NCBI RefSeq assembly: GCF_000421825.1
Contig: NZ_ATXT01000019.1
Span: forward strand, 62,001 to 126,000
Origin: Humibacter albus DSM 18994
GTDB taxonomy: Bacteria; Actinomycetota; Actinomycetes; Actinomycetales; Microbacteriaceae
Direction of reading: 5' to 3'
DNA: 64,000 nt
The number at the start of each line of letters is the position of its first letter. Position 1 is the first letter of the stretch. Under the pieces are notes generated by a model. That model saw only the letters and a program-made list of their open reading frames with translations, was not told the DNA's origin and made no database searches. Made by a program: the position numbers and the translations under genes. Positions 1 to 64,000 of the stretch are shown piece by piece.

Positions 1-855
1 GTTGTAGACGTAGAGGTCGAGCACCTGGATGTGCTTCATGTTGAAGGCGTTCTGGAACACGTAGTACTGGTCCATGCCGTTGTTGAGCAGGTTCGCGACC
101 GACAGCATGAGGAGCACGACGTAGGTCGGCATGAGCTGCGGGATGGTGATGTGCCGCATGAGCTGGAACCGGCCCGCCCCGTCGATCTTCGCCGACTCGT
201 ACAGTGCCGGGTCGATGCCCGTGATGGCGGCGAGGTAGATGATCGCGCCCCAGCCGACGCCCTTCCAGAGGCTCCAGAGAAGCATGGTGAGCCAGACGTG
301 GTCGCCCGAGTCGAGGAACTTGATCGGCGTCGTGATGATGCCGGAATCCGTCAGCACGCTGTTCACCAGCCCCGAACTGGAGAACAGCGAGAAGGCGATC
401 ATGTAGACGAGCACCCAAGAGATGAAGTTCGGCAGTGTCGTCAGGGTCTGCACGACGTTGCGGAACCAGGGCGCCTTGACCTCGTTCAGGAACACCGCGA
501 ACACGATCGGCAGGAACGACGTGAGGATGCCGAGGAAGCTCATCGCCAGTGTGTTGACCAGCACCTGGGTGATCTGAGCGAGCTGAGTCGGCGAGCGCAC
601 CAGCATCTCGAACCACTGGAAGCCCACGAAGTCGCTGCCGCTCAGGCCGAGCGCCGGCTGGTAGTCGTACAGCGAGAAGATCCAGCCGTACAGCGGCAGG
701 TACGAGAAGACGAACACGAGCGCGAGGAAGGGGAGGATGCACAGGAACATCCCGACGGACTTCTTGCCCGCGCGAGGACGCTTCGCGCGCCGGTGGCTCT
801 TGCTCTCGACGACCTCGTCGGTCACCGCTTCTTGGAGAACCGCTTGCGTGGTCAT
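1..855 (-). CDS. LplB-type sugar ABC transporter permease (3' end cut by window edge)
   Basis: Integral membrane permease of a carbohydrate ABC importer, MalF/LplB type. The 285 visible residues run from a charged N-terminus (many K/R to about residue 25) into several hydrophobic helices. They include the permease EAA-type loop YESAKIDGAGRFQLMRHITI, which contacts the ATPase, and a QYYVFQNAFNMKHIQVLDLYVY segment typical of the LplB subfamily, usually linked to oligo- or polysaccharide uptake. Members are usually about 300-320 residues, so roughly 20-35 are missing beyond base 1. The ATG at 855 overlaps the stop of a short leader reading frame (ATGA). A promoter and operator lie upstream at 1005-1050, so this is probably the first large gene of its operon. 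Confidence 0.9.
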   Translation of the reverse strand, partial: MTTQAVLQEAVTDEVVESKSHRRAKRPRAGKKSVGMFLCILPFLALVFVFSYLPLYGWIFSLYDYQPALGLSGSDFVGFQWFEMLVRSPTQLAQITQVLVNTLAMSFLGILTSFLPIVFAVFLNEVKAPWFRNVVQTLTTLPNFISWVLVYMIAFSLFSSSGLVNSVLTDSGIITTPIKFLDSGDHVWLTMLLWSLWKGVGWGAIIYLAAITGIDPALYESAKIDGAGRFQLMRHITIPQLMPTYVVLLMLSVANLLNNGMDQYYVFQNAFNMKHIQVLDLYVYN

Positions 856-920
856 CGCGAGATGACCTTCGCTGACGCGGTGACCGCGCTCTGGCCCGTG
901 ATTTGCTGGCCTCGCTTCAT
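852..920 (-). CDS. possible 22-codon leader peptide coupled to the permease
   Basis: A 22-residue frame starting MKRGQQITG begins at an ATG preceded by AAGGGAG at good spacing. It ends at a TGA that overlaps the permease ATG in an ATGA junction. The permease ATG itself has no clear Shine-Dalgarno, so translation could depend on ribosomes finishing this frame. I recognise no family. It could be a true leader peptide, an upstream frame that sets permease expression, or chance. Confidence 0.4.
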   Translation of the reverse strand: MKRGQQITGQSAVTASAKVISR

Positions 921-1004
921 GTCACTCCCTTGTGTGAGGTCCGACGTGCCCGGTTCAAGACATCCCTCGGTCAGGCAAGTGAGCCGAGCCTCAAGCGAAA
1001 TATG

Positions 1005-1018
1005 TCGAACCGCTTCGA
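1005..1018. promoter_or_regulatory. LacI-type operator overlapping the predicted start site
   Basis: TCGAACCGCTTCGA is a 14-bp near-perfect palindrome with one mismatched pair and a central CG, the usual form of LacI/GalR-family operators. It spans the predicted +1, which would give repression by promoter occlusion. The regulator is not identifiable; its half-site differs from the AAGCGCTT operators elsewhere in the window. Confidence 0.45.
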
Positions 1019-1020
1019 TG

Positions 1021-1050
1021 ACCATAGCCAGTGAGTGGCGGATCCGTCAA
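1021..1050 (-). promoter_or_regulatory. sigma-70-type promoter for the LplB permease operon
   Basis: On the minus strand, TTGACG (1045-1050) and TATGGT (1021-1026) are separated by 18 bp, which predicts a start near 1014 and an untranslated leader of about 95 nt before the 22-codon frame. The rest of the 330-bp gap between 856 and 1185 shows nothing else recognisable apart from the operator overlapping the start site. Confidence 0.5.
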
Positions 1051-1185
1051 GAAGACGAGGGGGTCCGGTTCGGTCAGTTCGGCGGCTTCATGCGCGCTGC
1101 AAGCTCGCGGCGCTCACTAATCAGCACATTCGAAGCGCTCCCGGAGCGACGCGACGCGCGACGAAGATCTGCGCGGGCCGTGTCG

Positions 1186-3708
1186 TCAGCCTTCGCGGTC
1201 GAACTCCAGGGATGACGTCGCGCCGGTCGGCACGGGCCACGACCATCGCGTCCGACCCTCGCGGGCGACGTGCACCGGCAGGACAGGGAGGTTCCGCCCC
1301 GCACCGTCCGTCACCCGCGGCCGCACCCCGCGAGGGACCTCGATCGTGACGATGGCTCCGGTTCCCGTCTCCGCGCCCGACGACGACGCCGAGCCCGACA
1401 AGGCCGCCGCTCCCGACAAGGCCGCCGCTCCCGCCGCCGGGGCTGCCTCGCGGCAGCCCGACGCTGCTGCACCGGTCGCGGGACCAGCCGGGTGGCGGAG
1501 CGTGGCGGCCACGGGCATCCCGTCGCTCCACTCCAGATCGATGACGTGGCCGCCGCGGGCACGCAGGCCGCGCACGGATCCGCCGCCCCACGTCGCGGGG
1601 AGCGCCGGCAGCAGCGAGATCGCGCCGTCGTGGCTCTGCATCACCAGCTCGGCGACGCCGGCGATCGCACCGAGGTTGCCGTCGATCTGGAACAGGGCGC
1701 CGCCCGGCCGCTCTCCGTGCGGGTGCAGGTCGAGGAGCGACGGCGAGCTGAGGTCGTGCACCAGCACATCGAGCGAGTGCTCGGCCAGTTCCGTCTCGCC
1801 CAGCCGCGCTGCCAGGCACAGCACCCAGGCCTGGCTCCATCCGGTGTATCCGCTGCCGTGGGAGAGCCGGTGTGCGAGCGATCGCCGCACTGCTTCGAAC
1901 TCCACCGGTGTCGACGTCGGCGTGATGCGGGTACCGGGGAACGCGCCGTAGAGGTGTGAGAGGTGCCGGTGGCCCTCCTCCGTCGCTGCGAGACCGGGGA
2001 GCCACTCGCGCAGGCGGCCCCGCTCGTCGAGCGACGGCATCCGAATCCTGTCTCGAGCGGATGCTGCCTCCTCGACGAGCGCGTCCCGCTCGCCGACGCG
2101 GTCCGCCACGCGCACGAGAAGGCTCAGCGCCTCGTGCGCGAGCTCCTGGTCGATCGTCGACCCCGCCGTCACCGCGCCGACCACGCCCTGCGGGTCGCGG
2201 AACGAGTGCTCCGGTGAGCTCGACGGGCTCACGACGAGCCCGCCCTCATGTTCCACCAGCTGATCGAGCACGAACGCACCGACCGCACGCAACACGGGCA
2301 GCGCGCGCTCCCTCGCGAAGCCATCCGACCACGCGGTGTCGAGCCGCAGACCGAGCTGCGCGCTCATCCAGGCCAGCCCCAACTGCCAGTTCGCCCACTG
2401 CGGGTTGCCGCTCACCGCGTCGGTGAACCGCCAGAGGCCGGTGTTGTGATGCGTCGTCGCGCCGCGCGCGCCGTACGTCTCGATCGCCGTCGAACGTCCG
2501 GCCTCGGCGAGCTCGGCGAGCAGGTCGAAGTAGGGCTCGTGCAGTTCACCGAGGTCGACGGCCCCCGCTCCCCAGTAGTTCATCTCGACGTTGATGTTCG
2601 TGGTGTAATCGCTGCACCAGCCGGGCCGTACGTCGTCGTTCCAGATGCCCTGCAGGTTCGCCGCCTGCGTTCCCGGTCGCGAACTGGAGATGAGCAGGTA
2701 CCGGCCGAAGTCGAAGTAGCGCTGTGCGTCGAGAGCGCCGCGATCGCCGCTGGCCGTGAGGTCGAGCCGCACCCGATCGAAGAACTCGCGGTAGTCGCGC
2801 TCGTGGCGGTCGGCGAGCTCGGCTGTGCTTGCGGTGAGAGCACGCGCCACGTGCGAACGTGCCTGTTGGATGAGCGCAGTCAGGTCGGCGGAAGGCCGTC
2901 GGTCCCAGCCTGCGAACCCGGTCTCCACCGTGAGGACCAGCCGGGATCCCGCGCTCGTGCGGGTGAGCGCCGCTGCGAGCGCCCATCCCATCCCGGCCGC
3001 AACGGTACCGTCGACGGCGGGCGGGGCGGCGTCATATCGCACCGGCTCGGCATGTCGCTCGTACTCGGGAACCACGTGCGACGGCGCGCGGCCGGCGGCC
3101 AGGAGCCAAGTCACCCCGTCGACGTGCTCGGTACGCGAGACGAGCAGCGGGTGCGGTGACTCGAAGTCGGGCGGCGGGGCATCCGGATGCGTGGTCTCGA
3201 GCACGAGCACATCGTCGGGATGCGACGCGAAAGCGTGCAGGCGATCGCCGCCGACACGGAGCTCCGCCCGGGCCCGCCGTAGATCGAGCGACCGTCGGTA
3301 GCCCTCGCCGGATGCCGCGTGCTTCCCTGGGCCCTGTTCCTGTCCCTGTCCCGGGCGCTGGCCCTGCCAATGCCAGCGGAGCCGACCGACGGGCTGATAC
3401 GACTGCGTCCAGCCCGGAGATTGCAGCCGACGCGCCAACGTGTCTGCCGCCGCGTGATCGCCGCGCGCGATCGCGGCACGGAGGTCGTGCAGTGCCGCTG
3501 CGGCGCGCGGATCGACGACGGGATCGACCCCGCGCGCGATCGGACCGCCCGACCACAGCGTGTCGCGGTTCAGATCGACCCATTCCTCGCCGGGCCGGCC
3601 CCAGAGGGCGCCGCCGAGGGAGCCGTTGCCGAGCAGGAACGCCTCATGGAAGTAGCGGGCGGGCTCCTCCAACTCGAGGCATGAGGGGTCGAGGTTCACG
3701 TCGGTCAC
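1186..3708 (-). CDS. glycoside hydrolase family 95 (alpha-L-fucosidase/galactosidase type)
   Basis: An 840-residue cytoplasmic GH95 enzyme; no signal peptide is visible. The N-terminal beta-domain opens with EAFLLGNGSLGGALWG and a DTLWSGGP motif typical of the family. The catalytic (alpha/alpha)6 barrel contains NINVEMNYW, whose two Asn (N371, N373) match the pair that assists the catalytic base in Bifidobacterium AfcA, and the C-terminal IDGNLG Asp matches the family's other key residue. GH95 enzymes remove alpha-1,2-linked fucose or L-galactose from xyloglucan or pectin side chains; the exact substrate is inferred. The GTG start has GGGAGG upstream. Near the C-terminus an Ala/Ser-rich insertion contains an 18-bp tandem duplication (1394-1429). 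Last gene of the 8945-to-1186 cluster, 145 bp after its upstream neighbour. Confidence 0.9.
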   Translation of the reverse strand: MTDVNLDPSCLELEEPARYFHEAFLLGNGSLGGALWGRPGEEWVDLNRDTLWSGGPIARGVDPVVDPRAAAALHDLRAAIARGDHAAADTLARRLQSPGWTQSYQPVGRLRWHWQGQRPGQGQEQGPGKHAASGEGYRRSLDLRRARAELRVGGDRLHAFASHPDDVLVLETTHPDAPPPDFESPHPLLVSRTEHVDGVTWLLAAGRAPSHVVPEYERHAEPVRYDAAPPAVDGTVAAGMGWALAAALTRTSAGSRLVLTVETGFAGWDRRPSADLTALIQQARSHVARALTASTAELADRHERDYREFFDRVRLDLTASGDRGALDAQRYFDFGRYLLISSSRPGTQAANLQGIWNDDVRPGWCSDYTTNINVEMNYWGAGAVDLGELHEPYFDLLAELAEAGRSTAIETYGARGATTHHNTGLWRFTDAVSGNPQWANWQLGLAWMSAQLGLRLDTAWSDGFARERALPVLRAVGAFVLDQLVEHEGGLVVSPSSSPEHSFRDPQGVVGAVTAGSTIDQELAHEALSLLVRVADRVGERDALVEEAASARDRIRMPSLDERGRLREWLPGLAATEEGHRHLSHLYGAFPGTRITPTSTPVEFEAVRRSLAHRLSHGSGYTGWSQAWVLCLAARLGETELAEHSLDVLVHDLSSPSLLDLHPHGERPGGALFQIDGNLGAIAGVAELVMQSHDGAISLLPALPATWGGGSVRGLRARGGHVIDLEWSDGMPVAATLRHPAGPATGAAASGCREAAPAAGAAALSGAAALSGSASSSGAETGTGAIVTIEVPRGVRPRVTDGAGRNLPVLPVHVAREGRTRWSWPVPTGATSSLEFDREG

Positions 3709-3853
3709 GGCCGACCTCCCATTCGATGACGTGGCCGAAGGATGCCTGAACGACACTAGGCGGTCTCGCCGCCCTCGTGCTCGGCCGCGATGCACGCGGT
3801 GGAGTGATGGGCTGCAGCGCGCCGAGCCGGCGCCGAGTGCGGGGTGGGGTTCG

Positions 3854-5023
3854 TCAGGCGAGGCCCGCACCGGATGCGGAACCCCACGATCGCAGCCTCT
3901 CGCGCACGTCGTCGCGAAGCTCGTTCTGCAGTGCCGCGGCGTAGGCCTCGTCGAGCACATCTGCCAGGCGCACGGTGCCGCCCGAGGATGCCGACAGCAC
4001 GGCGGCCTCGACCATCGCCAGGCTGTGCACGTTGGAGTGCACGTCGCCGGACGGCGTGGTTCCCGTGCGTAGTGCGTCGACGAACTCGTCGAGGGCGCCG
4101 GCGATCTCGGGGCGTACGGGCACGGCCGGCCCGTCGGGATGCGTTGTGGCGCCGACGGCGCCTGTCTGCTCGGCGAGTTCCACTTCCGGTTCGCCTTCGC
4201 CGTCCCAGATGGCGGTCCCCCGTGCACCACTGATGCGCCAGCTTCCGTTCCAGGAGGTCTCCAGCCCGGGACTGCACCAGCTGCCGGAGTACCCGAATCG
4301 GGTGCCGCCGGCGAACTCGAACACTGCCGTCGCGGCGGCGTCTCCGCGGTACCAGCTCCACGCCGGGTTGAAGGTGCGGCAGTCCACGCTGACGGGGTCG
4401 TCGTCCAGGAGGTATCGGGCGACATCGAAGCCGTGGATGGCCATGTCGACCAGCAGGGGGTGCTCCATCTCGTCCCGGAACCCGCCGAAGTGCGGTGCCT
4501 TGAAGAACTCCGTGGTGACGAAACCGATCTGCCCGAGGGATGCCACGGCATGCTTCAACCGCGCCAGCTGCGGGTAGTAGCGCCGCGACTGTGAGGTCAT
4601 CAGGAGCTGCCCGGTGACTTCCTGGGCGGCGATGAGCGAGAGCGTCTGCGCCACGGTGGGCGCGATCGGTTTCTCGCAGAGCACGGGCAGCCCGAGGTAC
4701 AACGCCTGCGTGTTGACCGCGTGATGCGCCGGTGGAACCGTCACGTCGATCACGGCCTGCGCCTGCGATTCGGCGACCACCGCCGCCAGCGAGTCACCCG
4801 CCAGCGGGGCCACACCGCTTCCCCGCGCCTGCCCATCACCCTGCTCGGCGCCGTACTCCTCGACCGCCCGCCGCGCGAGCGGGAGGTCGAGGTCGACCAC
4901 GCCGACGAGCCGCACGGCCGGCGTCGAGGCGATGACACGCATCCAGTTGCGTCCCATCGCTCCGGCGCCGACCAGCACGACCCGCACCGGCTCATTCCCG
5001 GGCACGAGGGCGAACGTGCTCAT
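3854..5023 (-). CDS. Gfo/Idh/MocA-family NAD(P)-dependent oxidoreductase
   Basis: 389-residue dehydrogenase. The N-terminal Rossmann fold carries [12 protein letters not shown] (GxGxxG) at about residues 15-25, and the family EKP motif (LCEKPIAPT) supplies the catalytic Lys. The C-terminal half has the alpha/beta substrate domain with [15 protein letters not shown]-type helices. Such proteins oxidise a ring hydroxyl of a sugar or inositol, or reduce the keto form. The start overlaps the stop of the upstream ThuA gene by 4 nt (ATGA), so the two are translationally coupled. ThuA and Gfo/Idh pairs recur in disaccharide oxidation pathways of rhizobia, which suggests a keto-sugar step on the imported sugar. 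Confidence 0.92.
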
Positions 5024-5814
5024 TCGTCCTCGTCCTGGTTGCGCATGGCGCCCTCGTAGCCGTGGCCGTGGAAGAAGTCGCCCGACTCGTACCGCAGCAG
5101 GGTCGGCACGGCTCGTTCCCGCGCCGGAGCCACCCAGTCGACGCCGTTCGCGATCACGCGGCGAACATCCTTGTGGTGATACACCGGAAAGTCCTGATCG
5201 CCCGGGCTGAAGTAGAAGATCTTGCCGTTGCCGCGCCGGTACGTGATGCCGCTGCGGAAGACCTCACCACCGGAGAACGAGCTGATGAACACGATCTCGT
5301 CCGGCCGCGGAACATCGAACTGCTCCCCGTACATCTCCTGCTGCGGAATCTCGATCGGATGCGGAACACCCTGAGCGATCGGATGCGTCGGGTCGACGGT
5401 CCAAACGAGCTCGCGATCGTGCTCGCTGCGCCACCGCAGCGTGCACGTGGTTCCCATCAGCTTCTGGAAGATCTTCGACCAATGCCCGGAATGCAGGACC
5501 ACCAGGCCCATGCCCGACAGCACGTGTCGATGCACCCGCTCCACGACCTCGTCGGACACCTCACCATGCGCCGCGTGCCCCCACCAGGTCAGCACATCGG
5601 TTTGCGCCAGCCGCTCCTCGGTGAGGCCGTGCTCCGGCTCATCCAGCAGCGCCGTGCTCACGACCACCCGGTCGCCGAGGTTCTCCTCGATACCCGACTT
5701 GATCGCGTTATGCATGCCCTCCGGGTAGATCTCGGCCACGTGCGGTTCCACCTGCTCGTGCCGGTTCTCCCCCCAGACGACGACCCGCAATGGGCGGTCA
5801 GTAGTGGCTGTCAT
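5020..5814 (-). CDS. ThuA-like domain protein (sugar utilisation)
   Basis: 264 residues with a glutamine-amidotransferase-like ThuA fold. The N-terminus [12 protein letters not shown] and the segments [24 protein letters not shown] and [13 protein letters not shown] are typical of the trehalose-utilisation family. In rhizobia, ThuA with ThuB (a Gfo/Idh enzyme) converts disaccharides to 3-keto derivatives; a similar role here is inferred from the coupled Gfo/Idh gene. A strong AAGGAG lies before the ATG, and 24 bp separate it from the upstream permease stop. Confidence 0.9.
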
Positions 5815-5838
5815 GTGTTTCTCCTTCGTGTTTCTTCG

Positions 5839-6699
5839 TTACTTGATGGCGCCGCCGAGGGCACCGGCTGCGATGTACTTCTGCGCGAGTATCAGCAGCA
5901 ACCCTGCAGGAATGGATGCGATGACGGCCGTGGCCATCACCGGCCCCCACTGCGAGACGTTGGCGCCGAGGTAGTTGTAGATGCCGAGCGTGATCGGGCG
6001 CACCTGCGGCGTGCTGGTCAGCGTCAGGGCGAACAGGAAGTCTCCCCACGCGCCGAGGAACGTGAACAAGGCTGCGGTGATGATCGCGTTCTTGCTGATC
6101 GGCACCACGATCGAGAGGAACGCGCGGAAGTTGTTCGCGCCGTCCACCAGCGCGGCCTCCACGAGCGTCTGCGGCAGGGATGCCATGAACGCGCGCATCA
6201 GGATGATCGCGAACGGGATCTGCGCCGCACTATCGGCCAGAATCAGCCCGAGGTACGAGTTCAACAGGCCCCAATCGTTGAACAACGCGTACAACGCGTT
6301 CGCGATCACGATCGTGGGGATCATCTGCGTGATCAGCAGAACGAAGACGAACGCCGTCATCCCCTTCATCTTGAACCGCGCAAGACCATAAGCCGCCGGC
6401 GTCGCGATCACGAGCGTGAGCACCACAGTGCTCAGCGCCACGATCAGGCTCGTCACCAGGTTGGGCAGTTGCTGGTTGATTGCGGCTTCGTAGCCGGCGA
6501 ACGTCGGGTGAAACGGGAACCAGTCGGTCGTGGCCGCACCCGAGTTCCCCTGCAGGCTGCTATTGATCATCCAATAGACGGGGAAGACCATGATCGCCAA
6601 AAAGATGATGCCGAGCACCGTCATCGGCCATGTGCGGGTGTACCTGCGCCGGTTGGCCGGAGCACCGGTAGGCAGCACCATCGTCTGAGTCGCGGTCAT
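5839..6699 (-). CDS. carbohydrate ABC transporter permease, MalG type
   Basis: 286-residue inner-membrane permease with six predicted hydrophobic segments. The first is WPMTVLGIIFLAIMVFPVYW. The EAA loop LVEAALVDGANNFRAFLSIVVP is near residue 190, and the C-terminus is GGAIK. It pairs with the MalF-type permease immediately upstream to form the translocation channel of the importer whose binding protein is at 7716-8945. The start was set at the ATG that overlaps the upstream stop by 4 nt (ATGA). Confidence 0.92.
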   Translation of the reverse strand: MTATQTMVLPTGAPANRRRYTRTWPMTVLGIIFLAIMVFPVYWMINSSLQGNSGAATTDWFPFHPTFAGYEAAINQQLPNLVTSLIVALSTVVLTLVIATPAAYGLARFKMKGMTAFVFVLLITQMIPTIVIANALYALFNDWGLLNSYLGLILADSAAQIPFAIILMRAFMASLPQTLVEAALVDGANNFRAFLSIVVPISKNAIITAALFTFLGAWGDFLFALTLTSTPQVRPITLGIYNYLGANVSQWGPVMATAVIASIPAGLLLILAQKYIAAGALGGAIK

Positions 6700-7646
6700 T
6701 CGTCCGCCCCCTTGCGGTTGATGTAGAGATAGACGACGGCGAAAAGCAGCGAGATCACGATGAGCACGTTGCTGATCGCCGCGCCCTGCCCGAACAAGAA
6801 CTGCACGAACGAGTTCTGGTACGCCCAGGTGGCGAGCGTCTGGGTCGAGTTCGCCGGTCCGCCGCCGGTCAGGCCGAGGATGATGTCGACCACCTTGAGC
6901 GTCAACACCACGCCGAGCACGATCACCACGCTGACCACCGATCGGATGCTCGGCCACGTGATGTGCCAGAACGCCTTCCACCCGACAGCACCGTCCAGCG
7001 CCGCCGCCTCATACAGTTCCTCCGGCACGGCCTGCAGGCCGCTGTAGAGGATGGTCGTGTTGAACGGGATGCCCAACCAGATGTTCACCCCGATCACGGC
7101 GATCAACGCCAGACTCGGGCTGACCAGCCACGGCACCGGCTGCACCCCGAACAGTCCAAGGAACTGGTTCAACGCCCCGCTGCCCTGATCCAGGATCCAC
7201 TTCCACACCGCCGCCGACGCGATCAACGGCAGCAGCCACGGCAGCAGCAGCAGCGAGCGCAAGAACCCGCTCAGCGGGAAGTGCCGCTTGAAGAACAGCG
7301 CCAGCCCCATGCCGATGCCGAACTGGAACACGATCGAACCCACCGTGAACAACAACGTATTCACCAACGTGGTGACGAACAATGGGTTGCCGAACACCTT
7401 GGCGTAGTTCTCGAACCCGACCCACGGCGCGATGCCCGTGTAGAACGTGGCCGTCGTGTAGTCCTGCAGCGACATCACCACGTTCTGCACGATCGGGTAG
7501 CCGAAGAACACCAGCACGAACACGATCGCCGGCGCCACGAACAACCATCTCGTGAGATAGTCGCCGAGTCGTCTCCTTCGTCGCCGGCCGCCTCCGCGAC
7601 TCGTGTGTGCGACCTCTTTCTCGAGGCCGACGTCCACTGAGGTCAT
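6696..7646 (-). CDS. carbohydrate ABC transporter permease, MalF/UgpA type
   Basis: 316 residues. An Arg-rich cytoplasmic N-terminus (residues 19-30) precedes TM1 WLFVAPAIVFVLVFFGYPIV. The periplasmic-side segment has the usual VGFENYAKVFGNPLF, and the EAA loop YEAAALDGAVGWKAFWHITWP follows at about 215-235. AAGGAG lies 6 nt before the ATG. It sits 69 bp after the binding-protein gene, and a hairpin in that gap probably lowers permease expression relative to the binding protein. Confidence 0.92.
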   Translation of the reverse strand: MTSVDVGLEKEVAHTSRGGGRRRRRRLGDYLTRWLFVAPAIVFVLVFFGYPIVQNVVMSLQDYTTATFYTGIAPWVGFENYAKVFGNPLFVTTLVNTLLFTVGSIVFQFGIGMGLALFFKRHFPLSGFLRSLLLLPWLLPLIASAAVWKWILDQGSGALNQFLGLFGVQPVPWLVSPSLALIAVIGVNIWLGIPFNTTILYSGLQAVPEELYEAAALDGAVGWKAFWHITWPSIRSVVSVVIVLGVVLTLKVVDIILGLTGGGPANSTQTLATWAYQNSFVQFLFGQGAAISNVLIVISLLFAVVYLYINRKGADE

Positions 7647-7674
7647 GTCACGCTCCTTCGCGCGTCGAGGACCG

Positions 7675-7707
7675 CGGACGGGCGAGGATGCCTTCCCCGC
7701 CCGTCCG
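7675..7707 (-). terminator. intercistronic hairpin after binding-protein gene
   Basis: CGGACGGGCG (7675-7684) pairs perfectly with CGCCCGTCCG (7698-7707) around a 13-nt loop, 8 bp beyond the binding-protein stop. No U-tract follows, so partial termination or 3'-end protection of the lipoprotein mRNA is more likely than full termination. The same arrangement follows the other three binding-protein genes in the window. Confidence 0.6.
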
Positions 7708-7715
7708 TGTCAGGC

Positions 7716-8945
7716 CTACTTGTTCTGCGTCTGCGCCTGCTTCAGCGCATCAGCCGGCGATGCCTTGCCGGTGAGCGCGTTCTGCACGGCCGTGTAGATC
7801 GCCGTCGCGGCGGTCGGCCACTTCGGCCCGAGCTCCGCAGTGCGCGCGCGAGCGGTCTTCACCGTCTCGACGAACGACTTCACCTGCGGGTGCGACTTCG
7901 CCCAGGTGGCGGCTGCGGCCTCCTGCGACGGCACGTTGCCGGAGACCTTCGCGATCTTCAGCTGTGTCGCCGGCTTGTTCAAGCACTGCACGAACTTGCC
8001 CGCCAGCGCCATCTTCGTCTTGTCACCGGTGCGCGGCACGTTGAACGTCTCGCCGCCCAACGGTGAGACAACCTTCTGGCTGCTCGTGCGGGTCGGGATC
8101 GGCACGCTGTCGAAGTTCAGACCCTTCTTGGCGTTCAGCACCGGCAGCTGCCACGGGCCGTTGATCATCATGGCCGCCTTGCCCGCGACGAACTGGTTGT
8201 TGACGTCCTGCTGGCTCCACGACACCGAGCTCTTCGACATCGAGCCGTCGTTCTGCAGATCGACGTCGAATTGCAGCGCCTGCTCCGTCGCCGTCGTGTC
8301 GATGTTCTTCTCGTCACCGCCGTTGCTCCACATGAACGGAAGGAACTGCCACGTGCCCTCGTAGGTGTTGATGTTGCTCATCGCGAAGCCGTAAACACCC
8401 TTGCTCTTGTCGGTGAGCTTGAGCGCGGCGGCCTTGAGCTCGGCCCAGGTCGTCGGCGGAGTCACGCCGGCGGCCTTCAGCATGTCGGCGTTGTAGTACA
8501 AGGCGATCGAGTTGATCACAGGCGCCAGGCCGTACAGCTCGCCTTTGTACGTGCCGGCCTTGATCACGGCGGGCACATCGCCCTTCGGTGCGGTGACGCC
8601 GAAGTCTTTCAGCGGTGACAGAGCCCCGGTGGCGGCGATCTGCTGCACGTCCGGGTTATCGAGCATGAGTACGTCGGGCAGTGTCTTCGAGGATGCCTGC
8701 TGCAGCACCTTCGAGATCAGCGATGCGCCGGCGATGTGCACCGTCTTCACGTTCGCGCCGATCTGCTTGCCGCACTGCTTGTAGATGTTGTTGTACCCGC
8801 TCATGCTCGGGTTCGCGGTGTAGTAGTCCTCGACCGTCAGCGTCTGCTTCGAGCCGGAACTGCTGCCGGATCCCGAGCACGCCGCCAGTGACAGCGAGAC
8901 CATCATCGCCCCGGCCACCGCCGCGAGGATGCGTGATTTCTTCAC
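7716..8945 (-). CDS. extracellular sugar-binding lipoprotein of ABC importer
   Basis: 409-residue solute-binding protein, family 1. The signal sequence KKSRILAAVAGAMMVSLSLAACSG ends in a lipobox (LAAC) with the lipidated Cys at residue 23, then a Ser/Gly linker. The mature part has the expected ATG-W and ING-type motifs (ALYYNADMLKAAGV, INGPWQLPVL). I chose the GTG at 8945 because AAAGGAG sits 6 nt upstream and the signal then has normal length; a start 17 codons earlier would add a charged tail. First gene of the cluster, with a promoter and two operators in the divergent region toward the LacI gene. Confidence 0.93.
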   Translation of the reverse strand: MKKSRILAAVAGAMMVSLSLAACSGSGSSSGSKQTLTVEDYYTANPSMSGYNNIYKQCGKQIGANVKTVHIAGASLISKVLQQASSKTLPDVLMLDNPDVQQIAATGALSPLKDFGVTAPKGDVPAVIKAGTYKGELYGLAPVINSIALYYNADMLKAAGVTPPTTWAELKAAALKLTDKSKGVYGFAMSNINTYEGTWQFLPFMWSNGGDEKNIDTTATEQALQFDVDLQNDGSMSKSSVSWSQQDVNNQFVAGKAAMMINGPWQLPVLNAKKGLNFDSVPIPTRTSSQKVVSPLGGETFNVPRTGDKTKMALAGKFVQCLNKPATQLKIAKVSGNVPSQEAAAATWAKSHPQVKSFVETVKTARARTAELGPKWPTAATAIYTAVQNALTGKASPADALKQAQTQNK

Positions 8946-9016
8946 GGAAAGCTCCTTTGCTTCGTTCTTCGAATGGTTCTCGATCAGGGTGCGCACCGGC
9001 CGGACAGCACGGTGCG

Positions 9017-9034
9017 GTCAAGCGCTTTACCGAA
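9017..9034. promoter_or_regulatory. LacI-type operator O1
   Basis: GTCAAGCGCTTTACCGAA, built on the palindromic core AAGCGCTT. An identical 18-bp copy lies 101 bp away at 9118. It is downstream of the predicted operon promoter, in the untranslated leader of the binding-protein gene. The likely ligand is the LacI protein encoded at 9156. Confidence 0.7.
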
Positions 9035-9092
9035 TCCTCGAAAGACGACTCTGCTTGATGTGGGGTGAGGATACGAGCGAGTGCCTGTTGGC

Positions 9093-9122
9093 ATTGTGAG
9101 CACGCTCGACACCGATAGTCAA
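9093..9122 (-). promoter_or_regulatory. promoter for the 8945-1186 sugar operon
   Basis: On the minus strand, TTGACT (9117-9122) and CACAAT (9093-9098) are separated by 18 bp. The -35 element overlaps one of the two operators (9118-9135), so a bound repressor would block polymerase directly. Confidence 0.5.
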
Positions 9123-9135
9123 GCGCTTTACCGAA
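9118..9135. promoter_or_regulatory. LacI-type operator O2 (identical to O1)
   Basis: An exact copy of the O1 sequence, overlapping the -35 of the minus-strand operon promoter and ending 20 bp before the LacI start codon. Binding here could repress both the operon and the regulator gene. The 101-bp spacing would allow a loop with O1. Confidence 0.7.
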
Positions 9136-9155
9136 ACTGATGCGATACTGGCCCC

Positions 9156-10205
9156 GTGGTCACGATGCAGCAGGTCGCCGATCGGGCTCGGGTTTCGATC
9201 GCTACGGTCTCGTTCGTGGTCAACGGCACCAAGCCCGTCTCTGACGAGACGCGCGATCGCATCCTGGCGGCCATCGACGAGCTGGGCTACCGACGCAATT
9301 CTGCGGCGAGGGCGCTCGCCAGCCGCAAGTCGCGGGTGATCGCCCTGATCTACCCGCTGCTCGACCATCGCCACCATCACTCCTTCGTGGATGCCGCCGC
9401 CACCGCCGCAGAGGAACGCGGATACAACCTCGTGCTCTGGCCCTTGCATTCCGACAACGTGAGCCGTGAGATCACCTCGCTCATCCAGTCCGGCTCGGCC
9501 GATGGCGTGATCCTCATGGAGGTGCAGCTCGATGACGAGCGGGTCGATCATCTGCGGCGAGCGGAGGCGCCGTTCGCCCTGATCGGCCGCACGCGGGAGA
9601 CCGACGGGATCGACTGCGTCGACATCGACTTCGAGCGCTCCGTCGAGATGGCGATCGACGACCTCGCCGCGGTCGGCCATCGTGACTTCGCCTTGATCGT
9701 CGAAGACCTCTCCGGCACACCGTTGGCCGGATACGCACCACCGATCCGCAGCGAGCAGGCGTTCACCGAGGTGATCGCATCCCGGGGCTTGAACGGCACG
9801 GTTTTCCGCGTGACGCACGATTCCGAGGCGGTACTGGCGCTCGCCGACGACCTGGCACGCCGTGCTCCGCAGACGACGGCGATCATCTCCGTGCACGACG
9901 AAGCCGCGTTCTCGCTCGTCATGAGCCTTCCGCGGCGTGGCGTGCGCATTCCGGAGGACCTCTCGATCACGGGAGTGGCGACATCCACTGCGATGGGCGA
10001 CCTGCTCGAGCCGCCGCTGACGGTTTACGACGCTCCGGGCAGTCCCCTCGGGCGCCTGGCGACCGAGGCGCTCATCGCGCGGCTCGAGGGCAGCTCCGCG
10101 CCGCCGATGCTGCAGCGCCTCGCCTGCACGTTGCGGCCGGGCGAGTCGACGGGACCGGCGCCCGCCGACCGCGCGCCGCTGGATCGACTCCTCGAACAGG
10201 GGTGA
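9156..10205 (+). CDS. LacI-family transcriptional regulator
   Basis: 349 residues. The N-terminal [29 protein letters not shown] and hinge helix [20 protein letters not shown] are followed by a periplasmic-binding-protein-like sensor domain. The sequence reads GTG-GTC-ACG-ATG; the GTG at 9156 or the ATG at 9165 could be used, and neither has a strong Shine-Dalgarno. Two identical operators in the divergent region make it the probable repressor of the 8945-1186 sugar operon and of itself. It is co-oriented with xylA and xylB downstream, which suggests an oligosaccharide containing or yielding xylose as inducer (inference). Confidence 0.92.
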
Positions 10206-10348
10206 AAACGGCTCGCTCTCGAGCGAGGCGGCGCGCAGCAAGGCGCTCTGCGCGCTTCGATGCTGCTGAGGCCTGTACGCGCTCTCTCTCGTCTGATATG
10301 TTTGGCGGCGCAACAAATACTCTTCTTTCGATGCTGAAGGACTCTCCC

Positions 10349-11539
10349 ATGGCACCCACGCCCACACGCGACGACAAGTTCTCATTCGGTCTCTGGACCA
10401 TCGGCTACAACGGCACCGACCCGTTCGGCGGCCCGACGCGCCCCCCGCTCGACGTCGTGCACGCCGTCGAGAAGCTGGCCGAGCTCGGTGCTTACGGCCT
10501 CACGTTCCACGACGACGACCTGTTCCCGTTCGGATCCACCGATGCCGAACGCCAGAAGCAGATCGACCGCCTGAAGAAGGCGCTCGACGACACGGGCCTC
10601 ATCGTGCCGATGGTCACCACGAACACGTTCTCGGCGCCGGTGTTCAAGGACGGCGGAGTCACGTCGAACGACCGCGACGTGCGCCGGTACACGATCCGCA
10701 AGATCCTGCGCCAGCTGGAGCTCGGCGTCGAGCTCGGTGCGAAGACGTTCGTGATGTGGGGCGGCCGGGAGGGCGCGGAGTACGACTCGGCCAAGAACAT
10801 CCAGGCCGCGCTCGCGCGCTACAAGGAGGCCGTGGACTTCCTGGGCGACTATGTGCTGTCGCAGGGCTGGGACATCCGCTTCGCGATCGAGCCGAAGCCG
10901 AACGAGCCGCGCGGTGACATCCTGCTGCCGACGCTCGGTCACGCGATCGCGTTCATCGACTCCCTGGAGCACCCCGAACTCGTCGGTCTCAACCCCGAGG
11001 TCGGCCACGAGACGATGGCGGGCCTCAACTTCACCTCCGGCGTAGCCCAGGCGCTGTACCACGGCAAGCTCTTCCACATCGACTTGAACGGGCAGCGCTC
11101 AATCAAGTACGACCAGGACCTGGCGTTCGGTCACGGCGACCTGCACAATGCGTTCGCGCTCGTCGACCTGCTGGAGCACGGCGGGGCGAACGGCGGTCCG
11201 GCGTATGACGGTCCCCGCCACTTCGACTTCAAGCCGAGTCGCACCGAGGACGAGAACGGCGTGTGGGAGTCGGCCAAGGCGAACATGGAGACCTACCTGC
11301 TGCTCAAGGAGCGGGCCGACGCGTTCCGCGCCGACCCCGAGGTGCAGGAAGCTCTGGAGGCCGCCCGGGTGTTCGAACTCGAGCAGCCGACGCTGAACGA
11401 GGGCGAGACCATCGAGTCGATCAAGGCCGACCGCAGCGCGTGGGAGGACTTCAACACCGACGCGTACTTCGGCGGCAAGGGCTTCGGCTTCGTGCGGCTG
11501 CAGCAGCTCGCCACCGAGCACCTACTCGGCGCGCGCTGA
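10349..11539 (+). CDS. xylA: xylose isomerase
   Basis: 396-residue TIM-barrel enzyme converting D-xylose to D-xylulose (also D-glucose to D-fructose). Family signatures are visible: the active-site His in [23 protein letters not shown] with the metal-ligand Glu, VGHETMAG, and the metal-binding [20 protein letters not shown]. Length matches the actinobacterial group (about 390-395). The start is the ATG with AAGGA upstream; an in-frame extension back to 10202 is non-homologous. It lies 143 bp after the LacI gene and 132 bp before xylB. Confidence 0.96.
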
Positions 11540-11581
11540 TTCGATTCGCATCCCGCTTCACGCGTCATCCACCATTGCTTC

Positions 11582-11646
11582 CTGAGCGAGCGCCAGCGAG
11601 TCGAAGGGCAACCCACACGGGCCCTTCGACTCGCTTTGCTCGCTCA
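11582..11646. repeat. REP-like nested hairpin between xylA and xylB
   Basis: The inner stem CGAGTCGAAGGGC (11598-11610) pairs with GCCCTTCGACTCG (11621-11633). An outer stem CTGAGCGAG (11582-11590) pairs with CTCGCTCAG (11638-11646). All pairs are perfect. The arms resemble a GAGCGAG/CTTCGACTCG repeat that I recall in intergenic regions of related actinobacteria; that recollection is unverified. It may protect xylA mRNA or reduce read-through into xylB. Confidence 0.6.
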
Positions 11647-11671
11647 GGGCGCTGAGCGCAAGGAACCTCCC

Positions 11672-13240
11672 ATGACACTGGTCGCAGGCGTCGACTCCTC
11701 GACGCAGAGCTGCAAGGTCGTCATCCGCGACCTCGAGACAGGCGCGCTGGTGCGCTCGGGCCGGGCGTCGCATCCCGACGGCACCGAGGTCGATCCGGCG
11801 GCTTGGTGGAGTGCACTCGGCACCGCGATCGGCGAAGCCGGCGGGCTCGACGACGTCGCGGCGATCGCGGTCGGCGGCCAGCAGCACGGCATGGTGGTGC
11901 TGGATGCCGATGGCCGCGTCATCCGCCCGGCCCTGCTCTGGAACGACACACGCAGCGCCGCCGCAGCCGCCGAGTTGGCCGCCGAGGTGGGGGCCGCGGA
12001 GTATGCGAGGCGCGCGGGGTCTGTGCCGGTGGCATCCTTCACCGCCACGAAGGTTCGCTGGCTGCGGGATGCCGAGCCGGAGAACGCGTCGCGCGTCGCC
12101 GCCGTCGCGCTCCCGCACGACTGGCTCACCTGGCGCCTGCTCGGCTACGGCCCCGCGGACGAGGCGCCGCTGGGCCCGCAGCTCGACGCCCTCGTCACCG
12201 ACCGCTCTGATGCATCGGGCACGGCATACTGGTCGCCGGCTGCCGACTCCTACGACCTCGGACTGTTCGAGCTCGCTCTCGGCCGTCCCGCGCGGGAGGC
12301 CGCCGGCGCTGACGCGAGCGCTGCCGCCTCGGAAGCGACGAGGCCCGGCACCGAGAACGACGGCGCGCCGCGTACCGGCGACGCCGATACCGATGTCTTC
12401 GATTCCGACGTCTCCGCGCCGGTCGTGCTGCCTCGCGTGCTCGGCCCCGCAGACTCGGCCGGCACGGCCGCCGAGCAGAACGGCGAGGTCGCCGTGAAGG
12501 CGGGCATCATCGTGGGCCCCGGCGCCGGAGACAACGCGGGGGCCGCACTCGGCCTGGGCGCGGCATCCGGCGACGTCGTCGTCTCACTCGGCACGAGCGG
12601 CACGGTGTTCGCCGTCGTCGACGAGTCGGTTCCGGACGCGACGGGCGCTGCGGCGGGCTTCGCGGATGCCTCCGGCCGCTTCCTCCCGCTCGTCGCCACC
12701 CTGAATGCCGCGCGCGTGCTCGGCACCGTGGCGGACCTGCTCGACGTGGACTTCGACGAGCTCGCCGAGCTCGCCCTGCGCGCGCCCGCCGGTTCTGAGG
12801 GCGTGGTGCTGGTTCCGTACTTCGAGGGTGAGCGCACGCCGAACCTGCCGACGGCGAAGGCCAGCCTGCACGGCCTCTCGATCGCGTCGACGCGACGGGA
12901 GAACATCGCGCGTGCGGCCGTCGAGGGCATGCTCAGCGGGCTCGCCGCCGGACTCGACGCCGTGCGTGCGGTCGGGGTGCGCGAGCAGCGGCTGCTGCTC
13001 GTCGGCGGCGCCGCGCTGAACCCGGCCGTGCAGGCGGTGGCGGCGCAGGTCTTCGATGCTCCGGTCGTCGTCCCGGCGCCGGGTGAGTACGTGGCGAACG
13101 GAGCGGCGGCGCAGGCCGCGTGGGTGCTAAGCGGATCGCGGCCGGAGTGGCTGCTGGAGGTGGTCGCAGAGCCGGCGCCGGACTTCCGTCCGGTGATCCG
13201 AGAGCAGTACGAGCGCTACGCGAGGCTTGCGGCGCTGTAA
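11672..13240 (+). CDS. xylB: xylulokinase (FGGY family)
   Basis: 522-residue ATP-dependent sugar kinase that phosphorylates D-xylulose for the pentose phosphate pathway. Visible signatures are the N-terminal phosphate loop [34 protein letters not shown], the second phosphate motif [16 protein letters not shown] and the adenosine motif [20 protein letters not shown]. It is longer than the usual 480-500 because of an Asp/Ala-rich insertion at about residues 210-250. The start ATG has AAGGAA 7 nt upstream; a longer in-frame reading has no support. Completes the xylose pathway with xylA. Confidence 0.95.
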
Positions 13241-13329
13241 CCGGCTCGCCGCAGTGCGAACGCTCGTCGAGCATCTACGCGCTTCAGGCGAGCACGTCTC
13301 GTCGCATGGGGCCGCCTTCGCGGCCTCCG

Positions 13330-14451
13330 TCAGCGAGACGCGACCTCAACCGCGATACGACGTCCGGCCTCACGAAGCCAGGTGAGCGGCTCGGCGACCG
13401 CCGACTCCGTGCCACCCGCGAGTTCCGTCAGCGACTGCCACGCGGCGAAGCCTTCGGTGGATGCCGCGATCGCGCCGGCCACCAGCGCCACCGGGACTCC
13501 CGCGGCTGCCGCTCGCGCGGCCACGACCGCGGGCGCCTTGCCGGACTCCGTCTGGGCGTCGAATCGTCCCTCCCCCACGATCACCAGATCGGCGGAGGCG
13601 AGCGCGGCGTCGAGGCCGACGGCATCCGCGATGGTGGTCGCTCCGGAAGCCAGTTCGGCGCCCCAGGCGAGAAGACCGAAACCGGTTCCCCCGGCGGCCC
13701 CGGCACCCGGGGTGGCCGGATCGATCGTGAGCCCGGCACCGTGGAGCACGGCCGACCAGTGCGCGAGCGCGGCGTCGAGGACGGCGCGCTGGGAGGCATC
13801 CGCTCCCTTCTGCTCGCCGAAGACGGCGGCCGCACCGCTCGGCCCGACGAGCGGGTTCGTGACGTCGCTGAGCACGAGCCCGCCGCCCTCCGGGAGCGCG
13901 CGCAGCCTGCCGCGTTCGACCGACACGATCTCCGGCAAGGAACCGCCGCCCAGCAGCACCGACATGCCCTGCCCGTCGAGCAGCCGGGCGCCGAGGGCGA
14001 CGAGCACGCCGCATCCGCCGTCCGTGGAGGCGCTGCCGCCGATGCCGAGCAGCAGCCGCGAGACACCTCGATCGAGGGCTGCTGCGATCGCTTGTCCGAA
14101 GCCCAGCGTGTGCGCGTTCATCGGGTCGAGCCGGTGCATCAGGGGCAGGCCACTCGTGTCAGCGAGCTCGACGACGCCGGTCCCGCCGGGCAATCCGTCG
14201 GACGGAGGCAACAGCATCCAGGATGCCTGCACCGCCCGCCCATCCGGACCTGTCACCCGAATCGGCACTCGCGTCGCGCCCGGGACGGCGGTCTCGAAGG
14301 CGTCGAGGGTGCCTTCGCCGCCGTCAGCCATGGGAAGCTCGACGAGGTCGTCGTTCGGTCGCGCCTCGCGCCATCCGGACGCGATCGCTTCGGCGACCTG
14401 AACGGCGGAGGCGGAACCCTTGAACGAGTCGGGGGCGATGACGATGCGCAT
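13330..14451 (-). CDS. glycerate kinase (GarK/GlxK family)
   Basis: 373 residues, normal for family COG1929. It begins MRIVIAPDSFKGSASAVQVAEAI, with the ADGGEGTLDAF and LLGIGGSASTDGGCG motifs of the nucleotide/substrate clefts. It phosphorylates glycerate to 2-phosphoglycerate. AGGAG upstream supports this ATG over one 18 nt earlier. It is the last gene of the minus-strand catabolic cluster (oxidoreductase, DUF993, isomerase), 294 bp downstream of the isomerase, and converges on xylB. Its presence implies that the route yields a glycerate-level three-carbon product (inference). Confidence 0.93.
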   Translation of the reverse strand: MRIVIAPDSFKGSASAVQVAEAIASGWREARPNDDLVELPMADGGEGTLDAFETAVPGATRVPIRVTGPDGRAVQASWMLLPPSDGLPGGTGVVELADTSGLPLMHRLDPMNAHTLGFGQAIAAALDRGVSRLLLGIGGSASTDGGCGVLVALGARLLDGQGMSVLLGGGSLPEIVSVERGRLRALPEGGGLVLSDVTNPLVGPSGAAAVFGEQKGADASQRAVLDAALAHWSAVLHGAGLTIDPATPGAGAAGGTGFGLLAWGAELASGATTIADAVGLDAALASADLVIVGEGRFDAQTESGKAPAVVAARAAAAGVPVALVAGAIAASTEGFAAWQSLTELAGGTESAVAEPLTWLREAGRRIAVEVASR

Positions 14452-14550
14452 GGCACTACTCTCCTGCATTCGACTGCTTTCGCTTGCGGCGGCCGGGTCC
14501 TGGCCGTCGGTTGCTGACCGTCTCCTCAACGCCGGTTGACTTGCACGGAG

Positions 14551-14588
14551 CCGGTTGGCGTGGGCGGCGCCGGTTGGCGTGGGCGGCG
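14551..14588 (+). repeat. two perfect 19-bp tandem repeats
   Basis: CCGGTTGGCGTGGGCGGCG occurs twice head to tail (14551-14569, 14570-14588), with partial CCGGTT copies on either side (14532, 14591). It lies in the 294-bp spacer between the isomerase stop and the glycerate kinase start. The rest of the spacer is GC-rich with no gene and no clear promoter seen. Confidence 0.7.
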
Positions 14589-14740
14589 CCCGGTTCACAA
14601 TTCAGGCTGCGCCGACCTGCTCGCGACCCGAACCCCGGATCACCGGCGATCCGCGAAGGCGCGTCCGCCGGCTGCGGGTTCCCAGCCTGAGTTATGAACT
14701 GGCGAAGCGGAGAACCCGAAGAGCTACCACCCGGCGAACG

Positions 14741-14760
14741 GCCCCTCAGAGGTGAGGGGC
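14741..14760 (-). terminator. short hairpin at the 3' end of the isomerase gene
   Basis: GCCCCTCA and TGAGGGGC form an 8-bp perfect stem with a 4-nt loop that includes the stop codon. No U-tract. It may be a weak terminator or processing site. Confidence 0.35.
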
Positions 14761-15603
14761 AACCACACGGGTGAACGCGTCGGAGACCTGGCGGGCGACG
14801 TCGTCGTAGGGGCGGGCCCAGACATCCGCGTGGAAGATCTCGCACTCGACATCGCCGGTATAGCCGGCGGCCGCGACAGCCGCCGTTATCGGCGCGAAGT
14901 CGATGTGACCCTCACCCGGAACGCTCCGACCGAGCAGCGAATCCGCCGGGATCGGCGTGATCCAGTCGCAGACCTGGTACGACGCAATGCGCCCGAGTTC
15001 ACCCGCCCGCGCGATCTGCGTCAGCACCTCCGGGTCCCACCAGAGGTGGTACGTGTCGACGACGACGCCGACGGAGGGGCCGGCATCCGCGGCCAGATCG
15101 ATCGCCTGGCCCAGTGTCGAGACGACCGCGCGGTCGGCGGCGAACATCGGATGCAACGCTTCGACCGCCAGCGTCACGCCGGCCTGCGCGGCGAACGGCT
15201 CGAGCGTGCCCAGCGCGTCGCGCACCCGTTCGCGGGCGCCGATCAGGTCGCGTGATCCTGCGGGCAGACCGCCCGCCACCAGCACCAACACGGCGGCGGA
15301 TCCATCGGCACCGGCCGCCGCCAGTGCCGCCGTCTCCTCGATGGCCCGGCGGTTGTCATCGAGCGCGGCGACCCGTTCCGGGCCGTCCTGCAGTGTGAAG
15401 AACCCGCCGCGGCACAGGCTGGAGACGCGCAGGCCGGAGTCCGCGATGAGGCGGGTGGCGGCATCCAGTCCGATGTCCGCCACGGGCTCGCGCCAGACGC
15501 CGATGCTCTGGATGTCCGCGCCCCTCGTCGCCGCGATGGCCTCGGCCAGCGACGCGTGTTTGATCGTCGCCTGATTGAGCGAGAACCTCGGATGCGCGCT
15601 CAT
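14746..15603 (-). CDS. sugar phosphate isomerase/epimerase (AP-endonuclease-2 TIM barrel)
   Basis: 285 residues. The fold markers of the xylose-isomerase-like TIM barrel are present: FSLNQATIKHASLAEAIAA at the start, LRVSSLCRGGFFTL, LAVEALHPMFAADRAVVSTLGQA with the metal-ligand Glu, VVDTYHLWWDP with Asp/His ligands, and DVECEIFHADVWARP. Members isomerise or epimerise keto-sugars and inosose derivatives; the substrate here is unknown. The start overlaps the upstream DUF993 stop by 4 nt. With the coupled DUF993 and Gfo/Idh genes it probably acts in one short pathway. Confidence 0.9.
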   Translation of the reverse strand: MSAHPRFSLNQATIKHASLAEAIAATRGADIQSIGVWREPVADIGLDAATRLIADSGLRVSSLCRGGFFTLQDGPERVAALDDNRRAIEETAALAAAGADGSAAVLVLVAGGLPAGSRDLIGARERVRDALGTLEPFAAQAGVTLAVEALHPMFAADRAVVSTLGQAIDLAADAGPSVGVVVDTYHLWWDPEVLTQIARAGELGRIASYQVCDWITPIPADSLLGRSVPGEGHIDFAPITAAVAAAGYTGDVECEIFHADVWARPYDDVARQVSDAFTRVVAPHL

Positions 15604-16961
15604 GCCCGCTCCTCCTTAGTCGCGTCGGTCTGGGGTGCATTGGCCACCGGCGCGCCTGACGTCGCGGCGGCCTGAGTCGCGACGGCCTGAGTCGCGGCGG
15701 CCCGTCTCGCGTCCGCCTGCGCTTCCGGCGGTTCGCCCGAGGCCGAGACGGTCGGCTCGACGACGCCGTTCAGGGCGAGCATTCCGTGCCACCGGGCCGC
15801 GGCGAGTTCTGGCCGTTCGAGTGCGCCCGACGCGTTCGCCAGCCGAACGATCTCGGCCAGATGCGGGAGACTCCGCGCGGAGTGCAACCCGCCGACCATC
15901 GTGAACGACTCCTGGTGTCCGTTCAGCCAGCTGAGGAACGCGACGCCTGTTTTGTAGTAGAAGGTCGGCGCGGCGAACACCTGGCGGCTCAGCGCCTCGG
16001 TCGGGCGCAGGATGCGCTCGTAGCCCTCTCGGTCGCCGGCGTCGAGGGCCCGGATCGCCCGGGAGGCCACGGGCGTGATCGCCGCAAAGGCTCCGAGCAG
16101 CGCGTTCGAATAGTGGCCGGACTGCTCGACGCGCTCCCCATCCGCCCCGTCGACGAGCACGCCGTCGCCGGCGATCAGGTCGACGTAGTTGAAGTCGTCG
16201 CCGGTGAACATCGCCGCGGTCTCGGGAAGGCGAGCGCGCACGGCGATTTCGGCGTCGGCATCCAGAAGGCTCATCTTGACGCCGGAGACGCGCCCGTCGC
16301 TGGCCTCGATGATGCGCAGCAGCGTGTCGGTCGCCGCAGTCAGGTCGCCGCCGACGCCGCCGAAGTATCCGGCGAGCTCGGGATCGAACGCCTCGCCGAG
16401 CCAGTGCAGGATGACCGGGGTCGTCGCCCTGCTCAGCACTGCACCGTAGACCCGCTCGTAGTCCGCCGGCGTCTGCGCGACGCGGGCGAGGTGGCGGGAG
16501 GCCATCAGGACGACGCCGGCACCGGCATCCTCGGTGAACTCCAGCTGCTCGAGGTACGCGTCGATCACGGCGTCGATCGAGATGGTCGCCTCGTCGACGT
16601 GGTCGGTGTTCACGCCCACCACCAGCGCACCGTCGACGGAGGACGCCTCCTTCGCGCTGCGGGAGATGAGCTCGCGGGTGGCCGCGGCGTCCAGCCCCAT
16701 GTTGCGCTGGGCGGTGTCCATGGCGTCGGCCACGCCGAGGCCCTGGGACCAGACGTGGTGGCGGAACGCGAGCGTGGCATCCCAGTCGAGGTCGGCGGGA
16801 GCGCCGGGCACGTTCTCGGCGAACGGCTTCGGAATCACGTGGGCCGCGGCGTACGCGACCCGCGAACGCAGCGGACCAGACGGCGCGAGCGTCGGCTCAT
16901 GCTCGATCAGCGTCTCGGTGCGCACGGCCCCGTCGGGCGTGATCAGCAGCAAGTCGGTCAT
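15600..16961 (-). CDS. DUF993 protein, dihydrodipicolinate synthase/aldolase-like TIM barrel
   Basis: 453 residues. The core resembles class I aldolases of the DHDPS/N-acetylneuraminate lyase family. GRVSGVKMSLLD places K229 at the Schiff-base strand, but the YNxP motif that carries the catalytic Tyr in DHDPS is replaced by TPVILHWLGEAFDP. An oxo-acid cleavage or condensation role is inferred, not established. The C-terminal 45 residues are an Ala/Thr-rich tail outside the family fold. The start overlaps the oxidoreductase stop by 4 nt (ATGA). An in-frame reading continuing upstream to 17642 lies antisense-like inside the oxidoreductase gene and is not real. Confidence 0.88.
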   Translation of the reverse strand: MTDLLLITPDGAVRTETLIEHEPTLAPSGPLRSRVAYAAAHVIPKPFAENVPGAPADLDWDATLAFRHHVWSQGLGVADAMDTAQRNMGLDAAATRELISRSAKEASSVDGALVVGVNTDHVDEATISIDAVIDAYLEQLEFTEDAGAGVVLMASRHLARVAQTPADYERVYGAVLSRATTPVILHWLGEAFDPELAGYFGGVGGDLTAATDTLLRIIEASDGRVSGVKMSLLDADAEIAVRARLPETAAMFTGDDFNYVDLIAGDGVLVDGADGERVEQSGHYSNALLGAFAAITPVASRAIRALDAGDREGYERILRPTEALSRQVFAAPTFYYKTGVAFLSWLNGHQESFTMVGGLHSARSLPHLAEIVRLANASGALERPELAAARWHGMLALNGVVEPTVSASGEPPEAQADARRAAATQAVATQAAATSGAPVANAPQTDATKEERA

Positions 16962-18157
16962 CGCACGACACCGCTCAGCTCGCGAAGGTTCTCCGCAGTG
17001 ACCTCCGGGATGTCCACACGCGCGCCGGTCTTCGAGCTCTCGAGGCCCTTCTGAGCCATCAGCACGCCGCGGGCGCCGGAGAGCAGGTCGTACGGGAACG
17101 GGGCGTCCTCGAGCACGTGGCGGAGGAACTCCTCCCACTGCACCTTGAAGCCGTTCTCGAACGCTTCCGTGCCCGACAGGTCGAGGCTGGGCACCTCGTG
17201 CCAGTCGGCCGCGTAGTCGTGCGCGTCGGGGACATCCGGGTTCCACGTGGGGCGCGGCGTGGCGTTGCGCGGCTGGATCTTGCAGCCGAACAAACCGACC
17301 ACGGCGCTGCCGTGCGTGCCGTCCACCTGGAATTCGACCAGCTCGTCGCGGTTCACGCGGGTCGTCCAGCTCGAGTTGAGCTGTGCCGTGATGCCGCCGG
17401 CCAGGTCGAACACGGCATAGGCGGCGTCGTCGGCGGTGGCCTTGTAACGCTTGCCCTGCTCGTCGACTCGTTCCGGAATCTCGGTGACCGCCCTGGCGTA
17501 CACCGACTCCACGCGACCGAACAGATACTCCAGCACGTAGTTCCAGTGCGGGAACATGTCGACGATGATGCCGCCGCCGTCTTCGGTGCGGTAGTTCCAG
17601 CTCGGGCGCTGGGCGGGCATCCAGTCGCCTTCGAACACCCAATAGCCGAACTCGCCGCGCACCGAGAGGATGCGGCCGAAGAAGCCGGAGTCGATGAGGC
17701 GGCGCAGCTTGCGCAGGCCGGGCAGGTAGAGCTTGTCGTGCACAACGCCGTTCTTGATGCCCGCTTCATCGGCGAGCAGCGCGAGTTCGAGAGCCTCCTC
17801 GAACGTCTCGGCGGTGGGCTTCTCGGTGTAGATCGCCTTGCCCGCGGCGATCGCCTTGCGCAGCGCGGATGCCCGTGCTTTCGTCACGAGGAAGTCCGAG
17901 TAGATCTGCCACCGGTCGTCGGCCAGTGCCGCATCGAGATCCGTGGTGTAGTGATCGAGCCCGTGGCGCGCGGCGATCTCGGCGAGCTTCGCCTCGTTGC
18001 GGCCGACGAGCAGCGGCTCGACCTGCACGCGCCGCCCGTCGGAGAGCTCGATGCCACCCTGCTCGCGGATCGCGAGGATGGAGCGCACCAGGTGCTGCCG
18101 GTAGCCCATGCGTCCGGAGACGCCGTTCATGATGATGCCGATGGTCGACTCTGACAC
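16958..18157 (-). CDS. Gfo/Idh/MocA-family oxidoreductase
   Basis: 399 residues. The N-terminal dinucleotide fold is IGIIMNGVSGRMGYRQH (GVSGRMG variant of GxGxxG). The EKP motif is YTEKPTAETFEEA, and HDKLYLPGLRKLRRL with FPHWNYVLEYLFG follows in the substrate domain. It probably oxidises the sugar entering this route. The GTG start (VSESTIG) is preceded by AAAGAG, weak but the best available; an in-frame extension to 18289 is unlike the family. A promoter and LacI-type operator lie about 100 bp upstream. Confidence 0.9.
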   Translation of the reverse strand: MSESTIGIIMNGVSGRMGYRQHLVRSILAIREQGGIELSDGRRVQVEPLLVGRNEAKLAEIAARHGLDHYTTDLDAALADDRWQIYSDFLVTKARASALRKAIAAGKAIYTEKPTAETFEEALELALLADEAGIKNGVVHDKLYLPGLRKLRRLIDSGFFGRILSVRGEFGYWVFEGDWMPAQRPSWNYRTEDGGGIIVDMFPHWNYVLEYLFGRVESVYARAVTEIPERVDEQGKRYKATADDAAYAVFDLAGGITAQLNSSWTTRVNRDELVEFQVDGTHGSAVVGLFGCKIQPRNATPRPTWNPDVPDAHDYAADWHEVPSLDLSGTEAFENGFKVQWEEFLRHVLEDAPFPYDLLSGARGVLMAQKGLESSKTGARVDIPEVTAENLRELSGVVR

Positions 18158-18248
18158 GGGTTTCTCTTTCGTTAGTGCGTTGACTTCGTCTGTGGTGAAG
18201 TGCGAGCGCGCCGGTGATGCGGCGCGATATCGCGCCGCCCTGATTGCG

Positions 18249-18294
18249 GGAAAGCGCTTACCAGCACGATAACAGCAACGTCGCCGCACGGCAA
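18249..18294 (-). promoter_or_regulatory. promoter with LacI-type operator over +1
   Basis: On the minus strand, TTGCCG (18289-18294) and TATCGT (18266-18271) are 17 bp apart. The operator GGTAAGCGCTTTCC (18249-18262) covers the predicted start site. Its core AAGCGCTT and GGTAA flank match the operators at 9017 and 9118, so the LacI protein encoded at 9156 may also control this catabolic cluster. Confidence 0.55.
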
Positions 18295-18319
18295 TGGCCC
18301 CGGGGCCGCCGCCCGCGCG

Positions 18320-20698
<2,379 letters not shown>

Positions 20699-20978
20699 GG
20701 ATGCCGCCACCTCAGCGCCCGAGCCCCTCGCGTTCATGATGACCAGGCTATGCGTCCTGGACTCGCGGCGCTCCTCCCCGTGACACGCGATGCTCGTGCC
20801 ACAAGGGCCAAGGGGCCAGCGACCAACGCCCAGCGATCAGCGGCAGGAGAGCGACTGCACGAAGAACGTAGGCTGGCGGGTGACGCGCGCAGGGCGTCGT
20901 CCACGCGGCTCATCCTGAGACCGTGGTCCGAGGAACTCGCGGGTGGTTCGACGCGCGACGCCGACCCGGCCGACGCGC

Positions 20979-21025
20979 CGAACCGGCGCGCTGAGTCGAA
21001 CCGGCGCACTGAGTCGAACCAGCGG
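20979..21025 (+). repeat. 18-bp tandem repeat, 2.6 copies
   Basis: CGAACCGGCGC[G/A]CTGAGT is repeated at 20979-20996 and 20997-21014, with a partial third copy to 21025, directly before the ribosome site of the next gene. The 340-bp gap between the UvrA-like and ThuA-like genes otherwise holds one isolated unit resembling the 19-bp repeat of the downstream arrays (GGGTGGTTCGACGCG at 20941) and no gene. Confidence 0.65.
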
Positions 21026-21040
21026 ACCACAAGGAGCAGC

Positions 21041-21757
21041 ATGAGCGCGAACATCCTCGTCGTGTCGGGCAGCGGCCGATATGCCGACCCGTGGCATCCG
21101 CTCGCCGAGACCTCAGCGCGCACGGCCTCGCTACTGCGCGATGCCGGGCATAGCGTGACCGTGGACGACGACGTGGATGCCCGCCTCGCCTCCCTCGCGT
21201 ATGCCGACGACGTCGACCTGCTCGTGCTCAACGTCGGCGCGGGCCGCACGCCCGAGGAGCGTTCGGTGGTGCAGAGTTCGGACGACCGTGAGACCCTGCC
21301 CCTTTCTGAGGCGGATGCGGCGACGCGCGCCGGTCTGCTCGCCCACGTCGAGCGCGGACGCCCCGTGCTCGCGTTGCACGTCTCGTCGACGAGCTTCGGC
21401 TTCCTGCCCGAATGGGAGTCGGTGCTGGGCGGCATCTGGGTGCGCGGTACGTCGATGCATCCGCCGTACTCGCGCGCGCACATCTCGGTGGCGACCGATG
21501 CGCACCCGGTTGTCGCGGCCATCCGGGATTTCGACACCGACGACGAGCGCTACTCGCTGTTACGCGTCTCGCCGCGTGCCCGGCAGCTGGCGTGGCACGA
21601 CCTCGACGGCGAGCGCCAGCCTGTGCTCTGGACGCACGAGTACGGCGCTGCGCGGATCGTCTACGACGCGCTCGGCCACGACGAGGCGTCGTACGACGCG
21701 TCCGAGGCGCGCGCGATCATCGCCCAGGCGGCCGGTTGGCTGCTCCGCGAGCGGTAG
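21041..21757 (+). CDS. ThuA-like domain protein
   Basis: 238 residues, shorter and divergent from the ThuA protein at 5020. NILVVSGSGRYADPWHPLAETS opens a class-I-glutaminase-like fold, VDLLVLNVGAG and GRPVLALHVSSTSFGFLPEWESVLGG follow, and PPYSRAHISV and PVLWTHEYGAARIVYDALGHDEASYD are typical of the ThuA family C-terminus. Probably a cytosolic protein of sugar metabolism; no substrate can be assigned. AAGGAG is placed 5 nt before the ATG. It stands alone and ends convergently with the next gene, with repeat element A between them. Confidence 0.85.
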   Translation: MSANILVVSGSGRYADPWHPLAETSARTASLLRDAGHSVTVDDDVDARLASLAYADDVDLLVLNVGAGRTPEERSVVQSSDDRETLPLSEADAATRAGLLAHVERGRPVLALHVSSTSFGFLPEWESVLGGIWVRGTSMHPPYSRAHISVATDAHPVVAAIRDFDTDDERYSLLRVSPRARQLAWHDLDGERQPVLWTHEYGAARIVYDALGHDEASYDASEARAIIAQAAGWLLRER

Positions 21758-21851
21758 TCCCACCGGGTCGCACCCGCCCCGGGGCGGCCCGTCCCATGGG
21801 CCGCCCGCGCCACGGCCCCGCGCGACCGCCCGCTCCCGCGGCCGCGCCGAC

Positions 21852-22015
21852 GTCGAGCCCGCACATCGTCGCCGAGCCACCCGTCTCTTTGCGCGAATAG
21901 AGGGGTGGTTCGACAACAAGCGGGTGGTTCGACAACACGCGGGTGGCGCGACAACAAGCGGGTGGCGCGACAACAAGCGGGTCGCTCGACAACAAGCGGA
22001 TGACTCGACAGCCGC
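21852..22015. repeat. 19-bp-unit palindromic repeat element, copy A
   Basis: Two 19-bp units in inverted orientation start at 21852 and 21871 (GTCGAGCCC..., GCCGAGCCACCC...). A 20-nt core containing TTTGCGCGAATAGAG follows. Then come five direct 19-bp units GGGTGGTTCGACAACAAGC starting at 21903, 21922, 21941, 21960 and 21979, and one degenerate unit to 22015. The last inverted unit and the first direct unit start exactly 32 bp apart, as in copies B and C. Copy A fills the gap between two convergent genes. Confidence 0.85.
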
Positions 22016-22045
22016 AGGGCCCGGCGTCTGTGCGGCAGGACGTCC

Positions 22046-22924
22046 CTACTTGCCTGGCGCGCCGGAACTGAGCGACCGCAGGTACGGTTCCAGGTGCCGC
22101 TCGCCGAACTGCTCCCCGACCGCATCGACCTGCAGTGACTCGATGAAGAAGCGGGTCAGGTTGCCCAGCCGCGGCGATCCGCGTTCGGCAACCCATTCCA
22201 GCGAGCGCCCGACCCGTTCGTTGACCCTGAGGATGCGTGGCGTGCGGCCCGCGATGCGGAACGCGAGCTCTTCGATCTCGCGGTAGGTGAAGACATCCGG
22301 CCCGCCCACGTTCCAGCTGCCGGCCGGTCCCGTGAGGTGGTCGACGATGAACGTGGCGAGGTCGGCCCCGTGGATCGGGTTGAGCCTCGTTGCACCGTCG
22401 CCCATCGTGAACCCCATGCCGCGCTGCGCCATGCGAAGAAAATCGGACATGTCGGAGAAGTACCCCGACGGGTTGATGATCTGCGGTGCAACCCGACTGC
22501 GAGCCAGTGCTTGTGAGAACGCGAACTTCGACCGCATCGTCAGTGACGTTCCGGTCTCCGAGTGCAGCACGTTGACGTAGACGAAGGATGCCAGCTCGTG
22601 CTTCTCCGCATCCGCCAGCACGGCGAGATTGCCCAGGAAGTCGATGTTCCAGGGGCTCGCCTTCTGACGGGTGACGCCCAACGCAGAGACCACGCGATCG
22701 GCACCCTCGCAGATGTCCGTCAGCGTCTCCGGTTCGGCGTAGTCGACGGTGCGCCACTCCGCGACGTGTCCGCGCAACGCCGGAGCACCGAACGCGCCAG
22801 GCTGCTCCGCGCGCTCGCGTGACCTCACCAGCGCTCGCACCCTGAACCCCCGGGCGTCGAGGGACTCGACCACGTGACGGCCGACGTACCCCGTTGCTCC
22901 GGCGACCACGACCAACTCGCCCAT
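22046..22924 (-). CDS. NAD(P)-binding NmrA/SDR-like protein
   Basis: 292 residues, atypical short-chain dehydrogenase fold. The N-terminus GELVVVAGATGYVGRHVVESL carries the GxxGxxG dinucleotide motif, followed by FRVRALVRSR. NPSGYFSDMSDFLRMA occupies the usual YxxxK region but no catalytic Tyr-x3-Lys is visible, as in NmrA-like redox sensors. IHGADLATFIVDHL and GPDVFTYREIEELAFRIAG match NAD-dependent epimerase/NmrA proteins. GGAGG lies 5 nt before the ATG. Divergent from the TetR gene across a 61-bp region holding a perfect palindrome, so it is likely that regulator's target. Confidence 0.85.
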   Translation of the reverse strand: MGELVVVAGATGYVGRHVVESLDARGFRVRALVRSRERAEQPGAFGAPALRGHVAEWRTVDYAEPETLTDICEGADRVVSALGVTRQKASPWNIDFLGNLAVLADAEKHELASFVYVNVLHSETGTSLTMRSKFAFSQALARSRVAPQIINPSGYFSDMSDFLRMAQRGMGFTMGDGATRLNPIHGADLATFIVDHLTGPAGSWNVGGPDVFTYREIEELAFRIAGRTPRILRVNERVGRSLEWVAERGSPRLGNLTRFFIESLQVDAVGEQFGERHLEPYLRSLSSGAPGK

Positions 22925-22956
22925 ACCGACCTCCACCTCTGTACGGAAAGCGTTCT

Positions 22957-22972
22957 TGTACCGCGCGGTACA
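22957..22972. promoter_or_regulatory. TetR-type operator, perfect 16-bp palindrome
   Basis: TGTACCGCGCGGTACA is fully symmetric and lies midway in the 61-bp region between the divergent NmrA-like and TetR genes. This is the standard position for a TetR-family operator controlling both. Confidence 0.75.
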
Positions 22973-22985
22973 GGAATAGCCTAGA

Positions 22986-23822
22986 GTGGATGCCGTGCCT
23001 CGTCCACCCCGTCCCCTCGCTCCGGTTGCCGCGAAGAAGCTCCGGCTCGTTGCGGCGGCCGCCTTCGGCGCGGATGGCCTGGACGGGGCGTCACTGAACG
23101 ACATCCTGAAGCGGTGCGGCATGGGGAAAGGCTCGTTCTATCACCGCTTCGCCGATAAAGCGGCACTGCACGATTGGGTGGTGCGCACCCTCGCCGACGA
23201 CATGGTCGACTCGCTTCAGCCGCCGGATCTTCGGATGCTGACCGCGGCATCCTTCCGCCCCGCGCTGACGGCGATGCTCGGTCGCGCCACCGCGCTTGCA
23301 GCGGAGCGCCCCGAGCTGATGAACCTCGGACTCATGTTCCACAACTCGGCGACCGCCCCGGCCGATCGCGCGATCTCCGGGGTGCGCGCTGCTGTGCTGA
23401 ACTGGATCGGCGAAGCGCTGATGAGAGGCCGCGCGCTCGGCGTCATACGGTCCGACCTGCCCGCCGACCTCCTGTCGGCCTGGGCGATCGCGTCGCTGAC
23501 GACGATCGACGAATGGGTGCTCAACGCGCCCACCGCGTCGGGCCACGACGAAACCGGGTCGAAGGCCGCGTCGGCCCACGACGAAGCCGGGCCGAAGGTC
23601 CGGCCGGCGGGTGCCGAACCGACCGGCGCAAAACCGAGCGGTGCCGAGCCCCAGGCTGCGGGGGCGCCACCGACCAATGGCGACTCGAAGGCGCTGGCGG
23701 CGGCCCCAGCCAGCGGCGACTCGCGGGCGGTGGCGGCGACTCTTGCGCTCGACGCGCTCTGGACCCTGCTCGCACCCACCTCTTCCGCTTCCGCCTCCTC
23801 GCGGCCCTCGGCGGCTTCTTAG
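22986..23822 (+). CDS. TetR-family transcriptional regulator with a repetitive insertion
   Basis: 278 residues. The N-terminal HTH ASLNDILKRCGMGKGSFYHRF is typical. The ligand-binding half is normal to about residue 182, where a stretch of about 65 residues rich in Gly, Ala, Pro and Glu is inserted with imperfect repeats (GHDETGSKAAS/AHDEAGPK, GAEPTGAKPSGAEP, NGDSKALAAAPASGDSRAVAA), before a final helix ALDALWTLLAP. Most TetR proteins are about 190-220 residues. The GTG start at 22986 has no obvious ribosome site, and a GTG at 22995 is an alternative. Expected to bind the palindrome at 22957 and repress its divergent neighbour. Confidence 0.88.
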   Translation: MDAVPRPPRPLAPVAAKKLRLVAAAAFGADGLDGASLNDILKRCGMGKGSFYHRFADKAALHDWVVRTLADDMVDSLQPPDLRMLTAASFRPALTAMLGRATALAAERPELMNLGLMFHNSATAPADRAISGVRAAVLNWIGEALMRGRALGVIRSDLPADLLSAWAIASLTTIDEWVLNAPTASGHDETGSKAASAHDEAGPKVRPAGAEPTGAKPSGAEPQAAGAPPTNGDSKALAAAPASGDSRAVAATLALDALWTLLAPTSSASASSRPSAAS

Positions 23823-23860
23823 TGGTCCCCGGCGCGCCGCGCCGCCGCGCGCGTCGAACT

Positions 23861-23987
23861 GCCGAGCCCGCACATTGTTGCCGAGCCACCCGCCTCTTTG
23901 CGCAAATAAAGGGGTGGCCCGACAACATCCGGGTGGCCCGATAACGTGCAGGTGGCCCGGCGGCATCCGGCGGCCCCGCAACAGGCG
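23861..23987. repeat. 19-bp-unit palindromic repeat element, copy B
   Basis: Inverted units start at 23861 and 23880. The core contains TTTGCGCAAATAAAG. Direct units start at 23912 (GGGTGGCCCGACAACATCC), 23931, 23950 and 23969, increasingly degenerate. The stretch 23861-23917 is nearly identical to copy A, with the same 32-bp spacing across the core. It lies in the 306-bp gap after the TetR gene; the remaining 140 bp before the next start codon hold no other feature I can name. Confidence 0.82.
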
Positions 23988-24128
23988 GAGCGCTCGCCAG
24001 GATCCGCGGTCCTCGACGACGAGCGGAGCGCCCGACTCCGCAGGCTCGGCTCACGACTGTTCCCCCACAGGCGTGAGCTCTCCACAGATCCCGCCCCGGC
24101 ACGTTCGCGTCGCTCTGAAGCGCCGACG

Positions 24129-25124
24129 ATGGAGGTCATGCGGCACGCCATCACGATTCCGGAAGCGCGGGCGCTCCTTCGATCGCGACAGGACCTGTTC
24201 GTCGGCGGGATGTCCGATCGCGTGATTTCGCGCGCGGTCGCCACTGGCATCCTGCACCGTGTTCGACGAGGCTGGTTCGTGCCCCGTGCCGAATGGGAAA
24301 ATCTGTGGTCAGAGGGTAGACATCTCGTCCACATCGTCGCCGTCTTCCGGGATGCCCGTGGCTCGAACGCCGTGTTCGCGGGTCTTTCCGCTGCGGTTCT
24401 GCACGGACTTCCTCTCTACGGGCTGAGCCCGACGCGCGTCGAGTTGCTTGTCGCGAACCCTCACCACATCCACAGCTCGCCTGACGTGCTGCGGCGTGAA
24501 GGAGTCCTTCCCGACTCCGACACGACACTCATCGAGGGGATGCGCGTCACCTCAATGGAGCGAACCGTCGCCGATGTGTTGCGCACCACCTCGCTCGAGG
24601 CGGCGGTGGCCATCGCGGATGCGTCGTTGCGCCGGGTCGCCGTGCGGCGAAACACTCAGAACGACGATCTCGCCGACGCCTGGCGGGAACGCATGACCCG
24701 GCAACTGCATGCCGTCCGAGGGCAGCGAGGGGTTCGCCAGGCGAGCTGGGTGCTCTGCTTCGCCGACGGTCGTGCGCAATTGCCGGGCGAGAGCGTCAGC
24801 CGCGTTCAGTTTCACCGGCTCGGCGTGCGAAACCTCGGACTGCAGGTGCGCGTACCGGCCCCGCGCGGCGGAAGCTATTGGCTCGATTTTGACCTGAAGG
24901 ACTTCAACGCCTTCGGCGAGTTCGACGGCGAGCGCAAATACACGGACGAAGAGCTGCGCTCGGATCGGAGCATCCAGAAGGTGATCCTGGACGAGAAGTA
25001 TCGCGAGGACTGGATCCGCGGCATCACCGGCCGACCACTGTACCGATGGGGAGACAAGCACATCGACTCTGCCGACACGCTCGGTCACCGCCTTCGCGCG
25101 TTCGGCCTCGCTCTTCCCCTTTGA
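24129..25124 (+). CDS. AbiEi-like antitoxin domain fused to a Vsr/PD-(D/E)xK-like domain
   Basis: 331 residues. The N-terminal part resembles the winged-helix AbiEi type IV antitoxin domain (ITIPEARALLRSRQDLFVGGMSDRVISRAVATGILHRVRRGWFVP). The middle has GLPLYGLSPTRVELLV and TSMERTVADVLRTTSLEAAVAIADASL, usual in this family. From about residue 215, GESVSRVQFHRLGV, YWLDFDL and FGEFDGERKY give a Glu-Asp-Glu-x-Asp-Gly-x-x-Lys pattern seen in Vsr/DUF559-type nuclease folds; activity is unproven. No AbiEii toxin partner is adjacent. Start ATG 24129 or 24138. Lower-GC codon choices than its neighbours in places hint at acquisition. Repeat copies B and C flank it. Confidence 0.8.
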   Translation: MEVMRHAITIPEARALLRSRQDLFVGGMSDRVISRAVATGILHRVRRGWFVPRAEWENLWSEGRHLVHIVAVFRDARGSNAVFAGLSAAVLHGLPLYGLSPTRVELLVANPHHIHSSPDVLRREGVLPDSDTTLIEGMRVTSMERTVADVLRTTSLEAAVAIADASLRRVAVRRNTQNDDLADAWRERMTRQLHAVRGQRGVRQASWVLCFADGRAQLPGESVSRVQFHRLGVRNLGLQVRVPAPRGGSYWLDFDLKDFNAFGEFDGERKYTDEELRSDRSIQKVILDEKYREDWIRGITGRPLYRWGDKHIDSADTLGHRLRAFGLALPL

Positions 25125-25240
25125 CTGAGGTACGCCTGCGTCGACGGATGCCGTGCCTCTCCCGCGCGGTCCCGCCCCGGTTCCAGCGCCGCCGCGTCCT
25201 CACCGCGACGATCCACTCGAGGCCGTGGGGTCTCCGCAAC

Positions 25241-25348
25241 GTCGAGCCACCCGCTTATTGCCGAGCCACCCCTTTGTTTGCGCGAATTGAGGGGTGGTTC
25301 GACGACAAACGGGTGGCTCGACGCCAAACGGGTGGCTCGACGCCAACG
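25241..25348. repeat. 19-bp-unit palindromic repeat element, copy C
   Basis: Inverted units start at 25241 (GTCGAGCCACCC) and 25260 (GCCGAGCCACCC). The core contains TTTGCGCGAATTGAG. Direct units start at 25292, 25311 and 25330 (GGGTGGCTCGACGCCAAAC). Spacing across the core is again 32 bp. It sits in the 303-bp gap between two convergent genes; the rest of that gap shows nothing else. Confidence 0.82.
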
Positions 25349-25427
25349 ACCCCGGAAGCCACCCCACCACAGCCACACTCCGCGGCCGAAAGCCCGCCGG
25401 CTCTACCCGCGGGCGGAGTGCCCTGCG

Positions 25428-26180
25428 CTACGCCGCCGCCGCGGACTCCTCCTCCAGCGCCCGGTGGAAGGAGTACTGCGCGTTCGCGAACACCGCATAG
25501 AGAAGGATGCCCGGCACGAGCGCCGCACCCAGCACCGGCTGCAGGAGCACCGCCGCCGCGATCAGCCCGACCATGACGAGCGCGACCACACTGAAGTACC
25601 AGCGGCGCACCACCAAGTACACGGCCGCCTTCGCTATCGCCCGCAACGACGCGGTCGGGAAGACCACCAGACCGACCACGGTGAAGAGCGCGGCCACCAC
25701 TGAACCGATGCCGAGCACCGCCAGCAACGGCCCGAGCAGCGGCGCCCACACGGTGCCCGCCATCACCGTGGCATCGAACAGGGCCAGGCCGACCATCACC
25801 GCTGTCGCGGCGCCAACCACGAAGGCCGCGCCTCCGCGACGGCGATACCCCGACCAGAACGCGGCGAACGGGCGCGCTCGCCCCTCGGCGCGCATCGCTC
25901 GGAACACTTCGAACGCGCCGGCGAGTGACGGCGCGAGCGTCAGCGAAAGCAGCAGGAAGAACGGCCAGGATGCTAGCGGGTCGACGGTCACGAACAGTGC
26001 GGCCGCGAGCGGTGCGTTGAACGCCACGAGCAGCAGGTCGACCATGAGCAGTGCATAGGCGTAGCCGAAGATGGTCTCCATCGTCTCGTTCCGAAGCCGG
26101 AAGAGACCCTGCCGCGGCTTCGCGTCTGCGGCGCGCGCTGGCCGGCCGTCGGTCCCGCGCGTCGGAGCCGTGGCGGTCAT
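25428..26180 (-). CDS. DUF624 (YesL-like) membrane protein
   Basis: 250 residues with about five hydrophobic segments: TIFGYAYALLMVDLLLVAFN, WPFFLLLSLTLAPSLAGAF, AAFVVGAATAVMVGLALF, LLGPLLAVLGIGSVVAALF and VVALVMVGLIAAAVLLQPVLG. YesL-type proteins are encoded with polysaccharide ABC importers in Bacillus rhamnogalacturonan loci and in many actinobacteria; their function is unknown. The start overlaps the stop of the upstream permease by 4 nt, so it is the last gene of the importer operon 29434-25428. Confidence 0.85.
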   Translation of the reverse strand: MTATAPTRGTDGRPARAADAKPRQGLFRLRNETMETIFGYAYALLMVDLLLVAFNAPLAAALFVTVDPLASWPFFLLLSLTLAPSLAGAFEVFRAMRAEGRARPFAAFWSGYRRRGGAAFVVGAATAVMVGLALFDATVMAGTVWAPLLGPLLAVLGIGSVVAALFTVVGLVVFPTASLRAIAKAAVYLVVRRWYFSVVALVMVGLIAAAVLLQPVLGAALVPGILLYAVFANAQYSFHRALEEESAAAA

Positions 26181-27088
26181 CCCTTCATTCCGCTCGTCGC
26201 GATGCCGCTGATGAAGTAGCGCTGCCCCGCCAGGAAGATGACCAGAATCGGGACGATCGAGATCACGGATCCGGCCATGATCATGGCGTACTGGGCGGAG
26301 TACTGGCCGATGAACGACCTCAGTCCGATCTGCACGGTCCACAGCTCGTTGCTGGAGAGGTAGATGAACGGGCCCATGTAGTCGTTCCACGTGTTCACGA
26401 ACGTGAGCAGGGCGAGCGACGCGAGCGCCGGCTTCGACAGCGGCAGGATGATGCGGGCCCAGATGCCGTAGTCGCTGAGGCCGTCGATGCGGGCGGCCTC
26501 GTTGAGCTCATCGGGAATGGTCATGTAGTACTGCCGCATCAGGAACACGCCGAAAGCACCGAATGCCTGCAGCAGGATGAGCGCGAGGAACGTGTTCGTG
26601 AGCCCCGCCTTCTGCATCATCATGTACTGCGGGATCATGTAGGCCTGCCACGGCACCGCGATGGTCGCGATGTAGGTGAGGAACAGGGCATCCCTCCCCG
26701 GGAAGCGCACCTTCGAGAATCCGTACGCGGCGAAGCTGCCGGTGAGCACCTGAAGGAACGTGATCACGACCGCCAGAATGGCGGAGTTCATCAGGTAGCC
26801 GGCCATCGGGACCTGCGTCCAGATGTTCTGGTAGTTGCTCCAGACGAACTCTCTCGGAATCCACTGGATCGGCACCGTGAGCACCTGGTTGTCATGCTTG
26901 AACGACGACGACAGCATCCAGATGAACGGCAGCAACACCACGGCCAGAAGCACGACCAGCAGCACGTACATCGCGGCCTTGCCGAGACGGGAACGGATGC
27001 GGCGCTGCCCGCGCCGCTGCGGACGGGACGACGGATGCGTGCGCCCGGTCTCGAGCTCCTGCGCGAGATCCGAGGTCAGGGTGGACAT
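26177..27088 (-). CDS. carbohydrate ABC transporter permease, MalG type
   Basis: 303 residues. A 40-residue basic N-terminus precedes TM1 AAMYVLLVVLLAVVLLPFIW. IPREFVWSNYQNIW and the EAA loop NEAARIDGLSDYGIWARIILP are present, and the C-terminus RYFISGIATSGMKG is the family end. The ATG at 27088 overlaps the upstream stop by 1 nt (TGATG), with GGAGG before it. Forms the channel with its upstream partner. Confidence 0.93.
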   Translation of the reverse strand: MSTLTSDLAQELETGRTHPSSRPQRRGQRRIRSRLGKAAMYVLLVVLLAVVLLPFIWMLSSSFKHDNQVLTVPIQWIPREFVWSNYQNIWTQVPMAGYLMNSAILAVVITFLQVLTGSFAAYGFSKVRFPGRDALFLTYIATIAVPWQAYMIPQYMMMQKAGLTNTFLALILLQAFGAFGVFLMRQYYMTIPDELNEAARIDGLSDYGIWARIILPLSKPALASLALLTFVNTWNDYMGPFIYLSSNELWTVQIGLRSFIGQYSAQYAMIMAGSVISIVPILVIFLAGQRYFISGIATSGMKG

Positions 27089-28032
27089 CAGCGTTCCCTC
27101 CTCTGCTGGATGCGGAACTGGAAGACGGTCACGATCAGCACGATCACGAAGAGCACCAATGAGATGGCGGACGAATAGCCGAACTGCCCGTTGATGATGC
27201 CGTCCTGATAGATGAGCTGGGAGAGCACGAGGGTCGCGCGGCCCGGGCCGCCCTGCGTCATGACGAAGATGAGGTCGAAGACCTTGAAGCTCGACACGCT
27301 GAGCAGCACGAGAACGAGGAAGGTCGTGGGCCGCAACGACGGCAGCGTCACGTTCCAGAACTGACGCCACCGCCCGGCGCCGTCGACGGAAGCGGCCTCG
27401 TAGTACTCCTGCGGAATGGCCTGGAGCCCCGCCAGGAACAGCACCATGTAGTAGCCCATGTCGCGCCACACGGCGGTGATGATGACCGCGGGAAGAGACC
27501 AGGCCGTGCTCGCCGTCCAGCCGGGCGGGTTCGCAATGCCGATCAGGTGAAGGAACTGGTTGATCGGGCCGCTCGTGGGGTCGAACAGCATGTTCCACAC
27601 GATCGCGATCGCGACCAGCGAGGTGATGTAGGGGAAGAAGATCGCGACCCGGAAGAACGCGATCCCGCGCAGCTTCTGGTTCAGCAGCAGGGCGAGTCCG
27701 AGCGAGATCGCCAGCGTCAGCGGCACGTGCCCGAGCGCGAACAGCAGCGTGTTGCTGAGGGCCACGTGAAAGTTGTCGTCGCCGAACAGACGCACGAAGT
27801 TCGAGAATCCGGCCCAGGTCGGCGGGTTGTAGGCATCCCAGTGCATGAACGCCAGCACGAACGCGGCGATCACCGGGATCAGGGTGAAGAGGGCGAAGCC
27901 GAGGAAGTTCGGCAGGATGAAGCTCCAGCCGACCAGGATGCTACGGCGGCGCATCCTCCGGCTCGCAGTTCGCCGCGCGGGCGCTCCCGACGGCGGGGCC
28001 GCACTGTCGCGGCGTTCGGTGATGGTCGTCAT
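27088..28032 (-). CDS. carbohydrate ABC transporter permease, MalF/UgpA type
   Basis: 314 residues. A basic N-terminus (RRTASRRMRRR) is followed by TM1 WSFILPNFLGFALFTLIPVI. The outer segment is PTWAGFSNFVRLFGDDNFH, and the EAA loop YEAASVDGAGRWRQFWNVTLP is at about 215-235. It lies 121 bp downstream of the binding-protein gene across an 18-bp tandem repeat and a strong hairpin. Confidence 0.93.
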   Translation of the reverse strand: MTTITERRDSAAPPSGAPARRTASRRMRRRSILVGWSFILPNFLGFALFTLIPVIAAFVLAFMHWDAYNPPTWAGFSNFVRLFGDDNFHVALSNTLLFALGHVPLTLAISLGLALLLNQKLRGIAFFRVAIFFPYITSLVAIAIVWNMLFDPTSGPINQFLHLIGIANPPGWTASTAWSLPAVIITAVWRDMGYYMVLFLAGLQAIPQEYYEAASVDGAGRWRQFWNVTLPSLRPTTFLVLVLLSVSSFKVFDLIFVMTQGGPGRATLVLSQLIYQDGIINGQFGYSSAISLVLFVIVLIVTVFQFRIQQRRER

Positions 28033-28063
28033 GGTGTCACTCCCGGTTCAGCGGAACCGCTCC

Positions 28064-28099
28064 GTTCTGTCGTGAACCTGTGTTCTGTCGTGAACCTGT
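28064..28099 (+). repeat. two perfect 18-bp tandem repeats
   Basis: GTTCTGTCGTGAACCTGT occurs at 28064-28081 and 28082-28099, between the first permease start and the hairpin after the binding-protein gene. It may be a recent slippage duplication in the untranslated spacer. Confidence 0.75.
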
Positions 28100-28104
28100 G
28101 GGAC

Positions 28105-28135
28105 GGCCGGCACCGGGAGCATTCCGGTGCCGGCC
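28105..28135 (-). terminator. intercistronic hairpin after binding-protein gene
   Basis: GGCCGGCACCGG (28105-28116) pairs perfectly with CCGGTGCCGGCC (28124-28135) with a 7-nt loop, 18 bp beyond the binding-protein stop. The position matches the hairpin in the 7.7-kb operon and suggests that lipoprotein mRNA is made or kept in excess over permease mRNA. Confidence 0.65.
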
Positions 28136-28153
28136 GCCTCGGGCGGATGCGTA

Positions 28154-29434
28154 CTACTGGTTCAGCACTTCCGACTTCACGCGGCTCTCCATCTCGGAGA
28201 TTCCGGCGTCGACCGACTTGCTTCCGGTCATGATCAGCTGGTGCTCCTGGTTGAGCACGTTGCCGATTGCGGCGGCGTTCGGGCCTGTCGGCCCGTCAGG
28301 CCGGATCACGTCCGGGTTGAAGGCCTTCTTCGACAGCGCGTCCTGCGGCATGCCGTCGAGCCCGAAGTACTCATCGGTGATCGCCGTGCTGTGATACGCC
28401 GGGACGATGCCGATGGATGCCACGGCCTTCGCTCCGTCGGGACCCGCAGCGAACTTCAGGAACTTCTTGGCGGCATCCACGTGCTTGGAGTTCTTGTTGA
28501 TGCCGAACCCGGTCGGGCCGCCCATCGTCGTCACCTTGTCACCCGAGGCGATCTGCGGAGTGGGAGCGATGCCCCAGTCGACGTTCGTCGTGCCGGCCTT
28601 CGCGTCGGCGAGCAGTGGCGCGATCAGCCAGGTGCCCATCGGAACCATGGCGGCCTTCTGCGTCTCGAACATGGTCTGGTAGCTCGTCTGCTGGCTGTTC
28701 GCCGTGGCCCAGTTCATGATCGTGCCGTCCTTCTGCAGGTCGAGCGTGAGGTTGTACTGGTCCTTCATCCACGAATAGCTGGGCTTGTCGTAGTTCTTGT
28801 TCTGCTGAGCGGCGGCGAAGCCCTGCACCATGGAGTTCCAGGTGTGGATGTAGGCTCCGTAGACCTTGTCGGCGCCGGTGCCCTTGGTGAGCTTCTTGGC
28901 GTCGGCGGCGAACTCGTCCCAGGTGAGGTTCTCGGGGTCGGCGATGCCGGCATCCTTGAACATCGTCTTGTTGTAGAAGAGCACGTTGAAGTCCTGGCGA
29001 TACGGCACGGCGTAGTAGGTGCCGTCGGATTTGTAGTCGTCGAGCGCCGGAATCTTGTCATCGGGCAGCGACTTGGCCACGTCGTTCACGGAGACGAACT
29101 GCTTCTTCTGCGCGTAGCCGCCGAAGTCGGTGAGGTTCTTCACGGTGATGATGTCGGTGGTGTCGCCGCCGGCCAGCATGGTGGTGACCTTGTCCTCGTA
29201 GTTCGCCGCGAGGATGTCCACCGGCTGGATCGTGATGTTCGGGTTCGCCTTCTCGAACGCGGTGAAGAGAGCCTTGAACTCCGGCGTCTGCTTGTAGTTC
29301 CACACGGAGACGCGCAGCGTGGTCTTGCCGCCGCTGGAGCCGTCGGACGCGGAGGATGACGTGCCCGCGCAGCCGCTCAGCGCGAGCGCGAGCGCAGCCG
29401 TGACCGCGCCCGCGGCGATCAGTGAGCGTTTCAT
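28154..29434 (-). CDS. extracellular sugar-binding lipoprotein of ABC importer
   Basis: 426 residues. The signal KRSLIAAGAVTAALALALSGCAG has its lipobox Cys at residue 22 (LSGC) and a Ser/Gly-rich linker. The family-1 solute-binding fold shows TTLRVSVWNYKQTPEFKALFTAFEKANP at the start, FNVLFYNKTMFKDAGI, and MGGPTGFGINKNSKHVDAAKKFLKF. GAGTTATT before the ATG is only a modest ribosome site. It follows the 2-hydroxyacid dehydrogenase by 57 bp, so the two may share one transcript. The substrate is unknown; a uronate-type oligosaccharide is suggested by nearby heparinase-like genes. Confidence 0.93.
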   Translation of the reverse strand: MKRSLIAAGAVTAALALALSGCAGTSSSASDGSSGGKTTLRVSVWNYKQTPEFKALFTAFEKANPNITIQPVDILAANYEDKVTTMLAGGDTTDIITVKNLTDFGGYAQKKQFVSVNDVAKSLPDDKIPALDDYKSDGTYYAVPYRQDFNVLFYNKTMFKDAGIADPENLTWDEFAADAKKLTKGTGADKVYGAYIHTWNSMVQGFAAAQQNKNYDKPSYSWMKDQYNLTLDLQKDGTIMNWATANSQQTSYQTMFETQKAAMVPMGTWLIAPLLADAKAGTTNVDWGIAPTPQIASGDKVTTMGGPTGFGINKNSKHVDAAKKFLKFAAGPDGAKAVASIGIVPAYHSTAITDEYFGLDGMPQDALSKKAFNPDVIRPDGPTGPNAAAIGNVLNQEHQLIMTGSKSVDAGISEMESRVKSEVLNQ

Positions 29435-29491
29435 GAGGAATAACTCCTTTGTTATCGGTGTCGTGGGTTGGGGTTGGGGTCGAGAGCGCCG

Positions 29492-30541
29492 TCAGGCGCT
29501 CAGTTGCAGGTCTTCGCTGGTGAACTCGTCGAGCAGCGGCACGTCGCTGACGTAGCGTTCGAGCTCGTCGAGGGCGGCATCCGTCATGCGGTGCAGTTCG
29601 GAGCCGAGGGAGCCGGCCAGGTGCGGCGTGATCATCACGTTGGGTAGCGAGAAGAGCACGGAGTCCGCGGGGAGCGGTTCCGGCTCCGTGACGTCGAGCA
29701 TGGCGTTGATGCGGCCGGTGGCGCATTCCGCCTCGAGGGCTGCCGTGTCGACGAGGCTGCCGCGCGCAGTGTTGATCAGGGTGGCGTGGTCGGGCAGGGC
29801 GGCCAGCTCGCGAGCACCGATCATGTTCCGGGTCGACGGGAGGGCGGGAGCGTGCAGCGAGAGCACGTCGACGCGCGGAAGCAGATCGTCGAGCTCCACG
29901 AGCTCAGCGCCGGACGCACGCACCTCGTCGGGGTCGGCGTACGGATCGGAGACGAGGCAGGTGACGTCATCGAGCTGGCGAACGAGGTCGACGACACGAC
30001 GGCCGACACGGCTGAAACCGACGACGCCGATCGTGCGGCCCAGATTCGTCAGCTCGCCGTAACGCTGCACGGTGAGGTCGTTGGCCCGGCGTGCCTGAGG
30101 ATCGGCCGCGATGAACGGTGCCTTCTTGCCCGCGAAGATGATGGCCGCGAGGGTGAACTCCGCGACAGGTACGGAGTTCGCCTCGGCCACGTTGGAGGCG
30201 CGGATGCCGCGACGCCAGAACTCGTCGGTGACGATGCCGCGCACAGTGCCCGCGCAGTGCAGCATGGCCTCGAGCCGAGGCATGCGGTCCAGCCGAGCTG
30301 CATCGAGTTGCGGAGCACCCCAGCCTGTCAACAGCACCTCGACTCCCGCGAGTCGCCCGGCCAGCGCAGGATCGTCGAGATCATCGGCGAACACCGGATC
30401 GGGCAGATCGGCGAGTCGGGAGAGCCGCTCCAGCCGAGCCTGATCGAACTGCGCGTGGAAGACGTCGCGCGACATCACCACGAGCGCCACGGGCATCTGC
30501 CCGGCGGTCGCGTTCGGTGAGGTCGGGCTCGGGGTGGTCAT
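29492..30541 (-). CDS. D-isomer-specific 2-hydroxyacid dehydrogenase
   Basis: 349 residues. The catalytic Arg (INTARGSLVD, R260), Glu (DVTEPEPLP, E286 or E288) and His (ITPHLAG, H307) of the family are all present. The NAD-binding loop reads GVVGFSRVGRR, with Ser where most relatives have the second Gly of GxGxxG. Members reduce or oxidise 2-keto/2-hydroxy acids such as hydroxypyruvate, phosphoglycerate or keto-sugar acids. Leading position in a sugar-importer operon suggests a sugar-acid intermediate. Divergent from the heparinase-like gene across 155 bp. Confidence 0.9.
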   Translation of the reverse strand: MTTPSPTSPNATAGQMPVALVVMSRDVFHAQFDQARLERLSRLADLPDPVFADDLDDPALAGRLAGVEVLLTGWGAPQLDAARLDRMPRLEAMLHCAGTVRGIVTDEFWRRGIRASNVAEANSVPVAEFTLAAIIFAGKKAPFIAADPQARRANDLTVQRYGELTNLGRTIGVVGFSRVGRRVVDLVRQLDDVTCLVSDPYADPDEVRASGAELVELDDLLPRVDVLSLHAPALPSTRNMIGARELAALPDHATLINTARGSLVDTAALEAECATGRINAMLDVTEPEPLPADSVLFSLPNVMITPHLAGSLGSELHRMTDAALDELERYVSDVPLLDEFTSEDLQLSA

Positions 30542-30602
30542 GGTGGGGAGGCTCCTGAAGGTTCATCGACCGGATTTGCGACTCGCCATTGCATCGTCGC
30601 GA

Positions 30603-30639
30603 TTGACAGTAGATACTCATTCCCGATCGAGAACAAACA
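30603..30639. promoter_or_regulatory. divergent control region with palindrome
   Basis: TTCCCGATCGAGAA (30620-30633) is a 14-bp near-palindrome. On the minus strand it falls between a TATCTA -10 (30610-30615) and a weak TTGTTT -35 (30634-30639) for the dehydrogenase operon. TTGACA occurs on the plus strand at 30603-30608, without a good -10. The stretch is conspicuously AT-rich relative to its surroundings. The regulator could be the DeoR/LacI hybrid at 32916. Confidence 0.4.
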
Positions 30640-30696
30640 AGTCGATCACACTCGAACATCAAAATACAAACACGATCGGATTGCAGGTCAGCGACG

Positions 30697-32919
30697 ATGC
30701 TGGAACAGCCAGCCGCCCCCACGGGCGCTCCCGACGACAGGTCCCGCGACGAGCCGAGCGCTGCGGCCGCCGCGCTCTCCCGGGTCAACGCGCACGCGGT
30801 GCCACCCGCCGGACTCGACGTGGAGCGGTCGGAATTCCGTGGACCTCTCTTCGCGGCCTGGGGCGAGGCGATGCGCGCGCCCGCGCTGGCCGAGACGATC
30901 GGAGCGGTCAGCACGACCGAGCAGCGGAGGCGGGTGGGCATCCCCTCGTCGTCCGACCGCGACGTGTGGACCCGCATGGACCGCGCCACCCTCGACGCCA
31001 TCACCCGGGCGGCCGAGGCGGACCGACGGGGTGCATGGGCGCAGCCGACGGCATCCGACTTCGCGCGGTACGTGCGTGACGGCGATCGCAAGACGTACGA
31101 GTCCGCGGTCGGTGCACGACAGCAGCGTCTGACCCGCGCCGTCGTCACGGCCGCCGCCACGGATGACCGCGGCTGGCTCGACGAGGCAGCCGACGGCGTC
31201 GTGCTGCTCTGCGAACAGAGCACGTGGTCGTGGGCCGCGCACGATGACGCGCACGCTCGCAAGGGATACGTCCTCGCGGATGCCGCCTCGCCGTATCTCG
31301 ACCTCGGGGCCGGCGAAATCGTCGCTCAGCTCGGGATCGCGGATCGGGTGCTCGGCGATCGATGGGACGCCACGTGGCCGGGTCTGCGCGAACGAATCCG
31401 CTTCGAGGCGGAGACCCGCGTCTTCACGCCGTTCGAAACGCGCGACGACTTCTGGTGGCTCGGCTACTGGCGGGACGTGAACAACTGGAACCCCTGGATC
31501 CTCGGCAATGTTCTGCTCGCCGCGGCGCTGCTTCTCGATGACCCCGAGCGGGTCGCGCGCATCGCCGGTCGCGCACTCGACAGCCTGGACCGCTACGTGG
31601 CGACTCTGCCCGCCGATGGCGCGATCGATGAGGGCGTCGCCTATTGGTGGAACGGCGCGGCGCGACTGCTCGAGTGCCTCGACCTCGTGGCGCGGCTCAC
31701 CGACGGGGCGCTCGATGCCGCGGCGGTGCCCGTCGTACGAGAAGTCCTGCGTTTCCCGATGCGCATGCAGCTGGGCGACGGCTGGTACGTGAACGTGGCG
31801 GACGGCTGGGCACGCAGTTCGGGCACGGAGCCGTGGCACGTGCCGTTCGCTTGGGGCACGAGGCTCGCCGACGCTCGTGTCGTCGCCTGGGCGAGCGGCG
31901 GCCGGCGCGCGGACGGGCCGGTGGCCGATGTGAGCGCGGGCCTGCCGCGGCTGGTGCGTGCGCTCAGCGACGAGGAGTGGCGCGATGCAGTCTCGCGGCC
32001 GGCTCCGCTTCCCGCCACGGTCTGGCTGCCATCGGTGCAGCTGCTCGTCGCACGGGCCCGCGCAGGAGAATCGCACGGGCTCGCCCTGGCCGCGAAGGGC
32101 GGCACGAACGACGAGAACCATAACCACAAGGACCTCGGCTCCTTCATCGTCGCCTCCGACGGACGCCCGCTCCTCGTCGACGTCGGCAAGCCGACCTACA
32201 CCGCGCAGACCTTCAGCGAGCACCGCTACGAGATCCGCGCCATGCAGAGCGGGTGGCACAACGCGCCGGCACCGCGCGGGCTGGAGCAAGGGGCGGGGCC
32301 GGACTTCCACGCCACGGTGCTGCGGGAACCGCGGGAGGGCGAGCCGGGCCGGCCAGTCCAGGCCGACGGGCCTGGCCAAGCCGGCCGATCCGATCAGGCA
32401 AGCCCGCTCGGCCAGTCGGAGCAGTTCCGGGCGGAGGCTGCGCTCCCGGTCGAGCTCCGGCTCGAGCTCGTCGCCGGGTATCCGCTGCCGAACGGCGACG
32501 AATGGCAGCGCGACTTGCGGCTCGTGTCCGCGACGCGCATCGAGATCGCCGACCGCTGGAGGTTGGGGCCGCCGGAGCCGCAGTCACGAGAGCCGCAGTC
32601 ACGAGAGCCGCAGTCACGGGAGACCCGGTCGCAGGAGGTCGGGCGAGCGGATGCCTCCGCCACGCGGGTGCACCTCGTCGCGGCGGGCGAGGTGACCGTG
32701 CACGGAATGGAAGCGGTGGTGCGCGACGGCGGCACGGGCATCCGGATCACTACAGCCGAAGGCGTCGCGCCGACGACCGAAGTGTGGGAACTCGACGACC
32801 CCGAGCTGATCGAGGTGTGGGGCGAGCGGCTCACGCGGCTGACATACCTGCTGCCGACGCCGGCCGGCACGCTGACCACGGTCGTCGAGGCGCTGAACGC
32901 ACCGGAGGCGCGAGCATGA
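30697..32919 (+). CDS. heparinase II/III-family protein
   Basis: 740 residues without a signal peptide, so probably cytoplasmic. The N-terminal (alpha/alpha) toroid contains WWLGYWRDVNNWNPWILGN and AIDEGVAYWWNGAARLLECL. The C-terminal beta-sheet domain carries GGTNDENHNHKDLGSFIVASDG, the His-rich motif of heparinase II/III-like lyases, then VDVGKPTYTAQTFSEHRYEI. The likely role is cleavage of uronate-containing oligosaccharides after import. Two low-complexity insertions follow: a Gly/Pro/Gln-rich one at about 550-575 and a perfect triple REPQS repeat encoded by 15-bp units at 32575-32619. Ribosome site weak. Coupled (ATGA) to the next gene. Confidence 0.87.
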   Translation: MLEQPAAPTGAPDDRSRDEPSAAAAALSRVNAHAVPPAGLDVERSEFRGPLFAAWGEAMRAPALAETIGAVSTTEQRRRVGIPSSSDRDVWTRMDRATLDAITRAAEADRRGAWAQPTASDFARYVRDGDRKTYESAVGARQQRLTRAVVTAAATDDRGWLDEAADGVVLLCEQSTWSWAAHDDAHARKGYVLADAASPYLDLGAGEIVAQLGIADRVLGDRWDATWPGLRERIRFEAETRVFTPFETRDDFWWLGYWRDVNNWNPWILGNVLLAAALLLDDPERVARIAGRALDSLDRYVATLPADGAIDEGVAYWWNGAARLLECLDLVARLTDGALDAAAVPVVREVLRFPMRMQLGDGWYVNVADGWARSSGTEPWHVPFAWGTRLADARVVAWASGGRRADGPVADVSAGLPRLVRALSDEEWRDAVSRPAPLPATVWLPSVQLLVARARAGESHGLALAAKGGTNDENHNHKDLGSFIVASDGRPLLVDVGKPTYTAQTFSEHRYEIRAMQSGWHNAPAPRGLEQGAGPDFHATVLREPREGEPGRPVQADGPGQAGRSDQASPLGQSEQFRAEAALPVELRLELVAGYPLPNGDEWQRDLRLVSATRIEIADRWRLGPPEPQSREPQSREPQSRETRSQEVGRADASATRVHLVAAGEVTVHGMEAVVRDGGTGIRITTAEGVAPTTEVWELDDPELIEVWGERLTRLTYLLPTPAGTLTTVVEALNAPEARA

Positions 32920-34151
32920 GCGGCAACGGCGACCAGCTGTTCGCGCTGCAGCGACGCGAACGCATCATGGACGAGATCCGCGAGCACGGGTCCGTCACGG
33001 TGAGCGACATCGCCGGGCGACTCGGGGTGAGCGAGCTCACGATCCGCCGCGACATCAACTCGCTGGCGCAGCAGGGGCTGGTGACCCGCGTGCACGGCGG
33101 AGCGACGCTGCGCAGCTCGATCGAACCGGGTCTCGCACCCGGGTTGGCCGGACACGATCCAGCCGTGCCGAAGTACACCATCGGCATGGTCGTGCCCTCG
33201 CTCGAGTACTACTGGCCACCGATCGTGAACGGAGCCAGGGCGCAGGCGCTGCAGCTGCGGGCGCGACTCATGCTGCGGGCATCCACGTACGACGCGCGCG
33301 ACAATCGGCGGCAGGTGGAAGCGCTCGTCAACACTCCGGGGATGCACGGCCTCATCGCGGCACCCGACACCTACGGCGACGAGGGGCTCGAGATGCTGCG
33401 CTGGCTCGACTCGCTGTCGATCCCGGTGGTGCTGGCCGAGCGGCGCATCCGTTCCGCGGCGGGCGTGCACAGGCTCGAGTCCGTCGTCACCGACCACGCC
33501 GCCGGCACCGCGGAGGCCGTGCGCCACCTGCACGCGGCCGGCCACGAGCGCATCGGCCTGCTGACGCAGTCGGAGTATCCGACGGGGCGCTACGTGCGCC
33601 GCGGCTGGCGTGCGACCCTGCGGTCGCTGGGGCTGCCGGAAGACGGTGTGCGGCAGGACGGCATCCGGTTCGATGCGCCCGGCAGAGAACGCGAGATGGA
33701 TGACGTGCTCGATCGTTGCGCTGCCACCGGAACGACCGCGATCATCGTGCTGCCCGACCCGCAGGCGCTCGCGTTCGAGCAGCATTGCCTCGACCGCGGC
33801 GTCCGAGTGCCCGACGACCTCGCCATTGTGGCCTACGACGACGACGTCGCCCGGTTCGGCGATCCCGCGATCACGGCGGTGCGCCCGCCGAAGCAGTCCG
33901 TGGGCCGCGAGGCCGTCAACCTGCTCATCGCCCGACTCGAGGCCGGCACCGCCCGTCCCGCGCATCGGGTCAAGCTCAGCCCCGACCTTCACGTGCGCGA
34001 CTCGTCCATGCCGGCGCGCATCGAGGATGCCGGCACCGAGACATCGGCCGACGGCACCGTCCCGAACACCAGGGCGGCCGCCGACGCCGGCGGCAGCACC
34101 ATCACCGACACGACACCGGCCACCGCCACCACCGAAAGGACTCCCGCGTGA
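32916..34151 (+). CDS. hybrid regulator: DeoR-type HTH with LacI-type sensor domain
   Basis: 411 residues. The N-terminal helix-turn-helix is DeoR-like (LQRRERIMDEIREHGSVTVSDIAGRLGVSELTIRRDINSLAQQGLVTRVHGGATL), not LacI-like. From about residue 85 it continues as a periplasmic-binding-protein sensor (YTIGMVVPSLEYYWPPIVNGARAQA, PDDLAIVAYDDDVARFGDPAITAV). The last 40 residues are a Thr/Ala-rich tail. Such architecture is known but less common than LacI. GGAGG precedes the ATG, and the start and stop codons overlap both neighbours by 4 nt. Probably responds to a sugar released by the adjacent lyase-like proteins. Confidence 0.88.
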   Translation: MSGNGDQLFALQRRERIMDEIREHGSVTVSDIAGRLGVSELTIRRDINSLAQQGLVTRVHGGATLRSSIEPGLAPGLAGHDPAVPKYTIGMVVPSLEYYWPPIVNGARAQALQLRARLMLRASTYDARDNRRQVEALVNTPGMHGLIAAPDTYGDEGLEMLRWLDSLSIPVVLAERRIRSAAGVHRLESVVTDHAAGTAEAVRHLHAAGHERIGLLTQSEYPTGRYVRRGWRATLRSLGLPEDGVRQDGIRFDAPGREREMDDVLDRCAATGTTAIIVLPDPQALAFEQHCLDRGVRVPDDLAIVAYDDDVARFGDPAITAVRPPKQSVGREAVNLLIARLEAGTARPAHRVKLSPDLHVRDSSMPARIEDAGTETSADGTVPNTRAAADAGGSTITDTTPATATTERTPA

Positions 34152-36118
34152 GCGCGCTCGACCTGCCCGCGGAGAACCGCGAACTCTCCCCCTACACCGG
34201 CTGGGGCCGCGAGCACTGGGCGGCGATCGCCGACCACATGCTGCTCTCGCTGCGCCCGTACTTCTCGACGACCCGCAGCCACGTGAACCTGCCCGGGCCG
34301 ACGAGCTCCAGCGGCGCCGACAGCGACGGGTTCGAAGGGTACGCGCGCTCCTTCATGCTCTTCGCGTTCCGGCTCCACGGTGAGCGGGGCGACGATCCGC
34401 ACGGCTTCCTGGACTGGTATCGCGCGGGCCTGCTGGCGGGCACCGATCCGGACGGACCAGAGCCGTGGCCCGCGCCGGGCGAGGTGGGCCAGGCGAAGGT
34501 GGAGGCGGCATCCATCGCGCTCGGTCTGCAGCTGACGCGTCCCTGGCTCTGGGACACGCTCGCGCCTGCCGAGAAGCAGCACGTCATCGACTGGCTGGCG
34601 CAGTCGCCGCACGGCTGGTATCCCGACAACAACTGGCTGTGGTTCCGCATCACGGTCGAGACGTTCCTGGCCTCGGTCGGCGGTCCGCACGACCCCGACC
34701 GCGTCATGCACGACCTGGCGACGATCGAGTCGTACTACCGCGCCGACGGCTGGTACGCCGACGGGTCCGTACGCGCCTATGACTACTACTGCGGCTGGGC
34801 CATGCACCTCTACCCGCTGATCTGGGTGCTCTCGAATGGCTCCGACGCGTTCGGATCGCGCGCGCTCGATCCCGTGTTCCGCAGCAGATTGACCGAGTTC
34901 CTCGACGATTACGTGCATTTCATCGGCGCCGACGGAATGCCTGTGCTCCAGGGACGCAGTCTCGTCTACCGTTTCGCGACGGCCGCGCCGCTCTGGGTCG
35001 GTGCGATCACCGGAGCGACCCGTCTGAAGCCGGGCACCATCCGAAGGGCGGCGTCAGGCGTGCTTCGCGCCTTCGTCGAGCGCGGCGCGCTCAACGAGAA
35101 CGGGCTGCTCACGCTCGGCCTGTTCGGCGAGTGGCCGCAGATGGCGCAGACGTACTCAGGATCGGGATCGCCATACTGGGCGTCGAAGGGCATGCTGGGG
35201 CTGCTGCTCCCCGCCGACCACGAGGTGTGGCGCGCCGTCGAGGAACCGCTGCCGATCGAGGTCGGCGACACCCGGCGCGTGGTCCGCGCGGCGGGCTGGC
35301 TGATCAGCGGAACCCGAGACGACGGCATCGTGCGGTTGTACAACCATGGTGCAGACCACGCCGTGGCCGGCGACAGGGCCGGGGACTCGCCCATCTACGC
35401 GCGGTTCGGGTACTCGAGCGCGAGCATCCCACCCCTCATCGGAGACACCATCGACTCGCCGGTCGACAACTCGGCCGGCGTGTTGGATGCGGGTCGCCTC
35501 ACGCATCGCACCGGCTTCGACCGCGGGATCGTCGGCGACGACGGCACCGCCGCATACGCCACGTCGGTGACGCACGCGCACTGGGTCGATTCGAGCGGTG
35601 ACGATGACGGCCACGATCACGGGTCCGGGCGCGAGGGCATCGTCGTCGATGCCCCCGATCTGCGAACGGCCTCCATCGTGCGTGGTGCATGGGAGGTGCG
35701 CGCCGTTCGGCTGTCGGATGCCGCGCCCTCCGTCTCGCGCGTACGCGTCAGCGGGTGGCCGGTTCCGTCCGCGGCGGCCGGGACCAGCATCGACATCAGC
35801 ACCGATGCCGACGCCGACGCCGGGAGCACGGTTGTCACCGTCGAAGCCGAGGGTCTGGTCTGCGAGTTGATCGCGCTGAGCGAGGGCGGACATCCGTCGG
35901 TGCATGAGGAGAGCGGAACGTCGCCGATCGGCGCCGTGACGACCGTGCCCTGGATGGAGTTCGAGCTCGCGCCGGGTGAGACTGCCATCGTGGCGTCGCG
36001 GCTGGCTCGAAGCGCATCCGCTGCACATGCTCGACCGCGAGCCCGGGCGGTCGGCACCTCGAGATCCGCCGTGCTCAGGGTGACGTGGGACGACGGGACC
36101 AGCACCGTCACCTTCTGA
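34148..36118 (+). CDS. DUF2264 domain protein (polysaccharide-locus (alpha/alpha) barrel protein)
   Basis: 656 residues, no signal peptide. The N-terminal two-thirds match the DUF2264 family: YFSTTRSHVNLPGPTSSSG, WLAQSPHGWYPDNNWLWFRITVETFLASVGG, YYRADGWYADGSVRAYDYYCGWAMHLYP and YWASKGMLGLLLPADHEVW. The fold is a predicted alpha/alpha toroid common to glycan-active enzymes; its reaction is not known to me. The C-terminal part is a beta-rich domain interrupted by an Asp/Ala repeat. GTG start with AAAGGA upstream, overlapping the regulator stop as GTGA. It completes a three-gene operon with the heparinase-like protein and regulator. Confidence 0.85.
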   Translation: MSALDLPAENRELSPYTGWGREHWAAIADHMLLSLRPYFSTTRSHVNLPGPTSSSGADSDGFEGYARSFMLFAFRLHGERGDDPHGFLDWYRAGLLAGTDPDGPEPWPAPGEVGQAKVEAASIALGLQLTRPWLWDTLAPAEKQHVIDWLAQSPHGWYPDNNWLWFRITVETFLASVGGPHDPDRVMHDLATIESYYRADGWYADGSVRAYDYYCGWAMHLYPLIWVLSNGSDAFGSRALDPVFRSRLTEFLDDYVHFIGADGMPVLQGRSLVYRFATAAPLWVGAITGATRLKPGTIRRAASGVLRAFVERGALNENGLLTLGLFGEWPQMAQTYSGSGSPYWASKGMLGLLLPADHEVWRAVEEPLPIEVGDTRRVVRAAGWLISGTRDDGIVRLYNHGADHAVAGDRAGDSPIYARFGYSSASIPPLIGDTIDSPVDNSAGVLDAGRLTHRTGFDRGIVGDDGTAAYATSVTHAHWVDSSGDDDGHDHGSGREGIVVDAPDLRTASIVRGAWEVRAVRLSDAAPSVSRVRVSGWPVPSAAAGTSIDISTDADADAGSTVVTVEAEGLVCELIALSEGGHPSVHEESGTSPIGAVTTVPWMEFELAPGETAIVASRLARSASAAHARPRARAVGTSRSAVLRVTWDDGTSTVTF

Positions 36119-36424
36119 CCCGATTAGCCACGTCGTGCGGTTGCTGTCGCTGTCGTCGTCGCTGTCACGATTGCCGTCGCGGTCGTCGTCGCGGTTGTCG
36201 TCGCTGTCGCGGTTGCGGCTGCGTTCGCAGCGTTCGCCCCGTGCCAACAGGACATCGGCTCGAGAACATGCCGAATCGGCATGCTTTCGGCAGGAAGGCG
36301 CTTTCTGTCCTGTTGGCGCGAGACGCCCGGTGCGAAAGGTCTGACGCGAAACGGCCGTTGGGAAACGGCGGAGCGAAACAGCGGAGCGAGACGACCGGGG
36401 CGAAGGGCCGACGCGAAGGGGCCG
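36119..36424. other. convergent intergenic region with low-complexity tract and long stem-loop
   Basis: 36135-36225 is a degenerate GTCGTCGCGGTT-type repeat tract. It is followed by a structured segment: GCCAACAGGACA (36243-36254) pairs perfectly with TGTCCTGTTGGC (36306-36317), enclosing a second hairpin CATGCCG/CGGCATG (36267-36283). This probably acts as a bidirectional terminator between the DUF2264 gene and the LacI gene. The rest to 36424 is purine-rich with scattered GCGAAACGG-like words and no gene. Confidence 0.55.
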
Positions 36425-37462
36425 CTACGGCGTGCTGTCGCGCAAGGTCACGGTTCCGCGGATCGGCTCCGCAGCGGCCCCGTCGTCGGCCAGCGCCAGC
36501 TCCAATGACCGCTCCCCCAGGTCGCGCAACGGCAGCGAAACCGTGCTCAGCGACGGAACGACGTCCTGCAGCATCTCGATGTCGTCGAACCCCGCGACGG
36601 CGACGTCGCGGCCCGGCGCGAGGCCACGCTCGCGCATGGCCGTCATCGCACCGACGGCCATCACATCGGTGACCGCGAAGACGCAGCCCGGGCGGACGCC
36701 CGCATCCAGCAGCCGAAGCATGTCGCGGTAGCCCGCATCACGTGAGAATCCGCCGGTGACGATGGCCGAGGCATCCGGGCGGATGCCGTGTTCCGCCAGG
36801 CCCTTCAGGAACCCCGCGGCGCGGTCTGCGGCGGTCGTCAGGCCGGTCGGTCCGGCCAGGACGGCGAAGTCGCGGTGACCGCGCTCGACGAGCGCGTCCG
36901 CCAATGCCGACGCGCCTTCCGCGTTGAGCACGGGCACGGCGCGGAAGGCGCCGGCTCGCGCCCCGATGAGCACGACGCGGCCGCCCTGCTGCTCGACCGC
37001 GCGCAGCTCACCCGCGATCGCGGCCTCGGTCTTCTCGTCGACGAACCGGCTGCCGACCACGATCACAGCCGCGGGACGCTGGCCGCGGAGCGCCGCGATC
37101 GTCTCCACCACCTGCTCGGGCTCGGTGCCGGCGCCCGACATGGTGACGGTGAAGCGGTGGCGAGACGCGGCATCCATCACGCCTGCGGCGATCGCAGAGA
37201 AGTACGGGTCGGCGATGTCACCCAGCACCAGAGACACGGTGCGGCTGGTGCCCCGCGCCACCGCCTGCGCCTGCACATTGGCTGTGTAGTTGAGTTCACG
37301 GGCGGATGCCTCGACTCGTGCCTTCAACTCCGGGTTGACGATGCGTGTGCTCCCGTTGAGCGCGCGGGACGCGGTGGCCAGTGAGACGCCGGCGTGCCGT
37401 GCGACGTGCGCCAGCGTGATGGTCGATCTGTTCTGCTCGCCATGCGCATCGCTTTGTGTCAC
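36425..37462 (-). CDS. LacI-family transcriptional regulator
   Basis: 345 residues. HTH ITLAHVARHAGVSLATASRALNGSTRIVNPE, hinge YTANVQAQAVARGTSRTVSLVLGDIADPYFSAIAAGVM, then a sugar-sensor domain ending in VPSLSTVSLPLRDLGERSLELAL. GGAGGAG lies 5 nt upstream of the chosen GTG. It sits 90 bp downstream of the permease pair 39376-37552, probably in the same transcript. The operators at 39468, 39536, 48693 and 48771 share a GAAA(G/A)CGCTTTC-like core, so this protein is the best candidate to control both the permeases and the orphan binding-protein operon at 48826 (inference). Confidence 0.9.
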   Translation of the reverse strand: MTQSDAHGEQNRSTITLAHVARHAGVSLATASRALNGSTRIVNPELKARVEASARELNYTANVQAQAVARGTSRTVSLVLGDIADPYFSAIAAGVMDAASRHRFTVTMSGAGTEPEQVVETIAALRGQRPAAVIVVGSRFVDEKTEAAIAGELRAVEQQGGRVVLIGARAGAFRAVPVLNAEGASALADALVERGHRDFAVLAGPTGLTTAADRAAGFLKGLAEHGIRPDASAIVTGGFSRDAGYRDMLRLLDAGVRPGCVFAVTDVMAVGAMTAMRERGLAPGRDVAVAGFDDIEMLQDVVPSLSTVSLPLRDLGERSLELALADDGAAAEPIRGTVTLRDSTP

Positions 37463-37551
37463 ACCCGCTCCTCCGTCGCCACGCGGAATGTCTTCCGCCC
37501 GCGACGATTGTCCCGCATGATGGCCGGGCGAGCGCGAACGCCCGCCCGAAC

Positions 37552-38463
37552 TCATTTGATGCCGGTGGTGGCGATGCCTCGGATGAGGAAGCGTTGGCCG
37601 ATGAGGAAGGCGAGGAAGACGGGTATCAGCGAGACGACGGACATGGCGAACAGCGCTCCCCAGTCGCCGCCTGTCTGGTTGTCGATGAATTGGCCTAGGG
37701 CGACCTGCACCGTCCAAGTGTGCGGCTGCGTGAGGTAGACGATCGGGCCGAAGAACTCGTTCCACATCCAGATGAACGTGAAGATCGTGGTGGTGGCTAG
37801 TGCTGGTGTCATCAGGGGCAGGATGACGCGGAAGAAGATGCGCGGATGTCCGCAGCCGTCGATCCTGGCGGCTTCGTCGAGTTCGCGCGGGATCGCGCGG
37901 ATGAACTGCACCATCAGGAAGATGAAGAACGAGTCCGTGCCGAGCACTTTGGGCAGGATCAGGGGCCAGAACGTGTTCAGCATGTGCACGAACGAGAACA
38001 TGATGTACTGCGGCACCAGGGTGACTTGGAACGGCAGCATGATGGTCAGCAGCATGATCGTGAACGCGAGCCGCTTGAAGCGGAACTCGAGGCGGGCGAA
38101 CGCGTAGGCGGCCAGGGAGCAGGCGAACAGGTTGCCGAGGATGGCGCCGATCACGATGATGATCGAGTTGCCCAGGTACAGGCTGAACGGGTCCGAGAGC
38201 GCGTTCCAGCCGGTTGCGTAGTTCTGCACCTGGAAGCTGTCCGGAATGATGGACGGGTTCGTGAAGATCTCGCTGTTGGGTCGCAGCGAACTGACGACCA
38301 TCCATAGCAGCGGGTACAGCATCAGCAGCGCCAACGCGATCATGATCACGTGCTTGGCGATGCTCCAGGCGGAGCGTTTGATGCCGCGCGAGGCATCCCG
38401 CTGGGCTCGGTTCCGACCGTTCGCCGGGACCGTGAGGGCTCTGGTTGCAGTCTCAGTTGTCAT
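37552..38463 (-). CDS. carbohydrate ABC transporter permease, MalG type
   Basis: 303 residues. TM1 HVIMIALALLMLYPLLWMVV is followed by SSLRPNSEIFTNPSIIPDSF. The EAA loop DEAARIDGCGHPRIFFRVILP is at about 195-215, and the C-terminus is RFLIRGIATTGIK. It overlaps the upstream permease by 11 nt. This is the only permease pair in the 36.4-54.3-kb polysaccharide locus, although two binding lipoproteins are present. Confidence 0.94.
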   Translation of the reverse strand: MTTETATRALTVPANGRNRAQRDASRGIKRSAWSIAKHVIMIALALLMLYPLLWMVVSSLRPNSEIFTNPSIIPDSFQVQNYATGWNALSDPFSLYLGNSIIIVIGAILGNLFACSLAAYAFARLEFRFKRLAFTIMLLTIMLPFQVTLVPQYIMFSFVHMLNTFWPLILPKVLGTDSFFIFLMVQFIRAIPRELDEAARIDGCGHPRIFFRVILPLMTPALATTTIFTFIWMWNEFFGPIVYLTQPHTWTVQVALGQFIDNQTGGDWGALFAMSVVSLIPVFLAFLIGQRFLIRGIATTGIK

Positions 38464-39376
38464 AGAACACCCAATACTTCGAAGTGACGAACGTCACAGC
38501 CGTGATGATGGCGATGATGATGAACAGCAGCCACGCCATCGCGGACGCGTAACCCATGTCGAACTGGTTGAAGCCCTGCTGGTAGAGGTAGAGCGTGTAG
38601 AACATCGTCGAGTCCGAGGGACCCCCGGTGCCGCCGGAGACGATGAACGCCTGCGTGAAGGACTGGAACGCGCCGATCAGCTGCAGGATCACGTTGAAGA
38701 AGATGATCGGGCTCAGCATCGGCAGCGTGATGCGCAGGAACCGCTTCCACCGGCCCGCACCATCGATCGACGCCGCCTCGTAATACATGTCCGGAATCTG
38801 CCGTAGCCCGGCCAGGAAGATGATCATCGGAGCACCGAACGTCCACACGTTCAGCAGAATGATCGTGCCCAACGCAAACTGCGGGTCCGAGATCCACCCC
38901 GGCAGGTTGTGCAACCCCACCAGCCCCAGCGCCTGGTTCACCAGGCCGCCCTGACCGAAGATCTGCCGCCACAGAATCGCCACCGCCACCGAACTACCCA
39001 ACAGCGACGGCAGATAGAACACCGACCGGTAGAACGGCAGCGCCCGCATCCCCTTGTCCAACACCAACGCCGCCGCCAACGCGACCACCAACTGGATCGG
39101 CACCGACACGAACACATACTCGAACGTCACCCGCAGTGAGTTCAGCAGGCGCGGATCGTTGAACATCCGCACATAGTTCTGCACCCCGATGAAGTCCGGA
39201 GTCTGAATCAGGTTGTAATTCGTGAACGACAACCACAGCGACGCCAACATCGGGCCCGCGGTGATCAACACCACACCCAGCAACCACGGCAACAAGAAGA
39301 AGAACGCCGCCTTGTTGTCGCGTTTGCCCTGCGACTTCGCCGATCTAACCGATCGGAGTTCCTCGAAGACGCTCAC
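38453..39376 (-). CDS. carbohydrate ABC transporter permease, MalF/UgpA type
   Basis: 307 residues. TM1 AAFFFLLPWLLGVVLITAGPML, outer segment PDFIGVQNYVRMFNDPRLLNS, EAA loop YEAASIDGAGRWKRFLRITLP, and a final TM AMAWLLFIIIAIITAVTFVTS. First gene of its operon. AAGGGGGCTC before the ATG gives a ribosome site. Controlled by the promoter and two operators at 39468-39549. Confidence 0.94.
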   Translation of the reverse strand: MSVFEELRSVRSAKSQGKRDNKAAFFFLLPWLLGVVLITAGPMLASLWLSFTNYNLIQTPDFIGVQNYVRMFNDPRLLNSLRVTFEYVFVSVPIQLVVALAAALVLDKGMRALPFYRSVFYLPSLLGSSVAVAILWRQIFGQGGLVNQALGLVGLHNLPGWISDPQFALGTIILLNVWTFGAPMIIFLAGLRQIPDMYYEAASIDGAGRWKRFLRITLPMLSPIIFFNVILQLIGAFQSFTQAFIVSGGTGGPSDSTMFYTLYLYQQGFNQFDMGYASAMAWLLFIIIAIITAVTFVTSKYWVFYDN

Positions 39377-39467
39377 ATGAGCCCCCTTGTAATCGACGTT
39401 GAGTACGCGGTGCGGATCGTCGGGCGACCCGTTCGGATGGTCTGGACTTGCCTGCGCGACGTCCGGC

Positions 39468-39549
39468 GGAAAGCGCTTCCCTGCGGTTGTCGGGCCAACA
39501 GTACGCGTGGGCGCCTTCTCGAGTCAAGCCGACTCAGAAAACGCTTTCT
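39468..39549 (-). promoter_or_regulatory. permease-operon promoter with two LacI-type operators
   Basis: On the minus strand, TTGACT (39522-39527) and TACTGT (39498-39503) are 18 bp apart. One operator (GGAAAGCGCTTCCC, 39468-39481) lies about 10 bp after the predicted start. The other (AGAAAACGCTTTCT, 39536-39549) lies just upstream of the -35. The pair, 68 bp apart, brackets the promoter and would suit repression by looping or blocking. Confidence 0.6.
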
Positions 39550-39605
39550 TAGCTTAGCAGTCATCATGGTGTTTCTCTCAACCTTTGATCTGCACACATG
39601 CCGCT

Positions 39606-40958
39606 CTACGCACCGGCGCCCATGGACGAGGATCGCGCGGTGTCGCGCAGAACGATCTCGCAGCGGAAGTGCTGCGATGCGGTCATCTCGCCGCGGAACC
39701 ACAGCAGCGCGACCCTGCTCGGGTCGCCCGGCGCCACGATCGGCCTCAGGTTGTCGACTTCGCTGTCCTGCGTGACGGCGACCCAGGTCCACGAGGCCCC
39801 GCCGTCCGCCGTCGTGCCCGCGTAGATCTCGTGATGCGGCGTCTCGGCGCCGGAGCGAGGGTCGAAGGGCGTCGACATGTACACGGAGTTCACGTCGTAC
39901 GGGTCGATGACGGCGAGCCCCGTGTAATCCTGCTCGTGCGGGAGGAGGCCGGCTCCGGCCTTCCCCAATGAATGCCGCGTCCATCCTCGTCCGGGATCCT
40001 GCCGGGCGTAGACGAACCGATGGTCGAGCACAGGCCGCAGACGCGAGAACTCATCCTCCGGATCGGCGGGCCGATCGTCGCCGCGTGCCGTGATCGTCGC
40101 GGCGATGGTGCCGTCCGGCGCTCTGCGGATGTCCGAGGTCCACGCGTGCGTGAGCGCCACTTCACCGAGCCGCTCACCCGCGTTCAGCACGGTTGTCAGC
40201 TCGACCTGTGACGGGGCATCCCCCGCCGCGTCGAATGGACGAGCCTGTACCGGCGATGCGTCGGAACGGTGAAGGATGCCGCCGGCCAGATACCCGTGAT
40301 AGATCGAATTGTCGTAGTCGCGCGGGTGGTGATCGGTCGTGATCAGATCGATCCGGTCTTCGCCGGCGGCATACCGGGTGTAGCCGTTGACGTAGCCGAC
40401 CTTGGGACGCGTGAACAGCTTGCCCGCATACGCCCAGCTCTCTCCATCGTCGTCCGACACGAGGGCGCAGGGATCGTCGTTGACCGCCCGACTGAAGCAG
40501 TAGAGCCGGCCCTCGAGCTCGTGCAGGTTGGCGTACGTGACGCCGCGGTGCTCCGTGTACGCCGACCAGTCGAATGTTCGCTCGGGCCCCCATGCGGTCG
40601 GATCATTCGGCTCGCTGATCCGCCAGCGCAGCAGGTCGTCCGTCTTGTGCTTGGTGTACGCGGCGAGCCAACGGCCGTCTTCACGGCGCCACAGCGCGGG
40701 CACATCGTGGTCATCGACCTCGAACGCGTCGTGCAGCACGACGACCCGGGCCGTGCACGAGGCGAGGTCGACGACAGTCAACTCGACGTTGCCGGCACGC
40801 CTTTCGCCGTCGGGTCCTTCGGCCGCCGCGATGGACCCGACCACCAGTGCCTGCGTCTCCGGGTCGACGAGCGCACGCTCGTCCTGGAACCAGCACCAGG
40901 CTCCGTTGTCGTTGATGACGTAGTCCAACTTGCCCTTCCTTTCGAATCGTACGGGCAT
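39606..40958 (-). CDS. BNR-4 repeat (beta-propeller) protein, probable polysaccharide lyase/hydrolase
   Basis: 450 residues with no signal peptide. It has the WCWFQDERALVDPETQALVVGS opening and blade motifs of BNR-4 proteins (WRREDGRWLAAYTKH, CALVSDDDGESWAYAGKLF, YAGTTADGGASWTWVAV; the Asp-box SxDxGxSW is clear twice). Some beta-propellers of this type are lyases on uronic-acid polymers; no reaction can be assigned here. Two starts are possible: ATG 40958 with GAGAGG upstream, or TTG 40928 directly after AAAGGAAGG. It follows the Tat binding-protein gene across a strong hairpin, likely as its distal partner. Confidence 0.83.
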   Translation of the reverse strand: MPVRFERKGKLDYVINDNGAWCWFQDERALVDPETQALVVGSIAAAEGPDGERRAGNVELTVVDLASCTARVVVLHDAFEVDDHDVPALWRREDGRWLAAYTKHKTDDLLRWRISEPNDPTAWGPERTFDWSAYTEHRGVTYANLHELEGRLYCFSRAVNDDPCALVSDDDGESWAYAGKLFTRPKVGYVNGYTRYAAGEDRIDLITTDHHPRDYDNSIYHGYLAGGILHRSDASPVQARPFDAAGDAPSQVELTTVLNAGERLGEVALTHAWTSDIRRAPDGTIAATITARGDDRPADPEDEFSRLRPVLDHRFVYARQDPGRGWTRHSLGKAGAGLLPHEQDYTGLAVIDPYDVNSVYMSTPFDPRSGAETPHHEIYAGTTADGGASWTWVAVTQDSEVDNLRPIVAPGDPSRVALLWFRGEMTASQHFRCEIVLRDTARSSSMGAGA

Positions 40959-40989
40959 GGCGGCAGCCTCTCATTCGCCCGCACGGATG

Positions 40990-41025
40990 TGCCGGCCCGA
41001 GCAATCGAGACCGCTCGGGCCGGCA
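40990..41025 (-). terminator. hairpin after binding-protein gene
   Basis: TGCCGGCCCGAGC (40990-41002) pairs perfectly with GCTCGGGCCGGCA (41013-41025) with a 10-nt loop, 24 bp past the binding-protein stop and about 30 bp before the next start. Likely a partial terminator or mRNA stabiliser. Confidence 0.65.
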
Positions 41026-41049
41026 TCGTGCGATTACGTGAACGCTCCG

Positions 41050-42387
41050 CTACGAGTTGCTGTCGAGCAAGCTCTGCACCTCGGCCCTGAAGGCCGAGGC
41101 GGCCGCGCTCGGCGTCGCGCGCCCGAAGACCACATCCTCGGTGTGGCGTTGCGCCACCTGCGCAACCGTGCTCGTGCCCTTCGGAGGGATGGGCGGCACC
41201 CAGGAGATCTCGCTCTTGACGTTCTGCATATAAGTGACCGCTCGCTGATCGGTCTTCGCAAGCAAGGGAGTGATGGCCTTGATGACCTTCTCATTCGTCG
41301 GGATGCCACGATCGACGAGTTGAAGCTTGGCGGCGGAGACATTGTTCAGGAAGTAGTCGATGAGGCCGCCCGCCTGCGCCGGATACTTGGTCTGCGAGCC
41401 GACGGACCAGTACATCGACGGTTTGAAGTACAAGCCGTTCTTCTTGGCCGATCCCGAAACGCTCGGCGGGCGCAGCAACACCAGATCTCCACCGTTCGCC
41501 GCCGCCAGCGCAGTGAGCTGGGTGTTCCAGTGCCAACCCATGGCCGACTTGTTCGTGCCGAACAGTTCCTGCTGCACCGAAGTGGCGATGTCGTTCGTGT
41601 ACTGGTCATCGGTGGGACCACCACCCGACGCGAACAGCTTCTTGACCATCGCGAACCAGCTCGCCACGGTCTTCGCCGAGAAGCCGAGCTTGCCCTTCGC
41701 CGTGTAGAGCTGTTCGCCGTGCTGCTTCAGCCAGATCTGCACGTCCTGATCACCTCCGAACCACGAGGTTCCCGTGAACGCGCCGTGCGACGCCTTGGCG
41801 AGCTTCGCGCTGAGATCGATGTAGTCGTCCCAGGTCCACGTCTTGTCGTCAGGGAGATCGACGCCCGCCTTCGTGAACAGCGTCTTGTTGGCGAGCACCG
41901 CGTAGACCGTGTTCCCCGCGGGGATGCCGTACAGCTTGCCATCCAAGGTCCCGGCCGCCAACGAGGACTTCAGCGGCCCGACGTCGATACTCCCCACCTT
42001 CGACATGTCGAGGAGCGCGCCGCGGCCGCCGTACTCGGCGATGTACGCCTGGTCCATCTGGATGACGTCGGGCTCGGTGTGACCCGCGACCTGCGTCGAG
42101 AGCTTGGTCCAGTACGTGGCCCACTCGCCAGGCGCTCGGTTCACCGTGATCTTGGAGTGCGCGTTCGTGTAGTCCTTCACGATCTCGCCGGTGTACTTGG
42201 TACGCACCGGGTTCGTCCACCACGCGAGGTTCACCGTCGCCTTCCTAAAGGCATCGCCTGCAGCAGCAGTGGATGCGCCGCCGCTGTCCGGAGTCGCGGA
42301 CGTACCGCACCCTGCGAGCAGGATGCTCGTGCCGATTCCCGTGAGCGCAAGAGCACCGAATTGGCGCCGAGAGAGTTGCTGTGACAT
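41050..42387 (-). CDS. Tat-exported sugar-binding lipoprotein (paralogue 1)
   Basis: 445 residues. The N-terminus MSQQLSRRQFGALALTG carries a twin-arginine motif (SRRQFG, R7-R8) followed by a lipobox LAGC with Cys at residue 27, so it is a Tat lipoprotein. The binding fold resembles family-1 solute-binding proteins with EWATYWTKLSTQVAGHTEPDVIQMDQAYIAEYGGRGALLDMS. It is strikingly similar to the protein at 48826 over its whole length. AAGGAGG precedes the ATG; a longer frame upstream is unsupported. An operator of the AGTGAACGATCACT type lies 72 bp before the start. No permease gene is in the same operon. Confidence 0.93.
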   Translation of the reverse strand: MSQQLSRRQFGALALTGIGTSILLAGCGTSATPDSGGASTAAAGDAFRKATVNLAWWTNPVRTKYTGEIVKDYTNAHSKITVNRAPGEWATYWTKLSTQVAGHTEPDVIQMDQAYIAEYGGRGALLDMSKVGSIDVGPLKSSLAAGTLDGKLYGIPAGNTVYAVLANKTLFTKAGVDLPDDKTWTWDDYIDLSAKLAKASHGAFTGTSWFGGDQDVQIWLKQHGEQLYTAKGKLGFSAKTVASWFAMVKKLFASGGGPTDDQYTNDIATSVQQELFGTNKSAMGWHWNTQLTALAAANGGDLVLLRPPSVSGSAKKNGLYFKPSMYWSVGSQTKYPAQAGGLIDYFLNNVSAAKLQLVDRGIPTNEKVIKAITPLLAKTDQRAVTYMQNVKSEISWVPPIPPKGTSTVAQVAQRHTEDVVFGRATPSAAASAFRAEVQSLLDSNS

Positions 42388-42458
42388 AAGTGGCCTCCTT
42401 GCCATGCTGTGGTCGGGCGAGAGTCCCGTCTGGCGGCCCGGGCACGCCGTGATCGAAA

Positions 42459-42472
42459 AGTGATCGTTCACC
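42459..42472. promoter_or_regulatory. operator for LacI regulator at 42642
   Basis: AGTGATCGTTCACC, the reverse complement of the operator at 43704 with 13 of 14 positions identical. On the minus strand it sits in the spacer of a weak TTCACT (42479-42484) and TTTTCG (42454-42459) promoter for the Tat binding protein. The 254-bp divergent region holds nothing else I can identify. Confidence 0.6.
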
Positions 42473-42641
42473 TTACAAAGTGAAGAATGCACGAAGTGAG
42501 AGTTCGACGCAACTACGCTGGCTTCCGGAGCCGGGCTGCCGTACCTGGCCGAGGCTTTCGATACTGTGGCGCACAGAGCCTCACCGTCTCGAGGTGCCGC
42601 CGACAGGCGCCATCACCTGCAGAACCGATTGGCTGAGCACT

Positions 42642-43670
42642 ATGTCCGACGAAGGAACGAGATCGACGGCTCCGCGCCGCAAGCGCGTGACCATCATGGA
42701 AGTGGCCGGCCGCGCCGGCGTGTCGCATCAGACGGTATCGCGCTACCTCCGGTTCAACGGCGGCCTCAAACCCGTCACCGTCGAGAAGATCGAGACCGCG
42801 ATACGGGAGCTCGACTACAAGCCGGACCTGATCGCCCGATCGATGCGCACCGGGCGATCGAACCGAATCGCCATCGTGCTGCCAGAACTCACGTACTACC
42901 TCCCGATGCCGTTCCAGGGCGCCACCGCCGCCGCACACGAAGCCGGCTACGAAGTGGATGTCGTCAGCCTCGAAGGCGATGAGGAGCGGCGGCGTCAGCG
43001 CGTCATCACCCTGATGGACAGCGAGCGCGTCGAAGGCGTGCTTTCACTCACACCCTTGGGAGACATGCTCGAAACGCCCACGGGATCATCGGCGCCGATC
43101 GTCGTTGTGGGCCAGTACGACGACAAGATGCGCTCGACGGGAGCCTTCGCCGACGGTGCTTTCGCGGCCGAGGTCATCCAGCACCTGGCGAACCTCGGGC
43201 ACCGTCGTTTTCTGCACGTCGCCGGAGATCAACGGTGGGCCTCCGCGCGTAACCGTCTCCTCGTGTATCAGGAGGCGATTACGAGCCTCGGCCTGGAGTC
43301 CTACGGCGTGGTCGGCGGTCAATGGACCACCGAATCCGGCTACAACGCCGCGCGCGACCTTCCCGCGAACTCGGGAGTGACCGCCGTCTTCGCGGCCAAG
43401 GACACGATCGCCTTCGGCGTCATTCGTGGACTCCAGGACCGCGGCCTGCGCGTGCCCGACGACGTCAGCGTCGTGGGCTGGGACAACGACGAGTTCGCTC
43501 GATTCTGCGCTCCGACCCTCACCACGGTGGAAGACAACCTTGGGCTCATCGGACGGCAGAGCATGCTCCAGCTCATCGCCCTGATCGAGGGCAAAGAGCC
43601 CCCGCAGATTCCGCAGGAGATCATCGGTCGGCTCATTCCGCGCGCCTCCAGCGGGCCGGCACCGCACTGA
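42642..43670 (+). CDS. LacI-family transcriptional regulator
   Basis: 342 residues. HTH VTIMEVAGRAGVSHQTVSRYLRFNGGLKPVTVEKI (unusually RYL-RF where most have RVLN), hinge YKPDLIARSMRTGRSNRIAIVLPE, then a sensor domain with PDDVSVVGWDNDEFARFCAPTLTTVEDN. Operators with the inverted sequence AGTGAACGATCACT stand before both flanking genes (Tat binding protein and beta-helix enzyme), making it their likely repressor. GAGCACT before the ATG is a weak ribosome site. Confidence 0.9.
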   Translation: MSDEGTRSTAPRRKRVTIMEVAGRAGVSHQTVSRYLRFNGGLKPVTVEKIETAIRELDYKPDLIARSMRTGRSNRIAIVLPELTYYLPMPFQGATAAAHEAGYEVDVVSLEGDEERRRQRVITLMDSERVEGVLSLTPLGDMLETPTGSSAPIVVVGQYDDKMRSTGAFADGAFAAEVIQHLANLGHRRFLHVAGDQRWASARNRLLVYQEAITSLGLESYGVVGGQWTTESGYNAARDLPANSGVTAVFAAKDTIAFGVIRGLQDRGLRVPDDVSVVGWDNDEFARFCAPTLTTVEDNLGLIGRQSMLQLIALIEGKEPPQIPQEIIGRLIPRASSGPAPH

Positions 43671-43692
43671 TGCACCCGTCTCAGTCTGGGCG

Positions 43693-43722
43693 TTGACATC
43701 AATAGTGAACGATCACTAAAGT
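43693..43722 (+). promoter_or_regulatory. promoter with operator in the spacer for the beta-helix enzyme
   Basis: TTGACA (43693-43698) and TAAAGT (43717-43722) are 18 bp apart. The perfect-length operator AGTGAACGATCACT (43704-43717; one mismatched pair) fills the spacer, so a bound LacI protein would exclude polymerase. Predicted leader about 145 nt to the ATG at 43876. Confidence 0.65.
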
Positions 43723-43875
43723 CCTCTCCATCGCCCGTCCTGGCGTGATCGCCTCAGAGCCGAGACGGTGCGTCGCAGCAGAGCCACGACGTCGTACCCC
43801 CTGCTCGACACACGACTCGGCAAGTCGCGGCACGTCGTGTGGCGTCAGGCTCGCGCAGCAGCGAAAGGAACACCG

Positions 43876-46800
43876 ATGTCCCTGTTCTCCCCGGCACCAC
43901 GATCACGAGGCCGAGCCGCGCTCGCGCTGGCCGCGGCCATCGGTACTATCGCGGCGGCACTCGTTTTCTCTCCCGCGGCCACCGCGGCGGCACCGTCGAA
44001 CACGGGCTTCACCGGATACACCGGGAAGGACCAGCTTCGGTCTTCTGGTCGGAGCATCGTGAACGACGACGCGCTCGCAGTCGCCGATGGAACGGCGCCC
44101 GACGCGACCGGAACGACGTACTACGTCGACTCGCACGACGGCGACGACTCCCAGGACGGCACGAGCGCGGCGACGGCGTGGAAGTCGTTCGCGAACGTCA
44201 ATACGAAGGTCTTTCAGCCGGGCGATCGCATCCTCCTCAAAGCGGGGAGCAGCTGGAGCGCGCAGGGCGATGCGGTGGCAAAGGAAGCGTACGACTACAC
44301 GACGTGGGACGACGGCGTTCCGACGGATGTGACGGAGGCTGCGCCGACGGCCCTGCTCGCTCCGGAAGGATCGGGATCCGCCGCGGATCCGATAGTCATC
44401 TCGAGCTACGGCACGGGCGACGCACCGAAGCTGGAAGGCCGCGGTGTCGTCAACGACGTGCTGCAGCTCACGAACCAGCAGCACTGGGACATCTCGAACC
44501 TCGACATCAGCAATGTCACCGACGGTTTCGACCCGTCCACCTGGGAGCCCGCCTCGGGAAAGGGACTCCTTCCGGGTGAAGAGAACCCGCTGACCGGCGA
44601 TCTGCGCGGCATCCACATTCAGGGTTCGGACGCGGGCACGCTCGCCGGCTTCGTCATCCACCACGTCTTCGTGCACGACGTCAGCGGCGTGACCTGGTCG
44701 GTCGGCAATTCCGGCCTCGATCGCTCGAAGCGCACCGGCGGCATCCTCTTCGAAGGGCTCAAGGGCGACAGTCAGACCGCTTCGCAGTTCCACGACGTCA
44801 CCATCCGCGACAATTACATCGCCGACACGTCGTTCGCGAACGTCATCTTCAAGCAGTTCTCGGGCATGGGCACGGACCGCTACCAGAACCGCGCTCCGGG
44901 TTGGGGCGACCGAGCCATGGCCAAGGCGAGCAACACCGGCGTCATCACGGAAGATCCCGATTGGCGGCCGCACACCGACATCGACATCTCGGGCAACTAC
45001 CTCACCAACCGCGACACGCAATACGGCTGGGACTCGCTCTACCTCACCAGCGTTCAGGGCGCGACAGTACGAGACAACTTGATCGATGGCGCCGGTGTCT
45101 CCGGAATCGAGATGTACTACTCCGACAACATCGTCGTGCAGAACAACGAGATCGCCGACGTCGAGCAACGCGCCAACGCTGCGGACTCCAACGGGATGGA
45201 CGGGGACCGCGGCACGTCGAACATCGTGATGCAGGGCAACTACGTGCACGACTCGGGCGAGGGCGTTCTGCTCTGCGGATTCGGCTTCGGCACCTCGGTT
45301 GTGCGCTACAACGTGATCGAGGACGTCGCACGAAACTACGTGAATCCGCACGGCGACTCCGGCCTCAACATCATCTACAACAACCTGATGTACAACACGC
45401 GCACGCCGTCGTCGAACAACACCGTGGGCTTCTTCAACTCGTCGGGCAGCAACAGCAGCGTTCTGGTCGACAAGAACAGGCACTACCTGTACAACAACGT
45501 CTTCGTCAACACGCTCGCGTCGGCGAGTGGAGCCGCGCTCCAAGCCGACTACCCCGGCGTCACGTTCTCGCACAACGCCTACTACGGGCCCGGCGTCACG
45601 GCTCCCGCTCAGGACTCCGACCCCGTCACCTCCGATCCGCAAGTGACAGACCCGGCGAAGGCGATCACCGCCATCGAGCCAGGCTCTGCGTCGTCCCCGT
45701 TGATCGCCGCCGGAGCACCCGTCGATCTCTCGCAGCTCGCACCGGGCTTCCACGCCACCGGTGACGACGAGAGCAGCCAGCTGCCGACCAGCGTCGACTT
45801 CTTCGGCAACGCGCTGACAACGCCGCCGACCATCGGTCCTGCGTCCTATCGCCCCGCCGACGGGAAAGCGGTCGTCGTCGGAGTCGTTGGGGATCAGGAC
45901 GGCGAACCGGTGCCGAACGCCCGAGTGACCTACGGAGCCGCCTCGGTCACCACCGACTCCGCCGGACGCTATTGGCTCGAAGTGCAAGCCGGTGATTACA
46001 CGCTCACGCCTTCGGCGGACGATTACGCCGACGGCGACTCCGTAGCGGTGACCGTCACCGGCGGTCAGACTCTGGATCAGGATCTCGCACTCGGCACGAC
46101 GACGATCACAACGGGAACCGTGGCGGGCACCATCACGGCCAAGGGCAAAGCGCTGGCCGGCGCGACAGTGACCGTGACACAGGACACGAAGACCGTCGGC
46201 ACGGCGACCACCGACGCCGACGGCGACTATTCGATCGCCCCGGTGGCCAGCGGGACGGACTACACGGTCTCGGCCAGCAAGACCGGTTTCCAGACCGCAT
46301 CGCAATCAGGGGTCGCCGTGAAGGCCGCTCGTACAGCCACCGTCGACCTCGTGCTCTCCGCCGTCGTCACCCAGACGCATTACGCGATCAACGAGACGTT
46401 CGACGACAACTCCCCCGGTGATTTCACCCAGACGAACGACGGCCAGCTCGTTGCGAGCACGGATGCCTCGGTCGGTTCGATCACCGTGGTCGACGATCCT
46501 TCACGCCCGGGCAACAAGTACCTCGACATCGCCAAGACCAGCTCCAGCTCCGGCGTTCTGGCCGTGCACAACACCTCAGCGCTCGACCTCACCGGCACCG
46601 TGACGCTCGAGGCGCGAATCGCGCGGACCAGCACGAACACGTCCGCGAACCAGGTGGCGATGTATTCGTACGCCGCTTCCGGATGGAACGCCTCGAAGCC
46701 CGCGTCATCCACGGATCCGGCGGCGACGTTCGGATTCTCCCGGGGCAAGGTCATCACGCACAACGTGACCGGCTCCAGCAGCGTGAAGAACGTAGCTGAC

Positions 46801-48534
46801 TACACGATCGGCCAGTGGTACACCGTACGGAACGTCGTCGATCTCGACACCGGTACTTTCGACCTCTACATCGACGACATGGACACGCCTGTGCTCACCG
46901 ACCAGCCGCTGCGCACGAAGGTGGACTCGCTCGACTACTTCGACTTCTTCGTGAATGCCTCGAACGTCGGTGACATGCTCGTCGACTACTTCCGGGTGAA
47001 CACCGGGACGCCCGTCGACTACGACGACGCGTCGCTCGGTTCGCTGAGCGCCCAGACGGCGAGCGGCGACCTCGTCCTGACGCCATCGGGCGACGCGCAC
47101 AGCTACCTCGGAACCACGAACCCGTACGACGAGACGGTCACGATCACCGCCGCATCAGGAAGCCCGTTCGCGTCGACGACGGTCGACGGCGCCCCCGTCT
47201 CGAGCGGCAGCCCCGTCGACGTCGCCCTGGCACAGGAAGACGACGATGAGGCCGTGGTGACCACGCGGATTCCGATCGTCGTGACCGCCGAGAACGGCGC
47301 CCAGAACACCTACACCGTCGTTCTCACCCGGACCAATCCGGACCAGCTGGCGCAGCTGCGCGATCTCTCGCTCGACGGGCTCACGCTCGACCCGGCATTC
47401 GTTAGTGACCGCGTGGGAACCGACAAGCCATACAACGTCACCACGCAGCTGGGCTCCACCACGACCTCTGTGCACCTGCACTGGCAGCTCGGCTGGGGAG
47501 GGCAACGGGTTCAGGTGAACGGGGAGCAGCTTCCCGTCGGTGCCACGGAGGCGACCGTCCCGGTGCAACCGGGTGCGAACTCGATCACCGTCACGGTGGA
47601 TTCCTACCCCGGAGACTCCGCCGGTTACGTCATCGACGTGACGCGCAAAGCCGTCGACTTCTCGGTGCTCACGGGCGCGATCGCCGATGTCGACGCACTC
47701 GACCCGACACAGTTCAGTGCCGACAGCTGGGCACCGCTGATCACGGCGAGGGACGCCGGCGCAATGGTCGTCGCGAACGCGAGCTCCACGCAGGTGCAGG
47801 TGGATGCTGCTTCCCAGGCGATCGATGCCGCCGAGTCCGCACTGGCCCCCGCCGTGAAAGCATTGTCCGTCGTGCCGGCGAAGGAAGCGTTCGCCGTCGG
47901 AGCGCCGCAGACGGGCAGCGCCGTGCTCCGAGGTACGCTCTCCGACGGATCGACCGTCGTACTTGCGGAATCGGACGTGACCGCTGTCGGTTGGTCCTCG
48001 GCTGAAGCCGGCTCCGTTCCGGTGACATTCACCGTGCGCGCAGGTCTCACCGGAAGCGGGGCGGTGGCGGCGAGCGCGACTGCGATATTCGTCTTCGCTC
48101 CGGCATGGAACGCCGCCACGACCTACACCGCGAACGACACCGCGGTCTATCAGGACACTTTGTGGACCGCGTCGTGGTGGAGCAGGAATCAGACGCCCGG
48201 CGATCCGACCGGTCCCTGGCAGCAAGTGAGAACGGCAGCCGACGGCACCGCCGTCTGGACCGCCTCCCGCATCTTCACCGCGGGAGACGAGGCCATCTAC
48301 CAAGGACGACTGTACGAGGCCGCCTACTGGACCCGCGACCAGGCGCCCGGCGACGCGAACGGTCCCTGGGAGCTGGTCTCGACTACAGACGACGGAACCG
48401 TGCTCTGGACCGCTTCACGCATCTTCACCGCCGGCGACATCGTGAGTTACAAGGGCGCGCTCTACGTGGCGCAATGGTGGACGCGAGACCAGGAGCCGAC
48501 GGTCGCGAACGGTCCATGGAAGATCGTGGGATGA
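43876..48534 (+). CDS. secreted multidomain beta-helix polysaccharide-degrading enzyme with three CBM5/12-type modules
   Basis: 1552 residues. A Sec signal peptide ends near residue 39 (ATAAA). Residues about 85-650 form a right-handed beta-helix of the pectate-lyase superfamily (YYVDSHDGDDSQDGTSAATAWKS, GDRILLKAGSSW, repeated DNYI, NYLT and NNEI turns). Then come two carboxypeptidase-regulatory-like beta-sandwiches (about 660-830), a LamG-like domain (834-1045), a cadherin-like/Ig region (1053-1260), a FIVAR-like helical segment (1261-1325), a bacterial Ig-like domain (1326-1405) and three repeats WNAATTYTANDTAVY.., WTASRIFTAGDEAIY.. and WTASRIFTAGDIVSY.. with WW/YW-TRDQxP (1409-1552), like chitin-binding CBM5/12. 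No LPxTG or TM follows, so it is probably released. AAAGGAA precedes the ATG. Substrate unproven. Confidence 0.87.
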   Translation: MSLFSPAPRSRGRAALALAAAIGTIAAALVFSPAATAAAPSNTGFTGYTGKDQLRSSGRSIVNDDALAVADGTAPDATGTTYYVDSHDGDDSQDGTSAATAWKSFANVNTKVFQPGDRILLKAGSSWSAQGDAVAKEAYDYTTWDDGVPTDVTEAAPTALLAPEGSGSAADPIVISSYGTGDAPKLEGRGVVNDVLQLTNQQHWDISNLDISNVTDGFDPSTWEPASGKGLLPGEENPLTGDLRGIHIQGSDAGTLAGFVIHHVFVHDVSGVTWSVGNSGLDRSKRTGGILFEGLKGDSQTASQFHDVTIRDNYIADTSFANVIFKQFSGMGTDRYQNRAPGWGDRAMAKASNTGVITEDPDWRPHTDIDISGNYLTNRDTQYGWDSLYLTSVQGATVRDNLIDGAGVSGIEMYYSDNIVVQNNEIADVEQRANAADSNGMDGDRGTSNIVMQGNYVHDSGEGVLLCGFGFGTSVVRYNVIEDVARNYVNPHGDSGLNIIYNNLMYNTRTPSSNNTVGFFNSSGSNSSVLVDKNRHYLYNNVFVNTLASASGAALQADYPGVTFSHNAYYGPGVTAPAQDSDPVTSDPQVTDPAKAITAIEPGSASSPLIAAGAPVDLSQLAPGFHATGDDESSQLPTSVDFFGNALTTPPTIGPASYRPADGKAVVVGVVGDQDGEPVPNARVTYGAASVTTDSAGRYWLEVQAGDYTLTPSADDYADGDSVAVTVTGGQTLDQDLALGTTTITTGTVAGTITAKGKALAGATVTVTQDTKTVGTATTDADGDYSIAPVASGTDYTVSASKTGFQTASQSGVAVKAARTATVDLVLSAVVTQTHYAINETFDDNSPGDFTQTNDGQLVASTDASVGSITVVDDPSRPGNKYLDIAKTSSSSGVLAVHNTSALDLTGTVTLEARIARTSTNTSANQVAMYSYAASGWNASKPASSTDPAATFGFSRGKVITHNVTGSSSVKNVADYTIGQWYTVRNVVDLDTGTFDLYIDDMDTPVLTDQPLRTKVDSLDYFDFFVNASNVGDMLVDYFRVNTGTPVDYDDASLGSLSAQTASGDLVLTPSGDAHSYLGTTNPYDETVTITAASGSPFASTTVDGAPVSSGSPVDVALAQEDDDEAVVTTRIPIVVTAENGAQNTYTVVLTRTNPDQLAQLRDLSLDGLTLDPAFVSDRVGTDKPYNVTTQLGSTTTSVHLHWQLGWGGQRVQVNGEQLPVGATEATVPVQPGANSITVTVDSYPGDSAGYVIDVTRKAVDFSVLTGAIADVDALDPTQFSADSWAPLITARDAGAMVVANASSTQVQVDAASQAIDAAESALAPAVKALSVVPAKEAFAVGAPQTGSAVLRGTLSDGSTVVLAESDVTAVGWSSAEAGSVPVTFTVRAGLTGSGAVAASATAIFVFAPAWNAATTYTANDTAVYQDTLWTASWWSRNQTPGDPTGPWQQVRTAADGTAVWTASRIFTAGDEAIYQGRLYEAAYWTRDQAPGDANGPWELVSTTDDGTVLWTASRIFTAGDIVSYKGALYVAQWWTRDQEPTVANGPWKIVG

Positions 48535-48692
48535 CTCGCCAGACACCCTTGGAAACGCGGGAGGACGGCGCTCCCGGGACTACGTCATGGCCTGCATGAG
48601 CCACTGGCCGTTGCGACTCCTCGAGAACGTCACTGTGTAACGTTCGCGACACGACAGCGAACGATCCTCACGAATCCGTCTACACTGGCTGC

Positions 48693-48785
48693 GAGAAAGC
48701 GATTTCTCAAATTGTCCCCGAATGCTTGACACGATTCAAAATGCCTCGTCATAATGTGGGCGGACGGGTCGAGAAAGCGTTTCCC
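48693..48785 (+). promoter_or_regulatory. promoter with two flanking LacI-type operators
   Basis: TTGACA (48726-48731) and CATAAT (48750-48755) are 18 bp apart, the strongest promoter match in the window. Operators GAGAAAGCGATTTCTC (48693-48708, near-perfect palindrome) and GAGAAAGCGTTTCCC (48771-48785) bracket it 78 bp apart. The second shares the 11-bp core AAACGCTTTCT, read in reverse, with the operator at 39536 before the permease operon. Confidence 0.65.
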
Positions 48786-48825
48786 CGACACTGAATCACA
48801 GCATGTCGACTGGCAAGGAGGCCAC

Positions 48826-50166
48826 ATGTCACAGCAGCTCTCGCGGCGCCAATTCGGCGCGCTCGCACTCACCGGGATCGGCACCACTTTCCTGCTCGCC
48901 GGGTGCGGTACCTCCGCTACCGGATCCGCAAGCGGAAGCGGCTCCACGGCCGCCGCAGGCGACGCGTTCAAGAAGGCGAACCTGAACTTCGAGTGGTGGA
49001 GCAATCCCGTTCGCACCGCCTACACGGAGAAGATACTCAAGCAGTACACCGGCGAGCACCCCAAGGTCACGTTCAACCCCGCCCCCGGCGAGTGGGCCAC
49101 GTACTGGACCAAGCTCTCGACGCAGGTCGCGGGTCACACCGAGCCCGACGTCATCCAGATGGACCAGGCGTACATCGCCGAGTACGGCGGCCGCGGCGCG
49201 CTCCTCGACATGTCGAAGGTCGCCAGCATCGATCTGACGCCGCTCAAGTCGTCGCTCTCCGCGGGCACTCTGGACGGCAAGCTCTACGGCATCCCGACCG
49301 GGAACAACGCCTACGGCGTTGGCGCGAACAAGACGCTGTTCAAGAAGGCGGGCGTCGACCTGCCGGACGACAAGACGTGGACCTGGGACGACTTCCTCGA
49401 CATCTGCGAGAAGCTCAAGAAGGGTTCGGGAGGCGACTTCAGCGGTTCGAACTGGAACGCCGGTGACCAGGACCTGCAGATCTGGCTGCACCAGCACGAC
49501 CAACAGCTCTACACCGACAAGGGCAAGATCGGATTCAAGGTGGACGCTCTCACCAGCTGGTTCGAGCTGGTCAAGAAGCTGTTCGACAGCGGAGCCGGGC
49601 CGACCCCTGCCCAGTTCACGAACGACATCGGTGCGTCCACGGAGCAGACGCTCTTCGGCAAGGGCGAGGTCGGCTTCGGCTGGATGTGGAGCAACCAGAT
49701 CACGGCGTACCAGCAGTCGAACAAGGGAGACCTGGCGCTGCTCCGGCCGCCGAGCCTCGCCGGTTCCGCCAAGAAGAACGGCGTGTACTACAAGCCGTCG
49801 ATGTACTGGTCGATCGGGGCGCAGACGAAGTACCCGTCGCAGGCGGGCGGCATCATCAACTACTTCCTGAACAGCACGAAGGCCGCGAAGCTCCAGCTGG
49901 CCGAACGCGCCGTCCCTGTGAACGAGAAGGTGCTCGCAGTGGTGAAGCCGTTGCTGACCGAGACCGATCAGCTCGGGGTGCAGTACCTGCAAGACATCAA
50001 GAGCGAGATCAAGTGGGTGCCGCCGGTGCCGCCGAAGGGCACCAGCACGGCCGCCGCCGTCGCGCAGCGCCACACGCAGGACGTGATCTTCGGCCGCGCC
50101 ACCCCGGCAGCCGCTGCCGCCGCATTCACGACCGAACTGAAGGGGCTCATGGCAGCCGCTTCGTGA
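48826..50166 (+). CDS. Tat-exported sugar-binding lipoprotein (paralogue 2)
   Basis: 446 residues. MSQQLSRRQFGALALTGIGT with the Tat motif SRRQFG and lipobox LAGC (Cys 27) is almost identical to paralogue 1, and even the ribosome-site context (GGCAAGGAGGCCAC) is conserved. The remainder is closely similar (PDVIQMDQAYIAEYGGRGALLDMSKV, VDLPDDKTWTWDD, KPSMYWS-G-QTKYP-QAGG). The main differences are in the linker and the 225-300 region that usually shapes the binding cleft. The operon it heads has no permease, so it may use the pair at 37552-39376. Confidence 0.94.
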   Translation: MSQQLSRRQFGALALTGIGTTFLLAGCGTSATGSASGSGSTAAAGDAFKKANLNFEWWSNPVRTAYTEKILKQYTGEHPKVTFNPAPGEWATYWTKLSTQVAGHTEPDVIQMDQAYIAEYGGRGALLDMSKVASIDLTPLKSSLSAGTLDGKLYGIPTGNNAYGVGANKTLFKKAGVDLPDDKTWTWDDFLDICEKLKKGSGGDFSGSNWNAGDQDLQIWLHQHDQQLYTDKGKIGFKVDALTSWFELVKKLFDSGAGPTPAQFTNDIGASTEQTLFGKGEVGFGWMWSNQITAYQQSNKGDLALLRPPSLAGSAKKNGVYYKPSMYWSIGAQTKYPSQAGGIINYFLNSTKAAKLQLAERAVPVNEKVLAVVKPLLTETDQLGVQYLQDIKSEIKWVPPVPPKGTSTAAAVAQRHTQDVIFGRATPAAAAAAFTTELKGLMAAAS

Positions 50167-51473
50167 TCGACGACAACTCCGCGGCGGCTGCCGCCGCACG
50201 AGACGGCCGGGCGATGGGAGACTCCATCGCCCGGCCGTCGGCCGTACCCGGATACGAGGACTGGCCGGCACAGGCATCCGCCACACCGTCCTTCGTCGCA
50301 GCGGATGCCTCGGTGCAGGCGCTCGCGAACGTTCTCGGCCTGAGACGCTCGCCTGCGCCGCCGCGAGTGCAGCGCGGTGAGACGACCGTGCGGGACGGAG
50401 TCGCGATCACACCCTTGCGCTGGCGCACTCCCTACGGACCCGCGACCGAGGCGTGGGAACTGCGACCTGCCGACAGCGCGGGGCCTCGCGCCCACGGGGG
50501 CGGACAGGCGGAGGCCGACGAGAACGCGCACGCGAGCGCCGGCGGAGGCGCACGCTTCGGCGAGGACAAGGGCCGGCGCTTGCCGGGCATCCTCGCGCTG
50601 CATCAGCACGGCGGACGCCGGTCGACCGGCGCGGCACAGCTCGTCGACGTGCACGGCGAGAATCCCGGCGCCTGGGCGAATCGGCTCGCCAAGCGCGGAT
50701 TCGTCGTGCTTGCCCACGACACGTTCTCGTGGGCGAGCAGAAGGTTCGACCTCTCGTCGCCGCCGCCCAAGCTCGCGCGTGACCGCGACGCGCTGATGGC
50801 ACTATGGGCAGCCGAGCGGCACGAGCCGACTCCCGATGAGGTGTTCGACGCGGTCTCCAACCTGCACGAGAACCTGATCGCGAAGGCGGCGGGTGCACTC
50901 GGTCAGACGTTCGCCGGCATGGTCGTCGCCGACGACCTCATCGCGCTCGATGTGCTCAGCGGGCTTCCGGGAGTGGACGCGAACCGTCTGGGCGCGGTCG
51001 GGTTCTCGGGTGGCGGGGGGCGGGCACACCTGCTCGGCGCCCTCGACGACCGCATCAGCGCCGTTGCCATCGCCTGCATGATGGCGACTTTCGGTTCGCT
51101 CATGCCGGATTACATCGAGACCCACTCCTGGCTGCTGCACAGTCCCGGCCTACCGCAGCTGTGCGACTGGCCGGAGCTCGCACGGGTCGGATCGTTCCGA
51201 CGGATGCTCGTGCTCTACGGCGAGCGCGACCCGCTCTTCCCCCGCTCCGGCATGCACGACGCAGACCGGATGCTCGAGTCGGTCGAGGGATACGACGGCA
51301 GGTTCTTCGACTGCGGGCACGAGTTCGGCGACGACATGATGTGTGCGGCGGAGGACTTCTTCGACGCCTGGGCGGCGGGACCGGCGCCCGTCCCCCACGA
51401 ACCTCGCCCGGCAGCGTCGGCGCGCCGATCAGCTGCAGTGAAGTCCGAGAACCGAGAGCAAGGAGAGCCATGA
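50163..51473 (+). CDS. alpha/beta-hydrolase, acetyl-esterase/dienelactone-hydrolase-like
   Basis: 436 residues from the GTG that overlaps the binding-protein stop (GTGA); the alternative ATG at 50214 would give 419 residues. The fold shows ILALHQHGGRR (oxyanion region), the nucleophile elbow GFSGGGGRAHL (Ser about 281), YGERDPLFPRSGM with the acid, and CGHEFGDDM with the His. No signal peptide is seen. A Gly/Glu/Ala-rich insertion lies at about 105-135. It probably removes acyl groups from imported oligosaccharides before glycosidase attack (inference). It is coupled (ATGA) to the GH106-like gene. Confidence 0.83.
   Translation: MIDDNSAAAAAARDGRAMGDSIARPSAVPGYEDWPAQASATPSFVAADASVQALANVLGLRRSPAPPRVQRGETTVRDGVAITPLRWRTPYGPATEAWELRPADSAGPRAHGGGQAEADENAHASAGGGARFGEDKGRRLPGILALHQHGGRRSTGAAQLVDVHGENPGAWANRLAKRGFVVLAHDTFSWASRRFDLSSPPPKLARDRDALMALWAAERHEPTPDEVFDAVSNLHENLIAKAAGALGQTFAGMVVADDLIALDVLSGLPGVDANRLGAVGFSGGGGRAHLLGALDDRISAVAIACMMATFGSLMPDYIETHSWLLHSPGLPQLCDWPELARVGSFRRMLVLYGERDPLFPRSGMHDADRMLESVEGYDGRFFDCGHEFGDDMMCAAEDFFDAWAAGPAPVPHEPRPAASARRSAAVKSENREQGEP
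50203..50238 (+). terminator. 15-bp perfect hairpin shortly after the binding-protein stop
   Basis: ACGGCCGGGCGATGG (50203-50217) pairs with CCATCGCCCGGCCGT (50224-50238), loop GAGACT, 36 bp past the binding-protein stop. It overlaps the first codons of the hydrolase and includes its alternative ATG. It corresponds in position to the hairpins after the other three binding-protein genes. Confidence 0.65.
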
Positions 51474-54271
51474 ATACGGCACCCGAGCACGAGACGGCAT
51501 CCGGCAACGAGCTTTTTGCGACGTTCGTCGCACCGCCGGCACAGTGTCGGCCGCGCATGCGCTGGTGGTGGTTCGGACCCGACGTGGAACGAGGCGAGCT
51601 CGAGCGCGAGCTCACCGCGATGCGCGACGCCGGCATCGGCGGGGTCGAGGTCGCGTTCGAATACCCGCTGTCTGCGGTGGAGCATCCGTTCGTCTCCCCC
51701 GGACTTCTGTCGGACCTGCGGTTCGCGGCGCAGACCGCTCGCTCGCTCGGGTTGGGGTTCGACCTCACACTCGGCAGCGGCTGGTCGTTCGGCGGGCCGC
51801 ACATCGGGCCGGAGACGGCCGCCCGCGCGCTCCGGTGGGATGTGCGCGACATCGGCGCGGCCGAGCTCGAGGCGAGAGCCGACGACGGGTATCCGCACGA
51901 CGAGCTCATCGCCGTCTACGTCGGTGACGGATCGCTGCAGGAACCGCCCTCCGCGTTCGCCGAGGTGCCGGTGCACGGCGGACGCATCCTGGTTCCCGGA
52001 GGACGCGGACCGCGCGTGCTCGCGATCGCTCGATCCCGGCTCACCGGGCAGCAGGTGAAGCGTGCGGCCGCGGGCGCGGAGGGTCCGGTGCTCGATCACT
52101 ACAGTGCTGCGGCGACGCTCGCGCACCTGCGCGCAGTGGCGGATCCGATGCTCGAGGCGGTACCCGCCGAACTCATCGACTCCGTATTCTGCGACAGCCT
52201 CGAAGCCTACGGCGCGAACTGGACACCGGACCTTGCCGCGGAGTTCGCCCGACGACGCGGGCACGAGCTGGTCCCCGATCTCTGGAAGCTGCGTTTCGAC
52301 GCACCCGGCTCGGCGGCGTTCCGCCGGGAGTACTACGCGACACTCGGCGAGCTGTACGAAGACAACTTCCTCGACGTAATACGGGCCTGGGCCGCCGAAC
52401 GCGGAATGCCGTTCCGCGTACAGAGCTACGGAACACCGCCTGCCCGCCTGATGAGCTATGGCCACGCCGACCTGACCGAAGGCGAGGGATGGGGATGGTG
52501 CGGGATCACGCAGACGCGCTGGGCGTCATCCGCAGCGCATCACCTGGGTCGCGCCGTCGTCTCGTCGGAGACCTGGACCTGGGTGCACTCCCCCTCGTTC
52601 CGTGCCACACCGCTCGATCTCAAAGGCGAGGCGCACGAGCACTTCCTTCTCGGCATCAACCAGTTCGTCGGCCACGGCTGGCCGTACAGTGCACCGGATG
52701 CCGGCGGCCTGGGCTGGTTCTTCTACGCGTCGGGAGCCCTCGACGACCGCAACGCCTGGTGGCCGGCCATGCCGTCGCTCATGACGTACCTCACGCGCTT
52801 GAGCTGGCTGCTGCGCCAGGGCGAGCCGGTGCGCGACGTGCTGCTCTATCTGCCGGCCGACGACGTGTACCCGCACCTGGGACCCGAGCAAGGCGGCTCG
52901 CTCGACCTCTGGCGCGCGCTGCGCGACCACATCGGCGACGAGATTCCGGCGGCGATCCGCGATGCCGGATTCGACTTCAACCTCGTCGACGACGACTCAC
53001 TGCAGGATGCCCTCGGGCACGACTGCCTCGTCGTTCTCCCGTTCGTCTCGTCGCTGCCCGAGCGCACGCGTTCCGTGCTCGCCGCTGCTCGCGTCCGGGG
53101 AGTTCCCGTCATCGCCGTCCGCGGCCGAGTGGGCTCGTCGGCGGATGCCTTCGAATCGGGGGATCGTGCCGACGCCGGATTCGACAGCGTTCAGCCGCAC
53201 CAGCTCACCGAGACTCTTCGTCACCACAGGCGTCCCGATCTCGACATCGAGCCCGCCTCCGAGCACATCGGGTTCATCCATCGTTCGCTGCCGACCGGCG
53301 ACGTGTACGTCTTGGTCAACACCGGACCGACGGATGCCGCGTTCACCGCGGTCCCGCGCTCGATGCAGAGCGGGTGGCAGCTCTGGAGTGCCGAGAACAA
53401 CACGGCAGGCGGCATGGGCGGCGGCACAGGCGACGGCGCGGCGAGCGAGCTGGTCGAGGGCAGTGCCGGCCATGCCGCGGGCGGCTCCGTCCTCGACTCG
53501 GGGAGCGCGGACATGCCGCCGCAGGTGCGACTCGCCCCGTACGAGGCGGTGGTGCTGGTGACCGACGGCATCCGAGTGCGCGATTCGATCACCGCAGCGC
53601 ACCCCGTGCTTGCCGGCGAGCAGGAACTGGGCTCCGGCTGGCGGGTGCGGTTCGGTGCTGGTGTTCGTGGGAGCCACGAGCCGGCGGCGGAGGCCGACGG
53701 TGAATCGGGTGCGGCACTCAGCGCGCAAGCCAGGTCGGACGCCGGCGAGGAACAGGCCGTCGTCTTCCCGCACGACTGGCAGGAGCACCGACCGGGATTC
53801 GCCGGGTCCGCGCTGTACGAGTGCGAGTTCGATGCCGGGCTGCTCTGGCCGCACCGGCTCCCTGTGCGCGTGCTGCTCGACCTCGGCGATGCACTGCCGG
53901 AGGACGAGCGCGAACTCGACGCCGCGGGCATCCGCGGCGCGTCGTACCGGGTGCGCATGAGTCCACCGGTGGCCGACGTCGCCGAGGTCGAGGTCAACGG
54001 ACACCCGTGCGGCCTCGTCTTTTCGCCGCCGTACACGCTCGACATCACGGCCGCGATGCGCCCTGGTCGAAACACGCTGCGCATCACGGTCTCGAACAGC
54101 ACGGCCGCCGCCCTCGCTGACGAGAACGTGAGGAGCGAGGTCGACGCCCTCGTGACGCTGTCGCGCGAACGCTACGGCACGCGCTTCCGCATGCAGGACC
54201 TGGATGCCGCAGCCCAGGGCCTGCGCTCCGGCCTGCTCGCGACGCCCCGGCTGCGCTGGAGCGACGGCTGA
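51470..54271 (+). CDS. GH106-like glycosyl hydrolase (alpha-L-rhamnosidase type)
   Basis: 933 residues, no signal peptide. RPRMRWWWFGPDVERGELERELTAMRDAGIGGVEVAFEYPL and LTLGSGWSFGGPHIGPETAAR are the family opening. The barrel then shows VFCDSLEAYGANWTPDLAAEF (E245) and VVSSETWTWVHSPSFRATPLDLKGEAHEHFLLGINQFVGHGWPYS (E367), in positions of the acidic catalytic and calcium-binding residues of GH106. C-terminal beta-domains follow, with two low-complexity insertions near 645-680 and 730-760. AAGGAG lies upstream, and the ATG overlaps the hydrolase stop. Together with the esterase and binding protein it suggests a rhamnose-containing polysaccharide substrate. Confidence 0.85.
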   Translation: MNTAPEHETASGNELFATFVAPPAQCRPRMRWWWFGPDVERGELERELTAMRDAGIGGVEVAFEYPLSAVEHPFVSPGLLSDLRFAAQTARSLGLGFDLTLGSGWSFGGPHIGPETAARALRWDVRDIGAAELEARADDGYPHDELIAVYVGDGSLQEPPSAFAEVPVHGGRILVPGGRGPRVLAIARSRLTGQQVKRAAAGAEGPVLDHYSAAATLAHLRAVADPMLEAVPAELIDSVFCDSLEAYGANWTPDLAAEFARRRGHELVPDLWKLRFDAPGSAAFRREYYATLGELYEDNFLDVIRAWAAERGMPFRVQSYGTPPARLMSYGHADLTEGEGWGWCGITQTRWASSAAHHLGRAVVSSETWTWVHSPSFRATPLDLKGEAHEHFLLGINQFVGHGWPYSAPDAGGLGWFFYASGALDDRNAWWPAMPSLMTYLTRLSWLLRQGEPVRDVLLYLPADDVYPHLGPEQGGSLDLWRALRDHIGDEIPAAIRDAGFDFNLVDDDSLQDALGHDCLVVLPFVSSLPERTRSVLAAARVRGVPVIAVRGRVGSSADAFESGDRADAGFDSVQPHQLTETLRHHRRPDLDIEPASEHIGFIHRSLPTGDVYVLVNTGPTDAAFTAVPRSMQSGWQLWSAENNTAGGMGGGTGDGAASELVEGSAGHAAGGSVLDSGSADMPPQVRLAPYEAVVLVTDGIRVRDSITAAHPVLAGEQELGSGWRVRFGAGVRGSHEPAAEADGESGAALSAQARSDAGEEQAVVFPHDWQEHRPGFAGSALYECEFDAGLLWPHRLPVRVLLDLGDALPEDERELDAAGIRGASYRVRMSPPVADVAEVEVNGHPCGLVFSPPYTLDITAAMRPGRNTLRITVSNSTAAALADENVRSEVDALVTLSRERYGTRFRMQDLDAAAQGLRSGLLATPRLRWSDG

Positions 54272-54289
54272 CGCCGGAGTGCGCGGCGG

Positions 54290-54802
54290 TCAGTCCGTGG
54301 CGCGCTGCGCGAGGCCCTTCACGTATTCGGCCTGGCCGAGGTGTTTCACGTCGTCGTCGATGATGCTGATGAGCCGCACGCCGAGCGTGACCGGCGGATT
54401 CCAGTTCGTGTCGACGACGCGGTCGAGGTCGGCGTCGGTCGTGTCAGCGAGCTGCGCGAGCGTCACGCGCTGAGTCGCGTCGTAGTACCCGAGCAGCAGC
54501 TCGGCAGGCGCGTCGACAGCCGCCACCTCCTCGCTGGAGTGCCCATAGCCGGTCGCGGAGCGCGCGAACGGCAGGCCGAAGCGGTCGGCCCAGCCACCGG
54601 CATCCCACACCTGTTCGAGTCCGTAGACGTCGGCCACCTGCGCGTCCTGACCGCGGGTGAGGTGCCAGACGAGCCAGGCGATCGTGTTGGCCTGCGGATC
54701 GGCACGGAACGTCAGCAGCTCGCGGTCGACATCCTTCAGCAGACGTTGCACACCCTGGCCGATGCGCTCGACGGCATCCGACAGAAGTTCTCTGGTGTCC
54801 AT
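54290..54802 (-). CDS. DinB/DUF664-family protein (mycothiol-transferase-like)
   Basis: 170 residues. Four-helix DinB fold with the metal-site pattern WLVWHLTRGQDAQVADVYG (family HLxxGQ), GYGHSSEEVAAVDAPAELLLGYYDA and a C-terminal IIDDDVKHLGQAEYVKGLAQR carrying a second His. Actinobacterial relatives include mycothiol-dependent S-transferases; the substrate is unknown. GGAGG precedes the ATG. It is alone between a convergent glycosidase and a 263-bp gap (54803-55065) in which I see no gene or strong signal. Confidence 0.87.
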   Translation of the reverse strand: MDTRELLSDAVERIGQGVQRLLKDVDRELLTFRADPQANTIAWLVWHLTRGQDAQVADVYGLEQVWDAGGWADRFGLPFARSATGYGHSSEEVAAVDAPAELLLGYYDATQRVTLAQLADTTDADLDRVVDTNWNPPVTLGVRLISIIDDDVKHLGQAEYVKGLAQRATD

Positions 54803-55065
54803 GTGTCCTCCGTGTTCTCGTGGGGCGGGTCCGACAACCCTTACGACACGCTACGTGGAACGCGCCGACGCCACCGCGGAAGAATGCAACAGCCCGGCCG
54901 AACATGCGCCTTCGACCACCGGGAGCGCCGCCGCGAACGCGTTCCGCGCGCAGGCTCGCCCAGGTTCGTGAGGAACGTGAACACGAACTGGTAGCCAGCA
55001 GTCAATGAGCGGACCGCCTTCTACCCCCTGTTGAACCACCGCTTGGAGTTCACTGCACAGGCATC

Positions 55066-56886
55066 TCAGCCACGGGTCGAGAACCGTCGTCGGCCGACGA
55101 CGAGAGCGCCACCCGCGGCGAGGAGCAGGCCACCGCCGAGCAGCCACGGCACAGCATCGCTCCCGGTCGCAGCCAGTGAGGCCGACGAGACAGTCACCGG
55201 TCTGCTTGAGGTCGACCCGGTGTTCGAGGCCGGGGTCGCGCTCCACTGCGCATAGACATCCACAACGCTGCCGCTCGAGCCGAAGTCGGTGTCTGCCGAG
55301 AGGAGGCTCCCACCGTTCGCCGTCGCGGACCAACCGTCGAGTGTGTGGGCTGCATACGTGGGGAAGTCCGTGCCGGACGCGGCCAGTGCATCCAGTGCCT
55401 GACCGAGCGTGGAGGCCTGGAAGGACCACTGCTGCGACGTTCCGTTGTTCGCGTGCAGGATCCCCGTCGCGGCCGCCTGCGGGACCACCGCCGACAGCGG
55501 GGTATCGGCACCGATCACGCTCGTGGAAGCCAGCGCGAATCCTGCGCCCGCGCCACCCAGCGCACCGTCGGCACCCGCGACGCCGTCTGCGCCGTCGGCA
55601 CCCGCGACCCCGGGTACCGGTATCCCGAGAAGCGTCGCGCCACCGGCGCCGCCAGCTCCGCCGGTTCCGGCGGCACCGCCCGAACCGCCGACTCCAGGAG
55701 TGCCGGGTCGCGCGGAAACGTCCCCGCCGAATACGGTCAACGCGCCGGTGCTGACGAAGCCGGCGCCGCCGTCACCGCCGGCACCTCCCGCGCCACCGTC
55801 TCCACCCGAGCCGCCATTTCCGCCGACACCGCCCACCGCCGTGCCCTGCGGCGCTACGGGCTCCGCCGTGCCGCCAACGCCGCCGGAACCGCCCGCCATG
55901 CCTGCGCCCCCCGCACCACCGGCGCCACCGACGCCGCCCGTTCCTATCACCTCGCTGCCGTCGTTCACGCTGATCTGGCCGCTATTCGAAACCCCGGTGC
56001 CGCCGGTGCCGCCAGTGCCGCCGTTTGGGCCACTGCCGCCGCTGCCGCCGTTCCCTCCCGCGCCGCCTATGGTGAATGCAAGTTGCCCCTGTGTGGTGGC
56101 CGAACCACCGGCTCCCCCGTTTCCGCCGTTCCCGGCCATCCCAGCGGCTCCTCCGTCCCCACCGCTGCCGCCGACGGCCGTTGCGCCATCAACAGACGCA
56201 GTCGCAGCGCCACCCGCACCCCCGACACCGCCGTCTCCTCCGGCAGCTCCGGATCCACCGTTGCCACCCGGTCCACCTATGGCGTCACTCGCCGCTGAGA
56301 GCGCGAGGCCGCCATTGCCGCCCGCGCCACCGGATTGTCCGAGCTCGCGTCCCGCGCCTCCGGGCGCACCAGGGCCACCGAATGCGCTGTCTTCACGATG
56401 GTCGCTAGCACCACTCGAGCCATTCGCTGCGCTGCCGCTCGGTCCCGGCGACATTCCAGTCGCCCCGCCCACGCCGGCACCGCCGACGAACGACGCTGAG
56501 CCGCCGCCCGTGATCCTGAGGGTCGCACCCTGCTCGACCGTCAACGCGGTCTCGCCAGCGGGCGCGGTCACACTCAGCGGGTGACCGGCCAGGTCGAGGA
56601 TGAGCGTTCCGCCGGTCAGGTCCAGCACGAGATCGGACACCGAAATTTCTTGGGTGAGCGTGGCGGTCACGGTCTGTCCGACAGCAGCATCCTCGAATGC
56701 CCGGCTCAGACCATCGCCGTCGGAGACCGTGACGGCGGATGTCGCGGCCTGCGCCGGCGGTGCTGACAGCAACGCGAACCCGCACGCCGCGACGACGGTC
56801 GTCGCGGCGCCGCAGACCCGCCAGGTTGTGCGGATGACCCGGCCCTGGATCCGGCCGTGCCGTCCGGACGCCTCGCGTGGATACAT
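55066..56886 (-). CDS. Gly-rich surface protein with LAATG cell-wall anchor
   Basis: 606 residues. A long basic signal peptide ends at about residue 47 (PPAQA). A beta-rich segment follows (SAVTVSDGDGLSRAFEDAAVGQTVTATLTQEISVSDL). Then come about 300 residues of GGxGGxGG-type repeats broken by short Ala/Ser/Thr islands, as in PE_PGRS-like or collagen-like surface proteins. After a globular stretch (residues 440-560, with HANNGTSQQWSFQASTLGQAL) the C-terminus has the sortase signal LAATG (571-575), a hydrophobic helix WLLGGGLLLAAGGALVVG and RRRF. LAxTG points to a class E sortase, none of which is encoded here. ATG 56886 has AGGGGAG upstream; earlier in-frame ATGs exist. Confidence 0.85.
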   Translation of the reverse strand: MYPREASGRHGRIQGRVIRTTWRVCGAATTVVAACGFALLSAPPAQAATSAVTVSDGDGLSRAFEDAAVGQTVTATLTQEISVSDLVLDLTGGTLILDLAGHPLSVTAPAGETALTVEQGATLRITGGGSASFVGGAGVGGATGMSPGPSGSAANGSSGASDHREDSAFGGPGAPGGAGRELGQSGGAGGNGGLALSAASDAIGGPGGNGGSGAAGGDGGVGGAGGAATASVDGATAVGGSGGDGGAAGMAGNGGNGGAGGSATTQGQLAFTIGGAGGNGGSGGSGPNGGTGGTGGTGVSNSGQISVNDGSEVIGTGGVGGAGGAGGAGMAGGSGGVGGTAEPVAPQGTAVGGVGGNGGSGGDGGAGGAGGDGGAGFVSTGALTVFGGDVSARPGTPGVGGSGGAAGTGGAGGAGGATLLGIPVPGVAGADGADGVAGADGALGGAGAGFALASTSVIGADTPLSAVVPQAAATGILHANNGTSQQWSFQASTLGQALDALAASGTDFPTYAAHTLDGWSATANGGSLLSADTDFGSSGSVVDVYAQWSATPASNTGSTSSRPVTVSSASLAATGSDAVPWLLGGGLLLAAGGALVVGRRRFSTRG

Positions 56887-57050
56887 GTGTCGCGCTCCCC
56901 TCATCACCAGGCCCCGCACATCCTCCCATCGGCTCGGCAACCGAAACAGGGTTCTGCCGCAGATGACCCTTCAACGGGGGTACGGGATCGGATGCTCGGT
57001 CGGCCGGACGCGACCCCGCGCGTCCTGTACAACGGATTGCGGCGTAGGCG

Positions 57051-58214
57051 TCAGCCCCGGCGCTCGAGCGCCTGCTCCACGTCGGCCAGCAGATCGCGCA
57101 CGTCCTCGATGCCGACCGAGAGGCGCACGACGTTCGCCGGCACCTCGAGCTCGGTGCCGCGCACCGAGGCGTGCGTCATCTCGCTCGGATACCCAATGAG
57201 CGATTCGACTCCGCCGAGTGATTCGGCCAGCTGGAACACCGCGGTGGACTCCACGAAGCGGCGCGCGGCATCCGGTCCGCCCTTCAGCGCGACCGACAGC
57301 ATCCCACCGAAGGCCGACATCTGCCTGGCCGCCAACTCGTGTCCGGGATGTGTCGGCAGGCCGGGGTAGTAGACGTTCTCGACCGCCGGATGCCCGACCA
57401 GCGCCTCCGCGATCGCCTGCGCGTTCTCGGAATGGCGTCGCAGTCGCACGTCGAGCGTCTTGATGCCCCGCACCGTGAGCCACGACTCCATCGGCGCTGC
57501 GATGGCTCCGGCGGCGAACTGCTGGAAGCCGACCTTCTCGGCCAGCTCGCCCTCACGGAGCACGAGCGCGCCGCCGATCACGTCGGAGTGGCCGCCGAGA
57601 TATTTGGTGGTCGAGTGCACAACCACGTCGGCGCCGAGCGCCAGCGGCTGCTGCAGCGCCGGCGACGCGAACGTATTGTCCACCACGACCAACGCGCCCG
57701 CGGCGTAGCCGAGCTCGGCCAGCGCGGCGATGTCGCTGATCTTCATCAGCGGGTTGCTCGGGGTTTCGATCCAGAGCAGCTTCGTGCCATCCGTCGCGAG
57801 CGCGGTGCGCACGGCATCCAGGTCGGTGAGGTCGACCGCGGTGTTGCGGATGCCCCAGTCGCCGTGGATGCGCTGGATCAGCCGGTGCGTGCCCCCGTAG
57901 ACGTCGTTTCCCAGCACGAGGTGGTCACCGGGACGCAGCGCCGAGCGCAGGAGGGCATCCTCGGCGGCGAGGCCGGACGCGAAGGCGAACGCGCGGTCTC
58001 CGCCCTCGAGTGCTGCGAGAACGGTCTCGAGGGATGTGCGGGTCGGGTTGCCCGACCGGCCGTACTCATAGCCGCCGCGCAGACCGCCGACGCCGTCTTG
58101 CACGAAGGTCGACGACTGGTAGATGGGCGGGACGACGGCTCCTGTAGTCGGGTCGAACGCTTGCCCGGCGTGGATGGCACGGGTGGCGAATCCTTCAGCG
58201 GTGCTCTCGGTCAT
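57051..58214 (-). CDS. metB: cystathionine gamma-synthase
   Basis: 387-residue PLP enzyme of the Cys/Met metabolism family. Visible are GFATRAIHAGQAFDPTTGAVVPPIYQSSTF, the phosphate-binding SG-AAEDAL segment, DNTFASPALQQPLALGADVVVHSTTKYLGGHSDVIGG with the PLP Lys in TTKYLGGH, and SLGGVESLIGYPSEMTHASV. It could act as gamma-synthase or gamma-lyase; pairing with the beta-synthase 30 bp upstream favours transsulfuration between homocysteine and cysteine. Spacing suggests one transcript starting at 59609. Confidence 0.92.
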   Translation of the reverse strand: MTESTAEGFATRAIHAGQAFDPTTGAVVPPIYQSSTFVQDGVGGLRGGYEYGRSGNPTRTSLETVLAALEGGDRAFAFASGLAAEDALLRSALRPGDHLVLGNDVYGGTHRLIQRIHGDWGIRNTAVDLTDLDAVRTALATDGTKLLWIETPSNPLMKISDIAALAELGYAAGALVVVDNTFASPALQQPLALGADVVVHSTTKYLGGHSDVIGGALVLREGELAEKVGFQQFAAGAIAAPMESWLTVRGIKTLDVRLRRHSENAQAIAEALVGHPAVENVYYPGLPTHPGHELAARQMSAFGGMLSVALKGGPDAARRFVESTAVFQLAESLGGVESLIGYPSEMTHASVRGTELEVPANVVRLSVGIEDVRDLLADVEQALERRG

Positions 58215-58244
58215 GATCGGCTTTCCGTTGCGGTGGTCGTGGTA

Positions 58245-59609
58245 TCAGCGAGTGAGGAAGGCGAGCAGGTCGGCGCGGGTGATGACCGAGAGCGGCTTGC
58301 CCTCGTCGGTGACGAGCAGCGCGCTCGCCTCGCCCAGCGCGGCACGGGCCGCGCCCACGGTCTCGTTCACCCCGATCAGCGGCAGCGGAGGCGCCACGAC
58401 GGAACCGACGCTGTCGGAGAGCTTCGCCTCGCCGGCGAACACGCGGTCGAGCAGCGACTGCTCGTCGACCGATCCCACGACCTCGCCGATCACGACCGGC
58501 GGCTCCGCACTCAGAATCGGCAACTGGCTCACGCCGAACTCGGTCATGATCGCCATGGCGTCGTGCACGGTGTCGCTCGGATGCCCGTGCACCAGATCCG
58601 GAAGCGCCCCCGACTTCGTCGCGATCACGTCGCGCACCGTCGCCTCGCCGGAGACGTCGCTGAAGCCGTAGGAGCGCATCCAGGAGTCGTTGAAGATCTT
58701 GCCGAGGTATCCGCGGCCGCCATCGGGCAGCAGCACGACGACCACGTCGTTCTCACTCAGATCGCGGGCCGCGCGTATCGCCGCGACCACGGCCATGCCG
58801 CTGGATCCGCCCACGAGCAGACCTTCCTCACGGGCGAGCCGGCGTGTCATGGCGAACGAGTCCGCGTCCGAGACCGCGATGATCTCATCGGGAACGGAGG
58901 GATCGTACGCGGGCGGCCAGAAGTCTTCGCCGACCCCCTCGACCAGGTACGGCCGCCCGGTGCCACCGGAATACACCGATCCCTCCGGGTCCGCACCGAC
59001 GATGTGCACGCGCCCCTCCGATACCTCCTTGAGGTAACGGCCGGTTCCCGTGATGGTCCCACCCGTGCCGACACCGGCGACGAAGTGTGTGACCTTGCCC
59101 TCGGTGTCGCGCCAGATCTCCGGGCCGGTGGTCTCGTAGTGACTGCGTGGCCCGTTCGGGTTCGCGTACTGGTTCGGCTTGTAGGCGCCCGGAATCTCGC
59201 GCACCAGACGATCCGAGACGCTGTAGTACGAGTCGGGGTCGTCGGGCGCGACGGATGTCGGCGTCACAACGATCTCGGCGCCGTATGCGGTGAGCACGTT
59301 GCGCTTGTCTTCACCGACCTTGTCGGGCAGCACGAAGATGCAACGATATCCGCGCTGCTGCGCCACGAGCCCGAGGCCGACCCCGGTGTTGCCGCTGGTG
59401 GGCTCCACGATCGTGCCGCCCGGCTTCAGCAGACCGTCGCGTTCGGCGGCGTCGATGATCCGCTCGGCGATGCGATCCTTGCTCGATCCGCCCGGATTCA
59501 GGTACTCGACCTTCACGAGAACCGTGGCGCGAATGCCCTCGGTCACGTGGTTCAGGCGCACCAGCGGCGTGTTGCCGATGAGGTCGGTGATGGAGGCGGC
59601 GAACTTCAT
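58245..59609 (-). CDS. cbs: cystathionine beta-synthase
   Basis: 454 residues. The PLP fold II domain has ITDLIGNTPLVRLNH, NPGGSSKDRIAERII (PLP Lys in SSKDR), EPTSGNTGVGLGLVAQQRGY and VAGVGTGGTITGTGRYLKEV. The C-terminal 120 residues form a CBS-domain pair (VIATKSGALPDLVHGHPSDTVHDAMAIM, PLSVITRADLLAFLTR), which separates it from plain cysteine synthases. It condenses serine and homocysteine to cystathionine. Divergent from the DtxR-family gene across 206 bp, in which I see no confident promoter. Confidence 0.94.
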   Translation of the reverse strand: MKFAASITDLIGNTPLVRLNHVTEGIRATVLVKVEYLNPGGSSKDRIAERIIDAAERDGLLKPGGTIVEPTSGNTGVGLGLVAQQRGYRCIFVLPDKVGEDKRNVLTAYGAEIVVTPTSVAPDDPDSYYSVSDRLVREIPGAYKPNQYANPNGPRSHYETTGPEIWRDTEGKVTHFVAGVGTGGTITGTGRYLKEVSEGRVHIVGADPEGSVYSGGTGRPYLVEGVGEDFWPPAYDPSVPDEIIAVSDADSFAMTRRLAREEGLLVGGSSGMAVVAAIRAARDLSENDVVVVLLPDGGRGYLGKIFNDSWMRSYGFSDVSGEATVRDVIATKSGALPDLVHGHPSDTVHDAMAIMTEFGVSQLPILSAEPPVVIGEVVGSVDEQSLLDRVFAGEAKLSDSVGSVVAPPLPLIGVNETVGAARAALGEASALLVTDEGKPLSVITRADLLAFLTR

Positions 59610-59815
59610 GTGTTGTCCTGAGTGTCAGTGCGAGCAGTCTCGGTGCGTGCGCACGGGTCGGTCGTCGGTCGGATGCGACGCGCACAACCCTCAGCTTTCT
59701 GCGGGAGGCGCGTGATTCAGCGACGACAACAGCTCAAGAACACGACATCCACCCTAAGGCACTCCTGACGATTCTCCACATCGCGCAGGCTGATCCCTTT
59801 CGTAGACTGATCCGC

Positions 59816-60490
59816 ATGTCGGTCTCGTCGCTCACGAACACCGCACAGGACTACCTCAAGGTCATCTGGAGCGCGACCGAGTGGGAGCCCGTCCCGATGA
59901 CGGTGACCGCACTCGCGGCACGCGTGGGGGTGCGCGCGGCGACCGTCTCCGACGGCGTGCGCCGCCTCACCGAGCAGGGGCTCGTGGTGCATGAGCCCTA
60001 CGGCGCCGTCGAGCTCACTGCGGCGGGTCGGGCGCACGCGCTGGCCATGGTGCGGCGTCACCGCCTGATCGAGACTTTTCTCGTCGAGACGCTCGGCTAC
60101 CCGTGGGACGAGGTGCACGACGAGGCGGAGGTGCTCGAGCACGCCGTTTCTGACGCGCTGGTCGATCGCATCGACGCGACGCTCGGGCATCCGGTGCGCG
60201 ATCCGCACGGCGACCCGATCCCCACTTCGGACGGCGATCCGCGTACGCCGAAGGCCGTGCGTCTCACCCGGGCGGAGCCCGGCGTTCGGCTGACGGTCGT
60301 GCGCATCTCGGACGCCGACCCGGCCGTGCTGCGTTACCTGGCCGAGCGCGGCATCCGGTTGGATGCCCGCGCCTCCCTCCTCGAGGTGCGTCCCTTCGCG
60401 GGCGACATCGTCGTGTCGATCGACGACGCCGAACCGACGACGCTCGGCTCGGCCGCCGCCGATGCGATCTGGGTCGCCTCCGCGTCCTGA
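59816..60490 (+). CDS. DtxR/MntR-family metal-dependent regulator
   Basis: 224 residues. The winged HTH is NTAQDYLKVIWSATEWEPVPMTVTALAARVGVRAATVSDGVRRLTEQGLVVHEP. The dimerisation/metal domain is RRHRLIETFLVETLGYPWDEVHDEAEVLEHAVSDALVDRI, carrying the Glu/His ligands (EVHDEAE, LEH) of the family, with a C-terminal SH3/FeoA-like part. It probably responds to manganese or iron; regulon not visible. A possible -10 TAGACT lies close to the start, so the leader would be very short. Confidence 0.9.
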   Translation: MSVSSLTNTAQDYLKVIWSATEWEPVPMTVTALAARVGVRAATVSDGVRRLTEQGLVVHEPYGAVELTAAGRAHALAMVRRHRLIETFLVETLGYPWDEVHDEAEVLEHAVSDALVDRIDATLGHPVRDPHGDPIPTSDGDPRTPKAVRLTRAEPGVRLTVVRISDADPAVLRYLAERGIRLDARASLLEVRPFAGDIVVSIDDAEPTTLGSAAADAIWVASAS

Positions 60491-60551
60491 GCACCCACCG
60501 CCCGACCGCCCGACCGCGCGGCCGACCGAGCGCCCGAGCGCCCAACCTCGG

Positions 60552-60579
60552 CCCCGGCCCCGGCCCCGGCCCCGACCCC
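60552..60579 (-). other. G-quadruplex-forming motif
   Basis: Five runs of CCCC separated by 2-nt loops on the plus strand (60552-60579) give GGGG runs on the minus strand, a strong four-layer G-quadruplex consensus. It lies between convergent genes, directly beside the inverted repeat at 60586. Confidence 0.6.
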
Positions 60580-60585
60580 GGCCGA

Positions 60586-60656
60586 ACACTATTTCAGGAC
60601 ATGTGGGACCAGACGTCGTATACATCGATCTGACTCGATATGGCCTGAAATAGTGT
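60586..60656. terminator. 13-bp inverted repeat between convergent genes
   Basis: ACACTATTTCAGG (60586-60598) and CCTGAAATAGTGT (60644-60656) are perfect arms around 45 nt that are far more AT-rich than the surroundings (TATACATCGATC, CTCGATATGG). It may act as a bidirectional terminator or be a small inserted element. Downstream of the DtxR gene and of the MFS gene. Confidence 0.5.
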
Positions 60657-60699
60657 CGCCGCCGACCGGGCAGCGGCGCTGACGGCGCCCGGCCGCCAC

Positions 60700-61944
60700 T
60701 CAACCGACGGGAGCGACGGCCTCGGACCCCCGGACCTCGGCGGGCTCCCGTGGCACGAGCGGCACGGCCGCCACCGGCGCCAGGGCGACGAGCGCGAACG
60801 CGAACGGATACCCGACCAGCGTGATGAGGCCGCCGACGGCGGGCCCCACGATCGAGGCGGCCAGAAACTGCCCCGTGTTCTGCGTGCCGAGCGCGCGTCC
60901 CGACCAATGCGGTCCGGCGATCTCTGCCACCGCTGTATACGCGAGTCCGTTGTCGGCGACCGTGATCGTGGCGGCCACGATGAGCCCGCCTGCCGCCGCC
61001 CATTCCGGAGCCTCCGCGGCCGCGGCCAGCAGAAGCATCACGCCGGCCGCGGCCCATGCCACCCACCGCAGCGGGCGCAATCGGCTGCCCACGCGGTCGG
61101 ACAGTACACCGATCGCGACGCGGCCCAGCGCTCCGACGAACTGTGACACACCGACGACGATGCCGGCAGCGGTGGCGCTCATGCCCTCGTCGGCGGTCAA
61201 CCAGATAAGCCCGAAGATCGACACCGTGAACTGCGGCACGACGAGCAACGCCGACGCCAGGTGGATGCGCACCAGCCCCACGCGGGACCGATATGGATTT
61301 AGCGACCGACCGCCGGCATCCGCGCCCGGACGCGCCGCTCGTGGCGGGTCGACGATCACGATCGCGCTCAGTACGGCGAGCACGGCCGTGAGCACGAGCG
61401 GTAGCACCATGGCCGCGCCCACGCCCCCGGCTGCGGCCAGCGGCGGGATCGCCACCGCCGCCACCGCGACCCCCAGCGGCTGGCACATCTGGCGGATGCC
61501 CATGGCGAGCCCGCGCCGCTCCCGACGGAACCAGCCGACCACCACGCGGCCGCTGGCCGCGTTCGTGCTCCCGGATGCCGCGCCACCGAGCAGCAGGAAT
61601 CCGCCCAGCCCCAGGTAGCCGGATGCGGTCATCGCGCCGAGTGCGGCGAGCGCGGTCAGCGCCATTCCGCCCGCGATCACCCAGCGCTCGCCGACGCGGT
61701 CGGTCAGCGCACCCCAGGCCACGAGCGTCAACACCAGCCCGAGTGTGGGCGCCGACGCCAGCAGCCCCGCCTGCGCCAGTGGCACGCCGCGCTCGGTGTG
61801 CAGCAGCGGGATGAGGAACGCCGGAGCCGACTGGAAGACCGTGCCGGCGGCCTGGGCGAGCACCGCTGTTGCGAGCATCAGCCACGGGCGCGCCGATCCG
61901 ATTCGCGGCGCCGAGACGGCGCGGGTAGGTCGTCTTGTCACCAT
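60700..61944 (-). CDS. MFS transporter
   Basis: 414 residues with 12 predicted helices. PWLMLATAVLAQAAGTVFQSAPAFLIPLL is the first pair. The loop 2-3 motif WGALTDRVGERWVIAGG is the canonical MFS motif A, and a second copy, IGVLSDRVGSRLRPLRW, follows after the central loop. Probably exports or imports a small organic compound; the specificity is unknown. AGGAG precedes the ATG by 5 nt. Divergent from a GntR/FCD regulator across 291 bp that contains two large inverted repeats, so it is the likely target of that regulator. Confidence 0.9.
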   Translation of the reverse strand: MVTRRPTRAVSAPRIGSARPWLMLATAVLAQAAGTVFQSAPAFLIPLLHTERGVPLAQAGLLASAPTLGLVLTLVAWGALTDRVGERWVIAGGMALTALAALGAMTASGYLGLGGFLLLGGAASGSTNAASGRVVVGWFRRERRGLAMGIRQMCQPLGVAVAAVAIPPLAAAGGVGAAMVLPLVLTAVLAVLSAIVIVDPPRAARPGADAGGRSLNPYRSRVGLVRIHLASALLVVPQFTVSIFGLIWLTADEGMSATAAGIVVGVSQFVGALGRVAIGVLSDRVGSRLRPLRWVAWAAAGVMLLLAAAAEAPEWAAAGGLIVAATITVADNGLAYTAVAEIAGPHWSGRALGTQNTGQFLAASIVGPAVGGLITLVGYPFAFALVALAPVAAVPLVPREPAEVRGSEAVAPVG

Positions 61945-62007
61945 GGGTTCTCCTGTCTGCCGTCCCCCGTCGTCCCGCCGCGACTCGTGCTCGCGCCTGG
62001 GCGTGCT

Positions 62008-62056
62008 GTTGCAGAGGTGTCGGTATACCGTATCGGTATACCGACACCTCTGCAAC
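62008..62056. promoter_or_regulatory. 49-bp hyphenated palindrome with two GGTATACC operator cores
   Basis: Perfect 22-bp arms (62008-62029 and 62035-62056) around the 5-nt spacer GTATC. Each arm ends inward in the self-complementary GGTATACC, which resembles operator cores of the GntR/FCD family. It lies 64 bp before the MFS start and 180 bp before the GntR start. Two regulator dimers could bind side by side, or the DNA could extrude as a cruciform. Confidence 0.75.
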
Positions 62057-62090
62057 TCCGGACCCACGCGACACGCGTAGCCGGATCCCG

Positions 62091-62157
62091 CGCCTTCCGC
62101 TGCCACACAATGCGAACGTCGCACGGGCGAAGCCGCGCCCTGTGACAGCGGAAGGCG
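62091..62157. repeat. second inverted repeat in the MFS/GntR region
   Basis: The arm at 62091-62107 (CGCCTTCCGCTGCCACA) pairs with 62141-62157 at 16 of 17 positions, loop 33 nt. It is located between the 49-bp palindrome and the GntR start, within that gene's probable leader. Confidence 0.6.
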
Positions 62158-62235
62158 GTGGCGAGGCCCCCAGGCGCCCCATACTGGAAGAGGCGGGATC
62201 CCGCCGACGACGCGCACTACCGGGAGCGAGCATCC

Positions 62236-62913
62236 ATGGCCCAGGCCTCACAGACGGAGTCGGTCTACGAGCAGGTGCGTCAGGCCATCCTGTCGCTCGA
62301 CATCGTTCCGGGGGCCCGCCTGAGCGAGCGCGGGCTCGAGTCGGAGTTCGGCGCCAGCCGCACGCCGGTGCGCGCTGCGCTCATGCGGCTGCAGGCCGAG
62401 GGTCTCGTGGCGCGCGACGGCAGGGCGTGGCAGGCGACGCCGATCGACCTCGATGAGGTCGCGGCGCTGGCCGAGTACCGAGAGGCCGTGGAAGCGGCGG
62501 CGGCGCGGCTGGCGTGCGCACGGGCATCCGATGCCGAGCTCGAGGCGTTCGCGTCGGGGGCCGACATCGAAAGCGACGATGCGGGAGACGAACACGCCGG
62601 TATGCGCCGCGGCTCGGACTTCCACGAGGGCCTCGCGGCACTGAGCGGCAACACGTTCCTCGCTCAGGCCGTGTCGGATGCCATCACCCGCATGGCCCGT
62701 GCCCGCTGGCTCGAGATGCGCACCGAGGAGGGCCGCAACGAGGCCTGGCGGGAGCACGCCGCGATCGTGCGCGCCGTGCGGTCACGGAACGCGGATGCCG
62801 CCGCCACCGCGATCGCGCATCACACGCAGGCGAACCTCGACCGGCTGCTTGCCTCGATCAGGTCCGATCGACGCGCGTTCGGCGCCCGCGGCCTCCGCAT
62901 CGTCGGGGAGTGA
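62236..62913 (+). CDS. GntR-family regulator with FCD domain
   Basis: 225 residues. The N-terminal winged helix is ESVYEQVRQAILSLDIVPGARLSERGLESEFGASRTPVRAALMRLQAEGLVAR. The FCD sensor follows with EYREAVEAAAARLA, DFHEGLAALSGNTFLAQAVSDAI, and the metal-site His residues in WREHAAIVRAVRSRNADAAATAIAHHTQANLDRL. FCD proteins sense organic acids. ATG 62236 has GGGAG upstream; an in-frame GTG at 62158 is less likely. It probably represses the divergent MFS gene. Confidence 0.92.
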   Translation: MAQASQTESVYEQVRQAILSLDIVPGARLSERGLESEFGASRTPVRAALMRLQAEGLVARDGRAWQATPIDLDEVAALAEYREAVEAAAARLACARASDAELEAFASGADIESDDAGDEHAGMRRGSDFHEGLAALSGNTFLAQAVSDAITRMARARWLEMRTEEGRNEAWREHAAIVRAVRSRNADAAATAIAHHTQANLDRLLASIRSDRRAFGARGLRIVGE

Positions 62914-62995
62914 CGCGGCGGCGAAGCCACGGCTGCCGACCGGCCTGCCTACCGTCCCCGTCAGCTCTGCGTCCCGATCTCAGCCCTCGTCCTGG

Positions 62996-63961
62996 TCAAC
63001 CCTTCGTCGCCCCGGCCAGCAGCCCGCGCACGAAGAAGCGCTGCAACGCGAAGAACACGATGAGCGGCACCACGATCGCCAGGAACGTGCCGGCCGTGAG
63101 CAGATACCACTGCTGTCCGTAGACGCCGGAGAGATCGACCAGGAGTTTCGTCACCGGCGCGTTGTTCCCACTGGTGAAGATGGTCGCCACGAGCAGATCG
63201 TTCCACACCCACAGGAATTGGAAGATGGTGAAGGCGGCGAGCGCCGGTGTCGTCAGCGGAAGCACGATCCTCAAAAAGATCTGTCCGTGCGAGGCGCCGT
63301 CCACGCGGGCGGCCTCCATCATCTCGCGGGGCAGCGCGGCGATCGAGTTGTGCAGCATGAAGATGCAGAGCGGGAGTCCGAAGATGGTGTGCGAGATCCA
63401 GACCTCGCCGTAGTTCGCGGTGAGTCCGTTCAGGTTCAGATCGAGCCCGGAGAACAGCTGCATCCCGCCGATGCTGATCCCCTCGGTGTACAGCTTGAGC
63501 AGCGGCACCAGTGCCATCTGGATCGGCACCACCTGCATCGCGAACACGGCGATGAAGACCCAGTCACGACCGCGGAAGTCGATCCAGGCGAAGGCGTAGG
63601 CGGCGAGCGCGGCGAGGGTGATCGGGAAGACGGTCGCGGGAATGGTGATGGCGAGCGAGTTGATCAGTGCCTGGCCGACCGTGATCGTGTCGTTGAAGTT
63701 CAACGTCGAGATGTAGTTGTCGATCGTGAACTGCGGATTGGTGAACACGGTCCACCAGCCCGACGTGTTGATGTCGGCAGCCGGGCGGAACGACGAGACG
63801 AAGAGTCCGAAAGTCGGGATCGTCCAGAGCACGGCGATGATGATGGCGGCACCGGTGGCCCATGGGCTGGTCAGACGGCGATGCATGCGTCGGGCGGTCC
63901 CCTTGCCTGCGCCGTTGCCGCGGGCGCGAGTCACGGTCGGGGACGAGGTGGTGGCGGTCAT
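62996..63961 (-). CDS. carbohydrate ABC transporter permease, MalG type
   Basis: 321 residues. A basic N-terminus leads to TM1 ATGAAIIIAVLWTIPTFGLFV, then SSFRPAADINTSGWWTVF. The EAA loop MEAARVDGASHGQIFLRIVLP lies near 215-235, and the C-terminus RFFVRGLLAGATKG is typical. GGGAGGAG precedes the ATG. It overlaps the upstream permease stop by 1 nt (TGATG) and is the last gene of an importer operon that continues beyond the right edge. Confidence 0.93.
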   Translation of the reverse strand: MTATTSSPTVTRARGNGAGKGTARRMHRRLTSPWATGAAIIIAVLWTIPTFGLFVSSFRPAADINTSGWWTVFTNPQFTIDNYISTLNFNDTITVGQALINSLAITIPATVFPITLAALAAYAFAWIDFRGRDWVFIAVFAMQVVPIQMALVPLLKLYTEGISIGGMQLFSGLDLNLNGLTANYGEVWISHTIFGLPLCIFMLHNSIAALPREMMEAARVDGASHGQIFLRIVLPLTTPALAAFTIFQFLWVWNDLLVATIFTSGNNAPVTKLLVDLSGVYGQQWYLLTAGTFLAIVVPLIVFFALQRFFVRGLLAGATKG

Positions 63962-64000
63962 CAGATCTCCTCCCGTTGCCGCTTGAGATTGTGCGCGTTG
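63961..64000 (-). CDS. 3' end of an upstream gene, probably the partner sugar permease
   Basis: Only the last 12 codons are visible (NAHNLKRQREEI then TGA), a charged tail of the sort that ends MalF-type permeases. The stop overlaps the next ATG as TGATG. The identity is inferred from operon position. Confidence 0.6.
   Translation of the reverse strand, partial: NAHNLKRQREEI

Follow-up and report, generated by a model that had tools for sequence, protein, structure and literature searches.

The window, by which we mean the whole analysed stretch of 64,000 nt from Humibacter albus DSM 18994 (contig NZ_ATXT01000019.1), contains three palindromic repeat elements, A, B and C, set among genes as follows.

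21041..21757, + strand: ThuA-like gene, left of A; the start is approximate, from a longer open frame, and the Pfam match behind the name belongs to the G004 orthologue
21854..22015, + strand: element A; core 21873-21912, two left units, six right half-units (the sixth degenerate)
22046..22924, - strand: NAD(P)H-binding/NmrA-like gene, between A and B; not at this locus in G004
22986..23822, + strand: TetR regulator gene, between A and B; not at this locus in G004
23863..23987, + strand: element B; core 23882-23921, two left units, four right half-units, degrading
24129..25124, + strand: AbiEi-like plus DUF559/MTES_1575-like nuclease gene, 331 aa, with B on one side and C on the other
25243..25348, + strand: element C; core 25262-25301, two left units, three right half-units
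25428..26390, - strand: DUF624-like gene, to the right of C (Pfam match at E 9e-5 with 23 bits, below the cut-off of 24.2)

Element A is flanked by the convergent ThuA-like (+) and NmrA-like (-) genes; B has the 3′ side of the TetR gene on one hand and the 5′ side of the nuclease-like gene on the other; C lies 3′ of the nuclease-like gene, which is convergent with the DUF624-like gene. On direct reading, left arms (CGAGCC...) begin at positions 21854 and 21873 in A, 23863 and 23882 in B, and 25243 and 25262 in C. Right arms (GGGTGG...) start at 21903, 21922, 21941, 21960, 21979 and 21998 in A (the last degenerate), at 23912, 23931, 23950 and 23969 in B (degrading) and at 25292, 25311 and 25330 in C. 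A repeat finder grouped the copies at 21854, 23863 and 25243 into one 108-nt family and also reported self-matches shifted by 19 bp. The first-pass annotation had described three repeats of constant architecture with a 19-bp unit period and these same right-side unit numbers, and both the direct reading and the repeat finder bear this out. The distance from the last left arm to the first right arm is 30 bp, start to start, and corresponds to the 32 bp that it gave if the unit is taken to begin at GYCGAGCC; it is constant in A, B and C, with 20 nt between the arms. Its count of two left units per element stands, with the refinement that the outer one in A and B is of a second type (CGAGCCCGCA), which recurs at other sites.

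A, B and C are members of a dispersed family with 24 sites in their own genome, as counted from the 150 of 3102 first-look candidates that were scored; scores break clearly between family members (down to E 4e-9) and the next candidate (E 0.2), and reversed-pattern controls gave 0 matches. Four other genomes of the genus have 18, 7, 1 and 0 sites, G003 being the one with seven elements and G001 the one with none. The basic element of ∼78-82 bp follows a 19 + 40 + 19 plan, a 40-bp palindrome, CGAGCCACCC-n5-TTCRCGYGAA-n5-GGGTGGCTCG, with one further 19-bp unit per side; the arrays in A, B and C are extra half-units on it, and the tandem half-units have probably arisen by slippage or unequal recombination. 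Arm sequences are species-specific. Searched against genome contigs, the strict pattern matched one record beyond its own genome, also Humibacter; in viral contigs it had no match. A profile search of the genome and its relatives, as had been proposed, thus did find further copies with conserved spacing. The suggestion of copying, or of maintenance as a structure, is supported by the genome-wide copies with constant architecture, and also by the retention of some elements at orthologous places among relatives and by the G004 elements, whose spacing is fixed although the spacers themselves vary freely.

The palindrome register is 76.6% paired, versus 32-47% when slid, with pairing of the spacers not beyond chance and covariation weak (its score is equalled by 18 of 500 shuffles); we rejected an RNA hairpin as the selected form on these grounds. 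A classical MITE with a parent IS seems unlikely as well: all 30 matches of the G004 arm pattern are at 16 elements, leaving no classical parent in that genome. The intergenic DNA of the relatives is too diverged for a target-site duplication or an exact empty site to be made out. The motif TTCACGTGAA resembles what we take to be the parS centre; parS was rejected because many copies carry TTCGCGCGAA in its place and G001 has no copies. The whole window has 0 Rfam matches at gathering score, and the Y1/HUH (RAYT) transposase model PF01797 has 0 matches in the genome (99% complete), with control matches in 5 of 14 genomes; a RAYT was therefore rejected as mobiliser, and the earlier statement that the element fits no IS, CRISPR or tRNA pattern is supported.

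B and C bracket a nuclease-like gene, which the first-pass annotation had not remarked on. The protein encoded there has an AbiEi-like region (PADLOC match, E 3e-10) and a region matching the PDB profile 3hrl (E 4e-5). In an alignment of 14 sequences, E221, R225, D253 and G267 of this second region are invariant and E264 and D266 nearly so; DUF559 or MTES_1575 matches were found in six of ten relatives at E≤0.01, two of the ten (DUF559) above the curated cut-off. Judging from the conserved acidic residues and the profile match, this is likely a PD-(D/E)XK/DUF559-like nuclease region. The window protein alone matched no Pfam nuclease model and no NCBIfam model, and had no relative in viral contigs; its single-sequence structure prediction (mean pLDDT 33) was set aside. 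A Pfam scan of the neighbours gave TetR and DUF624-like and no DUF1814 nucleotidyltransferase toxin beside the gene.

The two flanks of 24129..25124 are 79% similar over 67 bp, and the same arrangement is seen around related genes. By a preset criterion (a match of ≥30 bp at E≤1e-3 between 300-bp flanks), similar repeats stood on both sides of 13 of 15 such genes, versus 3 of 260 other genes, among them L118 (Fisher 9e-18); the Blast matches at L185 and L186 were short (31 bp), and without three genes that had been found via elements or a flank scan the count is 10 of 12. Two genes from freshly sampled stretches, L215 and L211, both failed this test. By a second criterion, set after these two had failed and been inspected (looser boundaries, with 450-bp flanks reaching 120 bp into the 3′ end, and a stricter E≤1e-6), 15 of 17 such genes from five genera were bracketed, versus 4 of 551 controls (Fisher 4e-24), two of the four being neighbouring paralogues in L226. 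L215 and L188 pass the second criterion, while L211, with a weak flank match (E 1.8e-4), and L184 (Nonomuraea) fail. Eight of the 40 sampled stretches were chosen from G004 because many such genes had already been seen there. Self-complementarity exceeded all 50 shuffles on at least one side in 10 of 13 flank pairs, those of L180, L185 and L186 being the exceptions.

The bracketing repeats in other actinobacteria are unrelated to the family in the window, and G004 by itself has at least four such genes, each with a different bracketing repeat (L113, L120, L173, L215). Flanking repeats recurred elsewhere in their own genomes in four of five cases tested, at 2 further places for L182 and at least 7, 8 and 14 for L179, L181 and L187, respectively. 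These are lower bounds, as palindromic queries match both strands and inflate the raw counts (the two flanks of L179 alone give four matches). In the fifth case, the Collinsella repeat at L183, dispersal is not established because the matches may lie in flanking arrays.

At the TetR/DUF624 junction in G001 and G003 the nuclease-like gene, B and C are all missing; at the lpdA/biotin-carboxylase junction a palindrome-gene-palindrome unit is present in G004 and missing in G002 and G003. The nuclease type of the window was seen only in G000 and G004. No such gene was found in the examined stretches of G003 despite its seven elements, so a gene close by is not needed for elements to persist or spread. 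A cassette model, with an element pair carrying the gene between, was rejected as a general rule; the C17 permease, which lies between two elements, is present in G001 without them, and a 124-aa gene that two elements enclose in G004 has no element of this family with it in G000, G001 and G003.

Several known systems share part of this picture. The nuclease region, by its weak profile match, resembles Vsr-like and PD-(D/E)XK homing endonucleases, which likewise are single genes that come and go (we presume a kinship to Vsr); here, however, the gene is free-standing and intergenic, with whole palindromes on either side. ERIC, BOX and Correia elements are also short intergenic palindromic or modular repeats with a variable number of internal units, of sequences unrelated, to our knowledge, to the Humibacter element. 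In AbiE type IV toxin-antitoxin systems, AbiEi proteins bind paired inverted repeats, 23 bp long for AbiEi and Rv2827c (PMC7319586); the gene described here shares the AbiEi-like region and differs in that no toxin gene is beside it, a nuclease-like region is fused to it, and repeats lie on both its sides and genome-wide. REPs and REPtrons are described as species-specific families of palindromes scattered between genes, mostly on their 3′ side, and copies of the repeat flank the gene of an enzyme (PMC3733652, PMC8266576). Here, too, a high-copy intergenic palindrome (24 sites) accompanies an enzyme gene, 24129-25124, between copies B and C, and 15 of 17 related genes are likewise bracketed. 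In contrast, REPs are defined as 20-40 bp long with a GTAG or unpaired CGTC tag (PMC3733652), whereas the Humibacter element has ∼78-82 bp, no such tag was recognised by eye in 25 aligned copies, and the associated gene is AbiEi-DUF559-like rather than Y1/HUH. CGTC-tagged REPs apparently lack a dedicated transposase; they are reported from Proteobacteria, Chlorobi, Bacteroidetes, Spirochaetes and Thermotogae, the word ‘Actinobacteria’ being absent from the main text of that source (PMC3733652). In the Humibacter element an end-CGTC, where present, is paired with GACG.

We consider a REPtron-like system, with the AbiEi-DUF559-like nuclease family as the likely mobiliser, to be the best explanation, with a probability slightly above one half (about 0.53). 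On this view A, B and C are copies of a palindromic, REP-like element that has spread through the genome. The half-units would be bound by the AbiEi-like part of the protein, in keeping with the known binding of AbiEi proteins to inverted-repeat units; the DUF559-like part would cut or nick the DNA in the palindrome or close to it, and new intergenic copies of the palindrome, in some cases together with the gene, would be made by repair or strand transfer. Palindromes standing alone would then be non-autonomous copies and the palindrome-gene-palindrome arrangement the autonomous unit, as in a REPtron with a nuclease other than the HUH enzyme. Copies, once at 3′ ends, may serve as bidirectional terminators, a role that may be secondary.

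That this role is instead the primary one, the palindromes being bidirectional terminators or 3′-end RNA elements that became homogeneous in sequence, with nuclease genes merely placed there, appears unlikely. By an automatic, home-made gene caller, 15 of 50 sites were convergent, 27 tandem, 6 divergent and 2 inside doubtful calls, compared with 28 convergent, 69 tandem and 47 divergent among element-free gaps >40 bp; these counts are approximate, as the caller erred on the genes beside A and C and on an antisense frame in L126. Elements are rarer in divergent gaps (6 of 48 versus 47 of 144, P 0.008), which favours terminators, with no significant enrichment in convergent gaps (P 0.11). In six G004 convergent calls the element is 20-60 nt from both stop codons, and at two junctions with an element in G000 or G004, G001 has, by eye, an unrelated long palindrome. 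Yet a scan of 20900-26400 for T-tract terminators gave one site, 25977-25964, away from any element and so no T-tract site at any of the three; certain copies (L112, L097) are found between divergent genes whose likely genuine starts face each other; and the chance-level spacer pairing and weak covariation noted above speak against a selected RNA. Terminators alone also leave unexplained the same repeat on both sides of nuclease genes. The rarity between divergent genes counts against the palindromes being operators, with the AbiEi-like protein as repressor and the scattered copies as its regulon. AbiEi proteins do autoregulate via inverted repeats, four of them in the Rv2827c promoter (PMC7319586); here one copy is also 3′ of the gene and the nuclease region would have no role, which makes this proposal quite improbable.

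In a homing scenario, palindromes would have come first, as common intergenic sites, and a homing endonuclease would cut solitary ones, with repair inserting the gene between two copies. The nuclease profile also picks up a mobile intron protein, 3r3p (E 0.49), which we take to be the Vsr-like homing enzyme I-Bth0305I, and such genes occur singly, several of them between housekeeping genes. Homing genes, though, usually divide their target site in two, whereas whole or near-whole copies are found here on both sides, and a spreading agent would still be needed for the species-specific palindrome families; we regard this scenario, too, as unlikely. The fixed spacing around the TTCRCGYGAA core could also point to chromosome-architecture sites for a nucleoid or segregation protein, the nuclease link being secondary. 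This we hold to be very improbable, given that G001 has no copy, that unrelated repeats bracket similar genes elsewhere and that sites are locally clustered rather than spread evenly (in a test whose 8.5-kb threshold was picked after the sites were seen and whose simulation ignores contig ends and coding DNA).

The REPtron-like reading can be extended, tentatively and at somewhat less than even odds, to Actinomycetota as a whole: AbiEi-DUF559-like proteins would mobilise a class of palindromic repeats, each nuclease recognising and dispersing its own repeat of ∼50-150 bp and occasionally its gene, with a nuclease fold different from that of REPtrons and several separate pairs per genome. A similar enzyme might stand behind REP families without a known transposase, e.g. 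the CGTC REPs.

Genes annotated as DUF559 or ‘AbiEi family antitoxin domain-containing’ are common in actinobacteria and are usually read as hypothetical proteins or orphan antitoxins. Among the literature matches listed there was no description of an association of AbiEi-DUF559 genes with palindromes, which is weak evidence of novelty. The bracketed nuclease genes and their repeats in distant actinobacteria suggest a little-noticed kind of self-spreading bacterial DNA. If such genes do spread their own palindromes, this would give a role to DUF559/AbiEi-annotated genes, explain a source of scattered palindromes in actinobacterial genomes and provide a nuclease-based counterpart to the RAYT/REP system.

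The three palindromic arrays that the first-pass annotation had described in the window were confirmed as stated, both by direct reading and with a repeat finder; the last two of them, B and C, bracket a gene:

Array A, 21854-22015, palindromic array with 19-bp period
Array B, 23863-23987, palindromic array with 19-bp period
Window gene, 24129-25124 (+), with AbiEi-like and DUF559-like nuclease regions
Array C, 25243-25348, palindromic array with 19-bp period

In all three, left-facing arms (CGAGCCxxxx) and right-facing arms (GGGTGGxTCG) each recur with a period of 19 bp and are separated by a constant gap of 20 nt. The constant spacing claimed for them also held, being exactly 30 bp, start to start, from the last left arm to the first right arm (3/3 arrays). 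The 40-bp palindrome made up by inner arms and core runs from CGAGCCACCC to GGGTGGYYCG, with a TTYGCGCRAA-like core set off from each arm by five variable bases. The outer unit in the Humibacter albus genome is either of a second type (CGAGCCCGCA...) or consists of additional copies of the inner half-unit, of which locus L054 carries seven or more extra on its left side. In G004, another genome of the genus, the typical element is a palindrome of 82 bp (sometimes 83 bp) in which 9-bp spacers separate a central ATTCACGTGAAT from 26-bp arms, GTCGACCCGGCACTGTATTGCCGAGC before it and the inverted form after it; this plan comes from 14 of the 18 copies, the other four having been left out as the centring step placed them off register. 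The arm pattern gave 30 matches, all at 16 of the 18 elements.

The palindromic register is 76.6% paired, versus 32-47% in slid registers, while covariation is hardly above that of shuffles (18 of 500 shuffles reach the score). Arms and core of the G004 elements are conserved; the spacers are fixed in length, variable in sequence and, overall, show no pairing beyond chance in the 14 copies. Long one-sided arrays have no partners opposite and thus are not hairpin arms. This pattern fits better with a DNA recognition site than with a selected RNA hairpin.

The elements form a dispersed family. A BLAST-type search of the H. albus genome gave 21 matches, an exact pattern 4 sites (reversed control, 0) and a double-unit pattern with up to three mismatches 36 matches (control, 0). 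A covariance model was built on an alignment of 25 copies, 20 of them H. albus copies and the other 5 taken from G003 and G004; it gave 48 strand-wise matches, i.e. 24 distinct sites in 3.69 Mb, the next candidate having an E-value of 0.2; 20 of the 24 had gone into the model, leaving 4 independent finds. With 150 candidates scored per genome and rough E-values, the same model that gave the 24 H. albus sites found 18 in G004, 7 in G003, 1 weak site in G002 and none in G001. Across the bacterial family Microbacteriaceae, with 15 candidates scored per genome, at least 11 of 299 genomes had a match, and three other genera account for at least 7 of these. A strict pattern searched in 84,980 species records, from which the H. 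albus genome itself is possibly absent, was found in one organism, Humibacter sp. RRB41. By eye, loci L135-L145 (genera g100, g51 and g15) carry palindromes of similar plan with different arm sequences, several of which begin within ∼40 nt past an apparent stop codon.

The sites are clustered in H. albus (6 gaps <8.5 kb versus 1.2 expected; 0.1% of simulations) and in G004 (3 versus 0.7; 2.5% of simulations), and several are conserved in position between two or three species (L096/L115/L128, L110/L129, L097/L125 and the window cluster). Two of 50 sites, inside doubtful gene calls, were set aside from orientation counts; divergent gaps were rarer among the rest (6/48 versus 47/144 element-free gaps, P 0.008), and enrichment of convergent gaps was not significant (15/48 versus 28/144, P 0.11). 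A terminator scan found no T-tract terminator-like site at A, B or C. Near-perfect long palindromes unrelated to the window family, ∼50 and ∼64 bp, were seen by eye in G001 (L170:5681-5841 and L175:3636-3737) at convergent junctions that bear an element in H. albus or G004.

Arrangement of the window locus across species
G001: ThuA-NmrA-TetR-DUF624, no element
G003: ThuA-NmrA-TetR-DUF624, single element at the position of A
H. albus: ThuA-A-NmrA-TetR-B-gene-C-DUF624
G004: ThuA-element-gene-element-DUF624, without NmrA and TetR

From these arrangements, the bracketed gene and its two elements are gained or lost together; the G004 arrangement would be the expected product of recombination between A and B. 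Two other element pairs bracket genes that are found elsewhere without elements of the window family, so, as a general rule, a gene does not become mobile by lying between two elements.

The gene product has 331 aa. Its N-terminal region is AbiEi-antitoxin-like (PADLOC E 3e-10; AbiEi at 2.5e-15 for the G004 orthologue), and its C-terminal region has the conserved DUF559/MTES_1575 nuclease pattern in an alignment of 14. A Pfam scan of the protein itself gave no DUF559 or MTES_1575 match; 6 of 10 relatives matched one of them at E ≤ 0.01, 2 exceeding the curated cut-off. PDB profile matches of the nuclease region, which we take to be akin to Vsr, were 3hrl (E 4e-5), PvuRts1I (E 0.006) and a mobile intron protein (E 0.49).

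Relatives were collected by tblastn in a plasmid collection that includes chromosome-like records (Tsukamurella, Arthrobacter, Nonomuraea and Collinsella; all 11 distinct places inspected). A second Humibacter-genus gene lies beside lpdA in G004 (L173), and a third (L120) surfaced in a control scan. By a preset test (300-bp flanks, E ≤ 1e-3, ≥30 bp), similar flanks were present on both sides of 13/15 AbiEi-nuclease-like genes versus 3/260 other genes; the latter comprise 3/242 other called Humibacter genes, two of the three between window-family elements, and 0/18 annotated neighbours long enough for testing. Without the three genes found via elements or the scan, 10/12 remain. Sampling of nine genomes at preset positions (40 stretches, 20 kb each) added two genes of this kind; they lie in G004, and neither passes this test. 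Under looser boundaries with E ≤ 1e-6, set after those failures, 15/17 pass versus 4/551 control genes, one of the two newly sampled genes passing and the other failing. Self-complementarity beyond shuffles was seen on at least one side in 10 of 13 flank pairs tested. G004 has at least four AbiEi-nuclease-like genes with four different repeats.

The L173 gene (3720-5020, contig C8) lies between lpdA and the biotin carboxylase gene, which are adjacent in G002 and G003, with near-identical ∼66-bp palindromes of a non-window family on both sides; a further copy is in L112 near 5184-5241. At L211:16191-17440 (G004, contig C1), a distant nuclease-family gene, the 5′-side palindrome has a degenerate copy overlapping the gene's 3′ end (weak flank match: 70% over 64 bp, E 1.8e-4). 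Left of a nuclease-like gene of Arthrobacter sp. ERGS1:01 (L186:1700-1880), several tandem half-units precede a palindrome, in the style of A-C with a different sequence. A nuclease-like gene of Collinsella aerofaciens has, on both sides, arrays of palindromic units of the TGTTACAGATCGAGAC type (L183:1216-1532 and 2616-2760). L226:9111-12293 (G021) holds adjacent, closely similar genes for ∼500-aa proteins with signal-like starts, whose flanks match over 237 bp at 95% identity.

Flanking repeats recur elsewhere; as palindromes match on both strands, raw counts are inflated and lower bounds are given. Further places number at least 7 for L179 (raw 19, 8 Tsukamurella records), at least 8 for L181 (raw 12, 9 Tsukamurella records), at least 14 for L187 (raw 30, 2 Arthrobacter records) and 2 for L182 (raw 4, 2 records); the Collinsella repeat has 15 raw places, possibly in large part the flanking arrays themselves. 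This double counting and the uncertain Collinsella case slightly lower the odds of our reading.

Inverted repeats of 23 bp are bound by AbiEi and by Rv2827c, its relative in mycobacteria, whose promoter contains four of them (PMC7319586); the element here has four units of 19-bp period in two inverted pairs. In the simplest model, the AbiEi-like region would bind the units, the nuclease region would cut DNA, and repair or strand transfer after cutting would spread the palindrome. Such a putative system would parallel REPtrons, described as an HUH enzyme flanked by REPs and processing them (PMC8266576; PMC3733652). The likeness lies in the possible mode of working; by RAYT and tag the system falls outside REPs and REPtrons, and is therefore filed as a variant, not a member. 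Among the best-ranked literature matches, with few subscription journals, no description of palindromes with an AbiEi-DUF559-like gene was found. The window family is one case of a wider association between palindromes and AbiEi-DUF559-like genes, one that is apparently new to the literature.
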